Source: Psychroflexus salarius (lineage in GTDB: Bacteria > Bacteroidota > Bacteroidia > Flavobacteriales > Flavobacteriaceae). From it: 64,000 nucleotides of DNA. Positions 1-64,000 of the stretch are shown here, piece after piece. The notes beneath the pieces were generated by a model. It made no database searches and was not told the DNA's origin. It saw nothing but the letters and a program-made list of their open reading frames with translations. The stretch covers positions 62,001 through 126,000 of the forward strand of contig NZ_FQTW01000003.1 in the NCBI RefSeq assembly GCF_900129035.1, given 5' to 3'. Position numbers and translations under genes: made by a program. Within the stretch, counting starts at the first letter, position 1. Every line of letters begins with the position of its first letter.

Positions 1-1038
1 ACGTTGAACAAATCGAGCAACCCCTTTAGGGCCGCCAATTTGAATAATTGTTTCAACGGGAGCAAAATCGACTCCTAAATCTAGACTTGAAGTGCAAACA
101 ACGGCTTTTAAACTTTCGTTTCTGATGGCTTGCTCTACCCATAATCTCGTGTCTTTATTTATGCTACCATGGTGCATGGCAAATTCACCTGCAAATTCTG
201 GATATTTTTCTAAAATCTTTTGAAACCAAATTTCGCATTGTGAACGTGTGTTTGTAAACAGCAAGGTGGTTTTAGATTGTTTGATAATCTTAACCACATC
301 ATCTATTAAATGAAGTCCGATATGCCCACGCCACGGGAAGCGTTCCATTTCCTTTGGAATTAAACTTTTAACTTCAATTGTTTTGTTGAGTTGTGCTTTA
401 ATTAAAACAGACGCATTTTGGGTTGAAGGATTTAAACCTAATAGCACGTCTCGCGCTTGCTCTAAGTTGCCAATAGTAGCTGAAATACCCCAAATTTTGA
501 GTGCTTGTTGTTGTACAGCTTTAAGTCGCGATAATGCTAATTCCATTTGGACACCACGTTTAGTACCTAAGAGTTCATGCCATTCATCAACGACTATAGC
601 ACGGCAGTTTTTAAAAGTTTTAGGGTAATTTTTAGAAGCTAAAAGTAATTGAAGACTTTCAGGCGTTGTGATTAAAAGATGAGGCATTTGTCGTTTTTGG
701 CGTTGCCGCTCTTTCTGGCTGGTATCACCTGTTCGTATACCAACGCTAAGGTTTAAGTCTAAGTCAGCTATTAAACGTTCGGCCGATTGCTGTATTTCTT
801 GTGATAAGGCGCGTAAGGGTGTAATCCAAACCGCTTGTAAGCCTTTAGGCGAATTAGAATTTTGAATAATTTCTTGAATAATTGGTACCCAAAGTGCATA
901 GGTTTTACCACTGCCTGTTGGGGCATTTAATAAACCGTGTTTACCTTCAGCAAAAGCTTGCCAAGTGTCGGTTTGAAATTGAAATGGCTTCCAAGATTGC
1001 TGTGCAAACCAATTTTCAAAAAGCTTAAAATCGCTCAT
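1..1038 (-). CDS. Ligase-associated DEXH-box helicase (Lhr-type), C-terminus beyond left edge
   Basis: Reading leftward from an ATG at 1038, 346 codons stay open to the edge of the window. The translation starts MSDFKLFENWF. It shows a Walker A motif (APTGSGKT), a DEWH Walker B (VVDEWHELLG), the SAT motif (WGISATIGN) and the start of the second RecA-like domain (LLFTNTRSQ, HHGSINKDTR, TSSLDLGVDF). The DEWH box and this motif set match the helicase that normally accompanies an ATP-dependent DNA ligase, an MBL exonuclease and the PdeM phosphoesterase in Bacteroidota repair clusters. The exonuclease partner lies at 7182–8180 on the other strand; no ligase is visible. A TACTTTTG box (1043–1050, minus strand) is only about 5 bases before the ATG, so the leader would be very short. 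The role as a 3'-5' repair helicase is inferred from the family. Confidence 0.9.
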   Translation of the reverse strand, partial: MSDFKLFENWFAQQSWKPFQFQTDTWQAFAEGKHGLLNAPTGSGKTYALWVPIIQEIIQNSNSPKGLQAVWITPLRALSQEIQQSAERLIADLDLNLSVGIRTGDTSQKERQRQKRQMPHLLITTPESLQLLLASKNYPKTFKNCRAIVVDEWHELLGTKRGVQMELALSRLKAVQQQALKIWGISATIGNLEQARDVLLGLNPSTQNASVLIKAQLNKTIEVKSLIPKEMERFPWRGHIGLHLIDDVVKIIKQSKTTLLFTNTRSQCEIWFQKILEKYPEFAGEFAMHHGSINKDTRLWVEQAIRNESLKAVVCTSSLDLGVDFAPVETIIQIGGPKGVARFVQR

Positions 1039-1116
1039 GATTCAAAAGTATAGCAGTTTGAAATAATTAGCGACTATATTTCTTGATTTAAGATTAGTTT
1101 AGCGTTAAAGCATCGG

Positions 1117-1842
1117 TTACTTATCGATTACTTTTAATTTTTTATAGATAGAATTCTCATTATACCCACGACTAATTTCAGAAGTATCTTTACCAACAAT
1201 TCTGAATCCTAGCCTCATAAAACCCTTAATATCATGGTCTAACTCATTAAGCAAAATGCGCGCATGATTATAGGGTACAAGCGGCAAAGTGCTACTATCT
1301 TTTTTAACAATATAATGGCTTCTAGGTTTGTACCTAAATTTCTTCTTTTTTTTAGGTACGACTCCGAAATAATGATGAGCTTCATTATTAATAATCGTAT
1401 CTTTAAATCGTATAATTTTGTAGTGTTTTAAATAATACCTTTTTTTCTTCTTATTTCCTTGAATACGATAAAAATAGCCTTTTTTAAGATTAGAAGTAAC
1501 CGTTTTGAGTTGAAGAAAGTCTTTTTTTAATAAACGAAGAAATCCGTACTTACGATGATTAACATGCAATGCATGAATGCTGTCCTTATTTTGCCCTACA
1601 ATAATTAAATGCTGCTCTAAATCTGAAGGATCGTAAAAATAAGTTCTACTTCGTTGAACAAGTTCTCCATAATCATCAGGATCATAAAAATAAGTTCTAT
1701 TGGTTTGATGGTGCCTTTCAAAACTTGTATAATAGGTTCGCTCAATAGTGATCGATTTCGTATAGCTTGAAGCTGATTGCTGGCATAAGCAAAGCTGAGT
1801 AATTAATAAAAAAATGGATAAAGCTAGGTTTTTTAAAGGCAT
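1117..1842 (-). CDS. Secreted protein of unknown function, lysine/tyrosine rich
   Basis: A 241-residue protein with a clear N-terminal signal peptide (hydrophobic stretch around residues 6–19, ending near LCLCQQ), so it is probably exported to the periplasm or outer membrane. I do not recognise a family. The mature part is basic and tyrosine rich. The phrase RTYFYDP occurs almost twice in tandem (NRTYFYDPDDYGELVQ, then SRTYFYDPSDLEQ) around residues 48–75. Two runs of four or five lysines follow near residues 130 and 165. It lies between the helicase and the mpg gene in the same orientation as both, with gaps of 78 and 47 bases. A cysteine at residue 20 is not in a good lipobox, so lipidation is doubtful. 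Confidence 0.6.
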   Translation of the reverse strand: MPLKNLALSIFLLITQLCLCQQSASSYTKSITIERTYYTSFERHHQTNRTYFYDPDDYGELVQRSRTYFYDPSDLEQHLIIVGQNKDSIHALHVNHRKYGFLRLLKKDFLQLKTVTSNLKKGYFYRIQGNKKKKRYYLKHYKIIRFKDTIINNEAHHYFGVVPKKKKKFRYKPRSHYIVKKDSSTLPLVPYNHARILLNELDHDIKGFMRLGFRIVGKDTSEISRGYNENSIYKKLKVIDK

Positions 1843-1889
1843 GTATTTAGATTCTATAGTAGTTAGTTTTATAGCGTAATATTAATAAA

Positions 1890-2504
1890 TTAAGAGAGAC
1901 TTTTCTTAGATACAAACTTATTTTCTTTAAGATAAAACCGCCAAGGCAGTAAGGCGTCTTCTTCGGCATAATCAATCCCAATACGTGTTGTTTTTACTAT
2001 ATCTTTTTCAGTGATTGAAGTACCTTGACTCAACCAAATTTGATGTTCTGTGACTGTCAAACCATTATGTTGTTTTGTAATCCCAAAAGCTTTTGAAAAA
2101 TTGCCAGGTCCAGCGGTTAATTGTGGCGTAAGTTTTAATTTATTTCGGCGCTCTAACATATGTTCAACGCCTTCAGTTGGTTCGGCAGCTCTAATTAAAA
2201 TGGCATCGGCATTTCCAGCTGTATTGGTAACAATATTAAATAAGTGATGAATCCCATAACAAAGGTAAACATAAGCGATACCACCTATTTCGTACATGAC
2301 TTTTGTTCGCTCTGTAAATCGGCCTAAATGGGCATGACAAGCTTTATCGTTTTTACCTGCATAGGCTTCAGTTTCTGTGATGATACCAGAACAATAATTT
2401 CCATTTATTTCTGTGTGAATGTAACAACCCAATAGCTGTTTGGCTAAGCTTACAACATCACTATTCAAAAAGTAAGATTGTGTTAATTTATAGCGGTTTG
2501 GCAT
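1890..2504 (-). CDS. mpg: DNA-3-methyladenine glycosylase (AAG/MPG family)
   Basis: A 204-residue protein of the mammalian-type alkyladenine glycosylase family, usual bacterial length about 200. It excises alkylated purines, such as 3-methyladenine, in base excision repair. The catalytic region is intact: the TETEAY motif gives the catalytic glutamate at residue 46 and an intercalation-site tyrosine at 48. It is followed by the conserved KACHAHLGR, YVYLCYGIHH and ILIRAAEP blocks. The start ATG at 2504 gives a typical N-terminus (KLTQSYFLNSDVVSLAKQLLGC). It is divergent from the CIA30 gene at 2539, with only 34 bases between, so the two promoters must overlap. It sits between two pieces of a DNA repair set, which may be coincidence. 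Confidence 0.93.
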   Translation of the reverse strand: MPNRYKLTQSYFLNSDVVSLAKQLLGCYIHTEINGNYCSGIITETEAYAGKNDKACHAHLGRFTERTKVMYEIGGIAYVYLCYGIHHLFNIVTNTAGNADAILIRAAEPTEGVEHMLERRNKLKLTPQLTAGPGNFSKAFGITKQHNGLTVTEHQIWLSQGTSITEKDIVKTTRIGIDYAEEDALLPWRFYLKENKFVSKKSLS

Positions 2505-2538
2505 CTTCAGCTAAGTTTAAATTATAAATTTATAAAAA

Positions 2539-3075
2539 ATGAATGCTATGAAATTGTTCTTTTTACTTTTAATTCCAAGCCTTATGCAAGCTCAAAACTA
2601 CGACTTTTCGACACCAAAATACCAAAATTCAAAGTATTGGCAAATTGTAAATGATGCTGTCATGGGTGGCGTTTCTACAAGCAACTACACATTTAAAAAC
2701 GATGCTTTACTATTTAGCGGCCAAGTGAGTTTAGAAAACAATGGTGGCTTTTGCATGCTTCAATTTATGCCCGAACAAATTTCAACCCAAGATTTCGAAC
2801 GCGTTATTATTGAAGTGAAAGCGGCACCAAAGACCTATCAACTTAGGTTGAAGTCTTCTCAAAGTGATTATTATAACTATTATCAAAATTTTGAAACAAA
2901 TGGCGAATGGCAACGTTTTAGTTTCAACTTGTCCGATTTTAAGCCTCAGTTTAGAGGTCGCCAACTAGATTTACCAAACTTTGATGCTTCAAGCATTCAA
3001 GAAATTTCTATTTTAATAGGTAATAAAAAACCAGAAAAATTTCAATTAGAGCTGAAAGAAATTTCATTTCAATAG
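2539..3075 (+). CDS. CIA30 family protein, exported
   Basis: A 178-residue protein matching the CIA30 family (named after the mitochondrial complex I intermediate-associated protein 30). The hallmark segment WQIVNDAVMGGVSTS is at about residues 34–48, followed by FSGQVSLENNGGF and the final beta-sandwich strands (IGNKKPEKFQLELKEI). Bacterial members fold as a galactose-binding-like sandwich; their function is unknown. The N-terminus (MKLFFLLLIPSLMQAQ) is a signal peptide, so this copy is probably periplasmic. Two in-frame ATGs (2539 and 2548) are possible; the second gives a tidier signal peptide. It precedes the cystathionine synthase gene by 51 bases on the same strand. Confidence 0.82.
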   Translation: MNAMKLFFLLLIPSLMQAQNYDFSTPKYQNSKYWQIVNDAVMGGVSTSNYTFKNDALLFSGQVSLENNGGFCMLQFMPEQISTQDFERVIIEVKAAPKTYQLRLKSSQSDYYNYYQNFETNGEWQRFSFNLSDFKPQFRGRQLDLPNFDASSIQEISILIGNKKPEKFQLELKEISFQ

Positions 3076-3126
3076 GTATGTTTGAAATTCATTCTGGCTT
3101 AAAGAACTTTATTAAAAACTGATTTT

Positions 3127-4272
3127 ATGAAATTTAACTCCAAAGCGATTCATGGCGGTCAGGAAGATATTGATCCTGCGTATGGCGCTGTAATGCCTCC
3201 AATTTACCAAACCTCAACCTATGCACAAGCCTCGCCAGGTCAACATAAAGGTTTTGAGTATTCAAGAAGTGCCAACCCAACACGAACTGCGCTTGAAAAA
3301 GCTTTAGCTTCAATTGAAAACGGAACGCATGGCCTAGTTTTTAGCTCTGGACTTGCAGCTATAGATGCGATAATGAAGCTTTTAAAACCTGAAGATGAAG
3401 TCATTTCAACAAATGATTTATACGGTGGAACTTACCGTTTGTTTAATTCGATTTTCAAGGATTTTGGTATCAAATTTCATTTTGTTGGGATGAGCAATCC
3501 CGAAACTCTGGCCACTTATATTAACAAAAACACACAAATGATTTGGGTTGAAACACCGACCAACCCAATGATGAATATTATTGATATTAAAGCCATAGCT
3601 GAAATTACGCAAAAGCATCATATCAATTTAGTGGTTGACAATACCTTTGCAACAGCTTACCTTCAACAACCTCTAAATTTAGGTGCAGATATTGTTATGC
3701 ACAGTGCAACGAAATATCTTGGCGGGCATTCAGACCTTGTTATGGGTTCACTTGTTACCAAAGATAAACAACTCGCTGAAAAACTCCACTTTATTCAAAA
3801 TGCAAGTGGTGCCATTGCTGGACCTATGGATAGCTTTTTAGCGCTTAGAGGCATTAAAACCTTGCATTTACGTATGCAACGCCATTCTGAAAATGCAAAA
3901 GCGATCGCTGGGTTTTTAGTACAACATCCTAGTGTAAATCAGGTTTATTGGCCTGGCTTAACATCGCATCCGAATCATGACATTGCGAAACGCCAAATGA
4001 AAGATTTTGGTGGTATGGTTTCGTTTTCTCTTAAAGGTGATAATCTTAACGATGCCATTAAATTTTTAGAACGGTTGAAGGTTTTTACTTTAGCTGAATC
4101 TCTTGGTGGCGTAGAGTCTTTAGCTGGACATCCGGCAAGCATGACGCATGCTTCTATACCAAAACCAGAGCGCGAAAAATTAGGTATTGTAGATTCGTTA
4201 ATTAGGTTAAGTGTTGGGATTGAAGATGATACAGATTTAGTAGCCGATTTAGACCATGCTTTAAATTTTTAG
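3127..4272 (+). CDS. metB: Cystathionine gamma-synthase / beta-lyase (Cys/Met metabolism PLP enzyme)
   Basis: A 381-residue fold-type I PLP enzyme, normal length for the family. It shows YSRSANPTR, FSSGLAAIDA and DLYGGTYRLF, the aspartate region VVDNTFATAYLQ, and the PLP-binding lysine at residue 196 in SATKYLGGHSD. The C-terminal SLGGVESLAGHPASMTHA is typical of cystathionine gamma-synthase and cystathionine lyases, which are hard to tell apart by sequence, so the symbol is provisional. The enzyme acts in cytosolic methionine/cysteine transsulfuration. A TATGTTTG box at 3077–3084 could be its -7 promoter element, although I see no good -33 box. The leader is too short for a SAM riboswitch. 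A perfect palindromic terminator follows the stop. Confidence 0.88.
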   Translation: MKFNSKAIHGGQEDIDPAYGAVMPPIYQTSTYAQASPGQHKGFEYSRSANPTRTALEKALASIENGTHGLVFSSGLAAIDAIMKLLKPEDEVISTNDLYGGTYRLFNSIFKDFGIKFHFVGMSNPETLATYINKNTQMIWVETPTNPMMNIIDIKAIAEITQKHHINLVVDNTFATAYLQQPLNLGADIVMHSATKYLGGHSDLVMGSLVTKDKQLAEKLHFIQNASGAIAGPMDSFLALRGIKTLHLRMQRHSENAKAIAGFLVQHPSVNQVYWPGLTSHPNHDIAKRQMKDFGGMVSFSLKGDNLNDAIKFLERLKVFTLAESLGGVESLAGHPASMTHASIPKPEREKLGIVDSLIRLSVGIEDDTDLVADLDHALNF

Positions 4273-4273
4273 A

Positions 4274-4299
4274 AAAAAGCGGAGTTAACTCCGCTTTTT
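4274..4299. terminator. Perfect 26-bp palindromic bidirectional terminator
   Basis: Arms of 13 bases (AAAAAGCGGAGTT and its exact reverse complement) form a GC-centred stem flanked by A/T runs on both strands. It lies between the convergent metB (stop 4272) and CBS gene (stop 4304), so it can serve both transcripts. Confidence 0.9.
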
Positions 4300-4303
4300 A
4301 GTT

Positions 4304-4723
4304 TTAGTACTGTTCAACTAAATACTTAATCATATCGGTTGTTGTAACAATGCCAACAAGACTGTCTTCTTTAACCACTGGCAAAGCATGAAACTCTTTT
4401 TTGGTAAATACTTCAGCCGCATCTTTAATATTAGCATCGTGAGCGATCACTTCAACATTGTTGGTCATGACCTGTTCTAGTGAAAACATATCATAAACAG
4501 TAGTTTCAACTGCTTCTCCATCATCATTTGTTGCATCAGCAAATGAAATTCTCATTAAATCTGTATAGCTTAACATTCCAACTACTTTTTCATTTTTCAC
4601 CACGGGAATATGCCTAATTTTATGCTTTTTGAATAATGATTCTGCCTTAGTAAGTGAATCTTGAATATTTAGTTTAACAAGATTTTCAGTCATTATTTTA
4701 GATACTGGTTCGCGTTGTTTCAT
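4304..4723 (-). CDS. Tandem CBS domain protein
   Basis: A 139-residue soluble protein made almost wholly of two CBS domains. The first is at about residues 8–65 (SKIMTENLVKL, then KIRHIPVVKNEKVVGMLSYTDLM) and the second at about 83–137 (LEQVMTNNVEVIAHD, then FHALPVVKEDSLVGIVTTTDMI). Such paired CBS modules bind adenosine nucleotides (AMP, ATP, S-adenosylmethionine) and act as energy or ligand sensors. The partner cannot be told from the neighbourhood. It is convergent with metB and divergent from olsF. A linker insertion of acidic residues (DATNDDGEAVE) separates the domains. The start at 4723 gives a compact N-terminus and no upstream alternative is needed. Confidence 0.85.
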   Translation of the reverse strand: MKQREPVSKIMTENLVKLNIQDSLTKAESLFKKHKIRHIPVVKNEKVVGMLSYTDLMRISFADATNDDGEAVETTVYDMFSLEQVMTNNVEVIAHDANIKDAAEVFTKKEFHALPVVKEDSLVGIVTTTDMIKYLVEQY

Positions 4724-4909
4724 GATGTTTAATTTTAAATTATTAATGTAAAAGTCTCATTAATAATGGGTTTAATTTATGATAAACATCAGCTTTTGCC
4801 TAATCTTTTTATTTAGGGATCATAGGTTTTATAAGGTGTATAGAGGTCAACTTTATTAACAGTTTAAAAAGGAAAGTTTAGTATATTTACCGATTGCAAT
4901 TCGCAAATT

Positions 4910-6712
4910 ATGGCCATAGTAACAGCAAAGGAAATTTCAACAGCACTTAAGTTTGATCAGTTTGGTTTTCTCAGCAAGCTAGTTGGGCAAGTGGTCTTAA
5001 GTCTTACTAAGCTCAATAAACTTAACGCTATTTACGATAAATACGAGCATCTTGATGGTGTGGAATTTATTGATGCTGTATTAATAGAGCTGGATGCTTC
5101 ATTTGAGATTCCTGAAAAAGATTTAAAACGTATTCCTAAAGAAGGTCCTTTTATCACCGTTTCTAATCATCCGCTTGGCGGAATTGATGGCTTAATTTTA
5201 CTCAAATTAATTCTTGAGCAACGTCCTGACTTTAAGATTGTGGCCAATTTTTTACTGCACAAATTAAAGCCTCTGAAACCTTACGTTATGCCAGTGAATC
5301 CTTTTGAAACAAGAAAAGATATTAAATCAAGTATCGCCGGCATCAGGCAAGCCCTGAAACAGGTTAACAACGGTCATCCTTTTGGCATTTTCCCTGCAGG
5401 TGAAGTTTCAACTTTTAAAGAATCAGGCCTTATTGTTGACAAGCCTTGGATGCCAGAAGCTATGAGGCTTGTACAAAAAAGCCAAGTGCCAATTATCCCT
5501 ATTTATTTTCATGCTAAAAACAGTCCTGCGTTTTATAAATTAGCACAGATAAGTGATAACTTAAGAACAGCTAAACTGCCGAGCGAAATGCTGTCAAGAC
5601 CACAGCGAAGAAGTATTAAAGTACGTATTGGTAATGCTATTAGTTTAAAAGAGCAAAATGAATGTGAAAGCTTAGAAGAATTTACCAATTTCGTAAGGCG
5701 TAAAACCTATATGTTGGCGAATGCTTATGATAAGAAAAAATTGATTGAGCATTTTCCTAAACAGATTAAATTTCCGCGTTCACCAAGAAATATTATTGAT
5801 GAGGTTGAAGTTAGCGCTATACAAAAAGAAATTGATCAATGTCGAGAAGATAGCAAGCGATTACTACAAAGTAATAATTACGAAGTTTACTTATCTGAAG
5901 CCGATGTGATTCCAAATATTTTACGCGAAATAGGACGCCAGCGTGAAATAACGTTTAGGTCGGTTGGTGAAGGCACTAATAAATCTATAGATTTAGATCA
6001 TTACGACCATTATTACCACCACATGTTTTTATGGGATAGTAAAGCAAACCGAATTGCAGGCGCCTACCGAATGGGCTTAGGCTCTAAAATATTTGAGAAA
6101 CATGGTATCAATGGTTTCTATCTCAATGAGCTTTTTAGATTTGAGCCTGAACTCTATAAAGTGATGAGCCAATCTATAGAAATGGGGCGCGCTTACATCA
6201 CAAAAGATTATCAACAAAAACCGATGCCTTTATTTTTACTTTGGCGTGGTATTGTGCATTGTACCTTACGCTTTCCTGAGCACAAGTATCTAATTGGTGG
6301 TGTAAGCATCAGTAATAAATTTTCAAACTTTTCAAAATCTATGATGATTGAGTTTATGAAATCAAATTATTATGACCCATACATGGCTCAATTTGTTAGA
6401 CCTAAAAAAGAATTTAAAGTCAAGTTAAAAGATGCCGACAAAGATTTTGTGTTTGATGCCACTCAGGCTAATCTGAATAAATTTGATAAAATAATTGATG
6501 AAATTGAACCTGATAATCTAAGGCTACCTGTTTTAATTAAAAAATACATCAAACAAAACGCCAAAGTAGTGGCCTTTAACGTTGACCCAATGTTTAATAA
6601 CTCTGTTGATGGCCTGATGTATATCCGAATTGAAGATTTACCAGAAAGCACTGTAAAGCCTGTAATGGAAGAATTTCAAGCAGAATTAGAACAACAAAAC
6701 AAAGAAAAATAA
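4910..6712 (+). CDS. olsF: Bifunctional ornithine lipid synthase (acyltransferase + GNAT fusion)
   Basis: A 600-residue two-domain protein. The N-terminal half (about residues 55–260) is a PlsC-type lysophospholipid O-acyltransferase with the block NHPLGGIDG, an HX5D variant of the usual HX4D motif, plus FGIFPAGEVST. The C-terminal half (about 320–470) resembles the OlsB-type GNAT N-acyltransferase (RQREITFRSVGEG, IAGAYRMGLG, ELFRFEPELY, EMGRAYI). This arrangement is that of OlsF, characterised in Flavobacterium johnsoniae and Serratia, which makes ornithine lipid from ornithine and two acyl donors at the inner membrane. It is followed after one base by the HIT gene, so they are probably co-transcribed. 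The assignment of ornithine over glycine as substrate is inference from the family. Confidence 0.85.
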   Translation: MAIVTAKEISTALKFDQFGFLSKLVGQVVLSLTKLNKLNAIYDKYEHLDGVEFIDAVLIELDASFEIPEKDLKRIPKEGPFITVSNHPLGGIDGLILLKLILEQRPDFKIVANFLLHKLKPLKPYVMPVNPFETRKDIKSSIAGIRQALKQVNNGHPFGIFPAGEVSTFKESGLIVDKPWMPEAMRLVQKSQVPIIPIYFHAKNSPAFYKLAQISDNLRTAKLPSEMLSRPQRRSIKVRIGNAISLKEQNECESLEEFTNFVRRKTYMLANAYDKKKLIEHFPKQIKFPRSPRNIIDEVEVSAIQKEIDQCREDSKRLLQSNNYEVYLSEADVIPNILREIGRQREITFRSVGEGTNKSIDLDHYDHYYHHMFLWDSKANRIAGAYRMGLGSKIFEKHGINGFYLNELFRFEPELYKVMSQSIEMGRAYITKDYQQKPMPLFLLWRGIVHCTLRFPEHKYLIGGVSISNKFSNFSKSMMIEFMKSNYYDPYMAQFVRPKKEFKVKLKDADKDFVFDATQANLNKFDKIIDEIEPDNLRLPVLIKKYIKQNAKVVAFNVDPMFNNSVDGLMYIRIEDLPESTVKPVMEEFQAELEQQNKEK

Positions 6713-6713
6713 A

Positions 6714-7109
6714 ATGGCAACAATTTTTACCAAAATAATTAATGGCGAAATACCAGCATATAAAATCGCTGAAAATGAAGACTTTTTAGCCTTTTTAGAT
6801 ATTAATCCTAATGCTGAAGGCCATACACTTTGTATACCTAAAAAAGAGGTTAACAAGCTTTTTGATTTAGATGAAAACACTTATTTAGAACTCCTAAAAT
6901 TCACAAAAAAAATAGCTGAAGCCTTACGTAAAACCATCAACTGTAAACGTATTGGGATGTCGGTTGTTGGTTTAGAAGTACCACATGTACATGTTCACTT
7001 GATTCCATTAAACCACATGGATGATATTCGTTTTGATAAAAAGGTTAAGCTTACTGAAGCCGAATTTAAAACACTTGCACAGCGTATTTCAGCTGAGGTT
7101 AAACTCTAG
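6714..7109 (+). CDS. HIT family nucleotide hydrolase
   Basis: A 131-residue histidine-triad protein with the defining motif HVHVHLIPL near residues 94–102, preceded by the family's typical start (IFTKIINGEIPAYKIAEN) and DINPNAEGHTLCIPK. HIT hydrolases of this size cleave nucleoside phosphoramidates or adenylated molecules (AMP–lysine type substrates) in the cytosol. The ATG follows the olsF stop by a single base, so translation is probably coupled, although no functional link to lipid synthesis is known to me. The length is standard and nothing is missing. Confidence 0.92.
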   Translation: MATIFTKIINGEIPAYKIAENEDFLAFLDINPNAEGHTLCIPKKEVNKLFDLDENTYLELLKFTKKIAEALRKTINCKRIGMSVVGLEVPHVHVHLIPLNHMDDIRFDKKVKLTEAEFKTLAQRISAEVKL

Positions 7110-7181
7110 GCAAACGTTAAATAAGTTTTAAACACTTAAAACAAGCTTCAACTTACCTTAAGTAAAGCTTATGTTTAAGCT

Positions 7182-8180
7182 ATGAAGTCACCACTTTTAG
7201 TATTTAATACAAAAGGTATTTACTGTAAAATTGCCGATGTTTACCTTGATCCATGGAAACCCGTTAAAAATGCTATAATCACTCATGGTCACGCAGATCA
7301 CTCGCGCTATGGCCATCAAAACTATATCACTCATCACGATAATATCCCGATTATTAAACACCGCTTAGGTGATATTTCAGTCACTGGCAAAAACTATGGC
7401 GAAAGTTTTAGCATAAATAACGTAAAATTTACCCTATATCCAGCTGGTCATATTATCGGAAGTTCACAAGTAAGAGTAGAACACAAAGGTGAAGTTTGGG
7501 TTTTTACAGGCGATTATAAAACTGAAAATGACGGTGTTGCTACACCTTACGAACCTGTAAAATGCCACACACTAATAACCGAATGCACGTTTGGCTTACC
7601 TGCGTTTAAATGGAAACCTCAAGCAGAAGTTTTTAAAGAAATTAACACCTGGTGGAAGCAAAATCGGGCTGAAAATAAAACCTCAATTCTTTTTGGCTAT
7701 TCGCTTGGGAAAGCCCAACGAATATTGAAGTTTCTAGATACTGAAATCGGTAAGATTTATACCCATGGCGCCATAGAAAACATGACAGAAGTTGTTCGCG
7801 ACATAGTTGAAATGCCAGAAACTATTAAAATAACTAGAGACACTAAAAAAGAAGAACTACGTGGTAATATTGTATTAGCACCTCCTAGTACTCACGGTAG
7901 TACTTGGATAAGGAAAATGGTGCCTTATGTAACCGCATCAGCAAGTGGCTGGATGACTTTTAGAGGCGCTCGCCGACGTCGCGCAATCGACAAAGGTTTT
8001 GTGCTAAGTGATCATTGTGATTGGGACGGTTTGCTAAAAGCAATAAAACTCAGCAATTGCGAAAAAGTGATTTGTACACATGGTTACACCTCTATTTTTG
8101 CACGTTATCTTACAGAATTAGGTTATGATGCCAGAACCCAAGACACCCAATACGAGTCAAGTTTAGATGTTGATCAATAA
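7182..8180 (+). CDS. Ligase-associated DNA damage response exonuclease (MBL fold)
   Basis: A 332-residue metallo-beta-lactamase/beta-CASP family protein. The metal site motif HGHADHSRYGH is at about residues 36–46. It is followed by PAGHIIGSSQV, FTGDYKTEND and the beta-CASP-type segment SILFGYSLGKAQRIL, and ends with LSDHCDWDGL and VICTHGYT. This is the exonuclease that normally lies directly upstream of an ATP-dependent DNA ligase and a DEXH helicase. Here the ligase is not downstream: a 90-base gap is followed by a broken minus-strand ORFan. The helicase lies 6 kb away in the opposite orientation. The protein looks intact, so it may still work with a ligase encoded elsewhere. Processing of DNA ends before ligation is inferred from the family. 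Confidence 0.88.
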   Translation: MKSPLLVFNTKGIYCKIADVYLDPWKPVKNAIITHGHADHSRYGHQNYITHHDNIPIIKHRLGDISVTGKNYGESFSINNVKFTLYPAGHIIGSSQVRVEHKGEVWVFTGDYKTENDGVATPYEPVKCHTLITECTFGLPAFKWKPQAEVFKEINTWWKQNRAENKTSILFGYSLGKAQRILKFLDTEIGKIYTHGAIENMTEVVRDIVEMPETIKITRDTKKEELRGNIVLAPPSTHGSTWIRKMVPYVTASASGWMTFRGARRRRAIDKGFVLSDHCDWDGLLKAIKLSNCEKVICTHGYTSIFARYLTELGYDARTQDTQYESSLDVDQ

Positions 8181-8271
8181 AAATTACATTAAACTTAAAT
8201 ATTCTTTATCGTAGTAATTCAGGTATATAAGTAGTAAACTTGAAAGATTACAATACAAACTTTGTAAATTA

Positions 8272-8825
8272 TTATAGAATGTTTTTGCCTTTTATTAAGT
8301 AGTAATTCATGATTTTTTGAGTTACAATAGCTCCAATTATAGTTCCAATCATACCAAATATTTTAATTACAGTTATTTTACTTAAAATAATTCCAGAAAA
8401 TAAACCTAATAAAATGCCGATTAATAATATTCCGTGATATTTATAGGCTCTTTTTTTTGCTAATTTTATGTGTTTTCTGTTTTCCAGCTTAAAATCAATG
8501 CTATTTTTTAAAAACTGTTCTAAATTTGATATAAACGATTGGTAAAGTGAATTAAATGCAACCGGTGTTACATACCCATTATTAATAACAGTATATTTAA
8601 CAAGCATTTTATGTTTTTCAATAAGTTCAATCTCAATGACAGACTCCCAATTTAATGGATTGAACTCCCAGCCATGTAATATTGACCATTTTTTTTGAAT
8701 ACAAATTTGCTTTTATCATGACTTAAGATCTTAAAATCATATGACTTAAAATACTCAGTAATTCTATCTTCAAAATTTAAGTTATTAATTATATGAAACT
8801 CAAAATTTCGGGTATAATCTCTCAT
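8272..8825 (-). pseudogene. Frameshifted small membrane protein gene
   Basis: Two consecutive reading frames on the minus strand join into one coherent protein if one base is added to the run of eight T (eight A on the coding strand) at 8689–8696. The upstream part starts MRDYTRNFEFHIINNLNF at 8825 and reaches KSKFVFKK. After the shift the text continues WSILHGWEFNPLNWESVIE and then MLVKYTVINNG to the stop at 8272, about 185 residues in all. The C-terminal part has two adjacent membrane segments (HGILLIGILLGLFSGIIL and FGMIGTIIGAIV). I do not recognise the family. The shift may be a real mutation, slippage-mediated phase variation or a sequencing error. The downstream ATG at 8607 could give a 111-residue product. 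Confidence 0.7.
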
Positions 8826-8924
8826 CTAAATTTAATAACAAACTTAGTAGTAAAATTAGCGATTTTTAGATATTTTGATATGACTGAGTGTAAATTTATT
8901 GGATAAAATTTATAGTGAAAATTC

Positions 8925-9497
8925 TTATCTGTATTTCAAATATTGCTTATTTCTCTCCCATCGTTCTGGGTCTACTGTCTTCCAGTAAATATCATAAAAC
9001 CCTCTTTTCTTTGCATTATTATTTCTAATCATTTCTGAAAAGTATGTAATCAATTTAGTTTTATATTTATTGTCTTCAGTTAATAGATCTCTATTTTGTT
9101 TATCAAAAACTAAAATAGAAGCATATATGGTTTTTGAACTTTCCAATCCATTTGCTAATACAGAAAATTTAGTTGAATCGTCTGGAAAAAGTTTTAAATT
9201 ATTCCATAGTAAAATTGGATGACTATTTTCTTTCAGATAAATTTCTTGATCCCATTTACCAAATTTATCATACATTACTTTCTTGGTGTAGAATGAGTTT
9301 TTTACACATTCAAACTTAACTTCAGTAAAAAACAGCGTATCCTGATTTATGATTGTCTCGAATTTCTCTTCAATAATATTTTGAAAGTCATTTTTAACTA
9401 TTGACGCACATCGTTTTTCAGTAACTTTTTTAGAGGAAGTGCACGAATTTAAAATTAGCGATAAAGCTAAAACAATATATAATTTAATTTTTAACAT
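8925..9497 (-). CDS. Lipoprotein of unknown function
   Basis: A protein of about 190 residues. The start at 9497 is chosen because it gives a classic lipoprotein signal (KLYIVLALSLILNSC, cysteine at residue 16) followed by TSSKKV. The frame is open to an ATG at 9551, which would add 18 residues that do not fit a signal peptide. I see no family signature. The mature part is charged, with aromatic patches near the end (RGFYDIYWKTVDPERW). It lies between the broken membrane gene and PBP1A, on the same strand as both, in an ORFan patch that interrupts otherwise conserved core genes. Confidence 0.6.
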   Translation of the reverse strand: MLKIKLYIVLALSLILNSCTSSKKVTEKRCASIVKNDFQNIIEEKFETIINQDTLFFTEVKFECVKNSFYTKKVMYDKFGKWDQEIYLKENSHPILLWNNLKLFPDDSTKFSVLANGLESSKTIYASILVFDKQNRDLLTEDNKYKTKLITYFSEMIRNNNAKKRGFYDIYWKTVDPERWERNKQYLKYR

Positions 9498-9555
9498 CAG
9501 GTTTATTAAGTTTTGACTTAAAAATAGGTGAATAATAACTATTAAAACCAATTCA

Positions 9556-11862
9556 TCAAAAATCTAATTCAATTTTATTTCTTGAATCTTCTTCTGTTTC
9601 ATCCTCATTATCAGTTCCACAATCAATTTGAATACTCAGTTGGTCTGGTTTCTCAAACTCTTCTTGTGAAATGTTTAAATTTTCATCGGCATAAATAGCT
9701 TTCATATACATGCCCCAGATTGGTAAAGCCATGGTTGCGCCTTGACCGTAAGTAATACTAGGAAAACGTACCGAGCGTTCTTCGCCACCAACCCAAACGC
9801 CAGTGGCTAGATTAGGTACCATACCGATAAACCAACCATCACTTTGATTTTGTGTGGTTCCTGTTTTACCCGCAATGGCATTTTCAAACGCGTATGGATA
9901 ACCTGTGACTGCTCTTTTATAATGCGTTGCGTTTTTAAGATAGTTTGAATTAGTTCTCAAACGGCGACCTGAACCAAAACGTGTAACGCCTTCTAATAAG
10001 TTGATGGTAACATAAGCCGATTCTTCATTAAGTACATCTCGACTTTCAGGCTGATGCTGATAAATGATAGTTCCGTTTTTATCTTCAATGCGTTCTACGA
10101 CAAATGGCTTAACGTAAACACCTTTGTTAGCAAAGGTTGAATAAGCTGAAACCATTTCATAAACGCTTAAATCTGGTGTTCCCAGAGCAATAGCGGCAAC
10201 TGGTAGAATATTAGAGGTATCTACACCTAATTTATCAACTAAACTCAATACATTTTCAGGTCCTGTACGATCAATCATTCTTGCTGTAATTGTATTAATT
10301 GATTCTGCTAAGGCTTGCTTTAGTGTTTTTACACCACCATATTCATTACCAGAATTTTTTGGTGTCCAATCTTCTGTTACGCCATGTTGACCAGCCGGAA
10401 TTGTATGTTTGGTATTGGGCAACTCTAAACAAGGTGATAAATGTAATTGATCTATAGCGGTTGCATACACAAATGGTTTAAAAGTAGAACCGACTTGTCG
10501 CTTTGCCTGTTTAACATGTTCATATTTAAAATGCTTAAAATTGATGCCGCCTACCCAAGCTTTAATTTCACCTGTTTGTGGTGTCATAGACATCATTCCG
10601 GTATTTAAAAAAGATTTATAATAACGTATAGAATCTCTTGGTGTTAAGGTGGTGTCTATTGTTCCATTCCAAGAGAATAAGCGCATTTTCCGCTTTTTAT
10701 CAAAACTAGCTAGAATTTTTTCTTCGCTAAAACCTTTACGCTTCATTTCTTTATAGCGACCTGAATTTTTTATAGACTTATTAATAATTTGATTGATTTC
10801 AGCTTTAGAAACACTTCTAAAAGGTGCGGTAGGATTGGTTTTGTTTTGGCGGTTAAATTCCTTTTGAAGCTTTTTCATATGGCGATTAACGGCATCTTCA
10901 GCATAAGTTTGCATGCGGTAATCTATAGATGTATAGACTTTTAAGCCATCACTATAGATATTATACAATTCGCCGTTTGGTTTAGGATTATTTTTAACCC
11001 AATCTTTTAGAAATTCCTGAACATAAGCTCTAAGATATGTTGCTACACCGTCATCATGTTGTTCAGGTGAATAATTGGTCACCAGCTCTAACTGTTGTAA
11101 CGAATCTTTTTCTTTTAGAGTTATGTAGCCATTTTTTTCCATTTGGCTAAACACGGTATTTCTCCGATTCAAAGCATTTTCTTTAAATCGATCACGAAGC
11201 GGATTATATAAGCCAGGATTTTTAAGCATTGCTACTAAGACAGCTGACTCTTCTATATTAAGTTCTTTTGGTTCTTTATCAAAATAAATACGTGCTGCCG
11301 AACGAATACCAACTGCGCCATAAATGAAATCAAACTTGTTTAAATACATCGTTATGATTTCTTGTTTGGTGTATTGCTCTTCAAGTCTAACAGCAATTAC
11401 CCATTCTTTTATTTTTTGAATAATTGCTTCGGCTAAATTATCAGACCTTATTTTAGTAAAAAGTTGTTTAGCTAATTGTTGAGTAATTGTACTTGCACCA
11501 CCTTGAGAACCAAGAAAAACGACGGCTCTCAAAGTACCTCGAGCATCAATGCCTGAATGTTGGTAAAAGCGCTCATCTTCTGTCGCCACCAAAGCATTGA
11601 TTAGATTTTCAGGTAAGTCTTCATATTTAATCGGTGTTCTGTTTTCTTTGAAATATTTGCCCAATGTTTTACCATCAGTTGAAATCACTTCGGTTGCAAG
11701 ATTAGTTTCAGGATTTTCAAGTTCTTCAAAGGTTGGCATTTCACCTAAAACGCCCCAACTAGCTAATAAAAATAATAAAACTACTAGGCTAATTCCGCCG
11801 AAAAATAAGCCCCAAAACCAGATGATATATTTTTTAAAGCTTGGTTTTTTTTTAGTTGTCAT
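9556..11862 (-). CDS. Penicillin-binding protein 1A (bifunctional peptidoglycan synthase)
   Basis: About 768 residues from the ATG at 11862 (MTTKKKPSFKKY); an ATG at 11898 is in frame but lies deep inside gldH. A short cytoplasmic tail and one membrane anchor (WFWGLFFGGISLVVLLFLLA) precede the GT51 transglycosylase domain (ATEDERFYQHSGIDARG, QGGASTITQQLAKQLF). The transpeptidase domain follows with SxxK (GSTFKPFVYA), SxN (ESINTI) and KTG (AGKTGTTQNQSDGW). All catalytic motifs are present. It polymerises and cross-links peptidoglycan in the periplasm. The start overlaps the gldH stop by 11 bases, which suggests translational coupling. The C-terminus ends in an acidic tail. Confidence 0.95.
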   Translation of the reverse strand: MTTKKKPSFKKYIIWFWGLFFGGISLVVLLFLLASWGVLGEMPTFEELENPETNLATEVISTDGKTLGKYFKENRTPIKYEDLPENLINALVATEDERFYQHSGIDARGTLRAVVFLGSQGGASTITQQLAKQLFTKIRSDNLAEAIIQKIKEWVIAVRLEEQYTKQEIITMYLNKFDFIYGAVGIRSAARIYFDKEPKELNIEESAVLVAMLKNPGLYNPLRDRFKENALNRRNTVFSQMEKNGYITLKEKDSLQQLELVTNYSPEQHDDGVATYLRAYVQEFLKDWVKNNPKPNGELYNIYSDGLKVYTSIDYRMQTYAEDAVNRHMKKLQKEFNRQNKTNPTAPFRSVSKAEINQIINKSIKNSGRYKEMKRKGFSEEKILASFDKKRKMRLFSWNGTIDTTLTPRDSIRYYKSFLNTGMMSMTPQTGEIKAWVGGINFKHFKYEHVKQAKRQVGSTFKPFVYATAIDQLHLSPCLELPNTKHTIPAGQHGVTEDWTPKNSGNEYGGVKTLKQALAESINTITARMIDRTGPENVLSLVDKLGVDTSNILPVAAIALGTPDLSVYEMVSAYSTFANKGVYVKPFVVERIEDKNGTIIYQHQPESRDVLNEESAYVTINLLEGVTRFGSGRRLRTNSNYLKNATHYKRAVTGYPYAFENAIAGKTGTTQNQSDGWFIGMVPNLATGVWVGGEERSVRFPSITYGQGATMALPIWGMYMKAIYADENLNISQEEFEKPDQLSIQIDCGTDNEDETEEDSRNKIELDF

Positions 11863-12355
11863 TTTCTTGATTTTGTTTTTCGATGCGAAGTCCAACATCT
11901 GTGATTCCTTGAAGGCTATCTAAACCATTAATTTCACCAAAAGCACGCATGGCATGTTTAATATTAACCTTATAATTACCGGTTTCTGTAAACTTTACGC
12001 CTTGTTTAAGCCAAAGCTTATTTGTTTTTAGCCCAAAACCTTGTCCCATTAATTCGCCATTAGGATAAGCCATTTCATACTCTAAAGTATCTACAATTAC
12101 CTTACCATTAGGAAAATTTATATCTGAAATTAAGAATAGGTTTCTGTAGGCATAATCTTGCGTATTTCTAAGCATTACAAATACATCATAAACTTCAGTT
12201 GTATCTGGCGCTTCAAACGAAAATTCTGCTGGAACTTCTTTTGGCCATGACTCAGGAAAACTTTGGTATTTTGAAAAATACACTGCTTCATCTTGGCAAG
12301 AAATACTTACCAAGGCTAAGCTAATGATAATAAACTTAAGACTTTTGCTTAGCAT
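11852..12355 (-). CDS. gldH: Gliding motility lipoprotein GldH
   Basis: A lipoprotein of 167 residues from the ATG at 12355, chosen because it gives a proper signal and lipobox (IIISLALVSISC); the frame is open further upstream, inside ricT. Features of GldH include VYFSKYQSFPESWP, an immunoglobulin-like core (YDVFVMLRNTQDYAYRNLFL) and GQGFGLKTNKLWLKQG. GldH is one of the outer-membrane lipoproteins needed for gliding motility in Flavobacterium johnsoniae; its exact role is unknown. It overlaps ricT upstream by 20 bases and the PBP1A start downstream by 11 bases. The ricT–gldH–PBP1A order recurs in flavobacteria, as far as I know. Confidence 0.9.
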   Translation of the reverse strand: MLSKSLKFIIISLALVSISCQDEAVYFSKYQSFPESWPKEVPAEFSFEAPDTTEVYDVFVMLRNTQDYAYRNLFLISDINFPNGKVIVDTLEYEMAYPNGELMGQGFGLKTNKLWLKQGVKFTETGNYKVNIKHAMRAFGEINGLDSLQGITDVGLRIEKQNQENDN

Positions 12356-13517
12356 TAGTCGACTTATTTTTTTGTGGTGATCTTTTGCGTTTATGGCGTC
12401 GTTTACCTTTATTCTTGTTTCTTCCTTTGGGTTTGTCAAATCGGGTTAAACTATCTTGCCCAACAACATTTTCAAAGTCTACATTAACCACAGGCTTATC
12501 TTCAATAAATTCTTCTAAGCTAGCCACCGGTTTATTATTTCTTTGGGCTTTTAAAATGGTTTTTACAGCCTCTGTATCTAACTCAATCCAATTATTATAA
12601 TCGTCTCTATAAGCGTACCATAGTTTTGATTTAAAGATGTCTATTTTTTGGCAAACAGCTTCTCCTTTTTCAGTAATGAGTTTTTGGTCTTGTCTAGGGA
12701 AATCTTTTAAAGCATCTAAATAAGAGTCAAGCTCGTAATTTAAACAGCATTTTAATTTACCACATTGCCCAGCCAATTTTAAAGGATTTAATGATAATTG
12801 TTGATATCGTGCTGCCGATGTTTTTACACTTCTAAAATCAGTTAACCAAGTTGAACAGCACAATTCACGACCACAAGAACCTATGCCGCCAAGTCTTGCG
12901 GCTTCTTGTCTAAAACCTATTTGTTTCATTTCAATCCTAACCTTAAACTCGTATGCAAATTCTTTAATAAGTTGTCTAAAATCTACACGTTCTTCGGCCG
13001 TATAATAGAAAATAGCTTTTGAGCCGTCACCTTGAAACTCAACGTCACTAATTTTCATTTTTAATTGAAGTCTAATCGCTATTTCTCTTGCACGTACTTT
13101 TACCTTTTCTTCTCGAGCTTTAGCCTCTTCCCAAACATCAATATCTTTTTGGTTAGCTTTACGGTAAACTTTTGGCAATTCGGCTGCGTAAGGATCTAGT
13201 TTCTTTTTACGCATTTGCACTTTAACCAACTCACCTGTAATGGTTACAATGCCAATATCGTGGCCTGGTGAGGTTTCGGTTGCAACAACATCACCAATAC
13301 TCAGACTAAGATTTTCTGTATTTCTAAAAAAGGATTTCCGGCCGTTTTTAAAACGAATTTCTACCGCATCAAACTTTTCAACACCACTGGGTAATTCTAG
13401 GTCTGAAAGCCAATCAAAAACCGTTAATTTATTGCAAGAATCTACACCACAACTTCCATTGTTCTTGCATCCTTTGGGCAAACCATCATTTTTACTAGCA
13501 CAATTGCTACATCCCAT
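12336..13517 (-). CDS. ricT: PSP1/RicT family regulatory protein
   Basis: A 393-residue PSP1-domain protein. The N-terminus is cysteine rich (MGCSNCASKNDG, GCKNNGSCGVDSC). The PSP1 core follows with a conserved GGIGSCGRELCCSTWL and CGKLKCCLNYELDSY, then a basic, probably disordered tail (GRNKNKGKRRHKRKRSPQKN). The Bacillus relative RicT (YaaT) belongs to an iron–sulfur RicA/F/T complex that stimulates RNase Y-dependent RNA processing. The Bacteroidota homologue is poorly studied. The basic tail would fit RNA contact (inference). It heads a minus-strand unit with gldH and PBP1A and is divergent from the ketoacyl synthase at 13693. Confidence 0.85.
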   Translation of the reverse strand: MGCSNCASKNDGLPKGCKNNGSCGVDSCNKLTVFDWLSDLELPSGVEKFDAVEIRFKNGRKSFFRNTENLSLSIGDVVATETSPGHDIGIVTITGELVKVQMRKKKLDPYAAELPKVYRKANQKDIDVWEEAKAREEKVKVRAREIAIRLQLKMKISDVEFQGDGSKAIFYYTAEERVDFRQLIKEFAYEFKVRIEMKQIGFRQEAARLGGIGSCGRELCCSTWLTDFRSVKTSAARYQQLSLNPLKLAGQCGKLKCCLNYELDSYLDALKDFPRQDQKLITEKGEAVCQKIDIFKSKLWYAYRDDYNNWIELDTEAVKTILKAQRNNKPVASLEEFIEDKPVVNVDFENVVGQDSLTRFDKPKGRNKNKGKRRHKRKRSPQKNKSTNAKQKS

Positions 13518-13692
13518 AATTATATATTTTAAATACTAATTTTTAGTATTTCAGATTCATGTTTATTAAATAAACCTCAAAGATATTAAAATATTGCTAG
13601 AGGAAATTTTTAAGTCTTAATTTAAAGCTACAAATTAGGTTTTATTTTGAGTTTAAACCTTGTATTTTTATGATATTTGCTAAAAAAATAGG

Positions 13693-14844
13693 TTGAGCAA
13701 ACGCATTTACATCAACGGTTTTAGTAGTATTTCTGCTTATGGTTTTGGCCATCAAGAGGTTGAAGATAAACATAGCAAAGCTGAAGCGCTGTTTAGTGAT
13801 TTTAAATTTCAAGATGAAATCATAAAAGTAACTCGGTTATCGTCTTCAGCTGAAGCAGCCGTTCAAAAATTAATCTCAGAGCAACCAAAATATGCACGCT
13901 TAGACCGCAGTGTACTTATGGCAATTTTGTGCACGCGAGCTTGTATAGAAAATCAAAAATTCGACAAAACTTCAACTGGTCTAAATATAGGCTCGTCACG
14001 TGGAGCTACTAAGTTATTTGAAACTTATCATCAAGAATTTATTCAGCAAGGACAAGTTTCCGCTTTAAGTTCACCAACCACAACTTTAGGCAATTTAGCC
14101 ACCTGGCCAGCTCAAGATATTGGTTTAAAAGGTGTTCAAATTAGTCACTCAATCACATGCTCAACGGCTTTACATGGGTTCTTAAATGCTAAAGCCTGGC
14201 TGCAATCTAATATGAGTGAGGCCTTTATTGTTGGTGGTAGCGAATCGCCTTTAACCCATTTCACTATTGCGCAAATGAAGGCTATCAAGCTATATTCAAA
14301 TTTAAATGATGAACTTCCATGTAGAAGTTTAGATTTAGAAAAACAGCAAAACAGTTTGATTTTAGCAGAAGCTGCCGGAACTGCTTTATTAACAAAACAA
14401 GCAGAAAACGCATTAGCAGAAGTGGTTGGGTTTGGCTATGCTACTGAAATGATTACCCATAATATTTCAATTTCTACTGATGCGCTGTGCTTTCAAGACG
14501 CTATGAAAATGGCTTTAAAAGAAGCCCAATTAGACACTGTAGATGCGGTTGTAATGCATGCGCCTGGCACAAAAAAAGGTGACCAAGCCGAAATTAACGC
14601 TGTAAATGCTGTTTTTAAAACCGCACCACTTTTAACCACTAATAAGTGGCAAATTGGCCATAGCTTTGGCGCTTCAGGAATGTTAAGTATTCAAACAGCG
14701 CTTTATATGTTAAACAACGGTTTTTATAAAAATCCTTTTTACGAGCAACAAACCACTAAAAACCAACCCATTAAATCAGTTTTAGTAAATGCTGTCGGCT
14801 TTGGCGGAAATGCGGTCAGCTTAATTTTAAAAGCTATCAACTAA
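13693..14844 (+). CDS. Beta-ketoacyl synthase-like protein, biotin-linked
   Basis: A 383-residue thiolase-fold condensing enzyme starting at TTG; the next in-frame methionine is near residue 76, so TTG is needed. The Cys–His–His triad of decarboxylating ketoacyl-ACP synthases is visible: Cys156 (SITCSTALHG), His289 (VVMHAPGTKKG) and His323 (QIGHSFGASG). It is shorter and more divergent than FabF or FabB. It sits 67 bases before bioB on the same strand. In Bacteroidota such a KAS-like gene often travels with the biotin genes, which suggests a role in making the pimeloyl precursor. That role is inference. A GATATTTG sequence just upstream may be a -7 element. Confidence 0.85.
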   Translation: MSKRIYINGFSSISAYGFGHQEVEDKHSKAEALFSDFKFQDEIIKVTRLSSSAEAAVQKLISEQPKYARLDRSVLMAILCTRACIENQKFDKTSTGLNIGSSRGATKLFETYHQEFIQQGQVSALSSPTTTLGNLATWPAQDIGLKGVQISHSITCSTALHGFLNAKAWLQSNMSEAFIVGGSESPLTHFTIAQMKAIKLYSNLNDELPCRSLDLEKQQNSLILAEAAGTALLTKQAENALAEVVGFGYATEMITHNISISTDALCFQDAMKMALKEAQLDTVDAVVMHAPGTKKGDQAEINAVNAVFKTAPLLTTNKWQIGHSFGASGMLSIQTALYMLNNGFYKNPFYEQQTTKNQPIKSVLVNAVGFGGNAVSLILKAIN

Positions 14845-14911
14845 AAACAGACAAGCATTTTTGAAAATAATACACACATTTTTCTATTTTTGATGAATCA
14901 ATTAAGAGATT

Positions 14912-16000
14912 ATGACAAGACACGATTGGACTAAAGAAGAGATTTTAGCGATTTACAATAAGCCTTTAATGTCGCTTTTATACGAAGCTGCCACTGTGCA
15001 TCGCCAACACCACGACCCAAATAAAGTACAAGTTTCTACCTTATTATCTATAAAAACAGGTGGTTGCCCTGAAGACTGTGGTTATTGCCCACAAGCAGCA
15101 CGTTATCATACAGATATTGAAGGTAATGATTTGATGAGTGTTTCTCAAGTTAAAGCCCAAGCTTTACGTGCAAAATCTTCTGGAAGTTCGCGAGTATGTA
15201 TGGGTGCTGCATGGCGAAATGTAAAAGATGGCGAAGAATTTGACAATGTGCTAGAAATGGTAAGAACCATTAATAAACTTGATATGGAAGTTTGCTGTAC
15301 ACTAGGCATGGTGACCGAAAATCAAGCCAAACGTCTTGCTGAAGCAGGATTATATGCTTACAATCATAACTTAGACTCATCTGAAGAATACTATAAAGAA
15401 GTTATTTCTACACGTGGTTATGAAGATCGTTTAGAGACCATAGACAACGTTAGAAAAACAAATGTGACCGTTTGTAGCGGTGGAATTATAGGCATGGGCG
15501 AATCTATTGACGATCGCGCGGGAATGCTTGTTGCCTTAGCAACATTAAACCCTCAACCAGAATCTGTCCCAATTAATGCTTTAGTTCCAGTTGAAGGAAC
15601 ACCACTCGAAGAACAACAAAAAGTTTCTATTTGGGAAATGATAAGAATGGTAGCTACAACTAGAATCGTAATGCCAGAAACTCAAGTAAGACTTTCAGCT
15701 GGCCGAACTGATATGAGTAAAGAAGGACAAGCAATGTGCTTTTTCGCTGGGGCAAATTCTATTTTTGCAGGTGATAAACTCTTAACTACTCCAAATCCTG
15801 ATGTTAATGAAGACATGGAGTTATTTAAAACCTTAGGTTTAGAACCTCAAAAGCCATTCGAGAAAAAATCACAGCCAAAAACCGTAGAAGCTGAACAATC
15901 TTTCTATAAGCCTTTAGGCGAAAAACCAAAATGGTCTCGTCCTGGTCATAAAATTGAACGCAACGAAGAAGCTAAATTAAAAGCTAAAGTTGCCAAATAA
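14912..16000 (+). CDS. bioB: Biotin synthase
   Basis: A 362-residue radical SAM enzyme. The [4Fe-4S]–SAM motif CPEDCGYC has its cysteines at residues 52, 56 and 59. Conserved downstream blocks are [54 protein letters not shown] and [10 protein letters not shown], the last containing the arginine that binds the sacrificial [2Fe-2S] cluster. It converts dethiobiotin to biotin. The length is slightly above E. coli BioB because of a charged C-terminal tail after [13 protein letters not shown]. It is probably co-transcribed with the KAS-like gene upstream. The other bio genes are not in this window. A Rho-independent terminator follows. Confidence 0.97.
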
Positions 16001-16027
16001 AAAGTATTCTGTTGACTTTAATCACTG

Positions 16028-16058
16028 AAGCTTTCATTAAATAATGAAAGCTTTTTTT
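16028..16058 (+). terminator. Rho-independent terminator of bioB
   Basis: A 12-bp perfect stem (AAGCTTTCATTA and its complement, 16028–16039 with 16042–16053) is followed by seven T. The T tract reaches the recX stop codon on the other strand. Confidence 0.85.
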
Positions 16059-16530
16059 ATGTCTTTAAATTATTGATAGCTTCATAAATCAAATGATTCT
16101 CGAAGCCGCGATAGGCTAAGTATTGATAAATTTTCTGTTTATTGGCTTGAGTTAGTTTTTGACCAAGCTGCTTATATTTATAATCAACTAATTCATGTAG
16201 GGTTTTTATATAGTCATCTTCATTAATTTCTTTCAATGCCGTATTTAGGTTATAAGTACTAATTTGCCTTAGTTTTAACGCTCTTGTAATTCTTATTTTA
16301 CCCCATTTTTTAATTCTAAACTTACCTCGAGCAAAGCTTTTAGCAAAACGCTCTTCGTTTAAGAAGTTATCTTCGATGAGTTTAGAAATAATATGTGCTT
16401 TAGCATCATGATACATGCCTAATTCATCAAGCTTTTTTTCAACTTCTTTGTGGCAGCGATCTTGGTAAGTGCAATACTGCATTAATTTGAGTAGTGCTTC
16501 ATGAACAGTAAGTGATGGTTTTTTATTCAT
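16057..16530 (-). CDS. recX: Regulatory protein RecX
   Basis: A protein of 157 residues from the ATG at 16530 (MNKKPSLTVHEALLKLM); an ATG 10 codons upstream is possible but less typical. It is built from the helical repeats of RecX: CTYQDRCHKEVEKKLDELG, then DNFLNEERFAKSFARGKFR with KKWGKIRI, then YKYKQLG and YLAYRGFENHLIYEAI. RecX binds RecA filaments and modulates recombination. It is unlinked to recA here (32666). It is convergent with bioB, 30 bases or more from the rng stop region, and probably has its own promoter in the region that also holds the rng terminator. Confidence 0.88.
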   Translation of the reverse strand: MNKKPSLTVHEALLKLMQYCTYQDRCHKEVEKKLDELGMYHDAKAHIISKLIEDNFLNEERFAKSFARGKFRIKKWGKIRITRALKLRQISTYNLNTALKEINEDDYIKTLHELVDYKYKQLGQKLTQANKQKIYQYLAYRGFENHLIYEAINNLKT

Positions 16531-16560
16531 TAGCACAAATTTAGTAGCAATTAAGGGCAT

Positions 16561-16590
16561 AAAAAAACCCCTATTAAAATAATAGAGGTT
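16561..16590 (-). terminator. Rho-independent terminator of rng
   Basis: Read on the minus strand, an 11-bp stem with one G·U pair (16580–16590 with 16566–16576) and a three-base loop is followed by seven T. It lies 5 bases after the rng stop and just upstream of recX. Confidence 0.8.
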
Positions 16591-16595
16591 TTTTA

Positions 16596-18137
16596 TTATG
16601 GTTTTAAACGATCGCCATTAGCGTCTAAAAAATGATACTCTAGGTATTTATAAGCATCACGAGGTTGAATTTTAACCCATTTTTTATGGTCTAAAAACCA
16701 TTTAGTACGCATAGAAGGCGTTCCTTTTATTAAATAGGCGCATACAAAAGGATGCGCTGTTAATGTGATTTTCTTTTGGCCTTTAGCAATTAACTTTTGT
16801 AAATCGGCATTAATTTTATTGATGAGCACAATTGGTGCTTCAACTTCACCATTTTCGTTTGGGTTTTTTTCTTTAGTTTTAATAGACAACTCAGGCCTAA
16901 CGCGCTGTCTAGTAATTTGTATGAGTCCAAATTTACTTGGTGGTAAAATTTTATGTTTAGCTCGATCGTCACTCATTTCTTCTTTTAAGTGATCGTAAAG
17001 TTTTTTGCGATGTTCGGCATTATTCATATCAATAAAATCGACTACAATAATACCGCCCATATCTCTTAATCTTAGTTGTCGTGCAATTTCGGTAGCACTA
17101 ATAAGATTAACGTCTAATGCTGTATCAGCTTGATTTTTTGCCTTATTGCTTCTGTTTCCGCTGTTAACGTCTATAACATGCATGGCTTCGGTATGTTCGA
17201 TAACCAAATAAGCCCCTTTTTTCATAGTGACAGTTTCACCAAATGATGTTTTAATTTGACGTTCGACCCCAAATTTTTCATAAATTGGTATTTTAGAGTT
17301 GTAGAGAGAAACGATTGATTCTTTTTCGGGAGAAATTTCACCGACATAATCTTTTATTTGAGAATACAAGGCTTCATCATCTACACAAATAGAAGTAAAT
17401 GAGTCATTAAATAAATCTCGTAACATAGACGAGGCTTTATTTAACTCTCCTAAAACTTTAAGCGGATATTGAGCTTTCTGAATTTTTTTACACATAGCAT
17501 TCCATCGTTTTAAAAGATTTTGTAAGTCTTTATCGATGTCAGCTACTTTTTTCCCTTCAGCTACAGTTCTAATTATTATACTAAAGCCTTTAGGTTTAAT
17601 GCTTTTAACCAGACGTTTAAGTCTGCTTTTTTCTTCTTTATCTTCTATTTTTTGAGAAACAGAAATGCGTTCAGAAAACGGTACCAAAACAATGTAACGG
17701 CCAGCGAGTGATAATTCACTGCTTAATCTTGGGCCTTTAGTTGAAATTGGCTCTTTTACCACTTGAACCAAAACAGTTTGGTTAGGGTTAAGCACATCGG
17801 TTATAGAACCATGTTTATCAATATCACTTTCAAACGTAAAGTTTTTTAAGTTATAATCTCTAAATTTGGGTGAACTTGCTTTTTTAATAAACTTTGATTG
17901 GGTTTGAATTTGTGGACCTAAATCATGGTAATGTAAGAACCCATCTTTTTCATACCCAACGTTAACAAATGCCGCATTAAGTCCCGAAAGGGCTTTTCTA
18001 ACACGGGCAAGGTAAATGTCACCAACTGCTATATTACTATTGCTAGATTCTTTATGCAATTCGACAAGTTTACCATCTTTAAGCAAGGCAAAATCTACAG
18101 CGTCGGAACTTGAACGTATAATTAATTCCTTATTCAC
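16596..18137 (-). CDS. rng: Ribonuclease G/E family endoribonuclease
   Basis: A 513-residue RNase E/G catalytic protein. It has the N-terminal RNase H-like strands, an S1 domain (GDIYLARVRKALSGLNAAFV, about residues 38–125) and the catalytic aspartates in HVIDVNSGNR and GGIIVVDFIDM. It lacks the long C-terminal scaffold of E. coli RNase E. After RVRPELSIKTKEKN, where E. coli RNase E and RNase G carry a CPxC zinc-link motif, I find no cysteine pair, so zinc-mediated assembly is unlikely in this protein. It should process rRNA and mRNA in the cytosol. Downstream of the 30-residue basic protein and HU on the same strand, it has its own upstream gap with a strong palindrome (18152–18180). Confidence 0.92.
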   Translation of the reverse strand: MNKELIIRSSSDAVDFALLKDGKLVELHKESSNSNIAVGDIYLARVRKALSGLNAAFVNVGYEKDGFLHYHDLGPQIQTQSKFIKKASSPKFRDYNLKNFTFESDIDKHGSITDVLNPNQTVLVQVVKEPISTKGPRLSSELSLAGRYIVLVPFSERISVSQKIEDKEEKSRLKRLVKSIKPKGFSIIIRTVAEGKKVADIDKDLQNLLKRWNAMCKKIQKAQYPLKVLGELNKASSMLRDLFNDSFTSICVDDEALYSQIKDYVGEISPEKESIVSLYNSKIPIYEKFGVERQIKTSFGETVTMKKGAYLVIEHTEAMHVIDVNSGNRSNKAKNQADTALDVNLISATEIARQLRLRDMGGIIVVDFIDMNNAEHRKKLYDHLKEEMSDDRAKHKILPPSKFGLIQITRQRVRPELSIKTKEKNPNENGEVEAPIVLINKINADLQKLIAKGQKKITLTAHPFVCAYLIKGTPSMRTKWFLDHKKWVKIQPRDAYKYLEYHFLDANGDRLKP

Positions 18138-18151
18138 GCTTTTAAATTTTC

Positions 18152-18180
18152 TGTTTAGCAGGTCACGACCTGTCTAAACA
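18152..18180 (-). promoter_or_regulatory. Palindrome in the rng leader
   Basis: A 13-bp inverted repeat with a single bulged base (TGTTTAGCAGGTC at 18152–18164 with its complement at 18167–18180) ends 14 bases before the rng ATG. There is no T run after it in the rng direction, so it is not a standard terminator. It could be an operator or an RNA hairpin that affects rng translation or stability. RNase E is known to autoregulate through its 5' leader in E. coli, which makes this worth testing, but the link is inference. Confidence 0.5.
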
Positions 18181-18254
18181 ATTAAACATTAATTAAATTA
18201 AGTAATATGAAGAAATTTATATTCTAAATTTCGTTGTCAAAGAACAGAAAATTG

Positions 18255-18280
18255 AAAAAGTAGTTTTAAAACTACTTTTT
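18255..18280 (-). terminator. Perfect palindromic terminator after the 30-residue gene
   Basis: Two 13-base arms (AAAAAGTAGTTTT and its exact complement) form a 26-bp palindrome ending in T runs on both strands. On the minus strand it overlaps the stop codon of the small gene at 18272–18274. Confidence 0.8.
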
Positions 18281-18364
18281 CTTTTTGTGACGGTTAGCTC
18301 TACTACGTTTTTTACGCTTGTGAGTTGCTACCTTATGTCTTTTTCTTTTTTTACCACTTGGCAT
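18272..18364 (-). CDS. 30-residue basic ribosomal-type protein (AURKAIP1/COX24-like)
   Basis: A very short reading frame, M-P-S-G-K-K-R-K-R-H-K-V-A-T-H-K-R-K-K at its start, 30 residues with about two thirds lysine, arginine or histidine. It resembles the tiny proteins in Bacteroidota grouped with AURKAIP1/COX24 (mitochondrial mS38, actinobacterial bS22), which bind the small ribosomal subunit. The length, the MPSGKKRKRHK start and the position between HU and rng agree with that family. A perfect palindromic terminator overlaps its stop. It is only 27 bases from the HU stop, so it may be read through from the HU promoter. The family call is from memory of the sequence type, not a search. Confidence 0.75.
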   Translation of the reverse strand: MPSGKKRKRHKVATHKRKKRSRANRHKKKK

Positions 18365-18391
18365 AAGCTATAATTTTTATTGATTAATAAT

Positions 18392-18682
18392 TTATTTTAC
18401 TTCAACTTTAGTTTTAACACCTTCAACAAAAACCTTTGCTGGCTTAAATGCTGGAATGTTGTGGGCTGGGATTTTAATGGTTGTATTTTTAGAAATGTTT
18501 CTACCTGTTTTCTCAGCTCTTTTTTTAATAATAAAGCTTCCAAAACCTCTTAAGTATACATTATCACCGCTTTCTAGCGAGTCTTTAACTTCAGCCATAA
18601 AAGTTTCAACAGTGGCTTGAACTTCTGTCTTCTCTAATCCTAACTTGTCTGAAATGTTAGCCACAATATCTGCTTTTGTCAT
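18392..18682 (-). CDS. hup: HU family DNA-binding protein
   Basis: A 96-residue HU/IHF protein of standard length. It has MTKADIVANISDKLGLEKTE, the helical dimer core, GDNVYLRGFGSFIIKKRAEK and the DNA-embracing arm (GRNISKNTTIKIPAHNIPAFKPAK). It is a nucleoid protein that bends DNA. A TATATTTG box on the minus strand at 18723–18730 is a good -7 promoter element about 40 bases before the ATG; a clear -33 box is missing. It is divergent from mutY and precedes the 30-residue gene. Confidence 0.95.
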   Translation of the reverse strand: MTKADIVANISDKLGLEKTEVQATVETFMAEVKDSLESGDNVYLRGFGSFIIKKRAEKTGRNISKNTTIKIPAHNIPAFKPAKVFVEGVKTKVEVK

Positions 18683-18811
18683 AGTTCAAATATTTAAAAG
18701 GGGTTATTAAATTTTAAGTTTGCAAATATACAGAATTTAATAACAATAAATAAACACAAAAGGCTAAATAGTAGTTAGATATACTTTAAGTTTGCTACAA
18801 AAACCCTTCAA

Positions 18812-19870
18812 ATGCAATTTGCTAAAGCTTTAATTAATTGGTATAACACTCACCAACGAGACTTGCCTTGGCGACACAGCACGCAAGCTTATGAAATTTG
18901 GTTATCTGAAATAATGTTGCAGCAAACCCAAGTAAAACAGGCGCTTCCTTACTATTTGAAGTTTTTAAAGCACTTCCCGACTGTACACGATTTAGCTAAA
19001 GCCGATGAAGATCAAGTTTTAAAACTTTGGCAAGGTTTAGGTTATTATTCTCGTGCAAGAAATTTACATTTTACCGCTAAAGATATTAGCAAAAACTATA
19101 ATGGCAGTTTCCCTACAACATACAAAAATCTGCTTCAATTAAAAGGTGTTGGTGAGTACACCGCTGCTGCTATTGCATCGTTTGCTTTTAATGAACCTAA
19201 GGCCGTTGTTGATGGTAATGTTTACCGTGTATTATCCCGTGTTTTTGGAATTGATACGCCTATTAATTCTACAGAAGGTATCAAGCAATTCAAAATAAAA
19301 GCAAACGAACTTCTAGACCGAAAAAATCCTGCCACTTATAACCAAGCCATTATGGAGTTTGGCGCTATACAATGCAAACCTAAGCAGCCAAATTGCTTAT
19401 TTTGCCCATTTCAAAACATATGTGTGGCTTTTCAGCAATCTAAAATAGAGGTTTTACCTGTAAAGTTGAAAAAAACAAAAGTGAAAACGAGATATTTCAA
19501 CTATTTGATAATAGAAGATGAAAGAGAAAATATTTTACTCAACAAACGCAATCAAAAAGGCATATGGCAAAACTTATATGAATTTATTTTAAGCGATACA
19601 ACAAAACAAATCGATGATTTTCCACTAGACAAGTTTCAATATTTACCTAAGATAAAATCAAAAGATATTAGACTCCTCAATTCTACGCCTATTAAACATG
19701 TCTTAACACATCGTAAACTCTTTGTTCGCTTTTGGCAAGTCAAACTAAGTGAAGCCTTTGATCCTCAATTAGCAGAACATTATGAGATTGTGAAACATGA
19801 TCAACTAAATGATTATGCGGTACCTGTACTTATTGAAAACTTTATAAAGCAATACGTTTTAAGAGCATAA
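18812..19870 (+). CDS. mutY: A/G-specific adenine glycosylase MutY
   Basis: A 352-residue base excision repair enzyme that removes adenine opposite 8-oxoguanine. The catalytic domain shows the start RDLPWR, the glutamate in WLSEIMLQQTQV, the helix–hairpin–helix LKGVGEYTAAAIASF with the aspartate in AVVDGNVYRV, and the iron–sulfur cysteines C-x6-C-x2-C-x5-C (CKPKQPNCLFCPFQNIC). The C-terminal NUDIX-like domain that recognises 8-oxoG is present (residues about 230–345). A TAAGTTTG box at 18787–18794 may be the -7 element. It begins the mutY–ssb–gldE–gldD run typical of flavobacteria. Confidence 0.96.
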   Translation: MQFAKALINWYNTHQRDLPWRHSTQAYEIWLSEIMLQQTQVKQALPYYLKFLKHFPTVHDLAKADEDQVLKLWQGLGYYSRARNLHFTAKDISKNYNGSFPTTYKNLLQLKGVGEYTAAAIASFAFNEPKAVVDGNVYRVLSRVFGIDTPINSTEGIKQFKIKANELLDRKNPATYNQAIMEFGAIQCKPKQPNCLFCPFQNICVAFQQSKIEVLPVKLKKTKVKTRYFNYLIIEDERENILLNKRNQKGIWQNLYEFILSDTTKQIDDFPLDKFQYLPKIKSKDIRLLNSTPIKHVLTHRKLFVRFWQVKLSEAFDPQLAEHYEIVKHDQLNDYAVPVLIENFIKQYVLRA

Positions 19871-19907
19871 ATCTTTTTATTACTTTTACCAATTAAATTA
19901 TAATGTT

Positions 19908-20354
19908 ATGGCTTCTGGAACTTTAAATAAAATAATGCTAATTGGTCACACTGGTGATGATGTAAAAATGACTTATTTTGAAGGTGGCGGCTGTATTGGC
20001 CGGTTTCCGTTAGCAACAAATGAAGAATACATTAACAAATCGACCAACGAAAAGGTAAGTAATACAGAATGGCATAATATTGTAGTGCGAAACAAAGCTG
20101 CTGAAGTTTGTGAAAAATACCTTAAAAAAGGAGATAAAGTTTATATTGAAGGACGCATCAAAACCCGTAAATGGCAAGATGATAAAGGTATGGATCGCTA
20201 CACGACTGATGTACAATGTACTGAATTTACCTTTTTAACACCGAAAGATAGCGTTAATACACCAACGGCAAATTCTACAGAGCCGCAAAAAACTCAGGCA
20301 TCTAAGGCACAAAATCCGCCTATCGAAGAAGATAACGACGATTTACCATTTTAA
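19908..20354 (+). CDS. ssb: Single-stranded DNA-binding protein
   Basis: A 148-residue SSB with one OB fold (MASGTLNKIMLIGHTGDDVK, FPLATNEEYINK, TEWHNIVVRNKAAEVCEKYL, KGDKVYIEGRIKTRKWQD) and a low-complexity tail ending in the conserved acidic tip DNDDLPF, which recruits repair and replication partners. It lies 37 bases after mutY and 18 bases before gldE on the same strand, so the four genes probably form one operon. Confidence 0.96.
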   Translation: MASGTLNKIMLIGHTGDDVKMTYFEGGGCIGRFPLATNEEYINKSTNEKVSNTEWHNIVVRNKAAEVCEKYLKKGDKVYIEGRIKTRKWQDDKGMDRYTTDVQCTEFTFLTPKDSVNTPTANSTEPQKTQASKAQNPPIEEDNDDLPF

Positions 20355-20372
20355 TTTAAATTTAGTTTCAAA

Positions 20373-21704
20373 TTGGAACCTGAACCCTCGAGTTTATTTT
20401 TATTAGTAAGTCTACCAACAGCCGAAATTATTAAACTTGTAATTTTGGTGATATTATTGCTTTGTTCAGCCTTAATCTCTGGTTCTGAAGTTGCCTTGTT
20501 TTCTCTTAAACCAACCGATTTTGATACTGACCACAGCAGTTTAACTCCAAAAGACCATATCTTAATTAGGCTACTTGATCGACCAAAAAAGTTGTTAGCC
20601 ACAATTTTGATTGCTAATAACTTCATCAATATCGCAATTGTACTTATTTATAGCTCTGTAAGTGATTACTTTTTTCAAGGCACGAATATTTATTGGTCAG
20701 GCTTAAGTTTAAAATTACTGATTGATATTGGTTTAGTGACCTTCTTAATTCTTCTATTTGGTGAAATTTTACCCAAAGTTTATGCCAATAGAAATAGTGT
20801 TGAATTTGCCCAATTTATGGCCATTCCGCTTGGTTTTTTAGATAAATTCTTCTCTCCATTAAGCTTGCCTATGCGAGCGGTTACCATTAGCATACATAAT
20901 AAATTTGGTAAACAAAAATCTAACTTAAGTATAGATCAACTTTCGCAAGCGCTAGAACTCACTCATGAAGCTGAAACAACTACAGATGAGAAAAAAATAT
21001 TGAAAGGCATCGTTTCTTTTGGTAACACAGATGTTAAACAAGTCATGAAACCTAGACTTGATATGTTTGCTCTAGAAACGACAACCAAATTTAACGAGGT
21101 ATTAATTCAAATTGTAGAAGAAGGTTACTCAAGAATTCCTGTTTATGAAGAGAATGTTGATAATATTATTGGCATTTTATACGTTAAAGATTTGCTGCCG
21201 TATCGTGATTTAAACAAATTTGAATGGCAAAATTTGTTACGCGAACCTTATTTTGTGCCTGAAAACAAAAAATTAGATGATTTATTAAACGATTTTAAAT
21301 CACAAAAAAACCACTTAGCTATTGTTGTAGATGAATATGGAGGCACAAGCGGACTTATTTCTTTAGAAGATATTATTGAAGAAATTGTTGGAGATATTAG
21401 TGACGAATACGATGATGAGGATTTGATTTTTTCTAAAATTGATGAACATACCTTCATATTTGAAGGGAAAACAGCTCTAAAAGACTTTTACCGTATTTTT
21501 GAACTTGAAGAAGAAGAACAAGAACAGTTTGAAAATGATAAAGGTGAGTCTGAAACTTTAGCAGGTTTTGTTCTTGAAATTTCGAAAAGCCTTCCTATCA
21601 AAAATCAAATAATTTCTTACTTGAGCTATAAGTTTACAATTGAAGTTGTTGATAATAAACGTATTAAACAAATTAAAGTCAAAAAACATGCCTCAAATTC
21701 CTAA
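20373..21704 (+). CDS. gldE: Gliding motility-associated protein GldE (CNNM/CorC-type)
   Basis: A 443-residue membrane protein starting at TTG; no ATG lies near the N-terminus, and the TTG gives the expected short head before the first membrane helix. The N-terminal CNNM (DUF21) domain has several membrane segments (ILVILLLCSALISGSEVALF, ILIANNFINIAIVLIY, VTFLILLFGEILPKVYA). Then come two CBS repeats (about residues 210–330, with YSRIPVYEENVDNIIG and HLAIVVDEYGGTSGLIS) and a CorC/HlyC domain. GldE resembles magnesium/cobalt efflux proteins and supports gliding together with GldD. The gldD start overlaps its end by 17 bases. Confidence 0.9.
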   Translation: MEPEPSSLFLLVSLPTAEIIKLVILVILLLCSALISGSEVALFSLKPTDFDTDHSSLTPKDHILIRLLDRPKKLLATILIANNFINIAIVLIYSSVSDYFFQGTNIYWSGLSLKLLIDIGLVTFLILLFGEILPKVYANRNSVEFAQFMAIPLGFLDKFFSPLSLPMRAVTISIHNKFGKQKSNLSIDQLSQALELTHEAETTTDEKKILKGIVSFGNTDVKQVMKPRLDMFALETTTKFNEVLIQIVEEGYSRIPVYEENVDNIIGILYVKDLLPYRDLNKFEWQNLLREPYFVPENKKLDDLLNDFKSQKNHLAIVVDEYGGTSGLISLEDIIEEIVGDISDEYDDEDLIFSKIDEHTFIFEGKTALKDFYRIFELEEEEQEQFENDKGESETLAGFVLEISKSLPIKNQIISYLSYKFTIEVVDNKRIKQIKVKKHASNS

Positions 21705-22257
21705 GCTATCATGCGTAATTATTTTAGTATTTGGCTTATTGGGTTGTGAATCTAATGTTCAACCTAAGCAAAAGGCCTTTTTAGCTTTAGAATATCAATC
21801 GCCGAGTTATCAATTAATAAAATCTGATTGTCCTTTTCAGTTTGAAATTAACCAAATCGCTAAGATAGAAACGCCACAAAATTTTGATCCTTGCTCCTTT
21901 AATATTCGTTACCCTAAACTTGGGGCTACTATTTTTTTTACCTATAAACCGATTCATAATAACTTGAAATCGCTTTTAACAGATGCCCAAAAACTTCCTC
22001 TTAAGCACACTATAAAAGCTGATGCCATTGAAGCTGATATTTTCACTAATGACGTTGCAAAAACCTATGGTAACTTTTACGAAGTTGAAGGTGACGCAGC
22101 TTCTCAAGCACAATTTTATTTAACCGATAGTTTACAACACTTTGTTACAGGTTCAATTTACTTTAAAACAGCACCTAATTACGATTCAATTTTACCAGCT
22201 GCATCCTATATTAAAAACGACTTAAAGCATATTGTTGAAAGTATGCGCTGGAAGTAA
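21688..22257 (+). CDS. gldD: Gliding motility lipoprotein GldD
   Basis: A lipoprotein of 189 residues from the ATG at 21688, which yields a lipobox (VIILVFGLLGC). The frame is open further upstream inside gldE but gives no signal peptide. The GldD features include SPSYQLIKSDCPFQFEIN, FNIRYPKLGATIFFTYKPI, KADAIEADIFTNDV and the end YIKNDLKHIVESMRWK. It is required for gliding in Flavobacterium johnsoniae and is thought to work with the type IX secretion/gliding apparatus. The stop is immediately followed by a repeat element (22258–22427). Confidence 0.92.
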   Translation: MPQIPKLSCVIILVFGLLGCESNVQPKQKAFLALEYQSPSYQLIKSDCPFQFEINQIAKIETPQNFDPCSFNIRYPKLGATIFFTYKPIHNNLKSLLTDAQKLPLKHTIKADAIEADIFTNDVAKTYGNFYEVEGDAASQAQFYLTDSLQHFVTGSIYFKTAPNYDSILPAASYIKNDLKHIVESMRWK

Positions 22258-22427
22258 TTATACCAAATATTCTGTAATATGAGACAAAAAGAAATTGAAT
22301 TATAATTGTCTTAATCAAGGCAAAAAAATTAATCCCAAAGCATCGGGACTAACTACGTTTCATTTTTTTAACGAAGAGAAAGGCAATTAGAAACTATTTA
22401 TCTCATTTTATGGGAGATTTGGTATTA
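22258..22427 (+). repeat. MITE-like intergenic repeat, copy A
   Basis: A core of 164 bp (22261–22424) begins TACCAAAT and ends in its exact complement. The outer 31 bases of the two ends match in inverted orientation at about 23 positions. TTA flanks both sides (22258–22260, 22425–22427). It is the reverse-orientation relative of 50556–50740: 22281–22336 agrees at 54 of 56 positions and 22357–22402 at all but one. The central hairpin of the other copy is shortened here. It carries no protein. It follows the gldD stop directly and ends about 90 bases before the transporter gene; those 90 bases show nothing I recognise. Confidence 0.85.
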
Positions 22428-22518
22428 GATTTATTATAAAATTTCAACTTGAAATTTTAACCCAAAATTATTAGACAACTTCAATATTAAAATAGACTTT
22501 TGCGCAAAAAATTAAATT

Positions 22519-23409
22519 GTGCCAAATCATTATTTAAAATGGGTGTATTTAATTGCACTATCACTACTTTGGGGAAGTTCGTTTATATTGATAAAAAAAG
22601 GACTTGAAGGCTTAACGCCTATTCAATTAGGTGCCGTTCGTGTATTAATTACTGGTCTTTTTTTATCTGCAATTGGTTTTAAAAAGGTAAAACAAATCAA
22701 GCAGAAACAGTGGTTGTGGATTGCTATATCAGGTTTTATTGGTACACTTTTTCCGAGCATATTGTTTGCCTATGCCGAAACAGAAATAGATAGTGCAATT
22801 GCTTCAATTTTAAACTCAACTGTACCACTATTAGCTTTAATAGTTGGGATTACATTTTTTGGAGCTATGTTTAATAAACAACAATTTTGGGGTGTTTTGG
22901 TAGGCCTTTTAGGTTCGGCTTTACTCATTTTTGCTGGAGCATCTTTAAATCCAGGTCAAAACTATTGGTATGCTCTATTACCAGTTATCGCTTCTTTAAT
23001 GTATGCATTTAATGCTAATATCATTAAATCTTATTTACAAGATATTTCGGCTTTAGGTATTGCAACTGGCTCATTTATCGTTTTAATTCCTTTCGCATTT
23101 GGGCTTCTATTAGCTACTAATTTTTTTGATGCAGACAATTTATCTAATGCTGTGGTGCAAGAGTCACTTTATTATGTGTTAGTTTTAGCTTTATTAGGCA
23201 CAGCCTTAGCAAAAATTATATTTAACCGATTAATTCAATTATCTAATCCTGTTTTTTCAACGTCGGTTACGTATTTAATTCCTGTTGTGGCTTTGTTTTG
23301 GGGTGTGATCGATGGAGAATCTTTTAATTCATACCAACTTGGTGCTGGTGGCGTAATATTGCTTGGTGTGTACTTATCTAACCGAAAAAGAAAATTGAAA
23401 AAATCATAA
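22519..23409 (+). CDS. EamA/DMT family transporter
   Basis: A 296-residue membrane protein starting at GTG, with about ten membrane helices arranged as two EamA repeats. The first begins LIALSLLWGSSFILIKKGLE and the second follows NYWYALLPVIASLMYAFNAN. The motif FSTSVTYLIPVVALFWGVID near the end is typical of the drug/metabolite transporter superfamily. It exports or imports small metabolites across the inner membrane; the substrate cannot be told. The C-terminus is basic (SNRKRKLKKS). It stands alone between a repeat element and a terminator. Confidence 0.9.
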   Translation: MPNHYLKWVYLIALSLLWGSSFILIKKGLEGLTPIQLGAVRVLITGLFLSAIGFKKVKQIKQKQWLWIAISGFIGTLFPSILFAYAETEIDSAIASILNSTVPLLALIVGITFFGAMFNKQQFWGVLVGLLGSALLIFAGASLNPGQNYWYALLPVIASLMYAFNANIIKSYLQDISALGIATGSFIVLIPFAFGLLLATNFFDADNLSNAVVQESLYYVLVLALLGTALAKIIFNRLIQLSNPVFSTSVTYLIPVVALFWGVIDGESFNSYQLGAGGVILLGVYLSNRKRKLKKS

Positions 23410-23410
23410 A

Positions 23411-23440
23411 AAAAGCCGTTCCTAATGAAACGGCTTCTTT
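23411..23440. terminator. Hairpin terminator between DMT and M16 genes
   Basis: An 8-bp stem (AAGCCGTT, 23413–23420, with 23429–23436). On the minus strand it is followed by seven T; on the plus strand by TTCTTT. It probably ends both convergent transcripts. Confidence 0.8.
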
Positions 23441-23462
23441 AATTGAATTTTACTATTCTTAA

Positions 23463-25526
23463 TTATTCAAAATCTTTGTCTGAAACGCCTTCGTTAATTT
23501 TAACTTCGTTCATATTAAAATCAAGTTTTCGAGGACCAAAGCTTTGAGTTAGTATATGTGGCATCATAACGCCGTTTACTTCTTTGTAATCATCATACAT
23601 TACAAGAGTTTCCATACTTCTACCCATTTGCTCTACAACGGTTTTAGTTTGAAGTTTTAAGCCAGTTTCAGTACTGTAATACTCTGTCATATTTTCAGAC
23701 ATTTTAATGGCATAAGCATCTTGACCATTTACATTTTCGATACCTGTTAGTTCAGCATCATCAGAAACGCTAAGTTCAGGAATAGCACCACTTGTAGCTT
23801 GATAAGTTTTAATTTGCTCGTCAGTCATTTCAATACGTTGACCCTGTTGAACTATATAACCAGATTCGCCATTAAAGACTTGTAAGCTTAATGGGTTACC
23901 ATTCATTAAAAGAGCGATGCGCTGCTTACCATCTTTTGTCATTTTTTGTTCTAAAGCGAGCTTCATACCTTGCATACTAGCACTACCTTTCATATAAATT
24001 GAGTTGACTTCTTCAGCTTTCTCTCTGCCACCAATTGCATTGATGTAATCTTCATAAATTGTGGCAACTGTTACGCCTTCTGGTAGTGGTTTTTTAAATT
24101 CTGGTTTATCTGTTTTATTAGCTTTTTTGTCATAATACAGAACCGGAAGCTTTTTCTCATTAAATTTAATTTTTTCTAAATTTTCAGCAACGTCAACACC
24201 TTTACCAGCGATAACAACTCTTACTTTATCAAGCTTAAGGTATTTTTGAGCCACACGTTTAACGTCTTCAACTGAAACCGCATTGATTTTCTCAAGGTAT
24301 GTTTCATAGAAATCTTCAGGTAAGTTGTTGGTCTCTATGTTTAAAGCATAATTTGCTATTGTTGAAGGTCTTTCAAGACGCATTACAAAATTACCTGCAA
24401 ATTTACTTTTAACATCTTCGAGCTTTTCAGCATCAACATCTTCAGTTCTAATACGCTTAATTTCTTTTAAAAATTCAACTACAGCGCTATCTGTTACAGC
24501 GTTTCTAACACTTGCAGAAGCTGTAAATCGTGAAGCATAACGGCTTGCGCCAATGCTTGATCTTGCACCATACGTATAGCCTTTGTCTTCACGAAGGTTC
24601 ATGTTTAAATAACTCCCAAAACTACCACCAAGAATTTGATTAGCTACTAAAACTGGAAAGTAATCAGGATTATTCATTTGTAAGTCAACTGTATTTTCTA
24701 CCGTAATTTGGCTTTGTACTGCATTAGGCATATCAACAAAGTTAATTTGCGCATATTGAGCATTTTTAACAGTTGGCAAACTTACATTTGGTGGTGTTGC
24801 TTTTTTCCAATCAGAAAAATACTCCTTTACAAGTTTCTTTGCCTCTCTTTTAGTTATGTCGCCAACAATTACCATGTAAGCGTTTTCTGGCACAAAATAA
24901 TTTCGGTAAGTATTTTGTACATCTTTAAGTGTAATTGCTTCAACTGTCTCAGGAGTTACAAATTGACCGTAAGGATGGTTTTTACCATAAGCTAATGCAG
25001 ATGCAACTCGGCTTCCGATGGCTGCAACGCTTTTTTCGTCTGTTTTTAAACCTTCAATAAGTTTAGTTTTTTCAGCTTCAAATTCTTCTTGTGTAAATAA
25101 AGGATTAAGAGCTCCTTCGGCCATTAATTCTAAAATTCTAGGAAAATATTTAGATAATGAACTAGCAAAAGCACTTTCTGAACCAAAGCTTACACGCGCA
25201 CCAAGAAAGTCAATTTCTTCGTTAAATTCATCTTTAGAGATATTTTCTGTTCCTGTACCAAGTAGCGAAGAAACTAGGCTTGATGTCCCTGGTTTATCTG
25301 CAGTATAAGGTTTATTATCTATAATTAAGCTTGCTGAAATTCGTGGTAATTTATGATTTTCTACGACTAAAACTTCAAGCCCATTTCTTAGGTTAAAACG
25401 GTCTGGCTCGCCAATATTAACCTTTGGTGCTGGACCAGGTTTTGGCATGGTTGATCTATCGATTTGAGCATTGACACTTGTTGCGAAAATGCACAATACA
25501 ATTAAGGTTATAAGTTTAAATTTCAT
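23463..25526 (-). CDS. M16 family peptidase-like subunit without zinc motif, with C-terminal extension
   Basis: A 687-residue exported protein with a signal peptide (LITLIVLCIFATSVNAQ). Residues about 40–460 are two M16 (insulinase/pitrilysin-like) domains. Where the catalytic subunit has HXXEH this protein reads GTSSLVSSLLG, so it has no zinc site. It keeps the downstream LREDKGYTYGARS block used by the non-catalytic partner to contact substrate. Residues about 470–687 are an extra domain (AIGGREKAEEVNSIYMKG) that resembles the LolA/outer-membrane lipoprotein-sorting fold, a tentative call. It follows its catalytic partner by 5 bases and should form a periplasmic heterodimer with it. Confidence 0.88.
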   Translation of the reverse strand: MKFKLITLIVLCIFATSVNAQIDRSTMPKPGPAPKVNIGEPDRFNLRNGLEVLVVENHKLPRISASLIIDNKPYTADKPGTSSLVSSLLGTGTENISKDEFNEEIDFLGARVSFGSESAFASSLSKYFPRILELMAEGALNPLFTQEEFEAEKTKLIEGLKTDEKSVAAIGSRVASALAYGKNHPYGQFVTPETVEAITLKDVQNTYRNYFVPENAYMVIVGDITKREAKKLVKEYFSDWKKATPPNVSLPTVKNAQYAQINFVDMPNAVQSQITVENTVDLQMNNPDYFPVLVANQILGGSFGSYLNMNLREDKGYTYGARSSIGASRYASRFTASASVRNAVTDSAVVEFLKEIKRIRTEDVDAEKLEDVKSKFAGNFVMRLERPSTIANYALNIETNNLPEDFYETYLEKINAVSVEDVKRVAQKYLKLDKVRVVIAGKGVDVAENLEKIKFNEKKLPVLYYDKKANKTDKPEFKKPLPEGVTVATIYEDYINAIGGREKAEEVNSIYMKGSASMQGMKLALEQKMTKDGKQRIALLMNGNPLSLQVFNGESGYIVQQGQRIEMTDEQIKTYQATSGAIPELSVSDDAELTGIENVNGQDAYAIKMSENMTEYYSTETGLKLQTKTVVEQMGRSMETLVMYDDYKEVNGVMMPHILTQSFGPRKLDFNMNEVKINEGVSDKDFE

Positions 25527-25531
25527 AGTGC

Positions 25532-26860
25532 TTATTTTTGTTCTTTTTCTGATTCTGGAAGGTAGTCTAGGTCAAGTCTTTGGTTTTTATTTAAGTACTT
25601 GTTAGCAACTTCTTTTATTTCTTCTCGAGTAATACTTCTATAAATGTCTATTTCTTCATTAATTAAATCAGCGTTTCCATATAATACATGGTAGGTAGCT
25701 AAAGAAGAGGCAATACCCTGAATACTTGAGTTTGAATTTACAAATTGGTTTTCGAATTTATTTTGAAGTTTTTGGTATTCACGTTCAGAGATGAGTTCTG
25801 TTTTTAGTTTATTAACTTCATCATCCATGATTTCGGCAAGTTTTTCAAGTGGTGTATCTCCTAGCGGAAGTGCACCCATGATGTATGTTCCATAATCTTC
25901 CATAGGTCTTGGGAAAGCTAAAACTTGTAGCGCAACTTTTTCGTCATCGACCATACGCTTATACATTCTTGAGCTTTTTCCATCGGTTAAGATTGAAGAT
26001 ATCATACTCATTACATATGAATCTCTTTCACTCATACCAGGAATTCTGTATACATGAGCTTTAATTGGAATTTGAATATTACTATCGTACTCAGTAGCTT
26101 TAATGGTTTCGGTAATTGGTTTTTCGGTAATTTGTACACGTTCAACTTCAGGTTTTGATTTTACAGGACCGAAATAATCTTTAATCATAGCCTTAGTTTC
26201 TTCCATCTCTAAATTACCTGCAACAACTAGAGTTGCGTTATTAGGACCATAATATTTATCAAAAAAAGCTTTAAACTCTTCTAATTCAGCAGCATCAAGG
26301 TCTTGCATTGTACCGATAACAGAGTTTTTGTACGGATGCTTGTCAAACATATATTTATTGATTCCTGTAGCGTAGATAATTTTACCGTAAGGTGCATTAT
26401 CAATTCGTGAACGCTTTTCTTCTTTTACCACTTCATTTTGTGTGTCTACACCAACTTGATTAATAACTGGGTGAAGCATACGTTCAGACTCCATCCATAA
26501 ACCAAGTTCTAAAGCGTTAGAAGGAAAAGTTTCATAATAGTAAGTTCTATCTTGGGTTGTATTTGCGTTATTACTACCACCATTAGCAGCTACAATATTA
26601 AACCATTCGCCTCGCTCAATATTTTTGGTCCCTTCAAATAATAGGTGTTCAAAAAAGTGCGCAAATCCTGTACGTCCTGGAGCTTCATCTTTAGCTCCTA
26701 CGTGATACATCACACCAACTGTTACAACCGGAACAGAATTATCTTGATGAATAATCACATCTAAGCCGTTGTCAAGTTGGTACTCTTCAAATTCTACTTG
26801 CTGAGCAAACATCGTTGTACTGGCGCAAAGCAGAAACAATAAGTTAAGTTTTTTAATCAT
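25532..26860 (-). CDS. M16 family zinc metallopeptidase, catalytic subunit
   Basis: A 442-residue exported protein (signal KLNLLFLLCASTTMFAQ). The inverted zinc motif is at residues 68–72 (HFFEH, in TGFAHFFEHLLFEGTKN), with the third zinc-ligand glutamate expected in the ALELGLWMESERM segment. Two M16 domains are present (about residues 25–430). It cleaves peptides in a closed chamber formed with the inactive subunit encoded directly downstream. Bacteroidota commonly carry such a pair, probably periplasmic; the natural substrate is unknown. The 176 bases upstream separate it from the divergent DUF4199 gene. Confidence 0.92.
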   Translation of the reverse strand: MIKKLNLLFLLCASTTMFAQQVEFEEYQLDNGLDVIIHQDNSVPVVTVGVMYHVGAKDEAPGRTGFAHFFEHLLFEGTKNIERGEWFNIVAANGGSNNANTTQDRTYYYETFPSNALELGLWMESERMLHPVINQVGVDTQNEVVKEEKRSRIDNAPYGKIIYATGINKYMFDKHPYKNSVIGTMQDLDAAELEEFKAFFDKYYGPNNATLVVAGNLEMEETKAMIKDYFGPVKSKPEVERVQITEKPITETIKATEYDSNIQIPIKAHVYRIPGMSERDSYVMSMISSILTDGKSSRMYKRMVDDEKVALQVLAFPRPMEDYGTYIMGALPLGDTPLEKLAEIMDDEVNKLKTELISEREYQKLQNKFENQFVNSNSSIQGIASSLATYHVLYGNADLINEEIDIYRSITREEIKEVANKYLNKNQRLDLDYLPESEKEQK

Positions 26861-27036
26861 TTTAAGTTGTTTTAGTTTATATATTAGTTTATCGATAAAT
26901 GAAGTTGTTACAAATATGACTATATTTTTTTCAAATTTTTAGATAAATTATGAATTTCTTATGGTTTTAGCACAATTAACATGATGTTAAAACACTGATT
27001 AATTAATTTATACTAATTTGAAGAAAAAATTAGATT

Positions 27037-27483
27037 ATGACAAAATTTATACTTCCAGTTAGATTTGGTGTTGCTTTAACAACATCGCTTATTGCTTATT
27101 TTTTAGTATTATCTTTATTTGATTTACATACAAACCCAATGTTTAGTTTGTTTAATGGCGTAATTACAGGTTTTGCTATTTTTGAAGCTATTAGGTTTAG
27201 ACGAATAGAATTAAAATCTAATTACAATTACAGTATTGGTTTTAGCGCTGGTATTGTAACTGGATTTATTGGTAGCATTTTGTTTACTATTTTTATGACA
27301 ATTTATGCTACTGAAGTTGAGCCAAAATTTATCAACCAGTTAGCAACAAATTTTTCTAATAGTTATAACATTGGGCCTGGTATTTTTGCGTTTGTGGTTG
27401 CAATTATGGGCTTTGCTACTTCGGTAGTGCTTACTTTATCTTTTATGCAATTATTTAAAAATCCTATTCAAACTGAAAGCTAA
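27037..27483 (+). CDS. DUF4199-type membrane protein
   Basis: A 148-residue inner-membrane protein with four hydrophobic segments (VALTTSLIAYFLVLSLFDL; FSLFNGVITGFAIFEAIRF; IGFSAGIVTGFIGSILFTIF; GIFAFVVAIMGFATSVVLTL) and the loop IYATEVEPKFI before the last one. This layout fits DUF4199, a Bacteroidota family without known function. It precedes the rplU promoter, so it is probably transcribed separately from the ribosomal genes. No signal peptide and no catalytic motif are visible. Confidence 0.75.
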   Translation: MTKFILPVRFGVALTTSLIAYFLVLSLFDLHTNPMFSLFNGVITGFAIFEAIRFRRIELKSNYNYSIGFSAGIVTGFIGSILFTIFMTIYATEVEPKFINQLATNFSNSYNIGPGIFAFVVAIMGFATSVVLTLSFMQLFKNPIQTES

Positions 27484-27486
27484 ATG

Positions 27487-27516
27487 TTTGTATTTAAAAA
27501 TTAAGCACTATATTTG
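27487..27516 (+). promoter_or_regulatory. Promoter of rplU–rpmA
   Basis: A Bacteroidota-type promoter: TTTG at 27487–27490, an 18-base spacer and TATATTTG at 27509–27516. The rplU ATG lies 30 bases further on. The match also argues against an upstream ATG at 27514. Confidence 0.65.
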
Positions 27517-27546
27517 CAAACATTTTTAAAATTAAACACTAATATT

Positions 27547-28047
27547 ATGTATGCAATCGTAGAGATAGCAGGGCAGCAATTTAAAGTTGCAAAAGACCAA
27601 AAAGTGTTTGTACATCGATTAAAAGAAGATGAAGGAGCTCAAATTAGTTTTGACAAAGTTCTTTTGTTTAATGATGGTACTAACACAACAATTGGCGCCC
27701 CAGCTATAGATGGTGCAAAAGTTGACGCAAAAGTCCTTAAGCACTTGAAAGGAGACAAGGTTATTGTCTTTAAAAAGAAAAGAAGAAAAGGTTACAAAAA
27801 GAAAAACGGTCATAGACAATATTTGACTGAAATCCTTATTGAAGGCCTTACAGCTAGCGGAGCTAAAAAATCTTCTGCTTCTAAAAAAGAAGAGCCAAGC
27901 AAAGAAACCGCTAAAGCTGAAAATAACGAAACGAAAGACTTGAGTAAGCACACAGTTGCTGAGCTTAAAGAAATGGCTAAAGCTCAAGGTTTAGAAGGAT
28001 ATTCTTCATTGAAGAAAGCAGAATTAATTGAAGCTTTAAGTAAATAA
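27547..28047 (+). CDS. rplU: 50S ribosomal protein L21 with C-terminal SAP/Rho-N-like extension
   Basis: A protein of 166 residues from the ATG at 27547 (MYAIVEIAGQQFKVAKDQKV). The first 100 residues or so are ordinary L21, including KVLKHLKGDKVIVFKKKRRK and YKKKNGHRQYLTEILI. About 60 extra residues follow: a charged linker (ASKKEEPSKETAKAENNETK) and then a short helical unit, LSKHTVAELKEMAKAQGLEG with SSLKKAELIEALSK, that looks like a SAP or Rho N-terminal domain and could bind nucleic acid. E. coli L21 ends near residue 103. It is co-transcribed with rpmA 16 bases downstream. Confidence 0.95.
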   Translation: MYAIVEIAGQQFKVAKDQKVFVHRLKEDEGAQISFDKVLLFNDGTNTTIGAPAIDGAKVDAKVLKHLKGDKVIVFKKKRRKGYKKKNGHRQYLTEILIEGLTASGAKKSSASKKEEPSKETAKAENNETKDLSKHTVAELKEMAKAQGLEGYSSLKKAELIEALSK

Positions 28048-28063
28048 TTAAAAACTTTTAGAC

Positions 28064-28324
28064 ATGGCACATAAGAAAGGTGTAGGTAGTTCTAAGAACG
28101 GAAGAGAATCAGAATCGAAACGCTTAGGCGTTAAAATATTTGGTGGACAAGCCGCTATTGCTGGCAATATTATTGTTAGACAACGTGGTACAAAACATAA
28201 GCCTGGCGCTAATGTTTACGTAGGTAAAGACCATACATTACACGCTAAAGTAGACGGTATTGTTCAGTTTAAGAAAACTAAAGACGATAAGTCTTATGTT
28301 TCTGTTGAACCTATCAATGCATAA
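28064..28324 (+). CDS. rpmA: 50S ribosomal protein L27
   Basis: An 86-residue L27 with the canonical start [20 protein letters not shown], then [17 protein letters not shown] and [16 protein letters not shown]. The N-terminus begins directly at MAHKKG, as in most Gram-negative bacteria, so it reaches the peptidyl-transferase centre without the N-terminal processing known in Firmicutes. It forms the usual operon with rplU. A strong terminator follows. Confidence 0.97.
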
Positions 28325-28343
28325 TAATTGCATTTAATTTAAT

Positions 28344-28377
28344 AAAAAAACCTGTTGAATAATCAACAGGTTTTTTT
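28344..28377. terminator. Bidirectional terminator of rplU–rpmA and the 4-TM gene
   Basis: A perfect 15-bp inverted repeat (seven A plus CCTGTTGA, with its complement) with a four-base loop lies between the convergent rpmA and the gene ending at 28401. T runs flank it on both strands. Confidence 0.9.
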
Positions 28378-28400
28378 GTGGTGTATAATTAATCGTTTTT

Positions 28401-28838
28401 TTAAAACCATGCATCCCAAGGAATTCTTGATAAAACTAAGATTAATGCCAAAGCATAAAAAATAGCAATTGTTCTAAACTTTTTAGTAGATGAAAGCTTC
28501 TTTTTGTGCTTACTATAGCCTATTGTAATTAACACAATAGCTATTATCATTGTTAAGGGATGTTCTACTAAGTATAATCTTAGTGTTGAGTCTTTCATAA
28601 CAGCTCCCATACCTTGTTCTGAAAATGCTACAAAATAGGGCTGCACAAAATAAAGCACTAAGCCAATGAGTAATTGCAAGTGCGAAACAATTAAAGTAAA
28701 TAACGAGATTCTAAAATCTTTAGCTGCATAGCTTGATTTATTTAAGGTCTTTATAATAGCGTTAAATGTTGCTAGTGTTAAAACAAGCAAAACAAGATAA
28801 GCCCAATAAGAGTGAACAATTTGAAAAACTTCGTACAT
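28401..28838 (-). CDS. Four-helix membrane protein, possibly cytochrome b-like
   Basis: A 145-residue protein with four membrane helices (VHSYWAYLVLLVLTLATFNAI; ISLFTLIVSHLQLLIGLVLY; HPLTMIIAIVLITIGY; FYALALILVLSRI). Histidines are placed at or in helix ends (VHSYW, SHLQLL, EHPLT), which would allow haem ligation. Related flavobacterial proteins are sometimes labelled cytochrome b, but I cannot confirm that. It follows the thioesterase gene by 18 bases on the same strand, so they are probably co-transcribed. The function remains open. Confidence 0.6.
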   Translation of the reverse strand: MYEVFQIVHSYWAYLVLLVLTLATFNAIIKTLNKSSYAAKDFRISLFTLIVSHLQLLIGLVLYFVQPYFVAFSEQGMGAVMKDSTLRLYLVEHPLTMIIAIVLITIGYSKHKKKLSSTKKFRTIAIFYALALILVLSRIPWDAWF

Positions 28839-28856
28839 GTGTTTATTTTTTAATGA

Positions 28857-29378
28857 TTATTCAAATAATGCTTTTAATTCAGTCGCATCTTTAGCTTTCA
28901 TTTTACCTGCTAGAACAAGACTGAGTTGCTTTCGCCTTAAGGCAGCATTATAGCGTTCTTTTTCTAAATCTGTTTGTGGTGTAATTTCTGGGATAGGAAC
29001 TGGATGCCCGACATCATCAACCGCCACAAAGGTATAAATAGCTTCATTAGCCTTAGAGCGTCTTCCGCTTTCGCGATCTTCTATCCAAACATCTATAACA
29101 ATCTCCATAGAGGTTTTAAAAGCCCTAGAAACCTTGGCTTCTACAGTCACAACACTTCCTAAGGGAACCGATTTATTAAAGGCAACGTGGTTAACTGATG
29201 CCGTAACTACAATTCGTCTAGAATGGCGTCTGGCAGCAATACTAGCAGCACGATCCATTCTTGCTAAAAGTTCACCACCAAACAAATTGTTTAATGGATT
29301 AGTTTCACTAGGCAAAACTAAATCTGTTAGAGTTGTTTTAGAATCTTCAGGATATTTATTCATTTCAGAATTTTTCAC
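28857..29378 (-). CDS. Acyl-CoA thioesterase (hotdog fold)
   Basis: A 173-residue single-hotdog thioesterase of the YciA/acyl-CoA hydrolase group. It has PSETNPLNNLFGGELLARMD with the active-site region, AARRHSRRIVVTASVNHVAF and TVEAKVSRAFKTSMEIVIDV. It hydrolyses acyl-CoA in the cytosol; the chain length cannot be told. A second ATG five codons in (29363) is a possible start. The C-terminal 40 residues (LRRKQLSLVLAGKMKAKD) are charged, as in relatives. It is probably transcribed with the 4-TM gene downstream. Confidence 0.88.
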   Translation of the reverse strand: MKNSEMNKYPEDSKTTLTDLVLPSETNPLNNLFGGELLARMDRAASIAARRHSRRIVVTASVNHVAFNKSVPLGSVVTVEAKVSRAFKTSMEIVIDVWIEDRESGRRSKANEAIYTFVAVDDVGHPVPIPEITPQTDLEKERYNAALRRKQLSLVLAGKMKAKDATELKALFE

Positions 29379-29417
29379 AAAGGTAAAACTTATACATTTA
29401 AGAATATCCTAAATGTT

Positions 29418-30362
29418 TTATTTTACCAACAACCAAGCCGCTTTATTTTCGGTAAGTCTTATTTCTTTTAAAAATTGTCTAGCTTTAACACGGTCGCTAA
29501 AACTTGCGTAAGCTATTTGATGCAAATTGTAGGTATTAAGACCAACATAATTTGCTTTGTATCCATTCTGAAGTAATTCTTCTAAACGCTTATTGGCATT
29601 TGACTTTTCTTTAAAAGCACCAGCAATGATATGAAAGGGTTTAACTTCAGTTGGAGCAGAAACTAATTTTTTTTCTGTTTCAATTATAATAGGATCTAGC
29701 GACGTTTGAAGTGAAAATTGAGCCGTTTGAATTTTGTTTTCAATTATTTTTTGCGCTTTTTGCTCGTTAGCTAACGAATTTTTTTGAGCAGTGTTATTTA
29801 TGTAGTTATAACCCCAAACAGAAAAAATTCCTATAAGTAAAATAATAGCAGCTGCATATTTTGTGAAATGAATTGAGTTTTTTGGTGTTTCTTTAGAAAT
29901 TTCAATAACATTTGAAGGCTCTTCAGCCGTAACTTCATTCTCAGGAACCGTAATCGTTGAAGTTTTACAAGTTTGCAAGCCATAAGCTTCTAACAAAAAG
30001 TTTGCTGTTTCATCGGCTGTAAAGACAATAGATTCATTTTGTTTAAAGCTACCTATTCCTTTCAGTTTAACTTCTTCACCTTGCTCAAGACTTGACTTTA
30101 AATCTTCTATATAAAAACTAACTTGACGTTCAGCTTTTTGGAAACTTATGTTAAGCGATTTTGCTAAATTATTGGTTAATAAACCATCGTGGTTTTTGAT
30201 TTGCGCGCTAAACTGAATTGTTTTTTTTGGTGGCGATAATATATGAGATTCTGTGTTGATTTTAGCTGACTTTTCTTGTGTTAAAAAGGCACCAAAATCA
30301 GGTAAAATCACACAATCGTGATGGTATAAAAGCTCTATAATATGCTTTGTTATAACAGTCAT
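29418..30362 (-). CDS. HU-like/SPOR domain membrane protein
   Basis: A 314-residue protein with three parts. The first 135 residues resemble the two HU-like domains found in CCDC81-type bacterial proteins (ITKHIIELLYHHDCVILPDF; LKSSLEQGEEVKLKGIGSFK). One membrane helix follows (about residues 165–183, YAAAIILLIGIFSVWGYNYI), and the C-terminal 75 residues form a SPOR domain (FHIIAGAFKEKSNANKRLEE, QIAYASFSDRVKAR). SPOR domains bind denuded peptidoglycan at the septum. The HU-like half would be cytoplasmic and the SPOR half periplasmic, so the protein could link cytoplasmic DNA or protein to the division site; that is inference. Confidence 0.85.
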   Translation of the reverse strand: MTVITKHIIELLYHHDCVILPDFGAFLTQEKSAKINTESHILSPPKKTIQFSAQIKNHDGLLTNNLAKSLNISFQKAERQVSFYIEDLKSSLEQGEEVKLKGIGSFKQNESIVFTADETANFLLEAYGLQTCKTSTITVPENEVTAEEPSNVIEISKETPKNSIHFTKYAAAIILLIGIFSVWGYNYINNTAQKNSLANEQKAQKIIENKIQTAQFSLQTSLDPIIIETEKKLVSAPTEVKPFHIIAGAFKEKSNANKRLEELLQNGYKANYVGLNTYNLHQIAYASFSDRVKARQFLKEIRLTENKAAWLLVK

Positions 30363-30415
30363 AACTACAAAAATAATCTATTTTTAGAGCTAAAAAAATT
30401 TAAGTGTAAAAAGAT

Positions 30416-31657
30416 TTAAAATTTAAACTGAACGCCTGTAAACACCCCAAAATAATATGGCTGTATATTTGTTGTACCTGATTTAAACGTATTGATTTGA
30501 TACTTAAATGTAGGTTCAAAATTAAACGACCATTGTTTAGATAAACCATAATTAATGCCTAAACCTAAGTTTGTTGAAAAACTTGTCTCATTTAAGTTGT
30601 TAGCTTGACCTATTTCGGTTTGTGTAGTTGTGGTTTCAAAAACCAAAGCGTTATTATTCAGTATTAGGGTACTTGCGCCACCAATTACATTAACTCCAAT
30701 TTTTTTATTAATGAGTTGATACTCTAACTCTAAAGGAATCTCAATAAAACCTAATTGCTGATTGATATTACCAAAATTTTGCGCTGTTCTAAAATTTTCA
30801 CCACCATAATTAGCCATTTCTGTTGAAGAAACCACAGCGTAATATTGATTATTAGCGTTTAAATTAATGTTGGCATCACTAAAAGCAGGGTTATCAAAGG
30901 TCATTGTAACATCATTAGTGACATAGCTTAAATTAACTTGATTAACGCCTGTTCTTAGTTTAAGTTTTTCAGTTAATTTATAGGCTAAATTGACGCCGTA
31001 AGCCATATTAACCGCATTACCTTCTGAAGAAAAATTAGAGCCTAAACTGCTTGTGTTTGTCATAGCATTAGAAAACACAGGTGCAACTTGAGGGTTAAGA
31101 GACCAACGATTTTTAAGCGTTTTAACTTCTTTAGCTTTAGTGCTAGCCATCTTAAAATTGAAAATAGGAATTGCTTCAGAATTTATAACATTATTAGAGC
31201 TCGAAATTGATTTTTGTTTTAATAAAGAATTTACCGAAGAAACTTGCATTTGTTCTTCAAATTGAGTTTTATCTAAATTTTGATTTGTTACATCAGCTTC
31301 TACTGAAGGCCTTGATAATAAACTTAAATCCTGATAAATAATAGAAAAAGCTTCAGGTGAAATTGTACTAATTTCGGTTGTAAAATTAACATCATAATCT
31401 ATTTCAGAAAAGCCTTGGGAGTTATTTGCAACACTTGTGTTTTGCGTATAATTATAATAAAAACCTAAACCAAACATTAAAACCGCAATAGCTGCAACAC
31501 CAGCATATTTATAAAACCAAAACGGTATAAGTCTTGATTTAGTTTTAGGTTGAAGCTGAGATTCTATATTACGCCAAGCTTGTTGTGGTGCTTCAGGCTG
31601 AAAATCATTTAAACCTTCTTGAAAAACGCGATCTATATGTTTACCCAAATCACTCAT
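30416..31657 (-). CDS. Sigma-linked membrane protein with C-terminal beta-barrel-like domain
   Basis: A 413-residue protein directly after an ECF sigma gene (start and stop overlap as TAATG). The first 45 residues are cytoplasmic-like (MSDLGKHIDRVFQEGLNDF, APQQAWRNIESQLQ), then one membrane helix (YAGVAAIAVLMFGLGFYYNY, about residues 50–69), a serine/asparagine-rich linker, and from about residue 190 a region with alternating beta-strand character (MAYGVNLAYKLTEKLKLRTG; QLGFIEIPLELEYQLI; NYGLSKQWSFNFEPTFKYQI; YFGVFTGVQFKF) like an outer-membrane porin-type domain. The position and N-terminus suggest an anti-sigma role. That and the membrane location of the C-terminus are unproven. Confidence 0.7.
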   Translation of the reverse strand: MSDLGKHIDRVFQEGLNDFQPEAPQQAWRNIESQLQPKTKSRLIPFWFYKYAGVAAIAVLMFGLGFYYNYTQNTSVANNSQGFSEIDYDVNFTTEISTISPEAFSIIYQDLSLLSRPSVEADVTNQNLDKTQFEEQMQVSSVNSLLKQKSISSSNNVINSEAIPIFNFKMASTKAKEVKTLKNRWSLNPQVAPVFSNAMTNTSSLGSNFSSEGNAVNMAYGVNLAYKLTEKLKLRTGVNQVNLSYVTNDVTMTFDNPAFSDANINLNANNQYYAVVSSTEMANYGGENFRTAQNFGNINQQLGFIEIPLELEYQLINKKIGVNVIGGASTLILNNNALVFETTTTQTEIGQANNLNETSFSTNLGLGINYGLSKQWSFNFEPTFKYQINTFKSGTTNIQPYYFGVFTGVQFKF

Positions 31658-32202
31658 TAAGCTTGCTTGATAGATTTTTGTTGAATTAGACGTTCAACTT
31701 TAGTTTTTAAAATAGCTCTAGCACGAGATAAGTTAGATTTAGAAGTACCATCGCTAATTGATAAGCAATCGGCAATTTCAGCATGAGAATAGCCATCTAA
31801 AACATATAGGTTAAATACTAACCTGTAGCGATCTGGTAATTCTTGAATTAAGCTTAATAACTCTTTAAGTTCTAGGTTTGGTAAGTCTTCTACAATATAA
31901 TTGTCGTCTTGAATTGTATTAGGAGAAATAAGCTCAAATACTTTTTGATGTTTGTACTTTTGTAAAGCGGTATTAACAACAATTCGTTTCATCCATCCCT
32001 CAAAAGAACCTTTGTGTTTAAACTGCTTTATTTTTTCAAAAATAGTTATAAAAGCATCCTGAAGGTTATCTTGTGCTTGCGCATGATTAGATGAATACTT
32101 TAAGCAAATTCCAAAAAACTTATCAGCATACAATAAATAAAGCTGCTTTTGCGCTTCAATATTATTGTTTTGACATTGCTTGATAAGTTTTTTTAAAATC
32201 AT
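31657..32202 (-). CDS. ECF-type RNA polymerase sigma factor
   Basis: A 181-residue sigma-70 family ECF factor. The sigma2 region (about residues 15–85: YLLYADKFFGICLKYSSNHA, DNLQDAFITIFEKI, FEGWMKRIVVNTA) and sigma4 region (about 115–170: LPDRYRLVFNLYVLDGYSH, EIADCLSISDGTSKSNLSR) are complete. It directs RNA polymerase to a small regulon, probably an envelope-related one, given its neighbour. A lipoprotein gene lies 3 bases upstream and the putative anti-sigma/barrel gene overlaps its stop by one base, so three genes form an operon. Confidence 0.92.
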   Translation of the reverse strand: MILKKLIKQCQNNNIEAQKQLYLLYADKFFGICLKYSSNHAQAQDNLQDAFITIFEKIKQFKHKGSFEGWMKRIVVNTALQKYKHQKVFELISPNTIQDDNYIVEDLPNLELKELLSLIQELPDRYRLVFNLYVLDGYSHAEIADCLSISDGTSKSNLSRARAILKTKVERLIQQKSIKQA

Positions 32203-32205
32203 TTG

Positions 32206-32616
32206 TTATGGCTCTATTACGGTAACCTCATGCTCAATAAAATCTTGATTGCCTGGCGTATTGTCGCTAAGAAATCGAAAAGTGATAGTACCTGATGTTG
32301 TCGCTTCATAGTCGTAAGTTCTAATATTAACATCGTCAGAAGATTCACATGAAAGATTATCATTAAAATTTAAAATTGCACCTACAACAATTGTATTTTC
32401 ATTTACAACTTCAGTCTCAAACCGATTAAATGAGTGGCAATCTGATATTTGGTCAACAGATAAATCAAATTGATATGAATTTCCTAAAACTAATTCATCT
32501 GGTAAATTTGCAAAAGAAATTGTACCAACTTCAGTACCGCTTCTGTCATAAAAATCATCTGATTCACAACTGAAAAAGCTAAAAATGACTAATGTAATAC
32601 TGATAATTTTTTTCAT
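32206..32616 (-). CDS. Small lipoprotein of unknown function
   Basis: A 136-residue lipoprotein with signal and lipobox MKKIISITLVIFSFFSC. The mature part is acidic and beta-rich (GTISFANLPDELVLGNSYQF; YEATTSGTITFRFLSDN) and looks like one immunoglobulin-like sandwich. Two further cysteines (SDCHSF, LSCESS) could form a disulfide in the periplasm. No family recognised. It lies 3 bases before the ECF sigma gene, so it may be part of the same envelope-signalling unit. Confidence 0.7.
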   Translation of the reverse strand: MKKIISITLVIFSFFSCESDDFYDRSGTEVGTISFANLPDELVLGNSYQFDLSVDQISDCHSFNRFETEVVNENTIVVGAILNFNDNLSCESSDDVNIRTYDYEATTSGTITFRFLSDNTPGNQDFIEHEVTVIEP

Positions 32617-32665
32617 AACCTTTAACTTAAGATGATAAATTGCTAAAATGGTTGCGTAAAAAGTT

Positions 32666-33688
32666 CTATTCTTCAGCTTTAGCTAATTTAATAGCATCAA
32701 TAATTTTAGTTTCAAGTTCTTCCATCAATTCAGGATTGTCTTTGAGTAAGGTTTTTACGGCGTCACGCCCTTGACCTAATTTTGTGTCTTCATAACTAAA
32801 CCATGAGCCGGCTTTTTTTACAATTTCGTAATCAACCCCAATGTCTATTATTTCACCAATTTTTGAAATTCCTTCACCATACATAATGTCAAACTCAGCC
32901 ATTTTAAAAGGTGGCGCCACTTTATTCTTGACAACTTTTACACGGGTTTTATTACCCATAACATCACTATTACTGTTTTTAATTTGAGTAGAACGTCTAA
33001 TATCTAATCTTACCGAAGCATAAAACTTTAAAGCATTTCCACCAGTTGTTGTTTCAGGATTGCCAAACATCACACCTATTTTTTCACGTAATTGATTAAT
33101 AAAAATAACCGTACAATTAGTTTTACTAATAGATGAAGTTAATTTTCTTAAAGCTTGAGACATTAAACGTGCATGAAGACCCATTTTAGAGTCACCCATT
33201 TCGCCTTCAATTTCACTTTTAGGAGTTAATGCCGCTACCGAGTCAATTACCACAATATCTATGGCTCCTGAGCGAATTAAATTATCAGCAATTTCAAGCG
33301 CTTGTTCGCCATGGTCTGGTTGAGATATAATCAAATTATCAATATCTACGCCAAGGCTTTGTGCATAAGTCCTATCAAAAGCATGCTCAGCATCAATAAA
33401 AGCAGCTATACCACCAGCTTTTTGAGCTTCAGCCATGGCGTGAAGTGTCATGGTTGTTTTACCTGACGATTCTGGTCCATAAATCTCAATAACTCTACCT
33501 CTAGGATAGCCGCCAACTCCTAAAGCTAAATCTAAACCTAATGACCCAGAAGATATTGCATCAACATCTTCAACGGCTTGGTCACTCATTTTCATAACAG
33601 TTCCTTTACCGTAAGTTTTATCTAATTTATCTAAAGTAAGCTTTAAAGCCTTTAGTTTTGCGTCTTTTTCTTTATTGTCTTTTGCCAT
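32666..33688 (-). CDS. recA: Recombinase RecA
   Basis: A 340-residue RecA. It shows Walker A (GPESSGKTT), Walker B ([12 protein letters not shown]), the L1 and L2 DNA-binding loops ([40 protein letters not shown]) and the C-terminal domain. It catalyses strand exchange and acts as co-protease in the SOS response. It is a single gene, 49 bases before the lipoprotein gene on the same strand. The 325 bases between it and trhO hold an orphan terminator and possible folded RNA. I see no clear LexA-type operator. Confidence 0.98.
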
Positions 33689-33844
33689 AATTCAGGTTTT
33701 CTAAATAACTTTTGATGTAAAAATACTATTTATATCAATAATCGTATTATTTTCACGCAACCAATTTATAGATAACTCATCTATTATATAGAATTTAAAA
33801 TGTGCACCTCTTTAAATTCTTATAGAAAGCCAACATTTTGGTAG

Positions 33845-33950
33845 ACGGTTAGCTAGTTTTTTTAGATAAGAAAACTAAGCAATATTTATTTAATTATCTT
33901 AATAACGAATTAGCCCGTTAGAAAAAGTCCCCACGAAGCGGGACTTTTTT
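33845..33950 (+). ncRNA. Candidate small RNA ending in an orphan terminator
   Basis: Between the divergent recA and trhO starts lies a strong hairpin terminator (10-bp perfect stem, 33922–33931 with 33940–33949, followed by six T on the plus strand) that no gene needs. Upstream pairings are possible: 33845–33852 with 33910–33918 (with G·U pairs and one bulge), 33864–33869 with 33894–33899, and an alternative hairpin at 33854–33877. This arrangement suits a plus-strand small RNA, but I found no convincing promoter, and the hairpin could also terminate in the other direction. Treat as a candidate only. Confidence 0.35.
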
Positions 33951-33969
33951 CATTTCTAATCTTTTAGTT

Positions 33970-33977
33970 TACATTTG
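33970..33977 (+). promoter_or_regulatory. Possible -7 element of trhO
   Basis: TACATTTG matches the TAnnTTTG box and lies 36 bases before the trhO ATG, just after the orphan terminator. No good -33 box is visible. Confidence 0.35.
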
Positions 33978-34013
33978 CATTTTAATCTTTCTTTAACTTA
34001 AATCTAGTATAGC

Positions 34014-35069
34014 ATGCAACTGTACAATAAACTAAGTGCCAAAGAAAGGGAAGCTTTAATTGAGCAAGCTGGAGAAGAACGCTTGACACTTTCCTTTTAC
34101 AAATATGCGAAAATTGGCAATCCGCAATTATTTAGAAACCACTTATTTGTTGCTTGGGACAATATGAATGTCCTAGGTCGAATTTATGTCGCTCACGAAG
34201 GCATCAATGCGCAGCTATCAGTCCCAGCAAAGCAATTTTCAAAATTTAAAGCCTTCTTAGATGATATTTACTTCTTAGAAAATGTGCGTTTAAATATTGC
34301 AATTGAGCAGGATGATAAATCATTTTTAAAACTGAAAATTAAAGTCCGCTCTAAAATTGTCGCTGATGGCTTAAACGACAAGAGTTTTGATGTTACCAAC
34401 CGTGGTGTTCATGTAGATGCCGAACAATTTAACGCACTTATCGAAGACCCAGATACGGTTTTGGTTGATATGCGAAATCATTATGAAAGCGAAATAGGAC
34501 ACTTCAAAAATGCGGTTACACCAGACGTAGATACTTTTCGAGATTCTCTTGACATTATTGAAGCAGACCTAAAGGCGCATAAAGAAGATAAAAAATTAGT
34601 TATGTATTGTACTGGCGGTATTCGTTGCGAAAAAGCTAGTGCATATTACAAACATAAAGGCTTTAAAAATGTATATCAACTTGATGGTGGTATTATTGAG
34701 TATACAAGACAAGTAAACGAAAAAGGCTTAGAAAATAAATTCTTAGGTAAAAACTTTGTCTTTGATCACCGTCGTGGTGAGCGCATTTCTAATCACATCA
34801 TAGCGCGTTGTCATCAATGTGGAGATCCCTGTGATACGCACGTCAATTGCGCTAATGAAGCTTGTCACTTACTATTTATACAATGCGAAAAATGTGCAGA
34901 AAAAATGAACGATTGTTGCTCAGACCACTGTAAAGAAGTTATTAAATTACCATATGACGAGCAAAAAAAGCTACGCGCTGGTAAAAGAAATAGTAACAAA
35001 ATATTTAAAAAAGGAAGATCGCCTGTCTTGAAGTTTAAATCTTTAAATACAAAACTTGTCAACAAATAA
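34014..35069 (+). CDS. trhO: tRNA uridine(34) hydroxylase TrhO (rhodanese domain)
   Basis: A 351-residue member of the YceA/TrhO family, which hydroxylates U34 of certain tRNAs with oxygen on the way to cmo5U or mo5U. The N-terminal UPF0176 domain (RNHLFVAWDNMNVLGRIYVA, HEGINAQLSVP) is followed by a rhodanese domain (about residues 140–245) with the catalytic cysteine in MYCTGGIRCEKASAYY. A cysteine-rich region (CHQCGDPCDTH, NEACHLL, CEKCAEKM, CCSDHC) forms the C-terminal part. The length is normal for the family. It is convergent with rfbD, only 5 bases between stops. Confidence 0.93.
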   Translation: MQLYNKLSAKEREALIEQAGEERLTLSFYKYAKIGNPQLFRNHLFVAWDNMNVLGRIYVAHEGINAQLSVPAKQFSKFKAFLDDIYFLENVRLNIAIEQDDKSFLKLKIKVRSKIVADGLNDKSFDVTNRGVHVDAEQFNALIEDPDTVLVDMRNHYESEIGHFKNAVTPDVDTFRDSLDIIEADLKAHKEDKKLVMYCTGGIRCEKASAYYKHKGFKNVYQLDGGIIEYTRQVNEKGLENKFLGKNFVFDHRRGERISNHIIARCHQCGDPCDTHVNCANEACHLLFIQCEKCAEKMNDCCSDHCKEVIKLPYDEQKKLRAGKRNSNKIFKKGRSPVLKFKSLNTKLVNK

Positions 35070-35074
35070 TATTT

Positions 35075-35923
35075 TTAGCCGATCTTTTTGATGAGGTCGG
35101 CTAAAGTTTCATCCCATTTTTTTAAATAAAAGCCTCTAAAGTTTTGCTTCAACTTATCTTTACTTAAAACAGAATATGGAGGCCGTTTTGCTTTGGTTTT
35201 AAAAGTTTCTACTGGTGTTATTGTTATAACTGAATTGTAAAGTTGTTTGATTTTCAAGCTGAAATCATACCAAGTTAATTCGCCTTCGTTACTGAAATGG
35301 TACAAACCACATTTTTTTGATTCTGAATTTACTAAATAGCAAATAAATTCAGCTAAATCATTAGCATTAGTTGGTGTGCCAATTTGCTCTGTGGTGATGG
35401 TAATTTCTTCAGTTTTGGCTTCAATTTGAGATTTTACAAAGTTGAAAAAGTTCTTATTGTATTGTGAGTAAAGCCAAGAAGTTCTGATAATAAAATGGTG
35501 GCAACCGCTGGTTTGTATGGCTTTTTCTCCGTTAAGTTTTGATAAGCCATAAACGTTAATAGGTTGCGTAGTATCGGTTTCTAAATACGGTGTTTGTTTT
35601 TGGCCGTTAAACACATAATCGGTTGAAATATGAATTAATACGCAATTATATTGTTTACAGAGTTGTGCTAAATTTCTAACCGCTAAGTAGTTAACCTCAT
35701 TAGCTTTTTTAGTCTCTTCTTCTGCGGCTTCAACATTAGTGTAAGCTGCGCAATTAATACAGTATTTGGGCTGTTCAGTTTTAAAATATTCAGTAAGCGC
35801 CTCAATATTAGTCACATCTAATTCTGAAGAAGTCTTAAATTTCACAATTGATTTAAAGTTAGCAGAAATCGCCTGCAAACACAAACCTAGTTGACCGTTA
35901 GCACCTGTTACTAAAACACTCAT
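35075..35923 (-). CDS. rfbD: dTDP-4-dehydrorhamnose reductase
   Basis: A 282-residue short-chain dehydrogenase. It has the NAD(P) motif GANGQLGLCL, the inner motif CINCAAYTNVEAAEEE, HISTDYVFNG and the YxxxK pair in YGLSKLNGEKA. It performs the last step of dTDP-L-rhamnose synthesis. Its ATG overlaps the rfbC stop by 4 bases. It ends the minus-strand operon that starts with DUF6909 at 40132. The first enzyme of the pathway, RfbA, is not present in the window. Confidence 0.95.
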   Translation of the reverse strand: MSVLVTGANGQLGLCLQAISANFKSIVKFKTSSELDVTNIEALTEYFKTEQPKYCINCAAYTNVEAAEEETKKANEVNYLAVRNLAQLCKQYNCVLIHISTDYVFNGQKQTPYLETDTTQPINVYGLSKLNGEKAIQTSGCHHFIIRTSWLYSQYNKNFFNFVKSQIEAKTEEITITTEQIGTPTNANDLAEFICYLVNSESKKCGLYHFSNEGELTWYDFSLKIKQLYNSVITITPVETFKTKAKRPPYSVLSKDKLKQNFRGFYLKKWDETLADLIKKIG

Positions 35924-36474
35924 TTTAAATGACTTAAGTATTGGTTTAAACTAGGGTTGGTTAAATCTTTATCTGATACAACTTGATGGTTTTTAGCTAT
36001 GCCCCAATCAATATTTAAAGTTTCATCATTAAAAGCAATACCTTGTTCTGATGCTTTATTGTAAAAGTTGTCACATTTATAGGCGAAAATCGCTTCTTCT
36101 GAAAGGGTTGAAAATCCGTGAGCAAAACCACGTGGTATAAATAATTGATGATTATTATCCTCATTTAACTTATAGCAAAAACTCTGCTTAAAGGTTGAAG
36201 ATTCTGGACGTAAATCGATAATCACATCTAAAACTTCACCTTTAACCACACGTACTAATTTAGCTTGGGCAAACTCGCCAGTTTGGAAGTGAAAACCACG
36301 TATAGCGCCATATTTAGAAATTGATTGGTTATCTTGTACAAAATTAATTTTGTAACCGATAGCTTGCTCAAGCATACCTGCCTTATAAGTTTCTATAAAA
36401 CTGCCGCGATGGTCTTTAAATACATTCGGTTTTATAATGTAACTATTATTTAGCGGTGTAGCTTCAATGGTCAT
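35920..36474 (-). CDS. rfbC: dTDP-4-dehydrorhamnose 3,5-epimerase
   Basis: A 184-residue cupin epimerase. It has NVFKDHRGSFIETYK, the block VQDNQSISKYGAIRGFHFQ with the catalytic histidine, KLVRVVKGEVLDVIIDLR and FIPRGFAHGFSTLSEE. It converts dTDP-4-keto-6-deoxyglucose to the rhamno-isomer. Both ends overlap neighbours by 4 bases (rfbB upstream, rfbD downstream), showing tight translational coupling. Confidence 0.95.
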   Translation of the reverse strand: MTIEATPLNNSYIIKPNVFKDHRGSFIETYKAGMLEQAIGYKINFVQDNQSISKYGAIRGFHFQTGEFAQAKLVRVVKGEVLDVIIDLRPESSTFKQSFCYKLNEDNNHQLFIPRGFAHGFSTLSEEAIFAYKCDNFYNKASEQGIAFNDETLNIDWGIAKNHQVVSDKDLTNPSLNQYLSHLK

Positions 36475-37484
36475 TCTTGTGTGTACTTTTGTAAATACCA
36501 GTCAATAGTTTTTTTAATACCAGATTCAAAATTTTCGTCAGCCTCCCAGCCTAATTCATTTTCTATTTTTGTGGCATCAATAGCATATCTAAAATCATGA
36601 CCTGGACGATCTTTGACGAAAGTAATTTGAGTATTGTAAGAGGTTTGGTCTTTTTTAGGATAAACCTCATCAAGGATATCGCAAATTTTCTTTGCAATAT
36701 AAAGGTTATCACGTTCATTACGACCGCCAATATTATAGGTTTCGCCTAAGTTACCACTTTCTATTGCTAGCATAATTCCTTTACAATGATCTTTAACATA
36801 CAGCCAATCTCTAATATTTTTACCATCGCCATAAATAGGAATTTCAGCACCGTTAATAGCTTTTCTAATAATGGTTGGAATTAATTTTTCATCATGCTGA
36901 TGCGGCCCATAATTATTTGAACAATTGGTAGTTACTACTGGTAAGTTATAAGTATGAAAATAACTTCTCACAATAAAATCTGAAGAGGCTTTTGAAGCAC
37001 TATAAGGCGAGTTTGGGGCATAAGCAGTTTTTTCTGTAAACAAACCTGTTTCTCCTAAAGTTCCATAAACCTCATCGGTTGAAACATGAAGAAAACGGGC
37101 TGAATTAAACGCTTGTTTGAGTTGATTTGGACCTGACATCCAAAGTTTATAAGCTTCATGTAATAAGTTGAAGGTACCACGAATATTAGTATCAATAAAA
37201 GCGGCTGGATTTGTAATTGAATTATCTACATGTGATTCAGCAGCAAAATGAAATACATACTGAAATTGATATTTATCGAATAATTCTTTGACTAATTTTT
37301 CATCACAAATATCACCTTTTACAAAACTGTAATTATTATAATCTGCGACCTCTATATTATTTAAATCGCCAGCATAGGTTAACTTATCTAAATTTACAAA
37401 GTGAAATTTTTGTTCTGGAACAAAATGATTGATAAAGTTACTGGCAATAAAACCAGCACCACCAGTGATTAAAATATTAGTCAT
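36471..37484 (-). CDS. rfbB: dTDP-glucose 4,6-dehydratase
   Basis: A 337-residue extended SDR. It has GGAGFIASNFINHF, FHFAAESHVDNSI, VSTDEVYGTLGETG, PNSPYSASKASSDF (catalytic YxxxK) and NCSNNYGPHQHDEKLIP. It makes dTDP-4-keto-6-deoxyglucose. The start overlaps the end of the Wzz-like gene by 8 bases. The order rfbB–rfbC–rfbD without rfbA is unusual enough to note. Confidence 0.96.
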   Translation of the reverse strand: MTNILITGGAGFIASNFINHFVPEQKFHFVNLDKLTYAGDLNNIEVADYNNYSFVKGDICDEKLVKELFDKYQFQYVFHFAAESHVDNSITNPAAFIDTNIRGTFNLLHEAYKLWMSGPNQLKQAFNSARFLHVSTDEVYGTLGETGLFTEKTAYAPNSPYSASKASSDFIVRSYFHTYNLPVVTTNCSNNYGPHQHDEKLIPTIIRKAINGAEIPIYGDGKNIRDWLYVKDHCKGIMLAIESGNLGETYNIGGRNERDNLYIAKKICDILDEVYPKKDQTSYNTQITFVKDRPGHDFRYAIDATKIENELGWEADENFESGIKKTIDWYLQKYTQE

Positions 37485-38451
37485 CGGAGTTGGCTTGTAA
37501 TTGGTTAGCTTTTTTATTTAAGAAAATTAATAACTTAAGGCCAAAAAATAAGACAATCAACAGAAGCGGTAAGAGTATTTTTTTATGGTCTGTTGGGCTT
37601 TTATCTATTTGACTTGTTTTGGCATCGTTAAGAGGTATAATGTAACCTTCTTCTCTTTCTATATCAAGTTTTAAATTATTAATTCCGTCTAAAAGTTGCT
37701 TTTTTTCTTCTAATAGTGCAGCAACATTTAAGTTGTTTTCAGAATTATAAAACGACGTTGCTTGACTATTATTGAGAAGCTTTTTGCTATAATTACCTAA
37801 AATTGTATCAATTTGACGAATGTTTGTCTCGTAGGCTTCAATACTATTCTTTTTGTTGCTTATCGCAATTTGATGGATTTGCTTTAATTTGGTATTAACT
37901 AAGTATTTTTTTTCAATTTGCTGGTAAAGCTCATTAATGTTAATGCCTTCATTATGATAAATAATTAAGCTATGAAGAATGGTATTAGATACAATCGCTT
38001 TATTAATTTCTTCTTTATTGATGGCGTCTTGTTCACTTAAATATTCTAGGTAGACACTTTCTTCTTCAGTGATTGACTTAATATTAGTAATTGGCTTTAA
38101 CTCGAAACTAATATTTTTAATTAAATCCATATCTAGATTTAATTTTTTACTAGCAACTTCAGGTCTGTTTAAAATATCCCAATTTAACTCCTCGATACTT
38201 TCATAGAGAAAATCTTTAGAATTATAAATAGCCTGAAGTGTTATGGTAGATTTTAAATTGGCACTGTTTTCTTTGTCTAAATAATAGCCTAAGCCACCAC
38301 CAACAACAATTAAAGCTATAAACAAAATCGCATTACGCTTTACAAATACAAATAATTTAAGTATTAATAAGCCGAGCTTATTGAAACCTTTTTTTATAAG
38401 TTTAAAAAACTCAAATAAATCTATTTCGTCGTTGTTAGTTTTCTCTTGCAT
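37477..38451 (-). CDS. Wzz-like polysaccharide chain length protein
   Basis: A 324-residue protein with the layout of Wzz/PCP proteins: a cytoplasmic head (EIDLFEFFKLIKKGFNKLG), one membrane helix (AILFIALIVVGGGLGYYL, about residues 45–62), a long helical periplasmic part (KYLVNTKLKQIHQIAISNKK; ETNIRQIDTILGNYSKKLL; LLEEKKQLLDGINNLKLDIE) and a second helix near the C-terminus (ILLPLLLIVLFFGLKLLIFL). No tyrosine kinase domain is attached, so it is Wzz-like rather than Wzc-like. It should set glycan length together with a Wzy polymerase. It overlaps DUF6909 upstream by 17 bases and rfbB by 8. Confidence 0.82.
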   Translation of the reverse strand: MQEKTNNDEIDLFEFFKLIKKGFNKLGLLILKLFVFVKRNAILFIALIVVGGGLGYYLDKENSANLKSTITLQAIYNSKDFLYESIEELNWDILNRPEVASKKLNLDMDLIKNISFELKPITNIKSITEEESVYLEYLSEQDAINKEEINKAIVSNTILHSLIIYHNEGININELYQQIEKKYLVNTKLKQIHQIAISNKKNSIEAYETNIRQIDTILGNYSKKLLNNSQATSFYNSENNLNVAALLEEKKQLLDGINNLKLDIEREEGYIIPLNDAKTSQIDKSPTDHKKILLPLLLIVLFFGLKLLIFLNKKANQLQANSDD

Positions 38452-40132
38452 CTCTGAATATTTGGTAAAGAATTTTTTCTGTAATTAAATAAGTTGGTTT
38501 AACTCCGGTAGTACCTAAACCGCCTGAGGCTAGAGTACTTCCTGTCTCTAAAGGATTATCACTGGCATAATAAGCATAGCGTAATTTTACTTCTGGTGTA
38601 ATATTATCGCGTAATCGCGCTGCAGCTTGGATCGCTTTTTGATAATGGGCACCTTCCATTTCTAAACCAATTACGCGCCAAGTTGAATCGTGAAAAAAAC
38701 TTAACAAATCTCTATTTTGAAGTGATGTGCCAAGTACTGTAACCATTGCGCCTTCAAAGGCTTTTAAACTACTATCCTGAAAATCGTTTAATGATAACTC
38801 ATTTTTAAACGGATAATTGTCTGCCGTCCCTTCAAATAAATGAGCTGTTGGAATCATTAAATCGCCTTTTCCGCCTTCTAAGATTCCTGCTTTACCCATA
38901 ATTGAAATGGACTCTACGTTCATATGTCTTGGAGCTGAATCATTACTTTTAAATGGTTTTAAAAGCTCATCCATAGTTTCATAAGCCTGTTCTCCAAAAG
39001 CGTAATCCATCACAATAATAACCGGTGCATTTTTTGGGTCTTCTAACTTGAAATCTTGTTCTGGATGCTTCAACTGGGCTGTATCAAATACTTGAACATC
39101 GATATTTGTTCCACTTGTGTCTTTAATTTGAAACATTCCGCGAGAGAAAGCTTCTTTTGTTACTTTTTCTCTTAATGATGAGTTTTTAGTATCACTCAAA
39201 GCTTCATATACTTGAAATCGAGTTTTGTCTTTACATAATTTTTGTAAAGCAATTGGTGCATAAAGTGTATTCATAACACTATGCATATTAGCACTAATTA
39301 TATGTAAAGGTCTATCAAATAGTTTTTTTTCTAAAAGTTGCTGTTTGATATTATTAGCCCAAATTTCACCATGAATATGATGACCTAAACGTTCTCTAAC
39401 AACTGGACTAAAGGTAATTGTGCGCTTTTTATGATGTAGAAATTCTTCCAAGGCTAATTGGCCAAGATTGTATATGAGGTGTAAAAATTTATTCTCGTTA
39501 TTTTTAGTGGCAAATTTTGAATATACAGAAAGGACTTCTTCAAAAGTACGGCCAATGATATTAGCCAAATGTGTAATGGCTATTTCTTTTTCTTTTTGGC
39601 TTAACTTACCTGATTTTTTTACAGCTGACTCAAGTTTTAACCAATCGCGGGATAAATTTTCGTCTTTATCAATAACGATGGCTTTCATGATTTTGTGAGA
39701 CTCAATAAATAGGAAGGTTAAATGCGTTAGAATATCATAGATTTCAGAGCGACCTCTTGTAATTTCGATGTTCATTTGCTCTTCATCAATCCGATAGCAA
39801 TTACGACGACGCTTAGGAGGAATTATGGGCGTAAAATGTGAATTATTATAACCTTCATCACTGGTTAAGTTAATAAAGCGACAGGCTTCAATACCTTCTG
39901 GCAAACGTTCTATCACATAATGTAAACCATTTAACTCAATTTTGTCTTCAGCTATCGTGCCATAAATTTCTGGTCGTAAAGTCAATAAGGCCTCGCGTAA
40001 AGTTTCGCCTGAAACACCCATTGGTTTATAAAACCCACGAATAAATAAGTGACGCATGGTTATATACATGCGTTCTATGGCATTTGTGCTTTCTTGAGCT
40101 CTATTTCTGCCCGTATGTTTTAATTGTGTCAT
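38435..40132 (-). CDS. DUF6909-type protein with nucleoside-phosphorylase-like C-terminus
   Basis: A 565-residue soluble protein that I place in DUF6909, a Bacteroidota family of unknown function. The N-terminal half is helical (YITMRHLFIRGFYKPMGVSG; YDILTHLTFLFIESHKIMKA). The C-terminal half from about residue 350 resembles the purine nucleoside phosphorylase fold: SISIMGKAGILEGGKGDLMI, MVTVLGTSLQNRDLL and, most tellingly, VIGLEMEGAHYQKAI, close to the (D/E)MEG motif of nucleosidases. It begins the operon with the Wzz-like and dTDP-rhamnose genes. A nucleotide or nucleotide-sugar role is inference. Confidence 0.7.
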   Translation of the reverse strand: MTQLKHTGRNRAQESTNAIERMYITMRHLFIRGFYKPMGVSGETLREALLTLRPEIYGTIAEDKIELNGLHYVIERLPEGIEACRFINLTSDEGYNNSHFTPIIPPKRRRNCYRIDEEQMNIEITRGRSEIYDILTHLTFLFIESHKIMKAIVIDKDENLSRDWLKLESAVKKSGKLSQKEKEIAITHLANIIGRTFEEVLSVYSKFATKNNENKFLHLIYNLGQLALEEFLHHKKRTITFSPVVRERLGHHIHGEIWANNIKQQLLEKKLFDRPLHIISANMHSVMNTLYAPIALQKLCKDKTRFQVYEALSDTKNSSLREKVTKEAFSRGMFQIKDTSGTNIDVQVFDTAQLKHPEQDFKLEDPKNAPVIIVMDYAFGEQAYETMDELLKPFKSNDSAPRHMNVESISIMGKAGILEGGKGDLMIPTAHLFEGTADNYPFKNELSLNDFQDSSLKAFEGAMVTVLGTSLQNRDLLSFFHDSTWRVIGLEMEGAHYQKAIQAAARLRDNITPEVKLRYAYYASDNPLETGSTLASGGLGTTGVKPTYLITEKILYQIFRDAREN

Positions 40133-40163
40133 GGTTTATTTTATGGTGTAAAAGTAAACATTA

Positions 40164-41654
40164 TCACTTAAATTGTTCTAAGCTTTCGGCAATTTTACGG
40201 TCGTTAGATAATCGCGGGACTTTATTTTGACCGCCTAATTTGCCAATACTTTCCATATGTTTGGCAAAACTATGCTTAGGTAAGCTTGTTATTTTTAGGC
40301 ATTGTAGCATTTGTCCTGATCGTAAATCTTTATAATACGAGTTTTGCTGTTGTAATGCTTGGTCTATTGCTTTAGCTAATTGGCTCAAGTCTTTAGGTTT
40401 GTTATTAAATTCAATAAACCATTCGTGGTAAGGTAAACCTTCTTTCGGATTGATTTGCGGAGCAACTGTAAATTCTGAAATTTCAATCGGAAATTGCTCC
40501 GAGGCGATTTGAAGTGATTCTTCTACCTCTTTTGCTATGACATGTTCACCAAAGGCTGATGTAAAGTGTTTTATACGACCTGAAACTACTAGCCGATACG
40601 GATTTTTGTTAACGAACATAACCGTATCGCCTAAATTATAGCGCCATAATCCTGCATTGGTTGAAATAATCATAACGTAATTAACGTTGACTTCAACCGT
40701 AGCTATTGTGTAAACTTGAGGGTTTTCATCATAAAATTCTTCTACTTTAATAAATTCATAAAATATACCCGAATTCAATTGAAGTAACATTCCTTTTTCT
40801 GTTTGTGAATCTTGAAATGCAAAAAAACCTTCAGAAGCCGGATACAGTTCTATGCTAGCTATTTTACGACCGATTAACTGTTCGAATTTTGAGCGGTAAG
40901 GTTCGTAATTAACACCGCCATAAATAAAAAGTTCAAGATTTTTATAAAGTTTACCGATAGGTTGCCCTGAGATTTCTACAAGTTTTTCAAAATAGGTTTG
41001 TACCCAAGATGGAATACCGCTAAAAACCGTCATATCTTCTGAAATAGTTTCATTTACAACGGCATTGAGTTTAGTTTCCCAATCATCTATGCAATTGGTT
41101 TCCCAGCTTGGTAATCTGTTTTTTTGGAGGTAATTAGGTACAAAATGGGCTACAATTCCAGATAAACGTCCCAATTTTATACCATTTTTTTCTTCGAGTT
41201 TAGGGTTGCCTTGTAAAAAAATCATTTTGCCATCTACAAATTTTGAGCGACCCGTTTCTGCAATATAGCATAAAATGGCATTCCGTGCCGCATTGATATG
41301 TGTTGGCATAGACGCTTTGGTTAAAGGAATGTATTTGGCGCCACTTGTAGTACCAGAAGTTTTGGCAAAATATAGTGGCTTTCCTGGCCATAAAATATTT
41401 GGTACACCTTCAACCACTTGATCTATATAAGGTTTTAAAGCTTCATAATCACGAATCGGTACGTTTTTTCTAAAAGCTTCTGGAGTAGAAATCGTTTCAA
41501 AATGATGGTCTTTTCCAAATTGAGTTTCACTAGCCGAAGCGATTAAAGTTTCAAAAACGCGCTGTTGTGTTTCAACGGGTTTTGAAGACCAATTTGCCAT
41601 TTTCTTGGTAATATGTTTGGCAAATAATTTAGCTGCAATTGATTTTATAGACAT
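40164..41654 (-). CDS. GH3-like acyl-acid amido synthetase family protein
   Basis: A 496-residue adenylating-enzyme-type protein of the GH3 (auxin-responsive) family. The ATP-binding signature FAKTSGTTSGAKYIPLT is at about residues 105–121. It is followed by VFSGIPSWVQTYF, ELYPASEGFFAFQ, WRYNLGDTVMFV and GRIKHFTSAFGEHVI. Plant members join amino acids to hormones. Bacterial ones are common in Bacteroidota and have no established role. It lies 31 bases before DUF6909 and 3 bases after the M23 peptidase, on the same strand, so it may belong to the same transcript. Confidence 0.88.
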   Translation of the reverse strand: MSIKSIAAKLFAKHITKKMANWSSKPVETQQRVFETLIASASETQFGKDHHFETISTPEAFRKNVPIRDYEALKPYIDQVVEGVPNILWPGKPLYFAKTSGTTSGAKYIPLTKASMPTHINAARNAILCYIAETGRSKFVDGKMIFLQGNPKLEEKNGIKLGRLSGIVAHFVPNYLQKNRLPSWETNCIDDWETKLNAVVNETISEDMTVFSGIPSWVQTYFEKLVEISGQPIGKLYKNLELFIYGGVNYEPYRSKFEQLIGRKIASIELYPASEGFFAFQDSQTEKGMLLQLNSGIFYEFIKVEEFYDENPQVYTIATVEVNVNYVMIISTNAGLWRYNLGDTVMFVNKNPYRLVVSGRIKHFTSAFGEHVIAKEVEESLQIASEQFPIEISEFTVAPQINPKEGLPYHEWFIEFNNKPKDLSQLAKAIDQALQQQNSYYKDLRSGQMLQCLKITSLPKHSFAKHMESIGKLGGQNKVPRLSNDRKIAESLEQFK

Positions 41655-41657
41655 AGA

Positions 41658-42530
41658 TTATTCTTCAAACGTTATATAATCTTGCGGATTAACTGGGTAA
41701 CCGTCAACCCAAAGCTCAAAATGAAGATGTGGCCCAGTTGAGAGCTCACCAGTGTTTCCTGTAATGGCGATTACTTCACCACTTTTTACTAAATCGCCTT
41801 GGGTTTTGAGCAATTCGGCATTGTGCTTATAAACTGAAATTAATCCAAAACTATGCTCAATTATAATCACATAACCGGTTGAAGCAGTCCACTCAGAAAA
41901 AATAACTGTACCGTCGGCGACTGTTTTTACTGGCTTGTCTTTTACGGTGACTATATCAACGGCATAATGCTTGATTTTTGCATTATAAGTTTCACTTATA
42001 CGGCCTGTTACCGGCGGAAATAAGGATAAGTTAGTCTTTTGAACGGCTTGCTCTAATAAATTAAATTTATCATTATTTTCAACCTTTTCCCGCAAGTCAT
42101 TTTCAGCTGGTGTTGGCTGTAATTCTTCAGTATTTATGTTAGAGATTTGAGTTTTATAAGTACTATCTTCATTAAATTCTTCAACGGGAATTTTACCAGA
42201 TAAAATAGCTCTAATAGATTGGTAATAGTGGTTATTGATGGCAACTTGGTTTTCAAGCGAATCTACCTTTAAACTTAGTCTTGTAGCCTTTTGCTTTAAA
42301 GCTGAAGATGAATAGCCTGGAATGTATTCTTTAATAGGTGTAAAAGCTATTAAAACGCTTGTGCCCACAATTAATAAAATACTAAAAATAACGCTTAAGC
42401 TAATGACGTTTAAGCGAGATAATTTAAAGGCAACGCGCTCTTCAAAGGTGTCTTCATTTAAAATAACAAGCCGATACTTGTGAAGCAGCTTTTCAGAAAG
42501 TTTCTTTTTGTCTTTTTTAGGCTTGGTCAT
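41658..42530 (-). CDS. M23 family (LytM) metallopeptidase
   Basis: A 290-residue membrane-anchored peptidase: a cytoplasmic basic head (MTKPKKDKKKLSEKLLHKYR), one membrane helix (VISLSVIFSILLIVGTSVLI), a coiled-coil-like stretch (LKQKATRLSLKVDSLENQV) and a C-terminal LytM domain. The zinc ligands are visible as H and D of HYAVDIV and the HLHFEL motif, preceded by ITGNTGELSTGPH. It probably cuts or remodels peptidoglycan cross-links in the periplasm. It opens the minus-strand run that continues with the GH3 and DUF6909 genes and is divergent from tatA. Confidence 0.9.
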   Translation of the reverse strand: MTKPKKDKKKLSEKLLHKYRLVILNEDTFEERVAFKLSRLNVISLSVIFSILLIVGTSVLIAFTPIKEYIPGYSSSALKQKATRLSLKVDSLENQVAINNHYYQSIRAILSGKIPVEEFNEDSTYKTQISNINTEELQPTPAENDLREKVENNDKFNLLEQAVQKTNLSLFPPVTGRISETYNAKIKHYAVDIVTVKDKPVKTVADGTVIFSEWTASTGYVIIIEHSFGLISVYKHNAELLKTQGDLVKSGEVIAITGNTGELSTGPHLHFELWVDGYPVNPQDYITFEE

Positions 42531-42596
42531 GTAACACTTGTCAATCTTACAAAGATATAATAAAGTTAATTTCTGATTGTTTTTATACTCTAAACC

Positions 42597-42625
42597 TTTG
42601 TTTTGTTTTTTTATTGCTAATTTTG
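42597..42625 (+). promoter_or_regulatory. Promoter of tatA
   Basis: TTTG at 42597–42600, a 17-base spacer and TAATTTTG at 42618–42625 match the Bacteroidota consensus; the tatA ATG is 24 bases downstream. Confidence 0.55.
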
Positions 42626-42648
42626 CAATGCAATTTTAAGCTAATTAT

Positions 42649-42849
42649 ATGTTACAAGTAATTTACGGAATGATAGGTTGGCCTCAAATCGTTTTGATAG
42701 CAGTTGTGATTTTATTGCTATTTGGAGGCCGTAAAATACCAGAATTAATGCGTGGTTTAGGTAGTGGAATTAAGGAATTTAAAGACGCTTCTAAAGATGA
42801 AGATGGCGAAGGTAAAGCTAATGGTAATGACGAAAAATCATTAAAATAA
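42649..42849 (+). CDS. tatA: Twin-arginine translocase subunit TatA/E
   Basis: A 66-residue protein with one N-terminal membrane helix ([20 protein letters not shown]), the [14 protein letters not shown] hinge and amphipathic helix, and an acidic tail ([13 protein letters not shown]). It forms the pore of the twin-arginine translocase, which exports folded proteins. No tatC or tatB is next to it. It is a single-gene unit with its own promoter and a terminator that overlaps the end of the convergent lpxH gene. Confidence 0.93.
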
Positions 42850-42872
42850 CAACTTTTCATTTTTAATATCAG

Positions 42873-42900
42873 CCTGAGTTTTTAACTCAGGTTTTTTTTT
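42873..42900 (+). terminator. Terminator of tatA overlapping the lpxH stop
   Basis: An 8-bp perfect stem (CCTGAGTT with its complement, three-T loop) followed by nine T. The stop codon of lpxH on the minus strand (42887–42889) lies in its right arm, and the T tract encodes part of the C-terminus (QKK). Confidence 0.85.
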
Positions 42901-43651
42901 GCCAATTCTTTAAATTTAATTGGTGGCCATCAAACTTAGCATAGGTAAAATGCGAAATCCAATCGCCTAAATTTAAATAAGTTGACTTTTCATTGAGTTG
43001 AATTTCCATCGGTAAATGCCGGTGACCAAACACAAAGTAATCATAATGCTCAGATTCAAGTTTACGTTTAGCATATTGTGCAAGCCATTCATTTTCTTCA
43101 CCTAAAAACTTAGCATCTTCATCGCCCGAAATTAATTTATTTTTAACCGATAAGTGTTTAGCTAATCTCACGCCTAAATCGGGATGTAGCCAGCGGAATA
43201 GAAATTTAGAAAAAGGGTTGGTAAAGACTTTTTTCATACGCTTGTAGCCTTTGTCACCTGGACCAAGACCATCGCCATGACCAATTAAAAATTTAGTGTT
43301 GTTTAGTTCAAAAACTTGCGGTTTATGAAACGTATGAATACCTAATTCATCTTCAAAATAAGCGTCCATCCATAAGTCGTGATTACCAACAAAAAAATAA
43401 ATAGGAATACCACAGTCTGCAATTTCAGATAATTTTCCTAAAACTCTCACAAAACCTTTAGGCACAACTTGTTTATACTCAAACCAAAAATCGAAAAGGT
43501 CTCCAAGTAAAAAAATAGCCGCAGCATCTGTTTTAATTTCATCTAAAAATTCAACAAAAATTTTTTCACGCTTCAAACTTTCAGCTGAAGTCGGCGCTCC
43601 TAAATGCTGATCTGAAGCAAAATAAACCTGTTGACCTGGTGGTATTTTCAT
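42887..43651 (-). CDS. lpxH: UDP-2,3-diacylglucosamine diphosphatase (LpxH-type)
   Basis: A 254-residue calcineurin-like metallophosphoesterase. The metal-binding motifs are DQH (residues 14–16), GDLFDFW, GNHD, GHGDGLG and FGHRHLP. It hydrolyses UDP-2,3-diacylglucosamine to lipid X in lipid A synthesis, at the inner membrane. A basic/aromatic insertion (YKRMKKVFTNPFSKFLFRWL) forms the lipid-facing cap. It is divergent from the broken GIN-domain gene, 45–96 bases apart depending on that gene's start. Confidence 0.9.
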   Translation of the reverse strand: MKIPPGQQVYFASDQHLGAPTSAESLKREKIFVEFLDEIKTDAAAIFLLGDLFDFWFEYKQVVPKGFVRVLGKLSEIADCGIPIYFFVGNHDLWMDAYFEDELGIHTFHKPQVFELNNTKFLIGHGDGLGPGDKGYKRMKKVFTNPFSKFLFRWLHPDLGVRLAKHLSVKNKLISGDEDAKFLGEENEWLAQYAKRKLESEHYDYFVFGHRHLPMEIQLNEKSTYLNLGDWISHFTYAKFDGHQLNLKNWQKKT

Positions 43652-43747
43652 AAAGACTTAAAACGCCAAATATACTAAAGCTTTTTTAACAGCAAATTGA
43701 ATATGTCACTGCAAAAAACAAATTACTTTTACCAAAAAAGTAAAAAT

Positions 43748-44436
43748 ATGATTTTTAAAATAAGTACAGCCATGTTGATTCTGTTTACATTAACTGGCGT
43801 AGCTCAAACCAAAACCTATAAAATTGAAGAAGATTTTAATCGTATTAAAATTACCAATAAAATTAATGCTGAAATCATTCCTGGCGCCAAAGAAACTAAA
43901 GTTATAGTTGAAGGTTACGGTAGTGAAGATTTAAAGTGGAATGTAAAGCAAGGTGAATTAAAGCTAAGTTTACCTTTAGATGAGCTTTTTTCAGAAAGCG
44001 ATACCAAAGTGAAGTTATATGTTAACTCATTTATGGCACTAACCTTAAACAATGGTGCTGAGGTTGAAGTTACCGAAAACTAACCCAGAAGCATCTAGAG
44101 ATTGATCTTTCTGAAGCTAGCTTTCTCAGCGCAGAATTAGATGTTAAAGACTTAAGGGTTAAAAGTGTAACAGGTGCTACTGTTCAATTAAGCGGTGAAA
44201 CCAAGCACTATTATTGTACCGTTAAAACTGGTGGAATTGCAAACACTAAGCATTTAATTAGCAGTAATGCTGATGTAAAAGTAAGTTATGGTGGTAGCAT
44301 TCGTGCAAATGCTACCAAAAGTATTCGAGCTGCTGTTACCGCTGGTGGAACGATTTATATTTATGGTAAGCCTTCAAAAATTAACCAAAAAACAAAATTA
44401 GGCGGTGAAATAAAACGGATGTCTAAACTAGACTAA
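43748..44436 (+). pseudogene. Exported GIN-domain (DUF2807) protein, frameshifted
   Basis: From the ATG at 43748 the frame encodes a signal peptide (MIFKISTAMLILFTLTGVAQ) and a beta-helix-type sequence that stops at 44083 after VEVTEN. One base added to the short A run just before (around 44076–44080) continues the protein as KLTQKHLEIDLSEAS, then LRVKSVTGATVQLSG and on to KRMSKLD with a stop at 44436, about 230 residues. The joined sequence is a typical head-GIN adhesin-like protein. The end overlaps the convergent DUF6427 gene by 14 bases. Mutation or sequencing error cannot be told apart here. An ATG at 43697 is an alternative start without a signal peptide. Confidence 0.8.
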
Positions 44437-45340
44437 ATTGAAAAATGCCCAAACCAATCATCAACCATAAAAACAATTCTTTGTAAATAAGCTTTAAGCC
44501 TTTAATTTGAAGAATATTGCCTGTTAAAAAAGCTAAGCCTAAACTTATAAACATAAAATTAATCGGCTTAAAATTAGCACTAAACAAACTGTAAATAGTG
44601 TAAAGAATAAGTGAAATAAGCAGTAAACTCAAATTGCGTTGTTGATTAAGCTTTAAAGGTCTATAAATAGGCGACATAAAAATAACTAGAACTATACCTA
44701 AAACAATAAGCACATAAAGATTTATAAGTTGCGGCAAATCATGTCTCAAATCAATTTTAAAATCGAAGTTTGGTAAAAGGTTCAAGTAATTTGGCGCAGT
44801 ATCTTCAAAAACTAAAGCGGTTGCTAAATGAAGAATTAAGCCACATGCAAAGCCTAAAAAACCAAGTAAAAAATATTTAAAATGATGTCCTGCATAAAAA
44901 ACAGCCGCAACCAAAATTAAGAGTAATAGTAACCAATGGGTTGGATTGCACAATACAGCCCAAAAAACCCAAAAACCAGCATCAAAAAGTTTTTTAGAAA
45001 TATCAATTTGAGATTTTAAACTTAATAAACGTCTTAAAGCTAAAAGAATAAAAAGTAAACCTAATATTTCAATAGGTGATTTAAAAATCACTTGATTTAC
45101 ATTGCAAAGCACACAAAACATTAATAGACTGTATGAATGTTGATCTTGAAATTTATTTTTCTTTACAATAAAATCGATTAAAAACGCACAACTTAAAATG
45201 GCAATTCCGCCTAAAAAACTATTTAAGAAAGTAAGTTCTGAAAGGTGAAAAACAGCATACATACCATAACTTAAACCTAAGTAAGCTAAAAGAAAAACAA
45301 GTTGAATAGGTTTTGATTGTGAAAAAAATCTTGTTAGCAT
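44423..45340 (-). CDS. DUF6427-type multi-pass membrane protein
   Basis: A 305-residue, strongly hydrophobic inner-membrane protein with about nine to ten helices (for example LVFLLAYLGLSYGMYAVFHL, PTHWLLLLLILVAAVFYAGH, LYVLIVLGIVLVIFMSPIY). The N-terminus MLTRFFSQSKPIQ fits DUF6427, a flavobacterial family that lies near purD in related genomes. No catalytic signature is visible; the general look resembles lipid-linked sugar transferases or polymerases, but this is only an impression. It is divergent from the DUF6341 gene, whose promoter lies inside its 5' end. Confidence 0.72.
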   Translation of the reverse strand: MLTRFFSQSKPIQLVFLLAYLGLSYGMYAVFHLSELTFLNSFLGGIAILSCAFLIDFIVKKNKFQDQHSYSLLMFCVLCNVNQVIFKSPIEILGLLFILLALRRLLSLKSQIDISKKLFDAGFWVFWAVLCNPTHWLLLLLILVAAVFYAGHHFKYFLLGFLGFACGLILHLATALVFEDTAPNYLNLLPNFDFKIDLRHDLPQLINLYVLIVLGIVLVIFMSPIYRPLKLNQQRNLSLLLISLILYTIYSLFSANFKPINFMFISLGLAFLTGNILQIKGLKLIYKELFLWLMIGLGIFQFSLV

Positions 45341-45360
45341 GCTTCAATTTATTACTTTTG
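45331..45360 (+). promoter_or_regulatory. Promoter of the DUF6341 gene
   Basis: TTG at 45331–45333, a 19-base spacer and TACTTTTG at 45353–45360. The ATG follows 25 bases later. The element overlaps the first codons of the divergent DUF6427 gene. Confidence 0.5.
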
Positions 45361-45384
45361 CAGTGTAATTTAATTTATTTAGTC

Positions 45385-45633
45385 ATGAAAGATTTAATGT
45401 TAGCTATACAATCATTATTTGAAGATGTTTTATTTCTACCTTTAGATGCATTACGCACATTACAAGATTCATCTTGGTGGGCTGCTAACGGTTTAAATTG
45501 GTTATTCATGTTAATTGTATTTGTAGCTTTTGTTTACTGGATGAAGCAACTTAAAACCTTTAACGATAATAATGAAGAAAATCGCGATCCAAAAGCACAT
45601 TCATTTTTAGGTAAAGATGCTGACTTAAGCTAA
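45385..45633 (+). CDS. DUF6341-type small membrane protein
   Basis: An 82-residue protein from the ATG at 45385 (MKDLMLAIQSLFEDVLFLPL); an ATG 24 codons upstream would start before the -7 box. It has an amphipathic head (DALRTLQDSSWWAANGLNW), one membrane helix (WLFMLIVFVAFVYWMKQL) and a polar tail (DNNEENRDPKAHSFLGKDAD). This fits DUF6341, short flavobacterial proteins near purD. The function is unknown. It is convergent with purD, overlapping its end by 9 bases. Confidence 0.75.
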   Translation: MKDLMLAIQSLFEDVLFLPLDALRTLQDSSWWAANGLNWLFMLIVFVAFVYWMKQLKTFNDNNEENRDPKAHSFLGKDADLS

Positions 45634-46905
45634 GTCTTTTCCTATATCAGTTCGATAATATTTATTTTTAAATGAAATTTTATCAATGCTGTTGTAAGCT
45701 TTATTCAACGCATTTTTAAAATTTAAATCAAACGCAGTAACGGCAATTACACGACCTCCATTGGTTAATGTTTTGCCGTTTTTTTGTGTTGTACCTGCAT
45801 GACAAATAAAAACATCTTGATCGTTGATTGTTTCTAATCCCAAAATTTCTTCGCCTTTATTGTAAGCTTCAGGATAACCTCCTGAAACTAACATCACAGT
45901 TGTAGCACTTTGCTCATCAATATTTAAATGAAGTGAATTGATTTGTGAAGTGGCAGTTTTAGTTAATGCATCAACTAAATCTGTTTTTATACGTGGTAAC
46001 ACAACTTCAGTTTCTGGGTCACCCATTCTTACGTTGTATTCAATTACATAAGGTTCATCTTCAACCTTCATCAAACCTATAAACACAAAGCCTTTATAAT
46101 CAATTTCCTCTTTTGCTAAACCATTAATCGTTGGTTTTATAATTTTGTCTTCAACTTTTTTCATGAATACTTCATCAGCAAACGGAACTGGAGAAACAGC
46201 TCCCATTCCACCAGTATTCAAACCTGTGTCACCTTCACCTATACGTTTGTAATCTTTCGCATTAGGTAAAATGGCATAATCTTTCCCATCGGTAAGCACA
46301 AAAACACTAAGTTCGATACCGTCAAGAAATTCTTCAATAACGACTTGTTGCGAAGCAGAGCCAAATTTTTGGTTGGTAAGCATGTTTGAAAGTTCTTGCT
46401 TGGCTTCTTCAAGATTATTAAGAATTAAAACGCCTTTACCGCCAGCTAATCCATCAGCTTTTAATACATAAGGTGGTTTTAAAGATTCTAAAAATGCAAA
46501 GCCTTGCGCTAATGTTTCTGGTGTAAAGCTTTGGTAGGCTGCCGTTGGAATACCATGAGATTTCATGAATTCTTTAGCGCGCTTTTTACTACCTTCAAGT
46601 TCAGCACCTTTTTTTGAAGGACCAATAATCATTAAGTCTTTATAGTTAGGTTTGGCATTAAAATAATCAGTAATACCATCAACTAATGGCGCTTCAGGAC
46701 CAACAACAAGCATTTTTATATTGTTGCGTTTAATGATATCGGCAATCGCCTCAAAATTACTCAAATCAACTTCCACATTAGTGGCAATTTGCTGCGTACC
46801 TGCATTACCAGGCGCAACAAAAATCTGGTTAGATTGCGGACTTAAATGTAATTGATGTGCTATTGTATGCTCGCGACCACCACTTCCTAAAACTAAGATA
46901 TTCAT
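45625..46905 (-). CDS. purD: Phosphoribosylamine–glycine ligase
   Basis: A 426-residue ATP-grasp enzyme. It has the N-terminal domain start MNILVLGSGGREHTIAHQL, the ATP-grasp loop YVLKADGLAGGKGVLIL, EEFLDGIELSVFVLTDG, GLNTGGMGAVSPVP and EYNVRMGDPETEVVLPR. It makes glycinamide ribonucleotide in purine synthesis. The leader (76 bases to the divergent CapK-like gene) is too short for a purine riboswitch plus promoter. A second purine gene, purF, lies at the far end of the polysaccharide locus. Confidence 0.97.
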   Translation of the reverse strand: MNILVLGSGGREHTIAHQLHLSPQSNQIFVAPGNAGTQQIATNVEVDLSNFEAIADIIKRNNIKMLVVGPEAPLVDGITDYFNAKPNYKDLMIIGPSKKGAELEGSKKRAKEFMKSHGIPTAAYQSFTPETLAQGFAFLESLKPPYVLKADGLAGGKGVLILNNLEEAKQELSNMLTNQKFGSASQQVVIEEFLDGIELSVFVLTDGKDYAILPNAKDYKRIGEGDTGLNTGGMGAVSPVPFADEVFMKKVEDKIIKPTINGLAKEEIDYKGFVFIGLMKVEDEPYVIEYNVRMGDPETEVVLPRIKTDLVDALTKTATSQINSLHLNIDEQSATTVMLVSGGYPEAYNKGEEILGLETINDQDVFICHAGTTQKNGKTLTNGGRVIAVTAFDLNFKNALNKAYNSIDKISFKNKYYRTDIGKDLA

Positions 46906-46981
46906 GATTAAACGACTTAAGGTTATGGCATCAAAAATAATTGTTTGTAAATTGCTACCCTAATCAATTTTAAGAAAATAC

Positions 46982-48301
46982 GTGAATCGGTTTGAACGCG
47001 TTTTAAGTTGGCAAGGTTTTCCTATTTCAGCGGCCAAAACAAAGCTTGAGCAAATTAAAATAGCTTTAAAATCTAATGCTCAAGACTATACAGAAACTTC
47101 AAAATGGAGTATTTTTAATTATCATAAATCTCATAATTCTCACTACCGTCAGTTACTAAATAATCAACCCATTTCTTGTTGGGAAGATATTCCTATCATG
47201 ACAAAGCAAGACTTACAAGTTAGTCTTGAGCAACGATTAAGTAAAGATTTTTCGGCTAAATCGGTTTATGTTAATAAAACCTCAGGTTCAAGCGGTCACC
47301 CTTTTATTTTTGCAAAAGATAAAGCAGCACACGCCTTAACATGGGCACATATTATTAGTTTGTATCAACAGCATGACATTGACATGAGTCAATCTTATGA
47401 AGCCAGATTTTATGGTATTCCAAAAGATTTTATAAGTAACAAAAAAGAACGCCTTAAAGATGTCTTTGCACATCGATTTCGCTTTGATATTTTTGATTTA
47501 TCTGATGATAAGCTTGAAGATTTTTTAAAGGAATTTAAACGAAAACCATTTGAGTTAATTAATGGTTACACAAGCTCTATTGTTATGTTTGCCAAATTTT
47601 TACAATCAAAACAAATTAGTTTAAAAGCGGTTTGCCCTAGTTTAAAAGCTTGCATCACGACGAGTGAAATGTTATTTGACTCTGACCGAAAATTATTAGA
47701 AGACGTTTTGGGTGTAACAATTATAAATGAATATGGCGCAAGCGAACTCGATGTAATTGCTTTTGAAAATACTGAAGGTGAATGGCAAATTAACAACAAA
47801 ACCCTGTTGGTTGAAGTTGTAGATGATCACCATAAGGTGCTGCCAAATGGTGAAGAAGGCCATCTAGTGGTAACAAGCTTGTATAATAAAGCGCATCCTT
47901 TTATCCGTTATAAAATTGGGGATGTTGGTGTTATTAGTAAAAAGAGTACAGCTGAACATCAAATTTTGAAAAAGTTAACAGGACGCACAAATCAGTTTGC
48001 TATTTTACCTAGCGGAAAACGTATTCCAGCCCTAAGTTTTTATTATGTTACCAAATCGGTTATCGAAGACTCTGGCGATGTAAAAGAAATTAAAGTTATT
48101 CAAGAAACTGAAGCCGAATTTAAAATTGAATATGTTTCTGAAAATGAATTAACTGATCGTCAAAAAAGTAAAATTACCAAAGCTATTGAAACTTATTTAG
48201 AACCTAATTTAAAGGTTAGTTTTAAAAAATTCACGACCTTAGAGCGCTCTAAAAGCGGAAAGCTAAAACAATTTATATCTAAACTTAACCAACATGCTTA
48301 A
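46982..48301 (+). CDS. Phenylacetate–CoA ligase/CapK-like adenylating enzyme
   Basis: A 439-residue protein starting at GTG (MNRFERVLSWQGFPISAAK). It belongs to the AMP-binding CapK/PaaK-like group: YVNKTSGSSGHPFIFAKDK is the phosphate-binding loop, followed by LINGYTSSIVMFAKFL, INEYGASELDVIAFE and GRTNQFAILPSGKRI. Homologues occur in many capsule and O-antigen loci; their substrate is unknown. It overlaps the epimerase gene by 8 bases, and that one overlaps the next glycosyltransferase by 11, so the three form one operon. Activation of an acid for decoration of the glycan is inference. Confidence 0.85.
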   Translation: MNRFERVLSWQGFPISAAKTKLEQIKIALKSNAQDYTETSKWSIFNYHKSHNSHYRQLLNNQPISCWEDIPIMTKQDLQVSLEQRLSKDFSAKSVYVNKTSGSSGHPFIFAKDKAAHALTWAHIISLYQQHDIDMSQSYEARFYGIPKDFISNKKERLKDVFAHRFRFDIFDLSDDKLEDFLKEFKRKPFELINGYTSSIVMFAKFLQSKQISLKAVCPSLKACITTSEMLFDSDRKLLEDVLGVTIINEYGASELDVIAFENTEGEWQINNKTLLVEVVDDHHKVLPNGEEGHLVVTSLYNKAHPFIRYKIGDVGVISKKSTAEHQILKKLTGRTNQFAILPSGKRIPALSFYYVTKSVIEDSGDVKEIKVIQETEAEFKIEYVSENELTDRQKSKITKAIETYLEPNLKVSFKKFTTLERSKSGKLKQFISKLNQHA

Positions 48302-49391
48302 AATTACAATTATTGCAGGTGCAAGACCTAACTTCATGAAAATTGCACCCATCATTGCAGCCATTAACAACGCCAAATCTAAGGGTAAAGCTATTGATTA
48401 TAGATTAGTGCATACAGGACAACACTACGATAAAAACTTGAGCGACACCTTTTTTGAAGAGCTTAATATTCCGCATCCAGATGTAAATTTAGAAGTTAAA
48501 AGCGGTTCTCAAGCTGAACAGACGGCTCAAATAATGACAAAATTTGAAACAGAATTGTTATCAAATCCTGCTGATTTAGTTCTTGTTGTAGGTGATGTAA
48601 CCTCAACCATGGCTTGCGCAATTGTAGCTAAAAAATTGCATGTTGATGTTGCCCATGTCGAAGCTGGCATACGTTCGGGCGATTTAAAAATGCCGGAAGA
48701 GATTAACCGCATGGTTACCGACAGCATTACAGATTACTTCTTTACCACAACCAAATTAGCCAATGAAAATTTGCTAACTTCTGGTAAAACCAAAGAACAG
48801 CTATTTTTAGTAGGTAATGTCATGATTGATACCTTATTCAAAAACATGAAGCGTCTTAAGCAACCTGATTTTTGGAATGAACTCGGCTTAGAAAGTAAGT
48901 CCTATTATGTCATGACACTTCATCGTCCATCTAATGTTGACGAAGAACAACAATTAACCGACTTAATTTCAACCATCGTCGAAAAATCTGAAGGAAAACC
49001 AATTATTTTCCCAGTTCACCCTAGAACCAAAAAACTACTTCAAAATCTTAATCTCAACTATGATCAGCTTCATTATGTAGAGCCACAAGGTTATTTAAAT
49101 TTTATTTATTTAATTAAAAATGCTTTTGCTGTACTCACCGATTCAGGCGGAATTACTGAAGAAACAACCATGATGAATGTACCATGCATAACCTTTAGAG
49201 ATTCTACCGAAAGGCCTGAAACTTGTGAAATTGGCTCTAATGAATTAGTAGGTTCAGACATTTCTAAAATTGAGAAAGCTTTTGAACGTTTAAATGCTGG
49301 ACAGTGGAAACAAGCTGAAGCGCCAGATTTATGGGATGGAAAAACTTCAGAAAGAATTGTAGATGAATTGCTGAAGTTATATGAAGTCTAA
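48294..49391 (+). CDS. wecB: UDP-N-acetylglucosamine 2-epimerase (non-hydrolysing)
   Basis: A 365-residue epimerase with the GT-B fold. It has GARPNFMKIAPIIAAI, LVHTGQHYDKNLSDTFFEEL, VGDVTSTMACAIVAKKL, VEAGIRSGDLKMPEEINR, TLHRPSNVDEE and the UDP-binding VLTDSGGITEETTMM. It makes UDP-ManNAc for surface glycans. The enzymes that would oxidise UDP-ManNAc or turn it into another sugar are not in the window, unless the Ugd-like enzyme at 53153 acts on it, which its sequence does not suggest. Confidence 0.95.
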   Translation: MLKITIIAGARPNFMKIAPIIAAINNAKSKGKAIDYRLVHTGQHYDKNLSDTFFEELNIPHPDVNLEVKSGSQAEQTAQIMTKFETELLSNPADLVLVVGDVTSTMACAIVAKKLHVDVAHVEAGIRSGDLKMPEEINRMVTDSITDYFFTTTKLANENLLTSGKTKEQLFLVGNVMIDTLFKNMKRLKQPDFWNELGLESKSYYVMTLHRPSNVDEEQQLTDLISTIVEKSEGKPIIFPVHPRTKKLLQNLNLNYDQLHYVEPQGYLNFIYLIKNAFAVLTDSGGITEETTMMNVPCITFRDSTERPETCEIGSNELVGSDISKIEKAFERLNAGQWKQAEAPDLWDGKTSERIVDELLKLYEV

Positions 49392-50580
49392 AGACGATAT
49401 TTTAATTATTACAAGTTATTATCCACCAGAAACAGGTGCTGCTTCAAACCGTATTTTCGCGCTTTCAGAACAACTAAAGCATCATAAATATAAAGTGAAG
49501 GTTATATCGCCTTTACCTAATTATCCTTATGGAAAGGTACTTGAAGCTTATCGCAACAAATTCAAGGTAAACGAAGTATTTAAGCAAATTCCTGTCACGC
49601 GTCTTTTTATTTTCGCCAGCAAATCTAATAACAAATTTATTCGTTTATTTTCTATCCTTAGCTACGCCATTAGCTTGTTTTTTTATTTATTGGTAACTAA
49701 AACACCTCAAAGACAAATCATTCAATGTTCGCCTTTATTTGTTGGTTTTTTTGCTGTTCTTGCTGGTAGATTAAGAGGTAAAACACTTATTTTAAATGTA
49801 TCTGACTTGTGGCCACTTGCTGGACTTGAAATGGGTATTTTATCTAAAGGTCTGTATTATCGCATTTTAGAGTATATTGAAGGTTTTATTTACAAGCATT
49901 CAGACCGGATTATTGGTCAATCTGAAGAAATTTTAACCCACATTAAAAAAAATATTAAAACCTCAACAAAACCCTTATTTTTATATCGAAACTTTCCACA
50001 ATTTAATTTACCAAAATCATCAGTTGAAGTACCTCAAGATGAAATTAAGTTTGTCTATGCTGGTTTAATAGGCATTGCTCAAGGTATTGAAGAAATTTGT
50101 AAGCAAGTCAATTTTCCAGAAAATTCAAGCTTTCATATTTATGGTGACGGCCCAAAAGCTAATGAAGTTAAAGCATTGGCTAAGGATAATAAGCGCATTT
50201 TTTATCATGGGAGTTTATCAAGAAACGAGCTACATAAAACCTTAATGCCGTATGATGTAACTATAATTCCACTTAAAAATCGAATTTACGGCTCGGTTCC
50301 ATCAAAAATATTTGAATATAGTAAGCTAGGCTTACCTATTCTATTCTTTTCTGATGGTGAAGGTGCTGATGTTGTGGAACAATTGGGTTTGGGAATAGCA
50401 CAACGTGAAGTAAATTATAAAAGCTTAGAGCGAAATATTGAACAAATCGTACAACAAGAAATCAATCTGCCAACAAAAGCTGAAGTTTTAGCGATTTCAA
50501 AACAAGCCTTTAATTTAGAAACGCAGTTTAAAGCTTTTGAGCAAAGCTGTTTAAATTATACCAAATCTCCCATAAAATAA
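49381..50580 (+). CDS. GT4 family glycosyltransferase (WbuB-like)
   Basis: A 399-residue GT-B glycosyltransferase. It has the N-terminal block ITSYYPPETGAASNRIFALS, VISPLPNYPYGK, a membrane-associating stretch (AISLFFYLLVTKTPQ), ILNVSDLWPLAGLEMGIL and the C-terminal YAGLIGIAQGIEEI and VPSKIFEYSKLGLPILF, typical of the WbuB/fucosamine transferase group. It adds a sugar to the undecaprenyl-linked glycan at the cytoplasmic face. The last six residues (TKSPIK) and the stop come from repeat copy B, so the original C-terminus was probably replaced. Confidence 0.9.
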   Translation: MKSKDDILIITSYYPPETGAASNRIFALSEQLKHHKYKVKVISPLPNYPYGKVLEAYRNKFKVNEVFKQIPVTRLFIFASKSNNKFIRLFSILSYAISLFFYLLVTKTPQRQIIQCSPLFVGFFAVLAGRLRGKTLILNVSDLWPLAGLEMGILSKGLYYRILEYIEGFIYKHSDRIIGQSEEILTHIKKNIKTSTKPLFLYRNFPQFNLPKSSVEVPQDEIKFVYAGLIGIAQGIEEICKQVNFPENSSFHIYGDGPKANEVKALAKDNKRIFYHGSLSRNELHKTLMPYDVTIIPLKNRIYGSVPSKIFEYSKLGLPILFFSDGEGADVVEQLGLGIAQREVNYKSLERNIEQIVQQEINLPTKAEVLAISKQAFNLETQFKAFEQSCLNYTKSPIK

Positions 50581-50740
50581 GACTAATAAATAGTTTCTAA
50601 TTGCCTTTCTCTTCTTTAAAAAAATGAAACTTAGCTAATCCCGATCCCGAAACGTCGGGACGGGATTAATTTTTTTGCCTTGATTTAGACAATTATAATT
50701 CAATTTCTTTTTATCTCATTTCAAAGGATATTTGGTATTA
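50556..50740 (-). repeat. MITE-like intergenic repeat, copy B, with terminator hairpin
   Basis: A core of 179 bp (50559–50737) with ends TACCAAAT/ATTTGGTA and TTA on both sides, inverted relative to copy A at 22258–22427 (aligned over the whole length with small gaps). Its centre has a strong hairpin, 50636–50650 with 50655–50668 (GC-rich, one bulge, four-base loop), followed on the plus strand by seven T, so it can also terminate. The left end lies within the coding region of the glycosyltransferase and provides its stop. The right TTA is the reverse complement of the stop codon of the sugar transferase at 50738. It encodes no protein. Confidence 0.88.
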
Positions 50741-52084
50741 GTAAGCCTTTTTATCACCCTTAATGGCGTTAACAAGTGTTTGAATAATTACTTTTGAATC
50801 CATTAAAACCGACCAATTTTCAAGATAGAAAATATCATACTTAACCCGATTAATAATATCTTGTTCTGTTTCAACTTCGCCTCTATAACCATTCACTTGT
50901 GCTAAACCTGTAATGCCTGGTTTTACAAAATGCCTTACCATAAACTTATCGATACTTTCAGCATACATGTTGGTATGGCTAACCATGTGTGGTCGAGGTC
51001 CTACAACGCTCATATCGCCTAATAATACATTATAAAATTGTGGTAGCTCGTCTATACTAGTTTTACGCATAAATCGACCAATAGCTGTTATACGTCTATC
51101 GTTTTTTCTAACTTGGTGAATATCGGCCTCAGGATTGGGCTTCATCGACCTGTATTTAAAACAATAAAATTCTTTGTTATTTCGGCCGTTACGTTTTTGC
51201 TTAAAAAATACTGGACCTTTAGATTCTATTTTGATAATAATCGCTAGTAAAGGTGTTAACCATGACAATAAACCAACTAAAACTACAGTAGCAAAAACAA
51301 AATCGAAAGTCCTTTTAATGATTCTGTTAACATTATCGTCTAGTGGAATTTTACGCAATGATATAATTGGTAAAACACCATAGTAATCATACTGAATTTG
51401 TTTAGAATAAACATCTTTATTGTCTGGAATAAACTTAAGCACCTTCAGATTATTATCGGCAAAATCAATAAGTAAATTGACTTGTTCATCACTTAGTTGG
51501 CCGACTGATGCATAAATTTCATCTATATCATGATCGATCACATAACTAAAAATTTCACGGAGAATTGGTTCTTTAATTTGAAATACTTTTTGACATTTAT
51601 AGCCATAATCTGGGTTGTTTTCGAAAAAACTATACAGTTGAAGCGAACGTTTTGAGTTTCCTATAATTATTGTATTTCTAAAGTTGCCACCTAATACTTT
51701 TCGATAGCGTTTTAATAAATAATAAACCGATAGCTTAGCGATACCAATACTTGACATCACTGCAACAACAAACCATATTAAGTAATTATTAGGTACTTTT
51801 ATGGCGTCTGTAAAGCCGTAAAAAGCAAAAACAACTAAAGCAAAAACAATAGTTTGAATGGCTATTAAGCTGAGTATTCGTGTTACCCTTGTAAATCTGT
51901 AGACCTCGTAAAATTTGGTTTTAAGGGAAAAAATCAGCCAACATATAAAAAGATAAGCAAAAAATAGACCGTAATCTGCTAAATTGAGCTGTAAGAAATA
52001 AGCAAAAAATGCGATGATGAAAAAATCTATCGCATATGAAATTGGCCTAAGATAACCAGAATATCTGCCTATTCGTTGTTTCAT
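50738..52084 (-). CDS. Polyprenyl glycosylphosphotransferase (initiating sugar-1-phosphate transferase)
   Basis: A 448-residue PHPT of the WcaJ type. It has about four N-terminal membrane helices (PISYAIDFFIIAFFAYFLQ; LFFAYLFICWLIFSLKTKFY; and others to about residue 125), a Rossmann-like domain (NTIIIGNSKRSLQLYSFFEN), a further helix (TFDFVFATVVLVGLLSWLTP) and the catalytic domain with KSRGPVFF-type residues (ESKGPVFFKQKRNGRNNKEF), STSIDELPQ-like KTSIDELPQFYNVLLGDMS, VGPRPHM and KPGITGLAQVNGYRG. It starts repeat-unit assembly on undecaprenyl phosphate. It overlaps the UXS stop by one base (TAATG). Confidence 0.94.
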   Translation of the reverse strand: MKQRIGRYSGYLRPISYAIDFFIIAFFAYFLQLNLADYGLFFAYLFICWLIFSLKTKFYEVYRFTRVTRILSLIAIQTIVFALVVFAFYGFTDAIKVPNNYLIWFVVAVMSSIGIAKLSVYYLLKRYRKVLGGNFRNTIIIGNSKRSLQLYSFFENNPDYGYKCQKVFQIKEPILREIFSYVIDHDIDEIYASVGQLSDEQVNLLIDFADNNLKVLKFIPDNKDVYSKQIQYDYYGVLPIISLRKIPLDDNVNRIIKRTFDFVFATVVLVGLLSWLTPLLAIIIKIESKGPVFFKQKRNGRNNKEFYCFKYRSMKPNPEADIHQVRKNDRRITAIGRFMRKTSIDELPQFYNVLLGDMSVVGPRPHMVSHTNMYAESIDKFMVRHFVKPGITGLAQVNGYRGEVETEQDIINRVKYDIFYLENWSVLMDSKVIIQTLVNAIKGDKKAY

Positions 52085-53070
52085 TACTTTTTGTTGTGTG
52101 CTGAAAAATCTTTGTGTTCACTTCTTTGTAGCTCTTCGGGCGTTAAAGATTTGAAGTAATTATAAGTTGTTCTCATACCTTCTTCACGATTGACTTTTGG
52201 CTCCCAGCCTAAAACCGATTTGGCACGCTCTATATTGGGTTGCCGTTGCATTGGGTCGTCTTTTGGAAGTGGTTTAAAAACAATTTTTTGTTTTGTTCCT
52301 GTGAGCTTTATAATTTCTTCTGCAAAGTCTAAAATTGATATTTCGTGAGGATTTCCAATATTAACAGGCTCTGCATAATCACTTAGTAGTAACTTATAAA
52401 TACCATCAACTTGATCATCGACATAGCAAAATGAACGGGTTTGTGAGCCGTCACCAAAAACAGTTAAATCTTCACCTCTTAAGGCTTGACCGATAAAGGC
52501 TGGAATTACGCGACCATCATTTAAGCGCATACGTGGACCATAAGTATTAAAAATTCTTACAATTCTAGTTTCAACACCGTGAAATCTGTGGTAAGCCATA
52601 GTGATTGATTCTTGAAAACGCTTAGCTTCGTCATAAACGCCTCGTGGACCTATAGTATTTACATTACCATAATAATCTTCGGTTTGTGGATGAACTAAAG
52701 GGTCGCCATAAACTTCAGATGTTGATGCGATTAAAATTCTAGCATTTTTTTCTTTCGCTAAACCTAACAAGTTATGTGTTCCTAAAGAGCCTACTTTTAA
52801 GGTTTGAATAGGAATTTTAAGATAATCTATCGGACTTGCTGGTGAGGCAAAATGCAAAATATAGTCTAGCTTACCAGCTACATGAACAAATTTTGAAACA
52901 TCGTGATTGTAAAACTCGAATTGTTCGAGTTTAAACAGATGTTCAATATTTTTTAGATCGCCTGTAATAAGGTTATCCATCCCGATCACGCGGTAACCTT
53001 CTTTTATAAATTTGTCGCAAAGATGAGATCCTAAAAATCCTGCAGCGCCGGTAATGAGTATGCTTTTCAT
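52084..53070 (-). CDS. uxs: UDP-glucuronate decarboxylase (UDP-xylose synthase)
   Basis: A 328-residue extended SDR matching bacterial UXS. It has [67 protein letters not shown] (catalytic YxxxK), [19 protein letters not shown] and [14 protein letters not shown]. It converts UDP-glucuronate to UDP-xylose. With ugd (53153) upstream on the same strand it gives a complete route from UDP-glucose. The 82 bases between the two genes hold no clear terminator. Confidence 0.92.
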
Positions 53071-53152
53071 GTAAAATTTATTTTTATGCTAAGGATGAAT
53101 ATTATCAGAGAAACTTCAACTGAAACTGATCACCCAGCACAGATGTTTTAAT

Positions 53153-54460
53153 CTATACAGCTGTTCTGCCGATAGATGTATATTTAAACCCTGCTTCAGT
53201 CATTTCATCAATATCATATAAGTTTCTTCCGTCAAAAATAACAGCATCGTTCATTTGCGCTTTCAATTTACTGAAGTTTGGTGTTCTAAAGATACTCCAT
53301 TCTGTACATATAAGCAATGCATCAGTATTTTGGGTTGCCTCGTACATATTATCTACAAATTGAATTTTATCACCAAGTTTTTGCTTTACATTTTCCATCG
53401 CTTCTGGGTCAAAGGCTTTTATTTTTGCTCCAGCTTCAAGTAATTTTTCTATCATATAAAGTGATGGTGCTTCACGAATATCATCGGTTTCTGGCTTAAA
53501 GGCTAAACCCCAAATACTAATGGTTTTGCCTTTTAAGTTTCCACCAAAATGGTTGTTGATTTGAGGAAAAAGTATAGTTTTTTGGGCTTCGTTAACTTCA
53601 ACCACAGCATCGAGAATTTTAAATTTATGGTTAACGTCTTGACCTGATTTATGAAGTGCTTTAACATCTTTAGGAAAACATGAACCGCCATAACCAATAC
53701 CTGGAAATAAAAAGCGTTTACCAATTCTGGAGTCGGTTCCCATACCGATGCGAACTTTATCGACATCAGCGCCTACAATTTGACAGTAGTTGGCAATTTC
53801 ATTCATGAAGGTAATTTTTGTGGCGAGAAATGAATTTGCAGCGTACTTGGTAAGCTCAGCTGACTTTTCGTCCATGAAAATAATTGGGTTTCCTGAGCGT
53901 ACAAATGGTTTGTATAAGCGATGCATGATTTCTTCGGCGCGTTGACTACTTGTGCCTACGACAATACGCTCTGGTTTAAGGAAATCGTCTACAGCAAAAC
54001 CTTCACGTAAAAATTCAGGATTTGAAACCACATCAAACTCAGTTGAAGTATTTGCGGCAATAGTAGCCTCAACCTTTTCGGCAGTTCCAACAGGAACGGT
54101 ACTTTTATCGACAATTACTTTATAATCGGTAATATGTTGGCCAATTTCTTGAGCAACGCCAAGGACGTATTTTAAGTCGGCTGAGCCGTCTTCATCTTCT
54201 GGGGTTGGTAAGGCTAGGAAAATAACTTCAGCATGGTCAAGACCTTGAATTAAGTTTGTAGTGAAATTTAGTCGACCGGCTTCTATATTGCGCTCAAATA
54301 AAACATCAAGATGAGGTTCGTATATGGGAACTTCTCCATTTTTCATTCGGTTAACTTTGTTTTCGTCTATATCGACGCAAATAACGTTGTTACCATTTTC
54401 GGCGAGGCATGTTCCTGTAACAAGGCCTACATAGCCTGTTCCTACTACTGTTATATTCAT
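53153..54460 (-). CDS. ugd: UDP-glucose 6-dehydrogenase
   Basis: A 435-residue UDP-glucose/GDP-mannose dehydrogenase family protein. It has GTGYVGLVTGTCLAENG, FLALPTPEDEDGSADLKYV, DKSTVPVGTAEKV, NPEFLREGFAVDDFLKPER, ELTKYAANSFLATKITFMNE and GIGYGGSCFPKDVKALHK with the catalytic cysteine near residue 260. It makes UDP-glucuronate. A plausible promoter lies about 50 bases upstream. It should be co-transcribed with uxs and the initiating transferase. Confidence 0.95.
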   Translation of the reverse strand: MNITVVGTGYVGLVTGTCLAENGNNVICVDIDENKVNRMKNGEVPIYEPHLDVLFERNIEAGRLNFTTNLIQGLDHAEVIFLALPTPEDEDGSADLKYVLGVAQEIGQHITDYKVIVDKSTVPVGTAEKVEATIAANTSTEFDVVSNPEFLREGFAVDDFLKPERIVVGTSSQRAEEIMHRLYKPFVRSGNPIIFMDEKSAELTKYAANSFLATKITFMNEIANYCQIVGADVDKVRIGMGTDSRIGKRFLFPGIGYGGSCFPKDVKALHKSGQDVNHKFKILDAVVEVNEAQKTILFPQINNHFGGNLKGKTISIWGLAFKPETDDIREAPSLYMIEKLLEAGAKIKAFDPEAMENVKQKLGDKIQFVDNMYEATQNTDALLICTEWSIFRTPNFSKLKAQMNDAVIFDGRNLYDIDEMTEAGFKYTSIGRTAV

Positions 54461-54505
54461 AGAATTGTAATTTTATGGGACTGGTTAGTAAATTTAAAGT
54501 TTAGC

Positions 54506-54537
54506 CAAAAGTAGTTTATCTGTTAAGTTTTTGCAAA
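54506..54537 (-). promoter_or_regulatory. Promoter of ugd–uxs–sugar transferase
   Basis: On the minus strand TTTG (54534–54537), a 20-base spacer and TACTTTTG (54506–54513) match the Bacteroidota promoter; the ugd ATG is 45 bases downstream. Confidence 0.5.
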
Positions 54538-54604
54538 TAAAGAATGCTAATATTGGCGTTATTTATTAGATAGATAGAGTTTATATTTTAAAGATTAACA
54601 CTCA

Positions 54605-55741
54605 TTATTCTTTTACTTTATTTTTATATAAAATTTCAAGTTTGAAAATATTTTTTTTCATATCGAATTCATTTTCGAATTTTACCTTAGACCGATTTTC
54701 AAATTTTCTCCTTAGACTATCATCGTTCAACAAAATATTTATTTTTTCAGAAAAATGAGAAGGATTAGAATTAGAGATTACAAAACCATTTTTACCATTC
54801 TCAATTAAATCTCGATTGCCATCTGCATCTGATACTACAGCGGCTTTACCTAAAGACAAACATTCGATTACAGAATAGGGTAAACCTTCATATCTTGCTG
54901 TAGATATATAGAGTTGTGAGTTAGAGATAATATTAAATATATCGCTCCTATTTGTCCATTCTAGTAAAGTAATATTCTCTTTAAGCTTATATTTTTCAAT
55001 TAATAATTTCACTTTTTCAAGATTGGGTGAATGATAACCAACTCCCATTAATACTAGATGAATATTCTTTTTTGTTTCCTTTAATTCTGAAATAACCTTG
55101 ACCATCAATTCTATATTTTTCTGAAAAGAAGGTCTACCTACAGAGCAAATATACTCAGGCGGCCATGTTTTTGGAATTTTTAAGCTTGGTACTTCTTCAA
55201 TCGGGATAATAGAATTTGAAAACACCTTTACTTTTTTAGGGTGATAACCCACTTCATTTATCGCTCTATTCCTTTCTGAAACTGATGATGCTAAAATGCT
55301 ATTATTAAAATTTGAAAAAAGTTTTTCAATGTTTAAAAATATAATCCTTTTTAACTTACTTTCAGCACTTAAGTAAGAATAAGCTTGTGGAGTGTGATAA
55401 CATGGTATTTTTGTTAAAAATGAAGCTAATTTACCTAAAATGCCTCCTTTAGCACTGTGGCAATGAATTAAGTCGGGTTTCTCTTTTTTTAATATTTTTA
55501 AAATAAAAGAAAGTGACTTAACATCATTTATAGGGCTTATACTTCGCTTTATTCTAGTTTGGTAAGCGGTTATTGGTTTATTTTTATTGTTTTCAAAACC
55601 TATCTTGGTGTCCTCGTAACCATGAATAACAATACTCTCGAATTTACCTGAGTCTAGGTTGTTTAAAATTAAGCGAAGTGAAACATCTACACCTCCTACA
55701 GAGTGAAGAATGTGAATTATTTTAATTTTCCTTGTTTTCAT
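54605..55741 (-). CDS. GT4 family glycosyltransferase
   Basis: A 378-residue retaining GT-B glycosyltransferase. It has KIIHILHSVGGVDVSLRLIL (donor/acceptor N-domain), PDLIHCHSAKGGILGKLASF, ICSVGRPSFQKNIELMVKVI and the EX7E motif in ARYEGLPYSVIECLSLGKAA. It adds a hexose or similar to the growing repeat unit. Its start overlaps the end of the O-antigen ligase/polymerase gene by 20 bases, and codon use is AT-rich like the neighbours to its right. Confidence 0.92.
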   Translation of the reverse strand: MKTRKIKIIHILHSVGGVDVSLRLILNNLDSGKFESIVIHGYEDTKIGFENNKNKPITAYQTRIKRSISPINDVKSLSFILKILKKEKPDLIHCHSAKGGILGKLASFLTKIPCYHTPQAYSYLSAESKLKRIIFLNIEKLFSNFNNSILASSVSERNRAINEVGYHPKKVKVFSNSIIPIEEVPSLKIPKTWPPEYICSVGRPSFQKNIELMVKVISELKETKKNIHLVLMGVGYHSPNLEKVKLLIEKYKLKENITLLEWTNRSDIFNIISNSQLYISTARYEGLPYSVIECLSLGKAAVVSDADGNRDLIENGKNGFVISNSNPSHFSEKINILLNDDSLRRKFENRSKVKFENEFDMKKNIFKLEILYKNKVKE

Positions 55742-56927
55742 GAATTAAATTTGATTTTGAAGACAAAAAGCCCAGAAAAAACCCCATTAATTGAGCTCCT
55801 AATTGTCTGTATAGCACGTTTTCAAAAATGAAGAATAGTAAGAATAATAAAAGTATAATGCTATATACTGAATGAATAGAATTATACAATGAAGATAAGA
55901 AGAATCCTAAAAGTAGAAGACAAGCCAACCAACCTCCTAATAATAGAAAACCTAAAAATTGATTATGAGTGTTAAATGATTTCTCTTTATAGAATTCAAT
56001 TTTGCTTGATTGTCGATGAGGTATCTTAGACGTATAACATTTAGTTTGTTGAGCTTTAAGCTTTTGATAATTACCAACTCCTATCAATGGGTTTATTTGT
56101 TGGATAAGTTCAGTTGCACATTCCCAAATAATAAATCTTGGTTCATAAGCTTTAAATTTAGCAAAAGAAGATTTTAAATCTTTATCAATACGCATTCGTT
56201 TTTGAAAGTTATCATTAAAAAAAAGACTAACTATAACGGCCAAAGACAAGACTAAAACGCTTAACAAAAGATAGATTCTTTGATTTTTTAAAATAATATA
56301 CAAGTGATAAACTAGTAGTAAAATACATAATAAAGTGGCTAACCTTGCTGAGATAAAAAATACATATGTAATTGCTATTGTTACCCAAGCGTAAAGCCAT
56401 TTTTGCTTTAATTCACGTATGAGATATAAGCTAAGATGAACGCTTAATGCAAGTGTAAAACCTAAGTAAGGCCTTTCAGCATTTAAAATGGAATTTACGT
56501 CTTTCCCAATCGCTAATTTCACAAAACCATTTTCAAAAAAATAATTGAAAATCCCATATGTTGAAATTATAAACTTTACTATTACTCCTGCAATAAAGGC
56601 AAATATAACTTTCAAGGAATCTTGATTTATACTCCTAGAGACAAAAAAAATACCGATAAGCATATAAAACTTGGTCAGTAACTTTAGACTTTCTTCAATA
56701 CCATTTTGCAATAAGCTAGAAAAGCTGATCCAAACTACGGCTGAAATAAAAAAAACAAAACTGTCTTTCTTAGTAAAATTTATGTTATTGTATTTTTTTA
56801 AAACTATGAATAAAATTGCTATAGGAATCAAGACCAAATTTGGAAAAGCTTTCGAAAATGGTAATACAAATACAAAAAGCATCCATAATAATGAATAGAG
56901 CTTATCAAGATTCTTACTGTTTATCAT
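55722..56927 (-). CDS. O-antigen ligase/polymerase family protein (Wzy or WaaL), first copy
   Basis: A 401-residue integral membrane protein with about ten to twelve helices (LVLIPIAILFIVLKKYNNIN; VFFISAVVWISFSSLLQ; WLYAWVTIAITYVFFISARL; LYLLLSVLVLSLAVIVSLFF). The large loop contains LIGVGNYQKLKAQQTKC, then FNTHNQFLGFLLLGGWLACL. The conserved H-N-x-F/L loop after the long periplasmic segment is typical of the O-antigen ligase (Wzy_C) family. It either polymerises repeat units or ligates glycan to lipid A-core. A second relative lies at 57965. It is 231 bases from the divergent GT2 gene. Confidence 0.85.
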   Translation of the reverse strand: MINSKNLDKLYSLLWMLFVFVLPFSKAFPNLVLIPIAILFIVLKKYNNINFTKKDSFVFFISAVVWISFSSLLQNGIEESLKLLTKFYMLIGIFFVSRSINQDSLKVIFAFIAGVIVKFIISTYGIFNYFFENGFVKLAIGKDVNSILNAERPYLGFTLALSVHLSLYLIRELKQKWLYAWVTIAITYVFFISARLATLLCILLLVYHLYIILKNQRIYLLLSVLVLSLAVIVSLFFNDNFQKRMRIDKDLKSSFAKFKAYEPRFIIWECATELIQQINPLIGVGNYQKLKAQQTKCYTSKIPHRQSSKIEFYKEKSFNTHNQFLGFLLLGGWLACLLLLGFFLSSLYNSIHSVYSIILLLFLLFFIFENVLYRQLGAQLMGFFLGFLSSKSNLIHENKEN

Positions 56928-57158
56928 GAGTATTAAAAGGCTTGATGAAGGTATAATTTTGTTTAAAATTCAAAAATGCAATTTTTAAAATTAATCTTAC
57001 CATTTTGATTATTATTTTGAAAATATGTAATGCTATATTTGTTGAAAATTATCATCAATTTACAATTTACATCATTTATAATTGTATTTTGATGTTTTAT
57101 ATAAAGACGATTGACTTTTATGTCAAATTAAATAAGCATTATACTTTAGAAGTTATTG

Positions 57159-57968
57159 ATGAATAAAAAGCATGAAATAGTAGTTTTAGTACCACATTTC
57201 AATAATCCAGATGGATTACTAAAAAGTTTACTTTCAATTAATAATTTTGACGATAAAGTCTTTGCTTTAGTTGTTGATGATGGTAGCAACAATAAAAAAA
57301 TTAATAAGCTAGATATACAAGAAAAATGCAAAGTTCATATAGATTTTCTGATGCTTGAAGAGAATCAAGGTATAGAATATGCTTTAAACACTGGGTTAAC
57401 TCATATACTTAATGAATATAAGAATGTAAAATATATAGCTCGTTTAGATTGTGACGACATTAATTTAGAAAATAGATTAAAACTTCAGTATGACTTTTTA
57501 GAAAGAAATAGAGATATAAGTTTTATTGGTTCTAGTGTAAGGTTTGTAGACACAAATAATAAGCATCTTTTCAATTTAAAGTTACCTGCTTCAAATAAAG
57601 AAATAAAAAAGAAAATGTACTTCAATGCTATGTTTATTCACCCTAGTATCTTTTTCAGAAAAGAAATCTTAAAGACAACAGGTCTTTATCCAACTAACAA
57701 AAAATCTGCTGAAGATTATGCATTCTTTTTTAATGTAATACAACATTTCAAAGTTGCGAATATTCAAAAGGCTTTAGTTGAATGTGTAATGAATCCAAAT
57801 GGCATTTCTGGTAAAAAAAGAAAAGAACAGGTTTTAAGTAGAATTTCAATAATTAAGCAATACTTTTACTTTGGCTATTATCCTATAATAGGATTAATTA
57901 GAAATACTATGCTTTTAGCTGTTCCACAAAATTTATCGAATAAAATTAAGGCTTTATTAAAACCTTAA
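57159..57968 (+). CDS. GT2 family glycosyltransferase, reversed in the locus
   Basis: A protein of 269 residues from the ATG at 57159 (MNKKHEIVVLVPHFNNPDGL); a TTG just before it is less likely. It has the GT-A fold signs FALVVDDGSNNKKINKL, NQGIEYALNTGLTHIL and the DXD-type KYIARLDCDDINLENR, then HPSIFFRKEILKTTG. It is the only plus-strand gene among minus-strand neighbours between 50738 and 62539. The 228 bases upstream are very AT-rich and hold a TATATTTG box at 57034–57041 but no clear -33 box. Its stop overlaps that of the next gene by 4 bases. Confidence 0.9.
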   Translation: MNKKHEIVVLVPHFNNPDGLLKSLLSINNFDDKVFALVVDDGSNNKKINKLDIQEKCKVHIDFLMLEENQGIEYALNTGLTHILNEYKNVKYIARLDCDDINLENRLKLQYDFLERNRDISFIGSSVRFVDTNNKHLFNLKLPASNKEIKKKMYFNAMFIHPSIFFRKEILKTTGLYPTNKKSAEDYAFFFNVIQHFKVANIQKALVECVMNPNGISGKKRKEQVLSRISIIKQYFYFGYYPIIGLIRNTMLLAVPQNLSNKIKALLKP

Positions 57969-59401
57969 TCTACACAACTTTTGATATGCTTTTTGCCAAA
58001 TATTATTTTGTTTTGGGTTAAAATGGTAAATAAAGCTAAGCAAATCCAGAAACCGAAAACTCTAAAAGTATCGACTTGAAGCCAGTTTATAGCATAACCC
58101 ACAAAAGAAACTAAAAGAACAATATAGTAAATGGAACTTTTATCTTTTGAACCTATTTTTTTATAACTCACATAAATTAAGATAAAAACAAAAATCGCAA
58201 ACAAAAAAAAGCCTATAATTCCAGTTTCAGCAAGTAATCTAGTATAAACATTATAGTTTGGTGGAAATGTTTTATAATTATCATTCAAGTATTTTTGTTC
58301 AAACTCCCAGTTATCTTCTGTCGCCCATTTTGGATATAAAGGTCGTGCTGCGTAGGCTTGCATTCCAAATCCAACTCCTTTTATTGGGTTTTCAAGAAAA
58401 ATTAATCCAGATGTATATATCATACCTAATCTAGATTTATTTGATACGGAGTGTTTACTTTCTTCTAAATCAAAAGAAGTAACTTTATCTGTAATAAATT
58501 CGCCAATGGCAGGACCTTTAAGAAGTAAAATTGGAATTGAAATTACAGTTACCAGAAACCCTACTTTAATTAAGTTTTTATGATATTTTCTTTTCTTTAT
58601 AAAATACAATGAAAAAATGAGTAACTGAAAACCAACCATTACTAAAACTGAGCGTGAATCTGATAAAATTGCAAATAGAACAATTAATATACTTGGAAGA
58701 AACTTGAAGAGGCTTTTATGGGTTATAATGTAACTAAACATCCATCCAGCAATAGTCATTAAGTATATACCGAAAACAGGTGGTGCATAGCTTACTGAAG
58801 ACAACCTTTGGTTTTTATAATCTAACCAAACTTCAGTGAAAGGAAAATAGTCGAATAATTTTATAAATGGCTCAAGAAAACTTAATTTTAGATAAACTAT
58901 GCTAATCTCAATTAAAGTATATATTGAAACTACTATAAAAGAGTAAAGAAATACTTTGCGAATTATAATAAAAAGTCGGTCTATTGAAAAGCTTTTAAAT
59001 ACATTGTAATAGGTTAAGTATAATATTAATGCAGAAATAATTAAAGCGCCATACTGCCTAATAAATCTATTATTCCCCGTTGTTTTTTTTATGTAATAAT
59101 CCTGTATGTCTAAAAAGTTGAAAAAATAACTAAGCAAAAACCAAAATAATACAGCCAATAGAAGAATAAAAATAGGATGCTTCCAGGGTATACTAATTTT
59201 TTGAGTTAGGATAATTTTGAAGCCTTCAAATAACAATGCTAATGCAAAAAATAAAAAACAAGATTCCTGAGCAAATTCACCCAAAAAGGGAACACCTTCA
59301 TAAGAATTGAACGGTAAAAAAAACAAGCCAACTAAAATTAAGGTAAGTGTTAAATACCTGTAAGGATAGTGCTTTAATTTATTTTTGGTGCTTTTATCCA
59401 A
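57965..59401 (-). CDS. O-antigen ligase/polymerase family protein (Wzy or WaaL), second copy
   Basis: A 478-residue membrane protein with about eleven helices (LTLILVGLFFLPFNSYEG; HPIFILLLAVLFWFLLSYFF; ALIISALILYLTYYNVFKSF; IVLFAILSDSRSVLVMVGFQ). The long periplasmic loop carries NPIKGVGFGMQAYAARPLY and FPPNYNVYTRLLAETGIIGF, the region that is H-N-x-F in many ligases but NVYTRLLAE-type here, closer to Wzy polymerases. Polymerase is therefore slightly favoured for this copy, ligase for the other, but this is weak. It overlaps the sulfotransferase upstream by 28 bases. Confidence 0.85.
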   Translation of the reverse strand: MDKSTKNKLKHYPYRYLTLTLILVGLFFLPFNSYEGVPFLGEFAQESCFLFFALALLFEGFKIILTQKISIPWKHPIFILLLAVLFWFLLSYFFNFLDIQDYYIKKTTGNNRFIRQYGALIISALILYLTYYNVFKSFSIDRLFIIIRKVFLYSFIVVSIYTLIEISIVYLKLSFLEPFIKLFDYFPFTEVWLDYKNQRLSSVSYAPPVFGIYLMTIAGWMFSYIITHKSLFKFLPSILIVLFAILSDSRSVLVMVGFQLLIFSLYFIKKRKYHKNLIKVGFLVTVISIPILLLKGPAIGEFITDKVTSFDLEESKHSVSNKSRLGMIYTSGLIFLENPIKGVGFGMQAYAARPLYPKWATEDNWEFEQKYLNDNYKTFPPNYNVYTRLLAETGIIGFFLFAIFVFILIYVSYKKIGSKDKSSIYYIVLLVSFVGYAINWLQVDTFRVFGFWICLALFTILTQNKIIFGKKHIKSCVD

Positions 59402-60288
59402 TTTGAGAGATCTCTATTTAATAGTTTTTCAAGTTCTAAAATATCATCTTTAAATAAAGCATTATATTTTTCAACAACATCTTGATTAATAACAATATCC
59501 TCTTTCTTGTTAGACGTGTTTAAATGTATTATTTTCCATCTTATTTTCGCCTTTTTCTCTTCTGAGAGAACATATGGCAATATTTTATTGACGATGGTTT
59601 TTTTTATTTTATTTTCTCCTAAAAGGAAACTCTGCAAAAACTTAGATTTCACACTGCCGGTTTTATTATGCTTATTAAACACAGGAGTGAAATTGGAATT
59701 TATAGATAAAAATTTAAAGATGCCTTTTATTGTTTTTTCTGGTTCAGTTTTAAGATCATCGTATAAAATTACCTTGAGTTGGTCTTTACTAAAGTGTTTC
59801 AAAAATCGATTGATTTGAGATGCATAAAATCCATGATTTATGTAGGTGCATTCAGATTTAATCTTTAAATCATCTGTGAGCATTCTGTCTTTTTCAGCTT
59901 CTAAAGCATCTTCAAAATTTAATTTTTCATAATTAAATTTTCGAGCATATAAAAAGCTTGAAATAGCTCTTTCCATAGGTTGCCTTAAGATTAAAACAAA
60001 TTTAGCATCAGGATTAAATAATTTAATTCGTTTTAGAGCATCTTCAAAAAATATATAATGGACACTGCCTTGCAACTTAATTTTTTGGTCTTCTTGACAA
60101 TTTTCATAATGCTTAAGTAAATAGTCAATTCCCTTTTCTTTATAAAACATTGGTCTTGTAAAAAAAGAAATATCTTTCATTGCAATGGGTGCACAAACTT
60201 CAGGATGTTGAGACAACCAATTATATATAGAAGTTGTTGCTGCTTTTTGAACCCCAATTAAAAAAGTATTCGGTTTATTCATCATCAT
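59374..60288 (-). CDS. Sulfotransferase, first of a tandem pair
   Basis: A 304-residue PAPS-dependent sulfotransferase. The 5'-phosphosulfate loop is IGVQKAATTSIYNWL (residues 11–25) and the 3'-phosphate region VLILRQPMERAISSFLYAR. TYINHGFYASQINRFLKHFS, LKVILYDDLK and KHNKTGSVKSKFLQ follow as in glycan sulfotransferases. Three ATGs stand in a row at the start. It overlaps the other sulfotransferase upstream by 14 bases and the Wzy/WaaL gene downstream by 28. No membrane anchor is present, so it acts in the cytosol on lipid-linked sugars (inference). Confidence 0.92.
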   Translation of the reverse strand: MMMNKPNTFLIGVQKAATTSIYNWLSQHPEVCAPIAMKDISFFTRPMFYKEKGIDYLLKHYENCQEDQKIKLQGSVHYIFFEDALKRIKLFNPDAKFVLILRQPMERAISSFLYARKFNYEKLNFEDALEAEKDRMLTDDLKIKSECTYINHGFYASQINRFLKHFSKDQLKVILYDDLKTEPEKTIKGIFKFLSINSNFTPVFNKHNKTGSVKSKFLQSFLLGENKIKKTIVNKILPYVLSEEKKAKIRWKIIHLNTSNKKEDIVINQDVVEKYNALFKDDILELEKLLNRDLSNWIKAPKIN

Positions 60289-61195
60289 TGGTTAAACTTT
60301 TATTCCAATACTCTAAATCCAAATCATATTCCTTTTGCAATTTAGATACATCTTCTTTAAATTTATTTACTAAGTATTTTTCAGTTTCTTGAGTGATTGC
60401 AGGTGGTTCTTTTCTGTATTTATTAATCAAGCTTTGTTTAAAGTGTTTCATAGCTTTAGTAATTGGGATAATCCTTTTTATAAAGCTCCTTAATGCTGAC
60501 TGTCTAAAGAAAAATTGTGTTATAAAATTACTTTCGTAAACACCACCTGCGTTATAGTTCTTATCTAAATTTGAAGGTTCAAAATCTTTTACACCTATAA
60601 ATTTAAATATTTTAGAAAGTGTTTGTAAAGTATTATTTTTTAATTCTTCTGTTGTTATGATCAAAATATCGTCAAATGCCTCATCATAGGCTTTTATTTT
60701 CTCATAATAAAATGAATTGAACGAATAATACCAAAAATCTGAGTATTTGTTCTCCATTCTTTTTTGCTCCGCCTGGAGTGCTTCATAAAAAGATAAATTT
60801 TCACGTTCTTCTCTAACCAAATGTAAATAATTAGAAAAAGCTCTCTGTATAGGGTCTCTGATTAAAAAAATGAGTTTTGGATTTCCCAAATGGTGTTTAA
60901 CCTTTGGTATAGTTTGACTTGGATAATTAATGTAAGAAGGCGAGACTTCTCCTATTACTTGATTATTACGAGCTTTTGTAAATTGATTTTTATAATCCTT
61001 AAAATTACTGATATGAAACGAATTAACAACTTTATCTTTTGGTCCTTGATCTAAAGAATTTAGTATATCAAAAGTTAAATAGTGTATTTCTTTCTGCTGG
61101 GGCATAAATATATCTGGGTGCTCTGCCAAATAATAATATAAGGAAGTTGAACCACACTTAGGAGAACCTGCTAAAATGAAATTAGGAACTTTCAT
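60275..61195 (-). CDS. Sulfotransferase, second of a tandem pair
   Basis: A 306-residue PAPS-dependent sulfotransferase. The 5'-phosphosulfate loop is LAGSPKCGSTSLYYYLA (residues 8–24) and the 3'-phosphate site LIFLIRDPIQRAFSNYL. VIGEVSPSYINYP and ILIITTEELKNNTLQ follow, and NYNAGGVYESNF replaces the HNKTG of the neighbour. The two proteins are clearly different, so they probably sulfate different positions. It is downstream of the flippase gene by 42 bases and overlaps the next sulfotransferase by 14. Confidence 0.92.
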   Translation of the reverse strand: MKVPNFILAGSPKCGSTSLYYYLAEHPDIFMPQQKEIHYLTFDILNSLDQGPKDKVVNSFHISNFKDYKNQFTKARNNQVIGEVSPSYINYPSQTIPKVKHHLGNPKLIFLIRDPIQRAFSNYLHLVREERENLSFYEALQAEQKRMENKYSDFWYYSFNSFYYEKIKAYDEAFDDILIITTEELKNNTLQTLSKIFKFIGVKDFEPSNLDKNYNAGGVYESNFITQFFFRQSALRSFIKRIIPITKAMKHFKQSLINKYRKEPPAITQETEKYLVNKFKEDVSKLQKEYDLDLEYWNKSLTNDDE

Positions 61196-61237
61196 AAACT
61201 ATCAACTTTATTTTATCCTTGTACTTTTTTTATCATA

Positions 61238-62539
61238 TTAATTCAATCTATAATACGTTACAATATTCATCTTTCTCTTCAAATAAATCGCGCTCCCAAT
61301 ATTCCAAAATACCATACTGATCACCGTTGAAACTGCAGCGCCAACGCCACCATATATTGGCGTTAAAACAAAAGTAAGCATAAGATTTATGACTAAAGCG
61401 GCTAATACAAAGTTTTGATATACTTTTTGTTTCCCAATCATTTGTAAAATAACGCCAACCGAACCCGAAAATGAATTGATAATTTGGCCGGCACAAAAAA
61501 TAAATAAAATAGTTGCACCAGCTGTAAAAGCTTCGCCAAACATGCCTAATAGAAACTTATGAAAAACAATAATGCCTACTACAATTACACCACTAATCAT
61601 AAAATTTAACTTCGTAGAAAATGCTATTAAACGCTTATAATCTGTCTGGCCTTCTGCATAGCTTTTTGCTATCTTAGGTGCTAAAATCGAATTAATGGCC
61701 TGCAAACTAAATACAGATAAACTCGCTACTTTTAAGCTCACATTGTAAATTCCTACATTAGCATCAGTTTCAAAAATGCCCATCACTAAGGTATCCATCC
61801 AGCCTAGTAAGATTAATATGGAAGATGAAAGCATCATCGGAAGTGAGTCTTTAAGAAAAAACCAAGAATTGGTCTGCGTTTTCAGTTGAAGTGTTTTCAA
61901 GTAATAGACTACTAAACCAAAACTCAAGACCGCCGAAATAGCCACAGCATAAAAATGCGCTTTAAATATAACCATTGCCTCTTGCGAGAAACTATAAAAA
62001 ATAATTAATAAAACTAAACCAAATAAAAATCGGCTTGGATTATTAAACAAAGCAAAAGCATTGTTTTTTTTCTTGGCTCTTAAAAAACTTGCACTAATAA
62101 TGGTAACACTCCACAAGGGAATTGCTGCTAACACCCAAGGTAAAAAAGGAATTAACTCTGGCTTAGGCTCTTTAAAAAAATCGAGAACTATAGTCTCTTT
62201 AAATAGGTAAATTACACCAGCTAAAAGCGAGCTTAAAACAAAAGATTTTAAAATCGATTTATAAAAAATACCCGATTCCTGATCGTTAGTGTCTTGAGAA
62301 AAAAACTTGATCATATTTGTATCTAAGCCCAATCTGCCAACCACACTTAGAATTAAAAACATAGAAAACCCAATGGCAACCAAGCCATAAATATCTTCAC
62401 CAAATTTATTTGATATGAATAAAGTAAAAAAATAACCTGCAAGTGTACCACCAAGCCTAAACAATAAAAAAGAAAATCCCTTGGTTAGGATTTCTTTAAA
62501 ATCGGCATCTTTTAAAATATCGCTTAGACGTTTGTTCAC
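61238..62539 (-). CDS. wzx: Oligosaccharide flippase (Wzx)
   Basis: A 433-residue protein of the polysaccharide biosynthesis/MOP family with about twelve helices (FSFLLFRLGGTLAGYFFTLF; AIGFSMFLILSVVGRLGLDT; FLPWVLAAIPLWSVTIISAS; YGGVGAAVSTVISMVFWNIG). LGWMDTLVMGIFETDANVGI in the middle is the usual mid-protein signature. It flips undecaprenyl-linked repeat units across the inner membrane. It is the first minus-strand gene after purF and separated from it by 40 bases, so it might be read from the purF promoter. Confidence 0.92.
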   Translation of the reverse strand: MNKRLSDILKDADFKEILTKGFSFLLFRLGGTLAGYFFTLFISNKFGEDIYGLVAIGFSMFLILSVVGRLGLDTNMIKFFSQDTNDQESGIFYKSILKSFVLSSLLAGVIYLFKETIVLDFFKEPKPELIPFLPWVLAAIPLWSVTIISASFLRAKKKNNAFALFNNPSRFLFGLVLLIIFYSFSQEAMVIFKAHFYAVAISAVLSFGLVVYYLKTLQLKTQTNSWFFLKDSLPMMLSSSILILLGWMDTLVMGIFETDANVGIYNVSLKVASLSVFSLQAINSILAPKIAKSYAEGQTDYKRLIAFSTKLNFMISGVIVVGIIVFHKFLLGMFGEAFTAGATILFIFCAGQIINSFSGSVGVILQMIGKQKVYQNFVLAALVINLMLTFVLTPIYGGVGAAVSTVISMVFWNIGSAIYLKRKMNIVTYYRLN

Positions 62540-62579
62540 AAGTAGTTGTTAGGTTGGTGTTAGCATCTATTAAAGACGG

Positions 62580-64000
62580 TTAATAAGCGCGGTCACTTTT
62601 GCCTTCATAAAAGTTCATAAACGCTTTATTAACCACTTTATTGCCACCTGGCGTCGGATAATTTCCTGTAAAATACCAATCTCCTAAATTTTTAGGACAA
62701 GCTTCATGAAGGTTTTCTATGCTTTGGTATATGACGCTTACTTTAGCATTAATACTATCATCACTTAATAATTCGGCTATTTTAGCTGATATATCTTTAG
62801 CACTAAAACCTTTATAAACTGCTTTTACATGATTGGTCACTTCATGACTTGGTAAGTCTTTTTCAGCAACACAATTAGTGTAAACTTCTTGCATGACTTG
62901 ATCGTAAGTTTGGTGGTCTTTATGCAAAGCTAATGCTGCTCTAAAAGCTACAAAATCTTCTAATTTAGCCATATCAATACCATAACAATCCGGATATCTT
63001 ATTTGTGGTGCTGATGATACAATGATGATGTGTTTCGGACTTAACCGATCTAACATTTTTAAAATACTTTTTTTAAGCGTTGTACCCCGAACAATACTGT
63101 CATCTATAACCACTAAATTATCGGTTGGTTTTACAACTCCATAAGTAACGTCATAAACATGCGCCACTAAATCGTCTCGGCTACTATCTTCGGTAATAAA
63201 TGTGCGCAATTTAGCGTCTTTTACGGCTATTTTTTCAGTGCGTAGACGATAAGCTAAAATTTCAGATAAACGCTCATCTGTAAGTTGATTTTTTTCTTTT
63301 AAAATCGCTTCATTTTTTTGTCGATTTAGTTCGTCTTGTGCCGCTTCAACCATGCCATAAAAAGAGGTTTCAGCTGTGTTTGGGATGTATGAGAAAACCG
63401 AGTTTAAGGTATCAAAATCTATAGCTTTTAAAACTTCAGGCATCAACAGTGACCCTAATTTTTTGCGTTCAGTATAGATCTCGGCATCACTTCCACGGGA
63501 AAAATAAATGCGCTCAAACGAGCAAGCTTTGCGTTCACGTGGTTCTAGAATTTGTTTAAAGCTTACCTCACCACTTTTTTTGGTGATTATAGCTTGACCT
63601 GGATCTAGTTCTTTCACGTCATCATAATCAACATTAAAAGCCGTTTGAATCACTGGACGTTCAGATGCAATGACCACAATTTCATCATCTTTATAATAAT
63701 AAGCTGGACGAATGCCGTTTGGGTCTCTTAATACAAATGCATCGCCATGACCTAACATTCCGGCCATAGCATAACCACCATCCCAATCTTTTGAAGCTTT
63801 GCGTAGTATTTTATGTAACTTAATTTGCTCGACAATATGTGGTGAAGCTTGTTGTTTGTTGAAGCCTTCTGCTTTTAGTTTTTTGTAGAGTTTACGAACT
63901 TCAGAATCAAGAAAATGGCCAATCTTTTCCATAACGGTTACCGTATCTGCCTTTTCTTTTGGATGCTGACCTAGTGCAACTAAATTCTGAAATAACTCAG
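62580..64000 (-). CDS. purF: Amidophosphoribosyltransferase, N-terminus beyond right edge
   Basis: The frame is open to the right edge, giving 472 complete codons of a longer protein; an internal ATG at 63932 is not the true start. The visible part has the end of the glutaminase domain (WDGGYAMAGMLGHGDAFVLR, DPNGIRPAYYYKDDE, ASERPVIQTAF), ERKACSFERIYFSRGSDAEI and the phosphoribosyltransferase PRPP loop VVIDDSIVRGTTLKKSI. The catalytic N-terminal cysteine is outside the window. The C-terminal extension (DWYFTGNYPTPGGNKVVNKA) is as in Bacteroidota, whose PurF exceeds 600 residues. It makes phosphoribosylamine, the substrate of the purD product at the other side of the locus. Confidence 0.95.
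   Translation of the reverse strand, partial: ELFQNLVALGQHPKEKADTVTVMEKIGHFLDSEVRKLYKKLKAEGFNKQQASPHIVEQIKLHKILRKASKDWDGGYAMAGMLGHGDAFVLRDPNGIRPAYYYKDDEIVVIASERPVIQTAFNVDYDDVKELDPGQAIITKKSGEVSFKQILEPRERKACSFERIYFSRGSDAEIYTERKKLGSLLMPEVLKAIDFDTLNSVFSYIPNTAETSFYGMVEAAQDELNRQKNEAILKEKNQLTDERLSEILAYRLRTEKIAVKDAKLRTFITEDSSRDDLVAHVYDVTYGVVKPTDNLVVIDDSIVRGTTLKKSILKMLDRLSPKHIIIVSSAPQIRYPDCYGIDMAKLEDFVAFRAALALHKDHQTYDQVMQEVYTNCVAEKDLPSHEVTNHVKAVYKGFSAKDISAKIAELLSDDSINAKVSVIYQSIENLHEACPKNLGDWYFTGNYPTPGGNKVVNKAFMNFYEGKSDRAY

Follow-up and report, generated by a model that had tools for sequence, protein, structure and literature searches.

A MITE-like mobile element of Flavobacteriaceae maintained as a long imperfect hairpin on one strand

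Just downstream of gldD in Psychroflexus salarius lies a non-coding element of about 160 bp that has spread through many genomes, and in some of them recently. Its insertion sites are TWA (TTA or TAA), whose 3 bp become duplicated, and it is maintained as a single long imperfect hairpin formed by one of its strands. The reading that we prefer, with confidence that is about evenly balanced, is that of a non-autonomous, MITE-like mobile element which is moved in trans via a folded single strand. The element was found in a stretch of 64,000 nucleotides (contig NZ_FQTW01000003.1, positions 62,001 to 126,000), here called the window, and was followed through the host genome and the genomes of its relatives.

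The first of the two copies in the window (positions 22261–22424, + strand, 164 bp) starts with TACCAAAT, ends with ATTTGGTA and follows the gldD stop codon (22255–22257), from which it is separated by the left TTA of its 3-bp target duplication (22258–22260); the right TTA occupies 22425–22427. In the family, it is the fold of this + strand that is conserved. The lineage-specific left outer arm (22261–22291, +) pairs with the right outer arm (22402–22424, +), and between them lies the conserved core (22292–22401, +; positions 1–102 of covariance model R1, 93.4 bits), in which the central loop is altered. gldD was assigned by TIGR03512 (241 bits), and the ORF downstream of the element has a weak, below-cut-off match to drug/metabolite exporters. 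The second copy (50559–50737, − strand, 179 bp; core 50586–50706, −, 84.5 bits) is inverted relative to the first (BLASTN E = 7e-44) and lies between convergent genes, with TTA at 50556–50558 and 50738–50740. A preliminary description, made from the window sequence, had proposed a 164-bp element with TTA on both sides, an inverted and likewise flanked second copy, near-identity at 54 of 56 positions over 22281–22336, and no coding capacity. All of this was borne out, including the near-identity in the alignment to copy 2, and no ORF of 60 aa or more overlaps copy 1. The inverted ends of 31 bp described there are indeed part of an inverted repeat, which is not confined to 31 bp but runs along the element, its two halves pairing with 50 Watson-Crick matches among 69 aligned arm positions. 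At copy 2 the insertion altered the 3′ end of ORF 49381–50580 (glycosyltransferase-like by eye), whose last residues and stop are element-derived (window 50556–50580). On the other side, the duplicated TTA at 50738–50740 doubles as the stop codon of ORF 50738–52084 (which reads TAA on the − strand), so that the duplication re-creates the stop of this opposite ORF.

The host genome (2.53 Mb in 47 contigs), searched with a 170-bp query, returned 34 rows, from which 15 full-length copies of 159–179 bp were sorted. Nine further rows were shortened, partial or solo-end places (one a 76-bp copy, eight partial, internally deleted or solo-end), and the remaining ten consisted of nine antisense self-matches and a second row of the short copy. 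Pairwise identity among the 15 full copies was 88–98% over aligned columns (median 93%), and the end motif occurred 40 times vs 0 for a reversed control pattern; the repeat is thus present far above chance. Copies of the element lie next to unrelated genes, whereas a gene-specific structure in the sense of the preliminary description would keep to one gene context. Equal 3-mers flank 13 of the 15 copies on both sides (9 TTA, 4 TAA; Fisher p = 0.0014 for the 9:0 / 0:4 TTA/TAA split), and the two others have TCA/TAA and TCA/TTA. Internally shortened variants retain both ends and lie mostly between TWA flanks. Two deletion forms consist of little beyond the outermost stem, one of 28 bp in the host genome (L030, C4:178163-178190; flanks TAA/TAA) and one of 33 bp in a second genome, G202 (L155, region of C10:67000; flanks GTA/TTA).

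Insertion with a 3-bp duplication is established by an empty site in a relative together with a pair of segments within one genome. Among 27 genomes of the genus searched with window 21700–23300, the complete genome of a close relative (G018) has gldD joined directly to the next gene, without the element. The junction reads GGAAGTAATTAGGTTT, with a single TTA, and the two matching pieces overlap there by 4 bases; given as GGAAGTAATTAGG, the junction likewise holds one TTA. In G202, two copies of one flanking segment (L138 vs L136) differ by the element plus one TTA, and also by one T nearby. Flanks were identical in all 29 scored G202 copies, 16 with TTA and 13 with TAA as read on the + strand of the element; scoring required a strict pattern for both ends and a distinct flank, and left out damaged ends, copies at contig ends and copies sharing identical flanks. 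Older copies often have differing flanks, namely 5 of 15 in another genome, G245, and 2 of 15 in the host. Scattered copies, target duplication and empty sites, which in the preliminary description would speak for a MITE, are thus supported by the 15 full copies, by G018 and by the G202 flanks. The same empty sites in G018 and G202 refute, as main explanation, a non-mobile regulatory or terminator RNA tied to particular genes: very strong RNA-like covariation and a position between convergent genes in 28 of 76 scored copies would suit it, but unrelated neighbouring genes, target duplications, no bias in gene direction, a copy that interrupts a gene in G020 and the lack of an Rfam family make it extremely improbable.

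Of 62 copies with a clean duplication, 11 sit exactly on the TAA stop of a neighbouring ORF, against 75 of the 2815 remaining TWA sites that lie outside ORFs, an odds ratio of 7.9. A further 21 entries, which had no clean TWA duplication (L103 because of a misplaced boundary), were set aside in this count; it includes L013 and L048, which appear to be one shared insertion counted twice. Since only 2 of 28 recent G202 copies lie on a stop codon, the enrichment looks more like survival than targeting. A TWA target allows the duplication of a TAA stop codon without damage.

The fold was analysed on a MAFFT alignment of 36 lineages with pairwise core scores below 0.86, which remained from 44 elements after removal of two with N and six with near-identical cores. 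RNAalifold gave 47 pairs between columns 9 and 160 of 169, and 40 of these show compensatory changes. The consensus leaves the 8 leftmost and the 9 rightmost columns unpaired, yet these are complementary in single copies. Paired cells made up 91.9% (76.5% in shuffled, 45–60% in slid controls), double-change cells numbered 223 (63.8, sd 7.0, shuffled; 50–74 slid), and the covariation score was 0.454 (0.171 shuffled; 0.07–0.12 slid); none of 500 shuffles was as high on any of five measures. All four helices contribute to the covariation, the outermost with 14 of 14 pairs. The outer stems change yet remain complementary, and the inner core is kept in sequence between genera.

The consensus fold reaches −23.0 kcal/mol on the + strand and −0.74 on the − strand. 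As the + strand had served to derive both model R1 and the RNAalifold structure, we additionally used a symmetric wobble test, in which the left arm is aligned to the reversed right arm with an equal penalty for all mismatches. Across the 36 lineages, G·T mismatches outnumbered A·C mismatches by 181 to 45, with 109 and 11 of these falling in the outer 28 bases. For an inverted repeat that mutates strand-symmetrically, 1:1 is expected, and slid arms give 1.5–2:1. G·T exceeded A·C in 34 of the 36 lineages, which have common ancestry, with one reverse case and one tie. The asymmetry reads alike for single-stranded DNA or RNA. All 36 lineages had the lower minimum free energy on the + strand (mean −43.2 vs −27.7), and so did all 15 host copies. 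The two strands of window copy 1 fold about equally, with −39.9 (z −4.7) on the + and −38.4 (z −5.0) on the − strand, and for the bare element the margin is small as well (−38.3 vs −36.3). Simple ORF calls gave 76 copies in which both neighbours could be scored; of these, 20 were co-directional with and 22 antisense to their neighbours, 28 lay between convergent and 6 between divergent genes, a tally consistent with the corrected placing of L103. Because there is no bias towards the direction of neighbouring genes (20 vs 22), host transcription does not explain the strand preference.

Given that only one strand is favoured for folding, the single-stranded form probably belongs to the life cycle of the element itself rather than arising as a by-product of its inverted ends. 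The most economical reading has the folded + strand taking part in the element's own movement, with double-stranded TWA as the target. An enzyme encoded elsewhere would recognize the folded single strand by its core and outer stem; most simply, replication would expose this strand as a single-stranded DNA hairpin, and the element would then be joined to a 3-bp staggered cut at double-stranded TWA. Covariation and the roughly 10:1 wobble asymmetry of the outer arms lead to a sharp prediction, namely that movement involves the folding of one defined strand. Should controls bear out the wobble test, it could serve to tell structure-selected repeats apart from ordinary inverted-repeat elements.

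Within the genus, 10 of 27 genomes match the query at E <= 0.001, and full-length copies occur in G016, G018, G024 and the host genome. Four contigs of G016 (C8, C77, C67 and C92) break at one position of the core (query 59–65), which is either an assembly effect of identical copies or due to a larger insert at this place. A plain DNA search of 397 genomes of the family (E <= 1e-6) added six other carriers, which match the inner part of the query alone, from about position 30 to 144. Their ends differ from the query, most of them reading TAC...GTA or nearly so, and several of these elements are flanked by TWA. The covariance model R1, built from 17 sequences of the 102-nt core, found this core at E <= 1e-5 in at least 92 of the 397 genomes (host included) and at least 74 of 237 genera; these counts are lower bounds owing to strict filters and to scoring of up to 10 candidates per genome. 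The listed core-model matches are full length. Between genera, it is the inner 102-nt core that is kept and the terminal repeats that diverge. The model confirmed named carriers, among them Ichthyenterobacterium magnum and Flavobacteriaceae bacterium PRS1. In a collection of species genomes, 19 stretches showed the pattern, and 12 of these held 13 core matches. Phage and plasmid collections yielded no copy with two queries, and three pattern matches in viral contigs did not hold the element when inspected by eye.

Recent activity is evident in two genomes. G202, a 5.0 Mb draft, holds 11 full copies of one subfamily at 99–100% identity and a second subfamily, also of near-identical copies, whose core differs but whose ends are similar; the left ends of the two are equal at 19 of 26 positions, and one search pattern finds both. 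End motifs numbered 165 in G202 vs 2 for the control pattern, and 167 vs 0 in G245, which is complete (3.48 Mb). We read 20 G245 stretches picked from the list of end motifs, which are hence not a random sample, and both ends were present in 15 of them. Their sizes fall into classes of 160 bp (2 copies), 210–211 bp (3) and 255–263 bp (10), because two optional modules of about 50 nt occur at fixed places, with 0, 1 or 2 of them present. Ten of the 15 have identical flanks, one of them AAA/AAA. These two genomes offer a short route to the mobilizing enzyme.

A parent insertion sequence with the same ends, suggested in the preliminary description, was not found in the host, in G018 or among the listed ends of G202 and G245. 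In the host genome, each of the 40 ends is either part of a short element or a solo end. One of the solo ends, at C11:19512, is the only end with its nearest facing partner at a distance of 0.5–5 kb; that partner, 3.65 kb from it, is part of a short copy, and ordinary host genes occupy the interval. No wide pair occurred among the 14 of 14 ends examined in G018, and no element of 0.5–5 kb was seen among the 100 of 165 ends listed for G202 or the 100 of 167 listed for G245 (the latter lying outside the reverse-strand ends at about 1.13–3.06 Mb). Seventeen G202 stretches at unpaired or contig-edge ends turned out to be elements of 33–162 bp, solo ends or contig ends. DDE_Tnp_1 (PF01609, E <= 1e-5) was not found in G000 (the host), G018, G042, G245 and G316, which are 5 of the 14 carriers searched. 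Around three of the six PF01609 matches in G202 we saw no inverted repeats like the element ends. The G202 contigs C130, C142, C60 and C108, which carry a transposase match and were read in part, have inverted repeats unlike these ends, and a chance pair in C60 with TACCAAAT inside the transposase frame is without TWA flanks.

These searches bear on the possibility, which we take seriously but rather doubt, that the element is an ordinary MITE, i.e., a deletion derivative of an insertion sequence of a DDE family, mobilized in trans through its terminal repeats. Its parent would have been lost, have diverged or be unsampled, and the fold would be a by-product or a matter of the RNA level. Some known DDE transposases also make a 3-bp TWA duplication, and the IS5 family (IS1031/ISL2) makes a 3-bp TNA duplication, a type that the TWA duplication seen here fits; candidate parents would presumably come from the IS1031 or ISL2 group of the IS5 family, or from a PIF/Harbinger-like relative, with TNA/TWA duplications. 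The terminal repeats and the shortened variants that keep both ends agree with this, and the G202 subfamilies, which combine different cores with similar ends, suggest an enzyme that reads the ends. Against it stand the failure to find PF01609 in five of the 14 carriers, the failure to find a longer element among the ends listed, the divergence of the terminal repeats between genera while the core persists, and the extension of the strand asymmetry into the outer arms. The MITE reading of the preliminary description thus holds for a mobile, non-coding element with inverted ends and a 3-bp duplication, while no parent was found among the ends listed. We call the element MITE-like since one usual defining feature, ends common to an autonomous element, was looked for and not found; the label alone is insufficient because the core and the one-strand fold, and not the terminal repeats, are conserved between genera.

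Less conventional, and in our estimate unlikely, is that the transposing unit would be the complete structured single strand, either as a DNA hairpin that an undescribed enzyme class would integrate at a 3-bp staggered cut or as an RNA copied back into DNA at TWA. The RNA version might arise when read-through transcripts are cleaved at the base of the stem, and would represent a bacterial SINE-like element.

Single-strand transposition by HUH/Y1 enzymes would make the element a REP, REPIN or IS200/IS605 decoy moved by RAYT/TnpA, with TTA as a recognized flank instead of a duplication. The imperfect one-strand hairpin with conserved mismatches would be expected of such an element, as would the failure to find an autonomous copy with the same ends, and some Y1_Tnp match occurs in 27 of 30 genomes searched, in carriers and non-carriers alike. 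Yet the host genome has no Y1_Tnp match, and G018 has only a weak one, inside a frame of 1272 aa. REP/REPIN-RAYT and IS200/IS605 systems make no target duplication and have one defined flank on the acting strand; if the + strand acted, one flank type would be expected here, but TTA and TAA occur at 16:13, and empty sites within and between genomes have one TTA where filled sites have two. We therefore consider this explanation improbable. Two Y1 genes near elements were considered as partners and rejected. In G020 (C60, L245 1297–1929), a Y1 (RAYT-like) transposase gene seems to be broken in its 5′ part by a TAA-flanked element, which would be an insertion in it, and in G245 an IS200-like gene adjoins an element, with no common ends seen.

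Full-text literature searches returned no description of such an element in Flavobacteriaceae. Rfam 15 has no family on the window, only sub-threshold matches at chance level on the element, and none on the element of 12 relatives. With neither an Rfam family nor a paper found, the element family appears to be unnamed; it amounts to a widespread mobile-hairpin family in a large bacterial family, with recent spread in some genomes. REPIN/RAYT, IS200/IS605 and integron attC sites share with it the one-strand imperfect hairpin with conserved mismatches; unlike these systems, the element has a 3-bp duplication and both orientations of the target strand, and its host genome lacks a Y1 match. Boxes like those of attC were seen by eye in some AT-rich subfamilies only and were dropped, the ends in the host's own genus and in G202 being without them. 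ERIC is of similar size, an imperfect palindrome common to many genera, and duplicates TA instead of TWA; we know of no mobilizer for it. It differs in host group and sequence, and is not known to show the one-strand covariation present here. Bacterial MITEs such as QMITE, RUP and Correia, as reviewed in PMC10969869, are likewise short, AT-rich, non-coding, intergenic and hairpin-forming, with inverted ends, target duplication and many copies. In contrast to MITEs in that account (PMC10969869), the element has no parent with the same ends that we could find, a core found across at least 74 genera with diverging ends, and pairing that is kept along most of its length and favoured on one strand. 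In modular build, the nearest known system is BOX of Streptococcus pneumoniae (PMC3049150), which resembles the element in terminal repeats, target duplication, RNA-like fold and modularity. Its hairpin module may be absent or repeated, and the G245 copies with 0, 1 or 2 extra modules of about 50 nt resemble this; BOX differs in sequence and in its module plan boxA-boxB-boxC (PMC3049150).

One of the two G245 modules (L308–L327) follows AGATAGAAA in the left arm, the other precedes CGAATTAT in the right arm; with their similar ends, they resemble another small mobile hairpin that is nested inside the element. At L141 in G202 (C49), elements from two different subfamilies lie head to tail with a common TAA flank. 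Another G202 repeat, CCGCTTTATG(C/T)AATAGAAGG..., occurs at L134 1454–1621 and L166 186–352, once inside an element.
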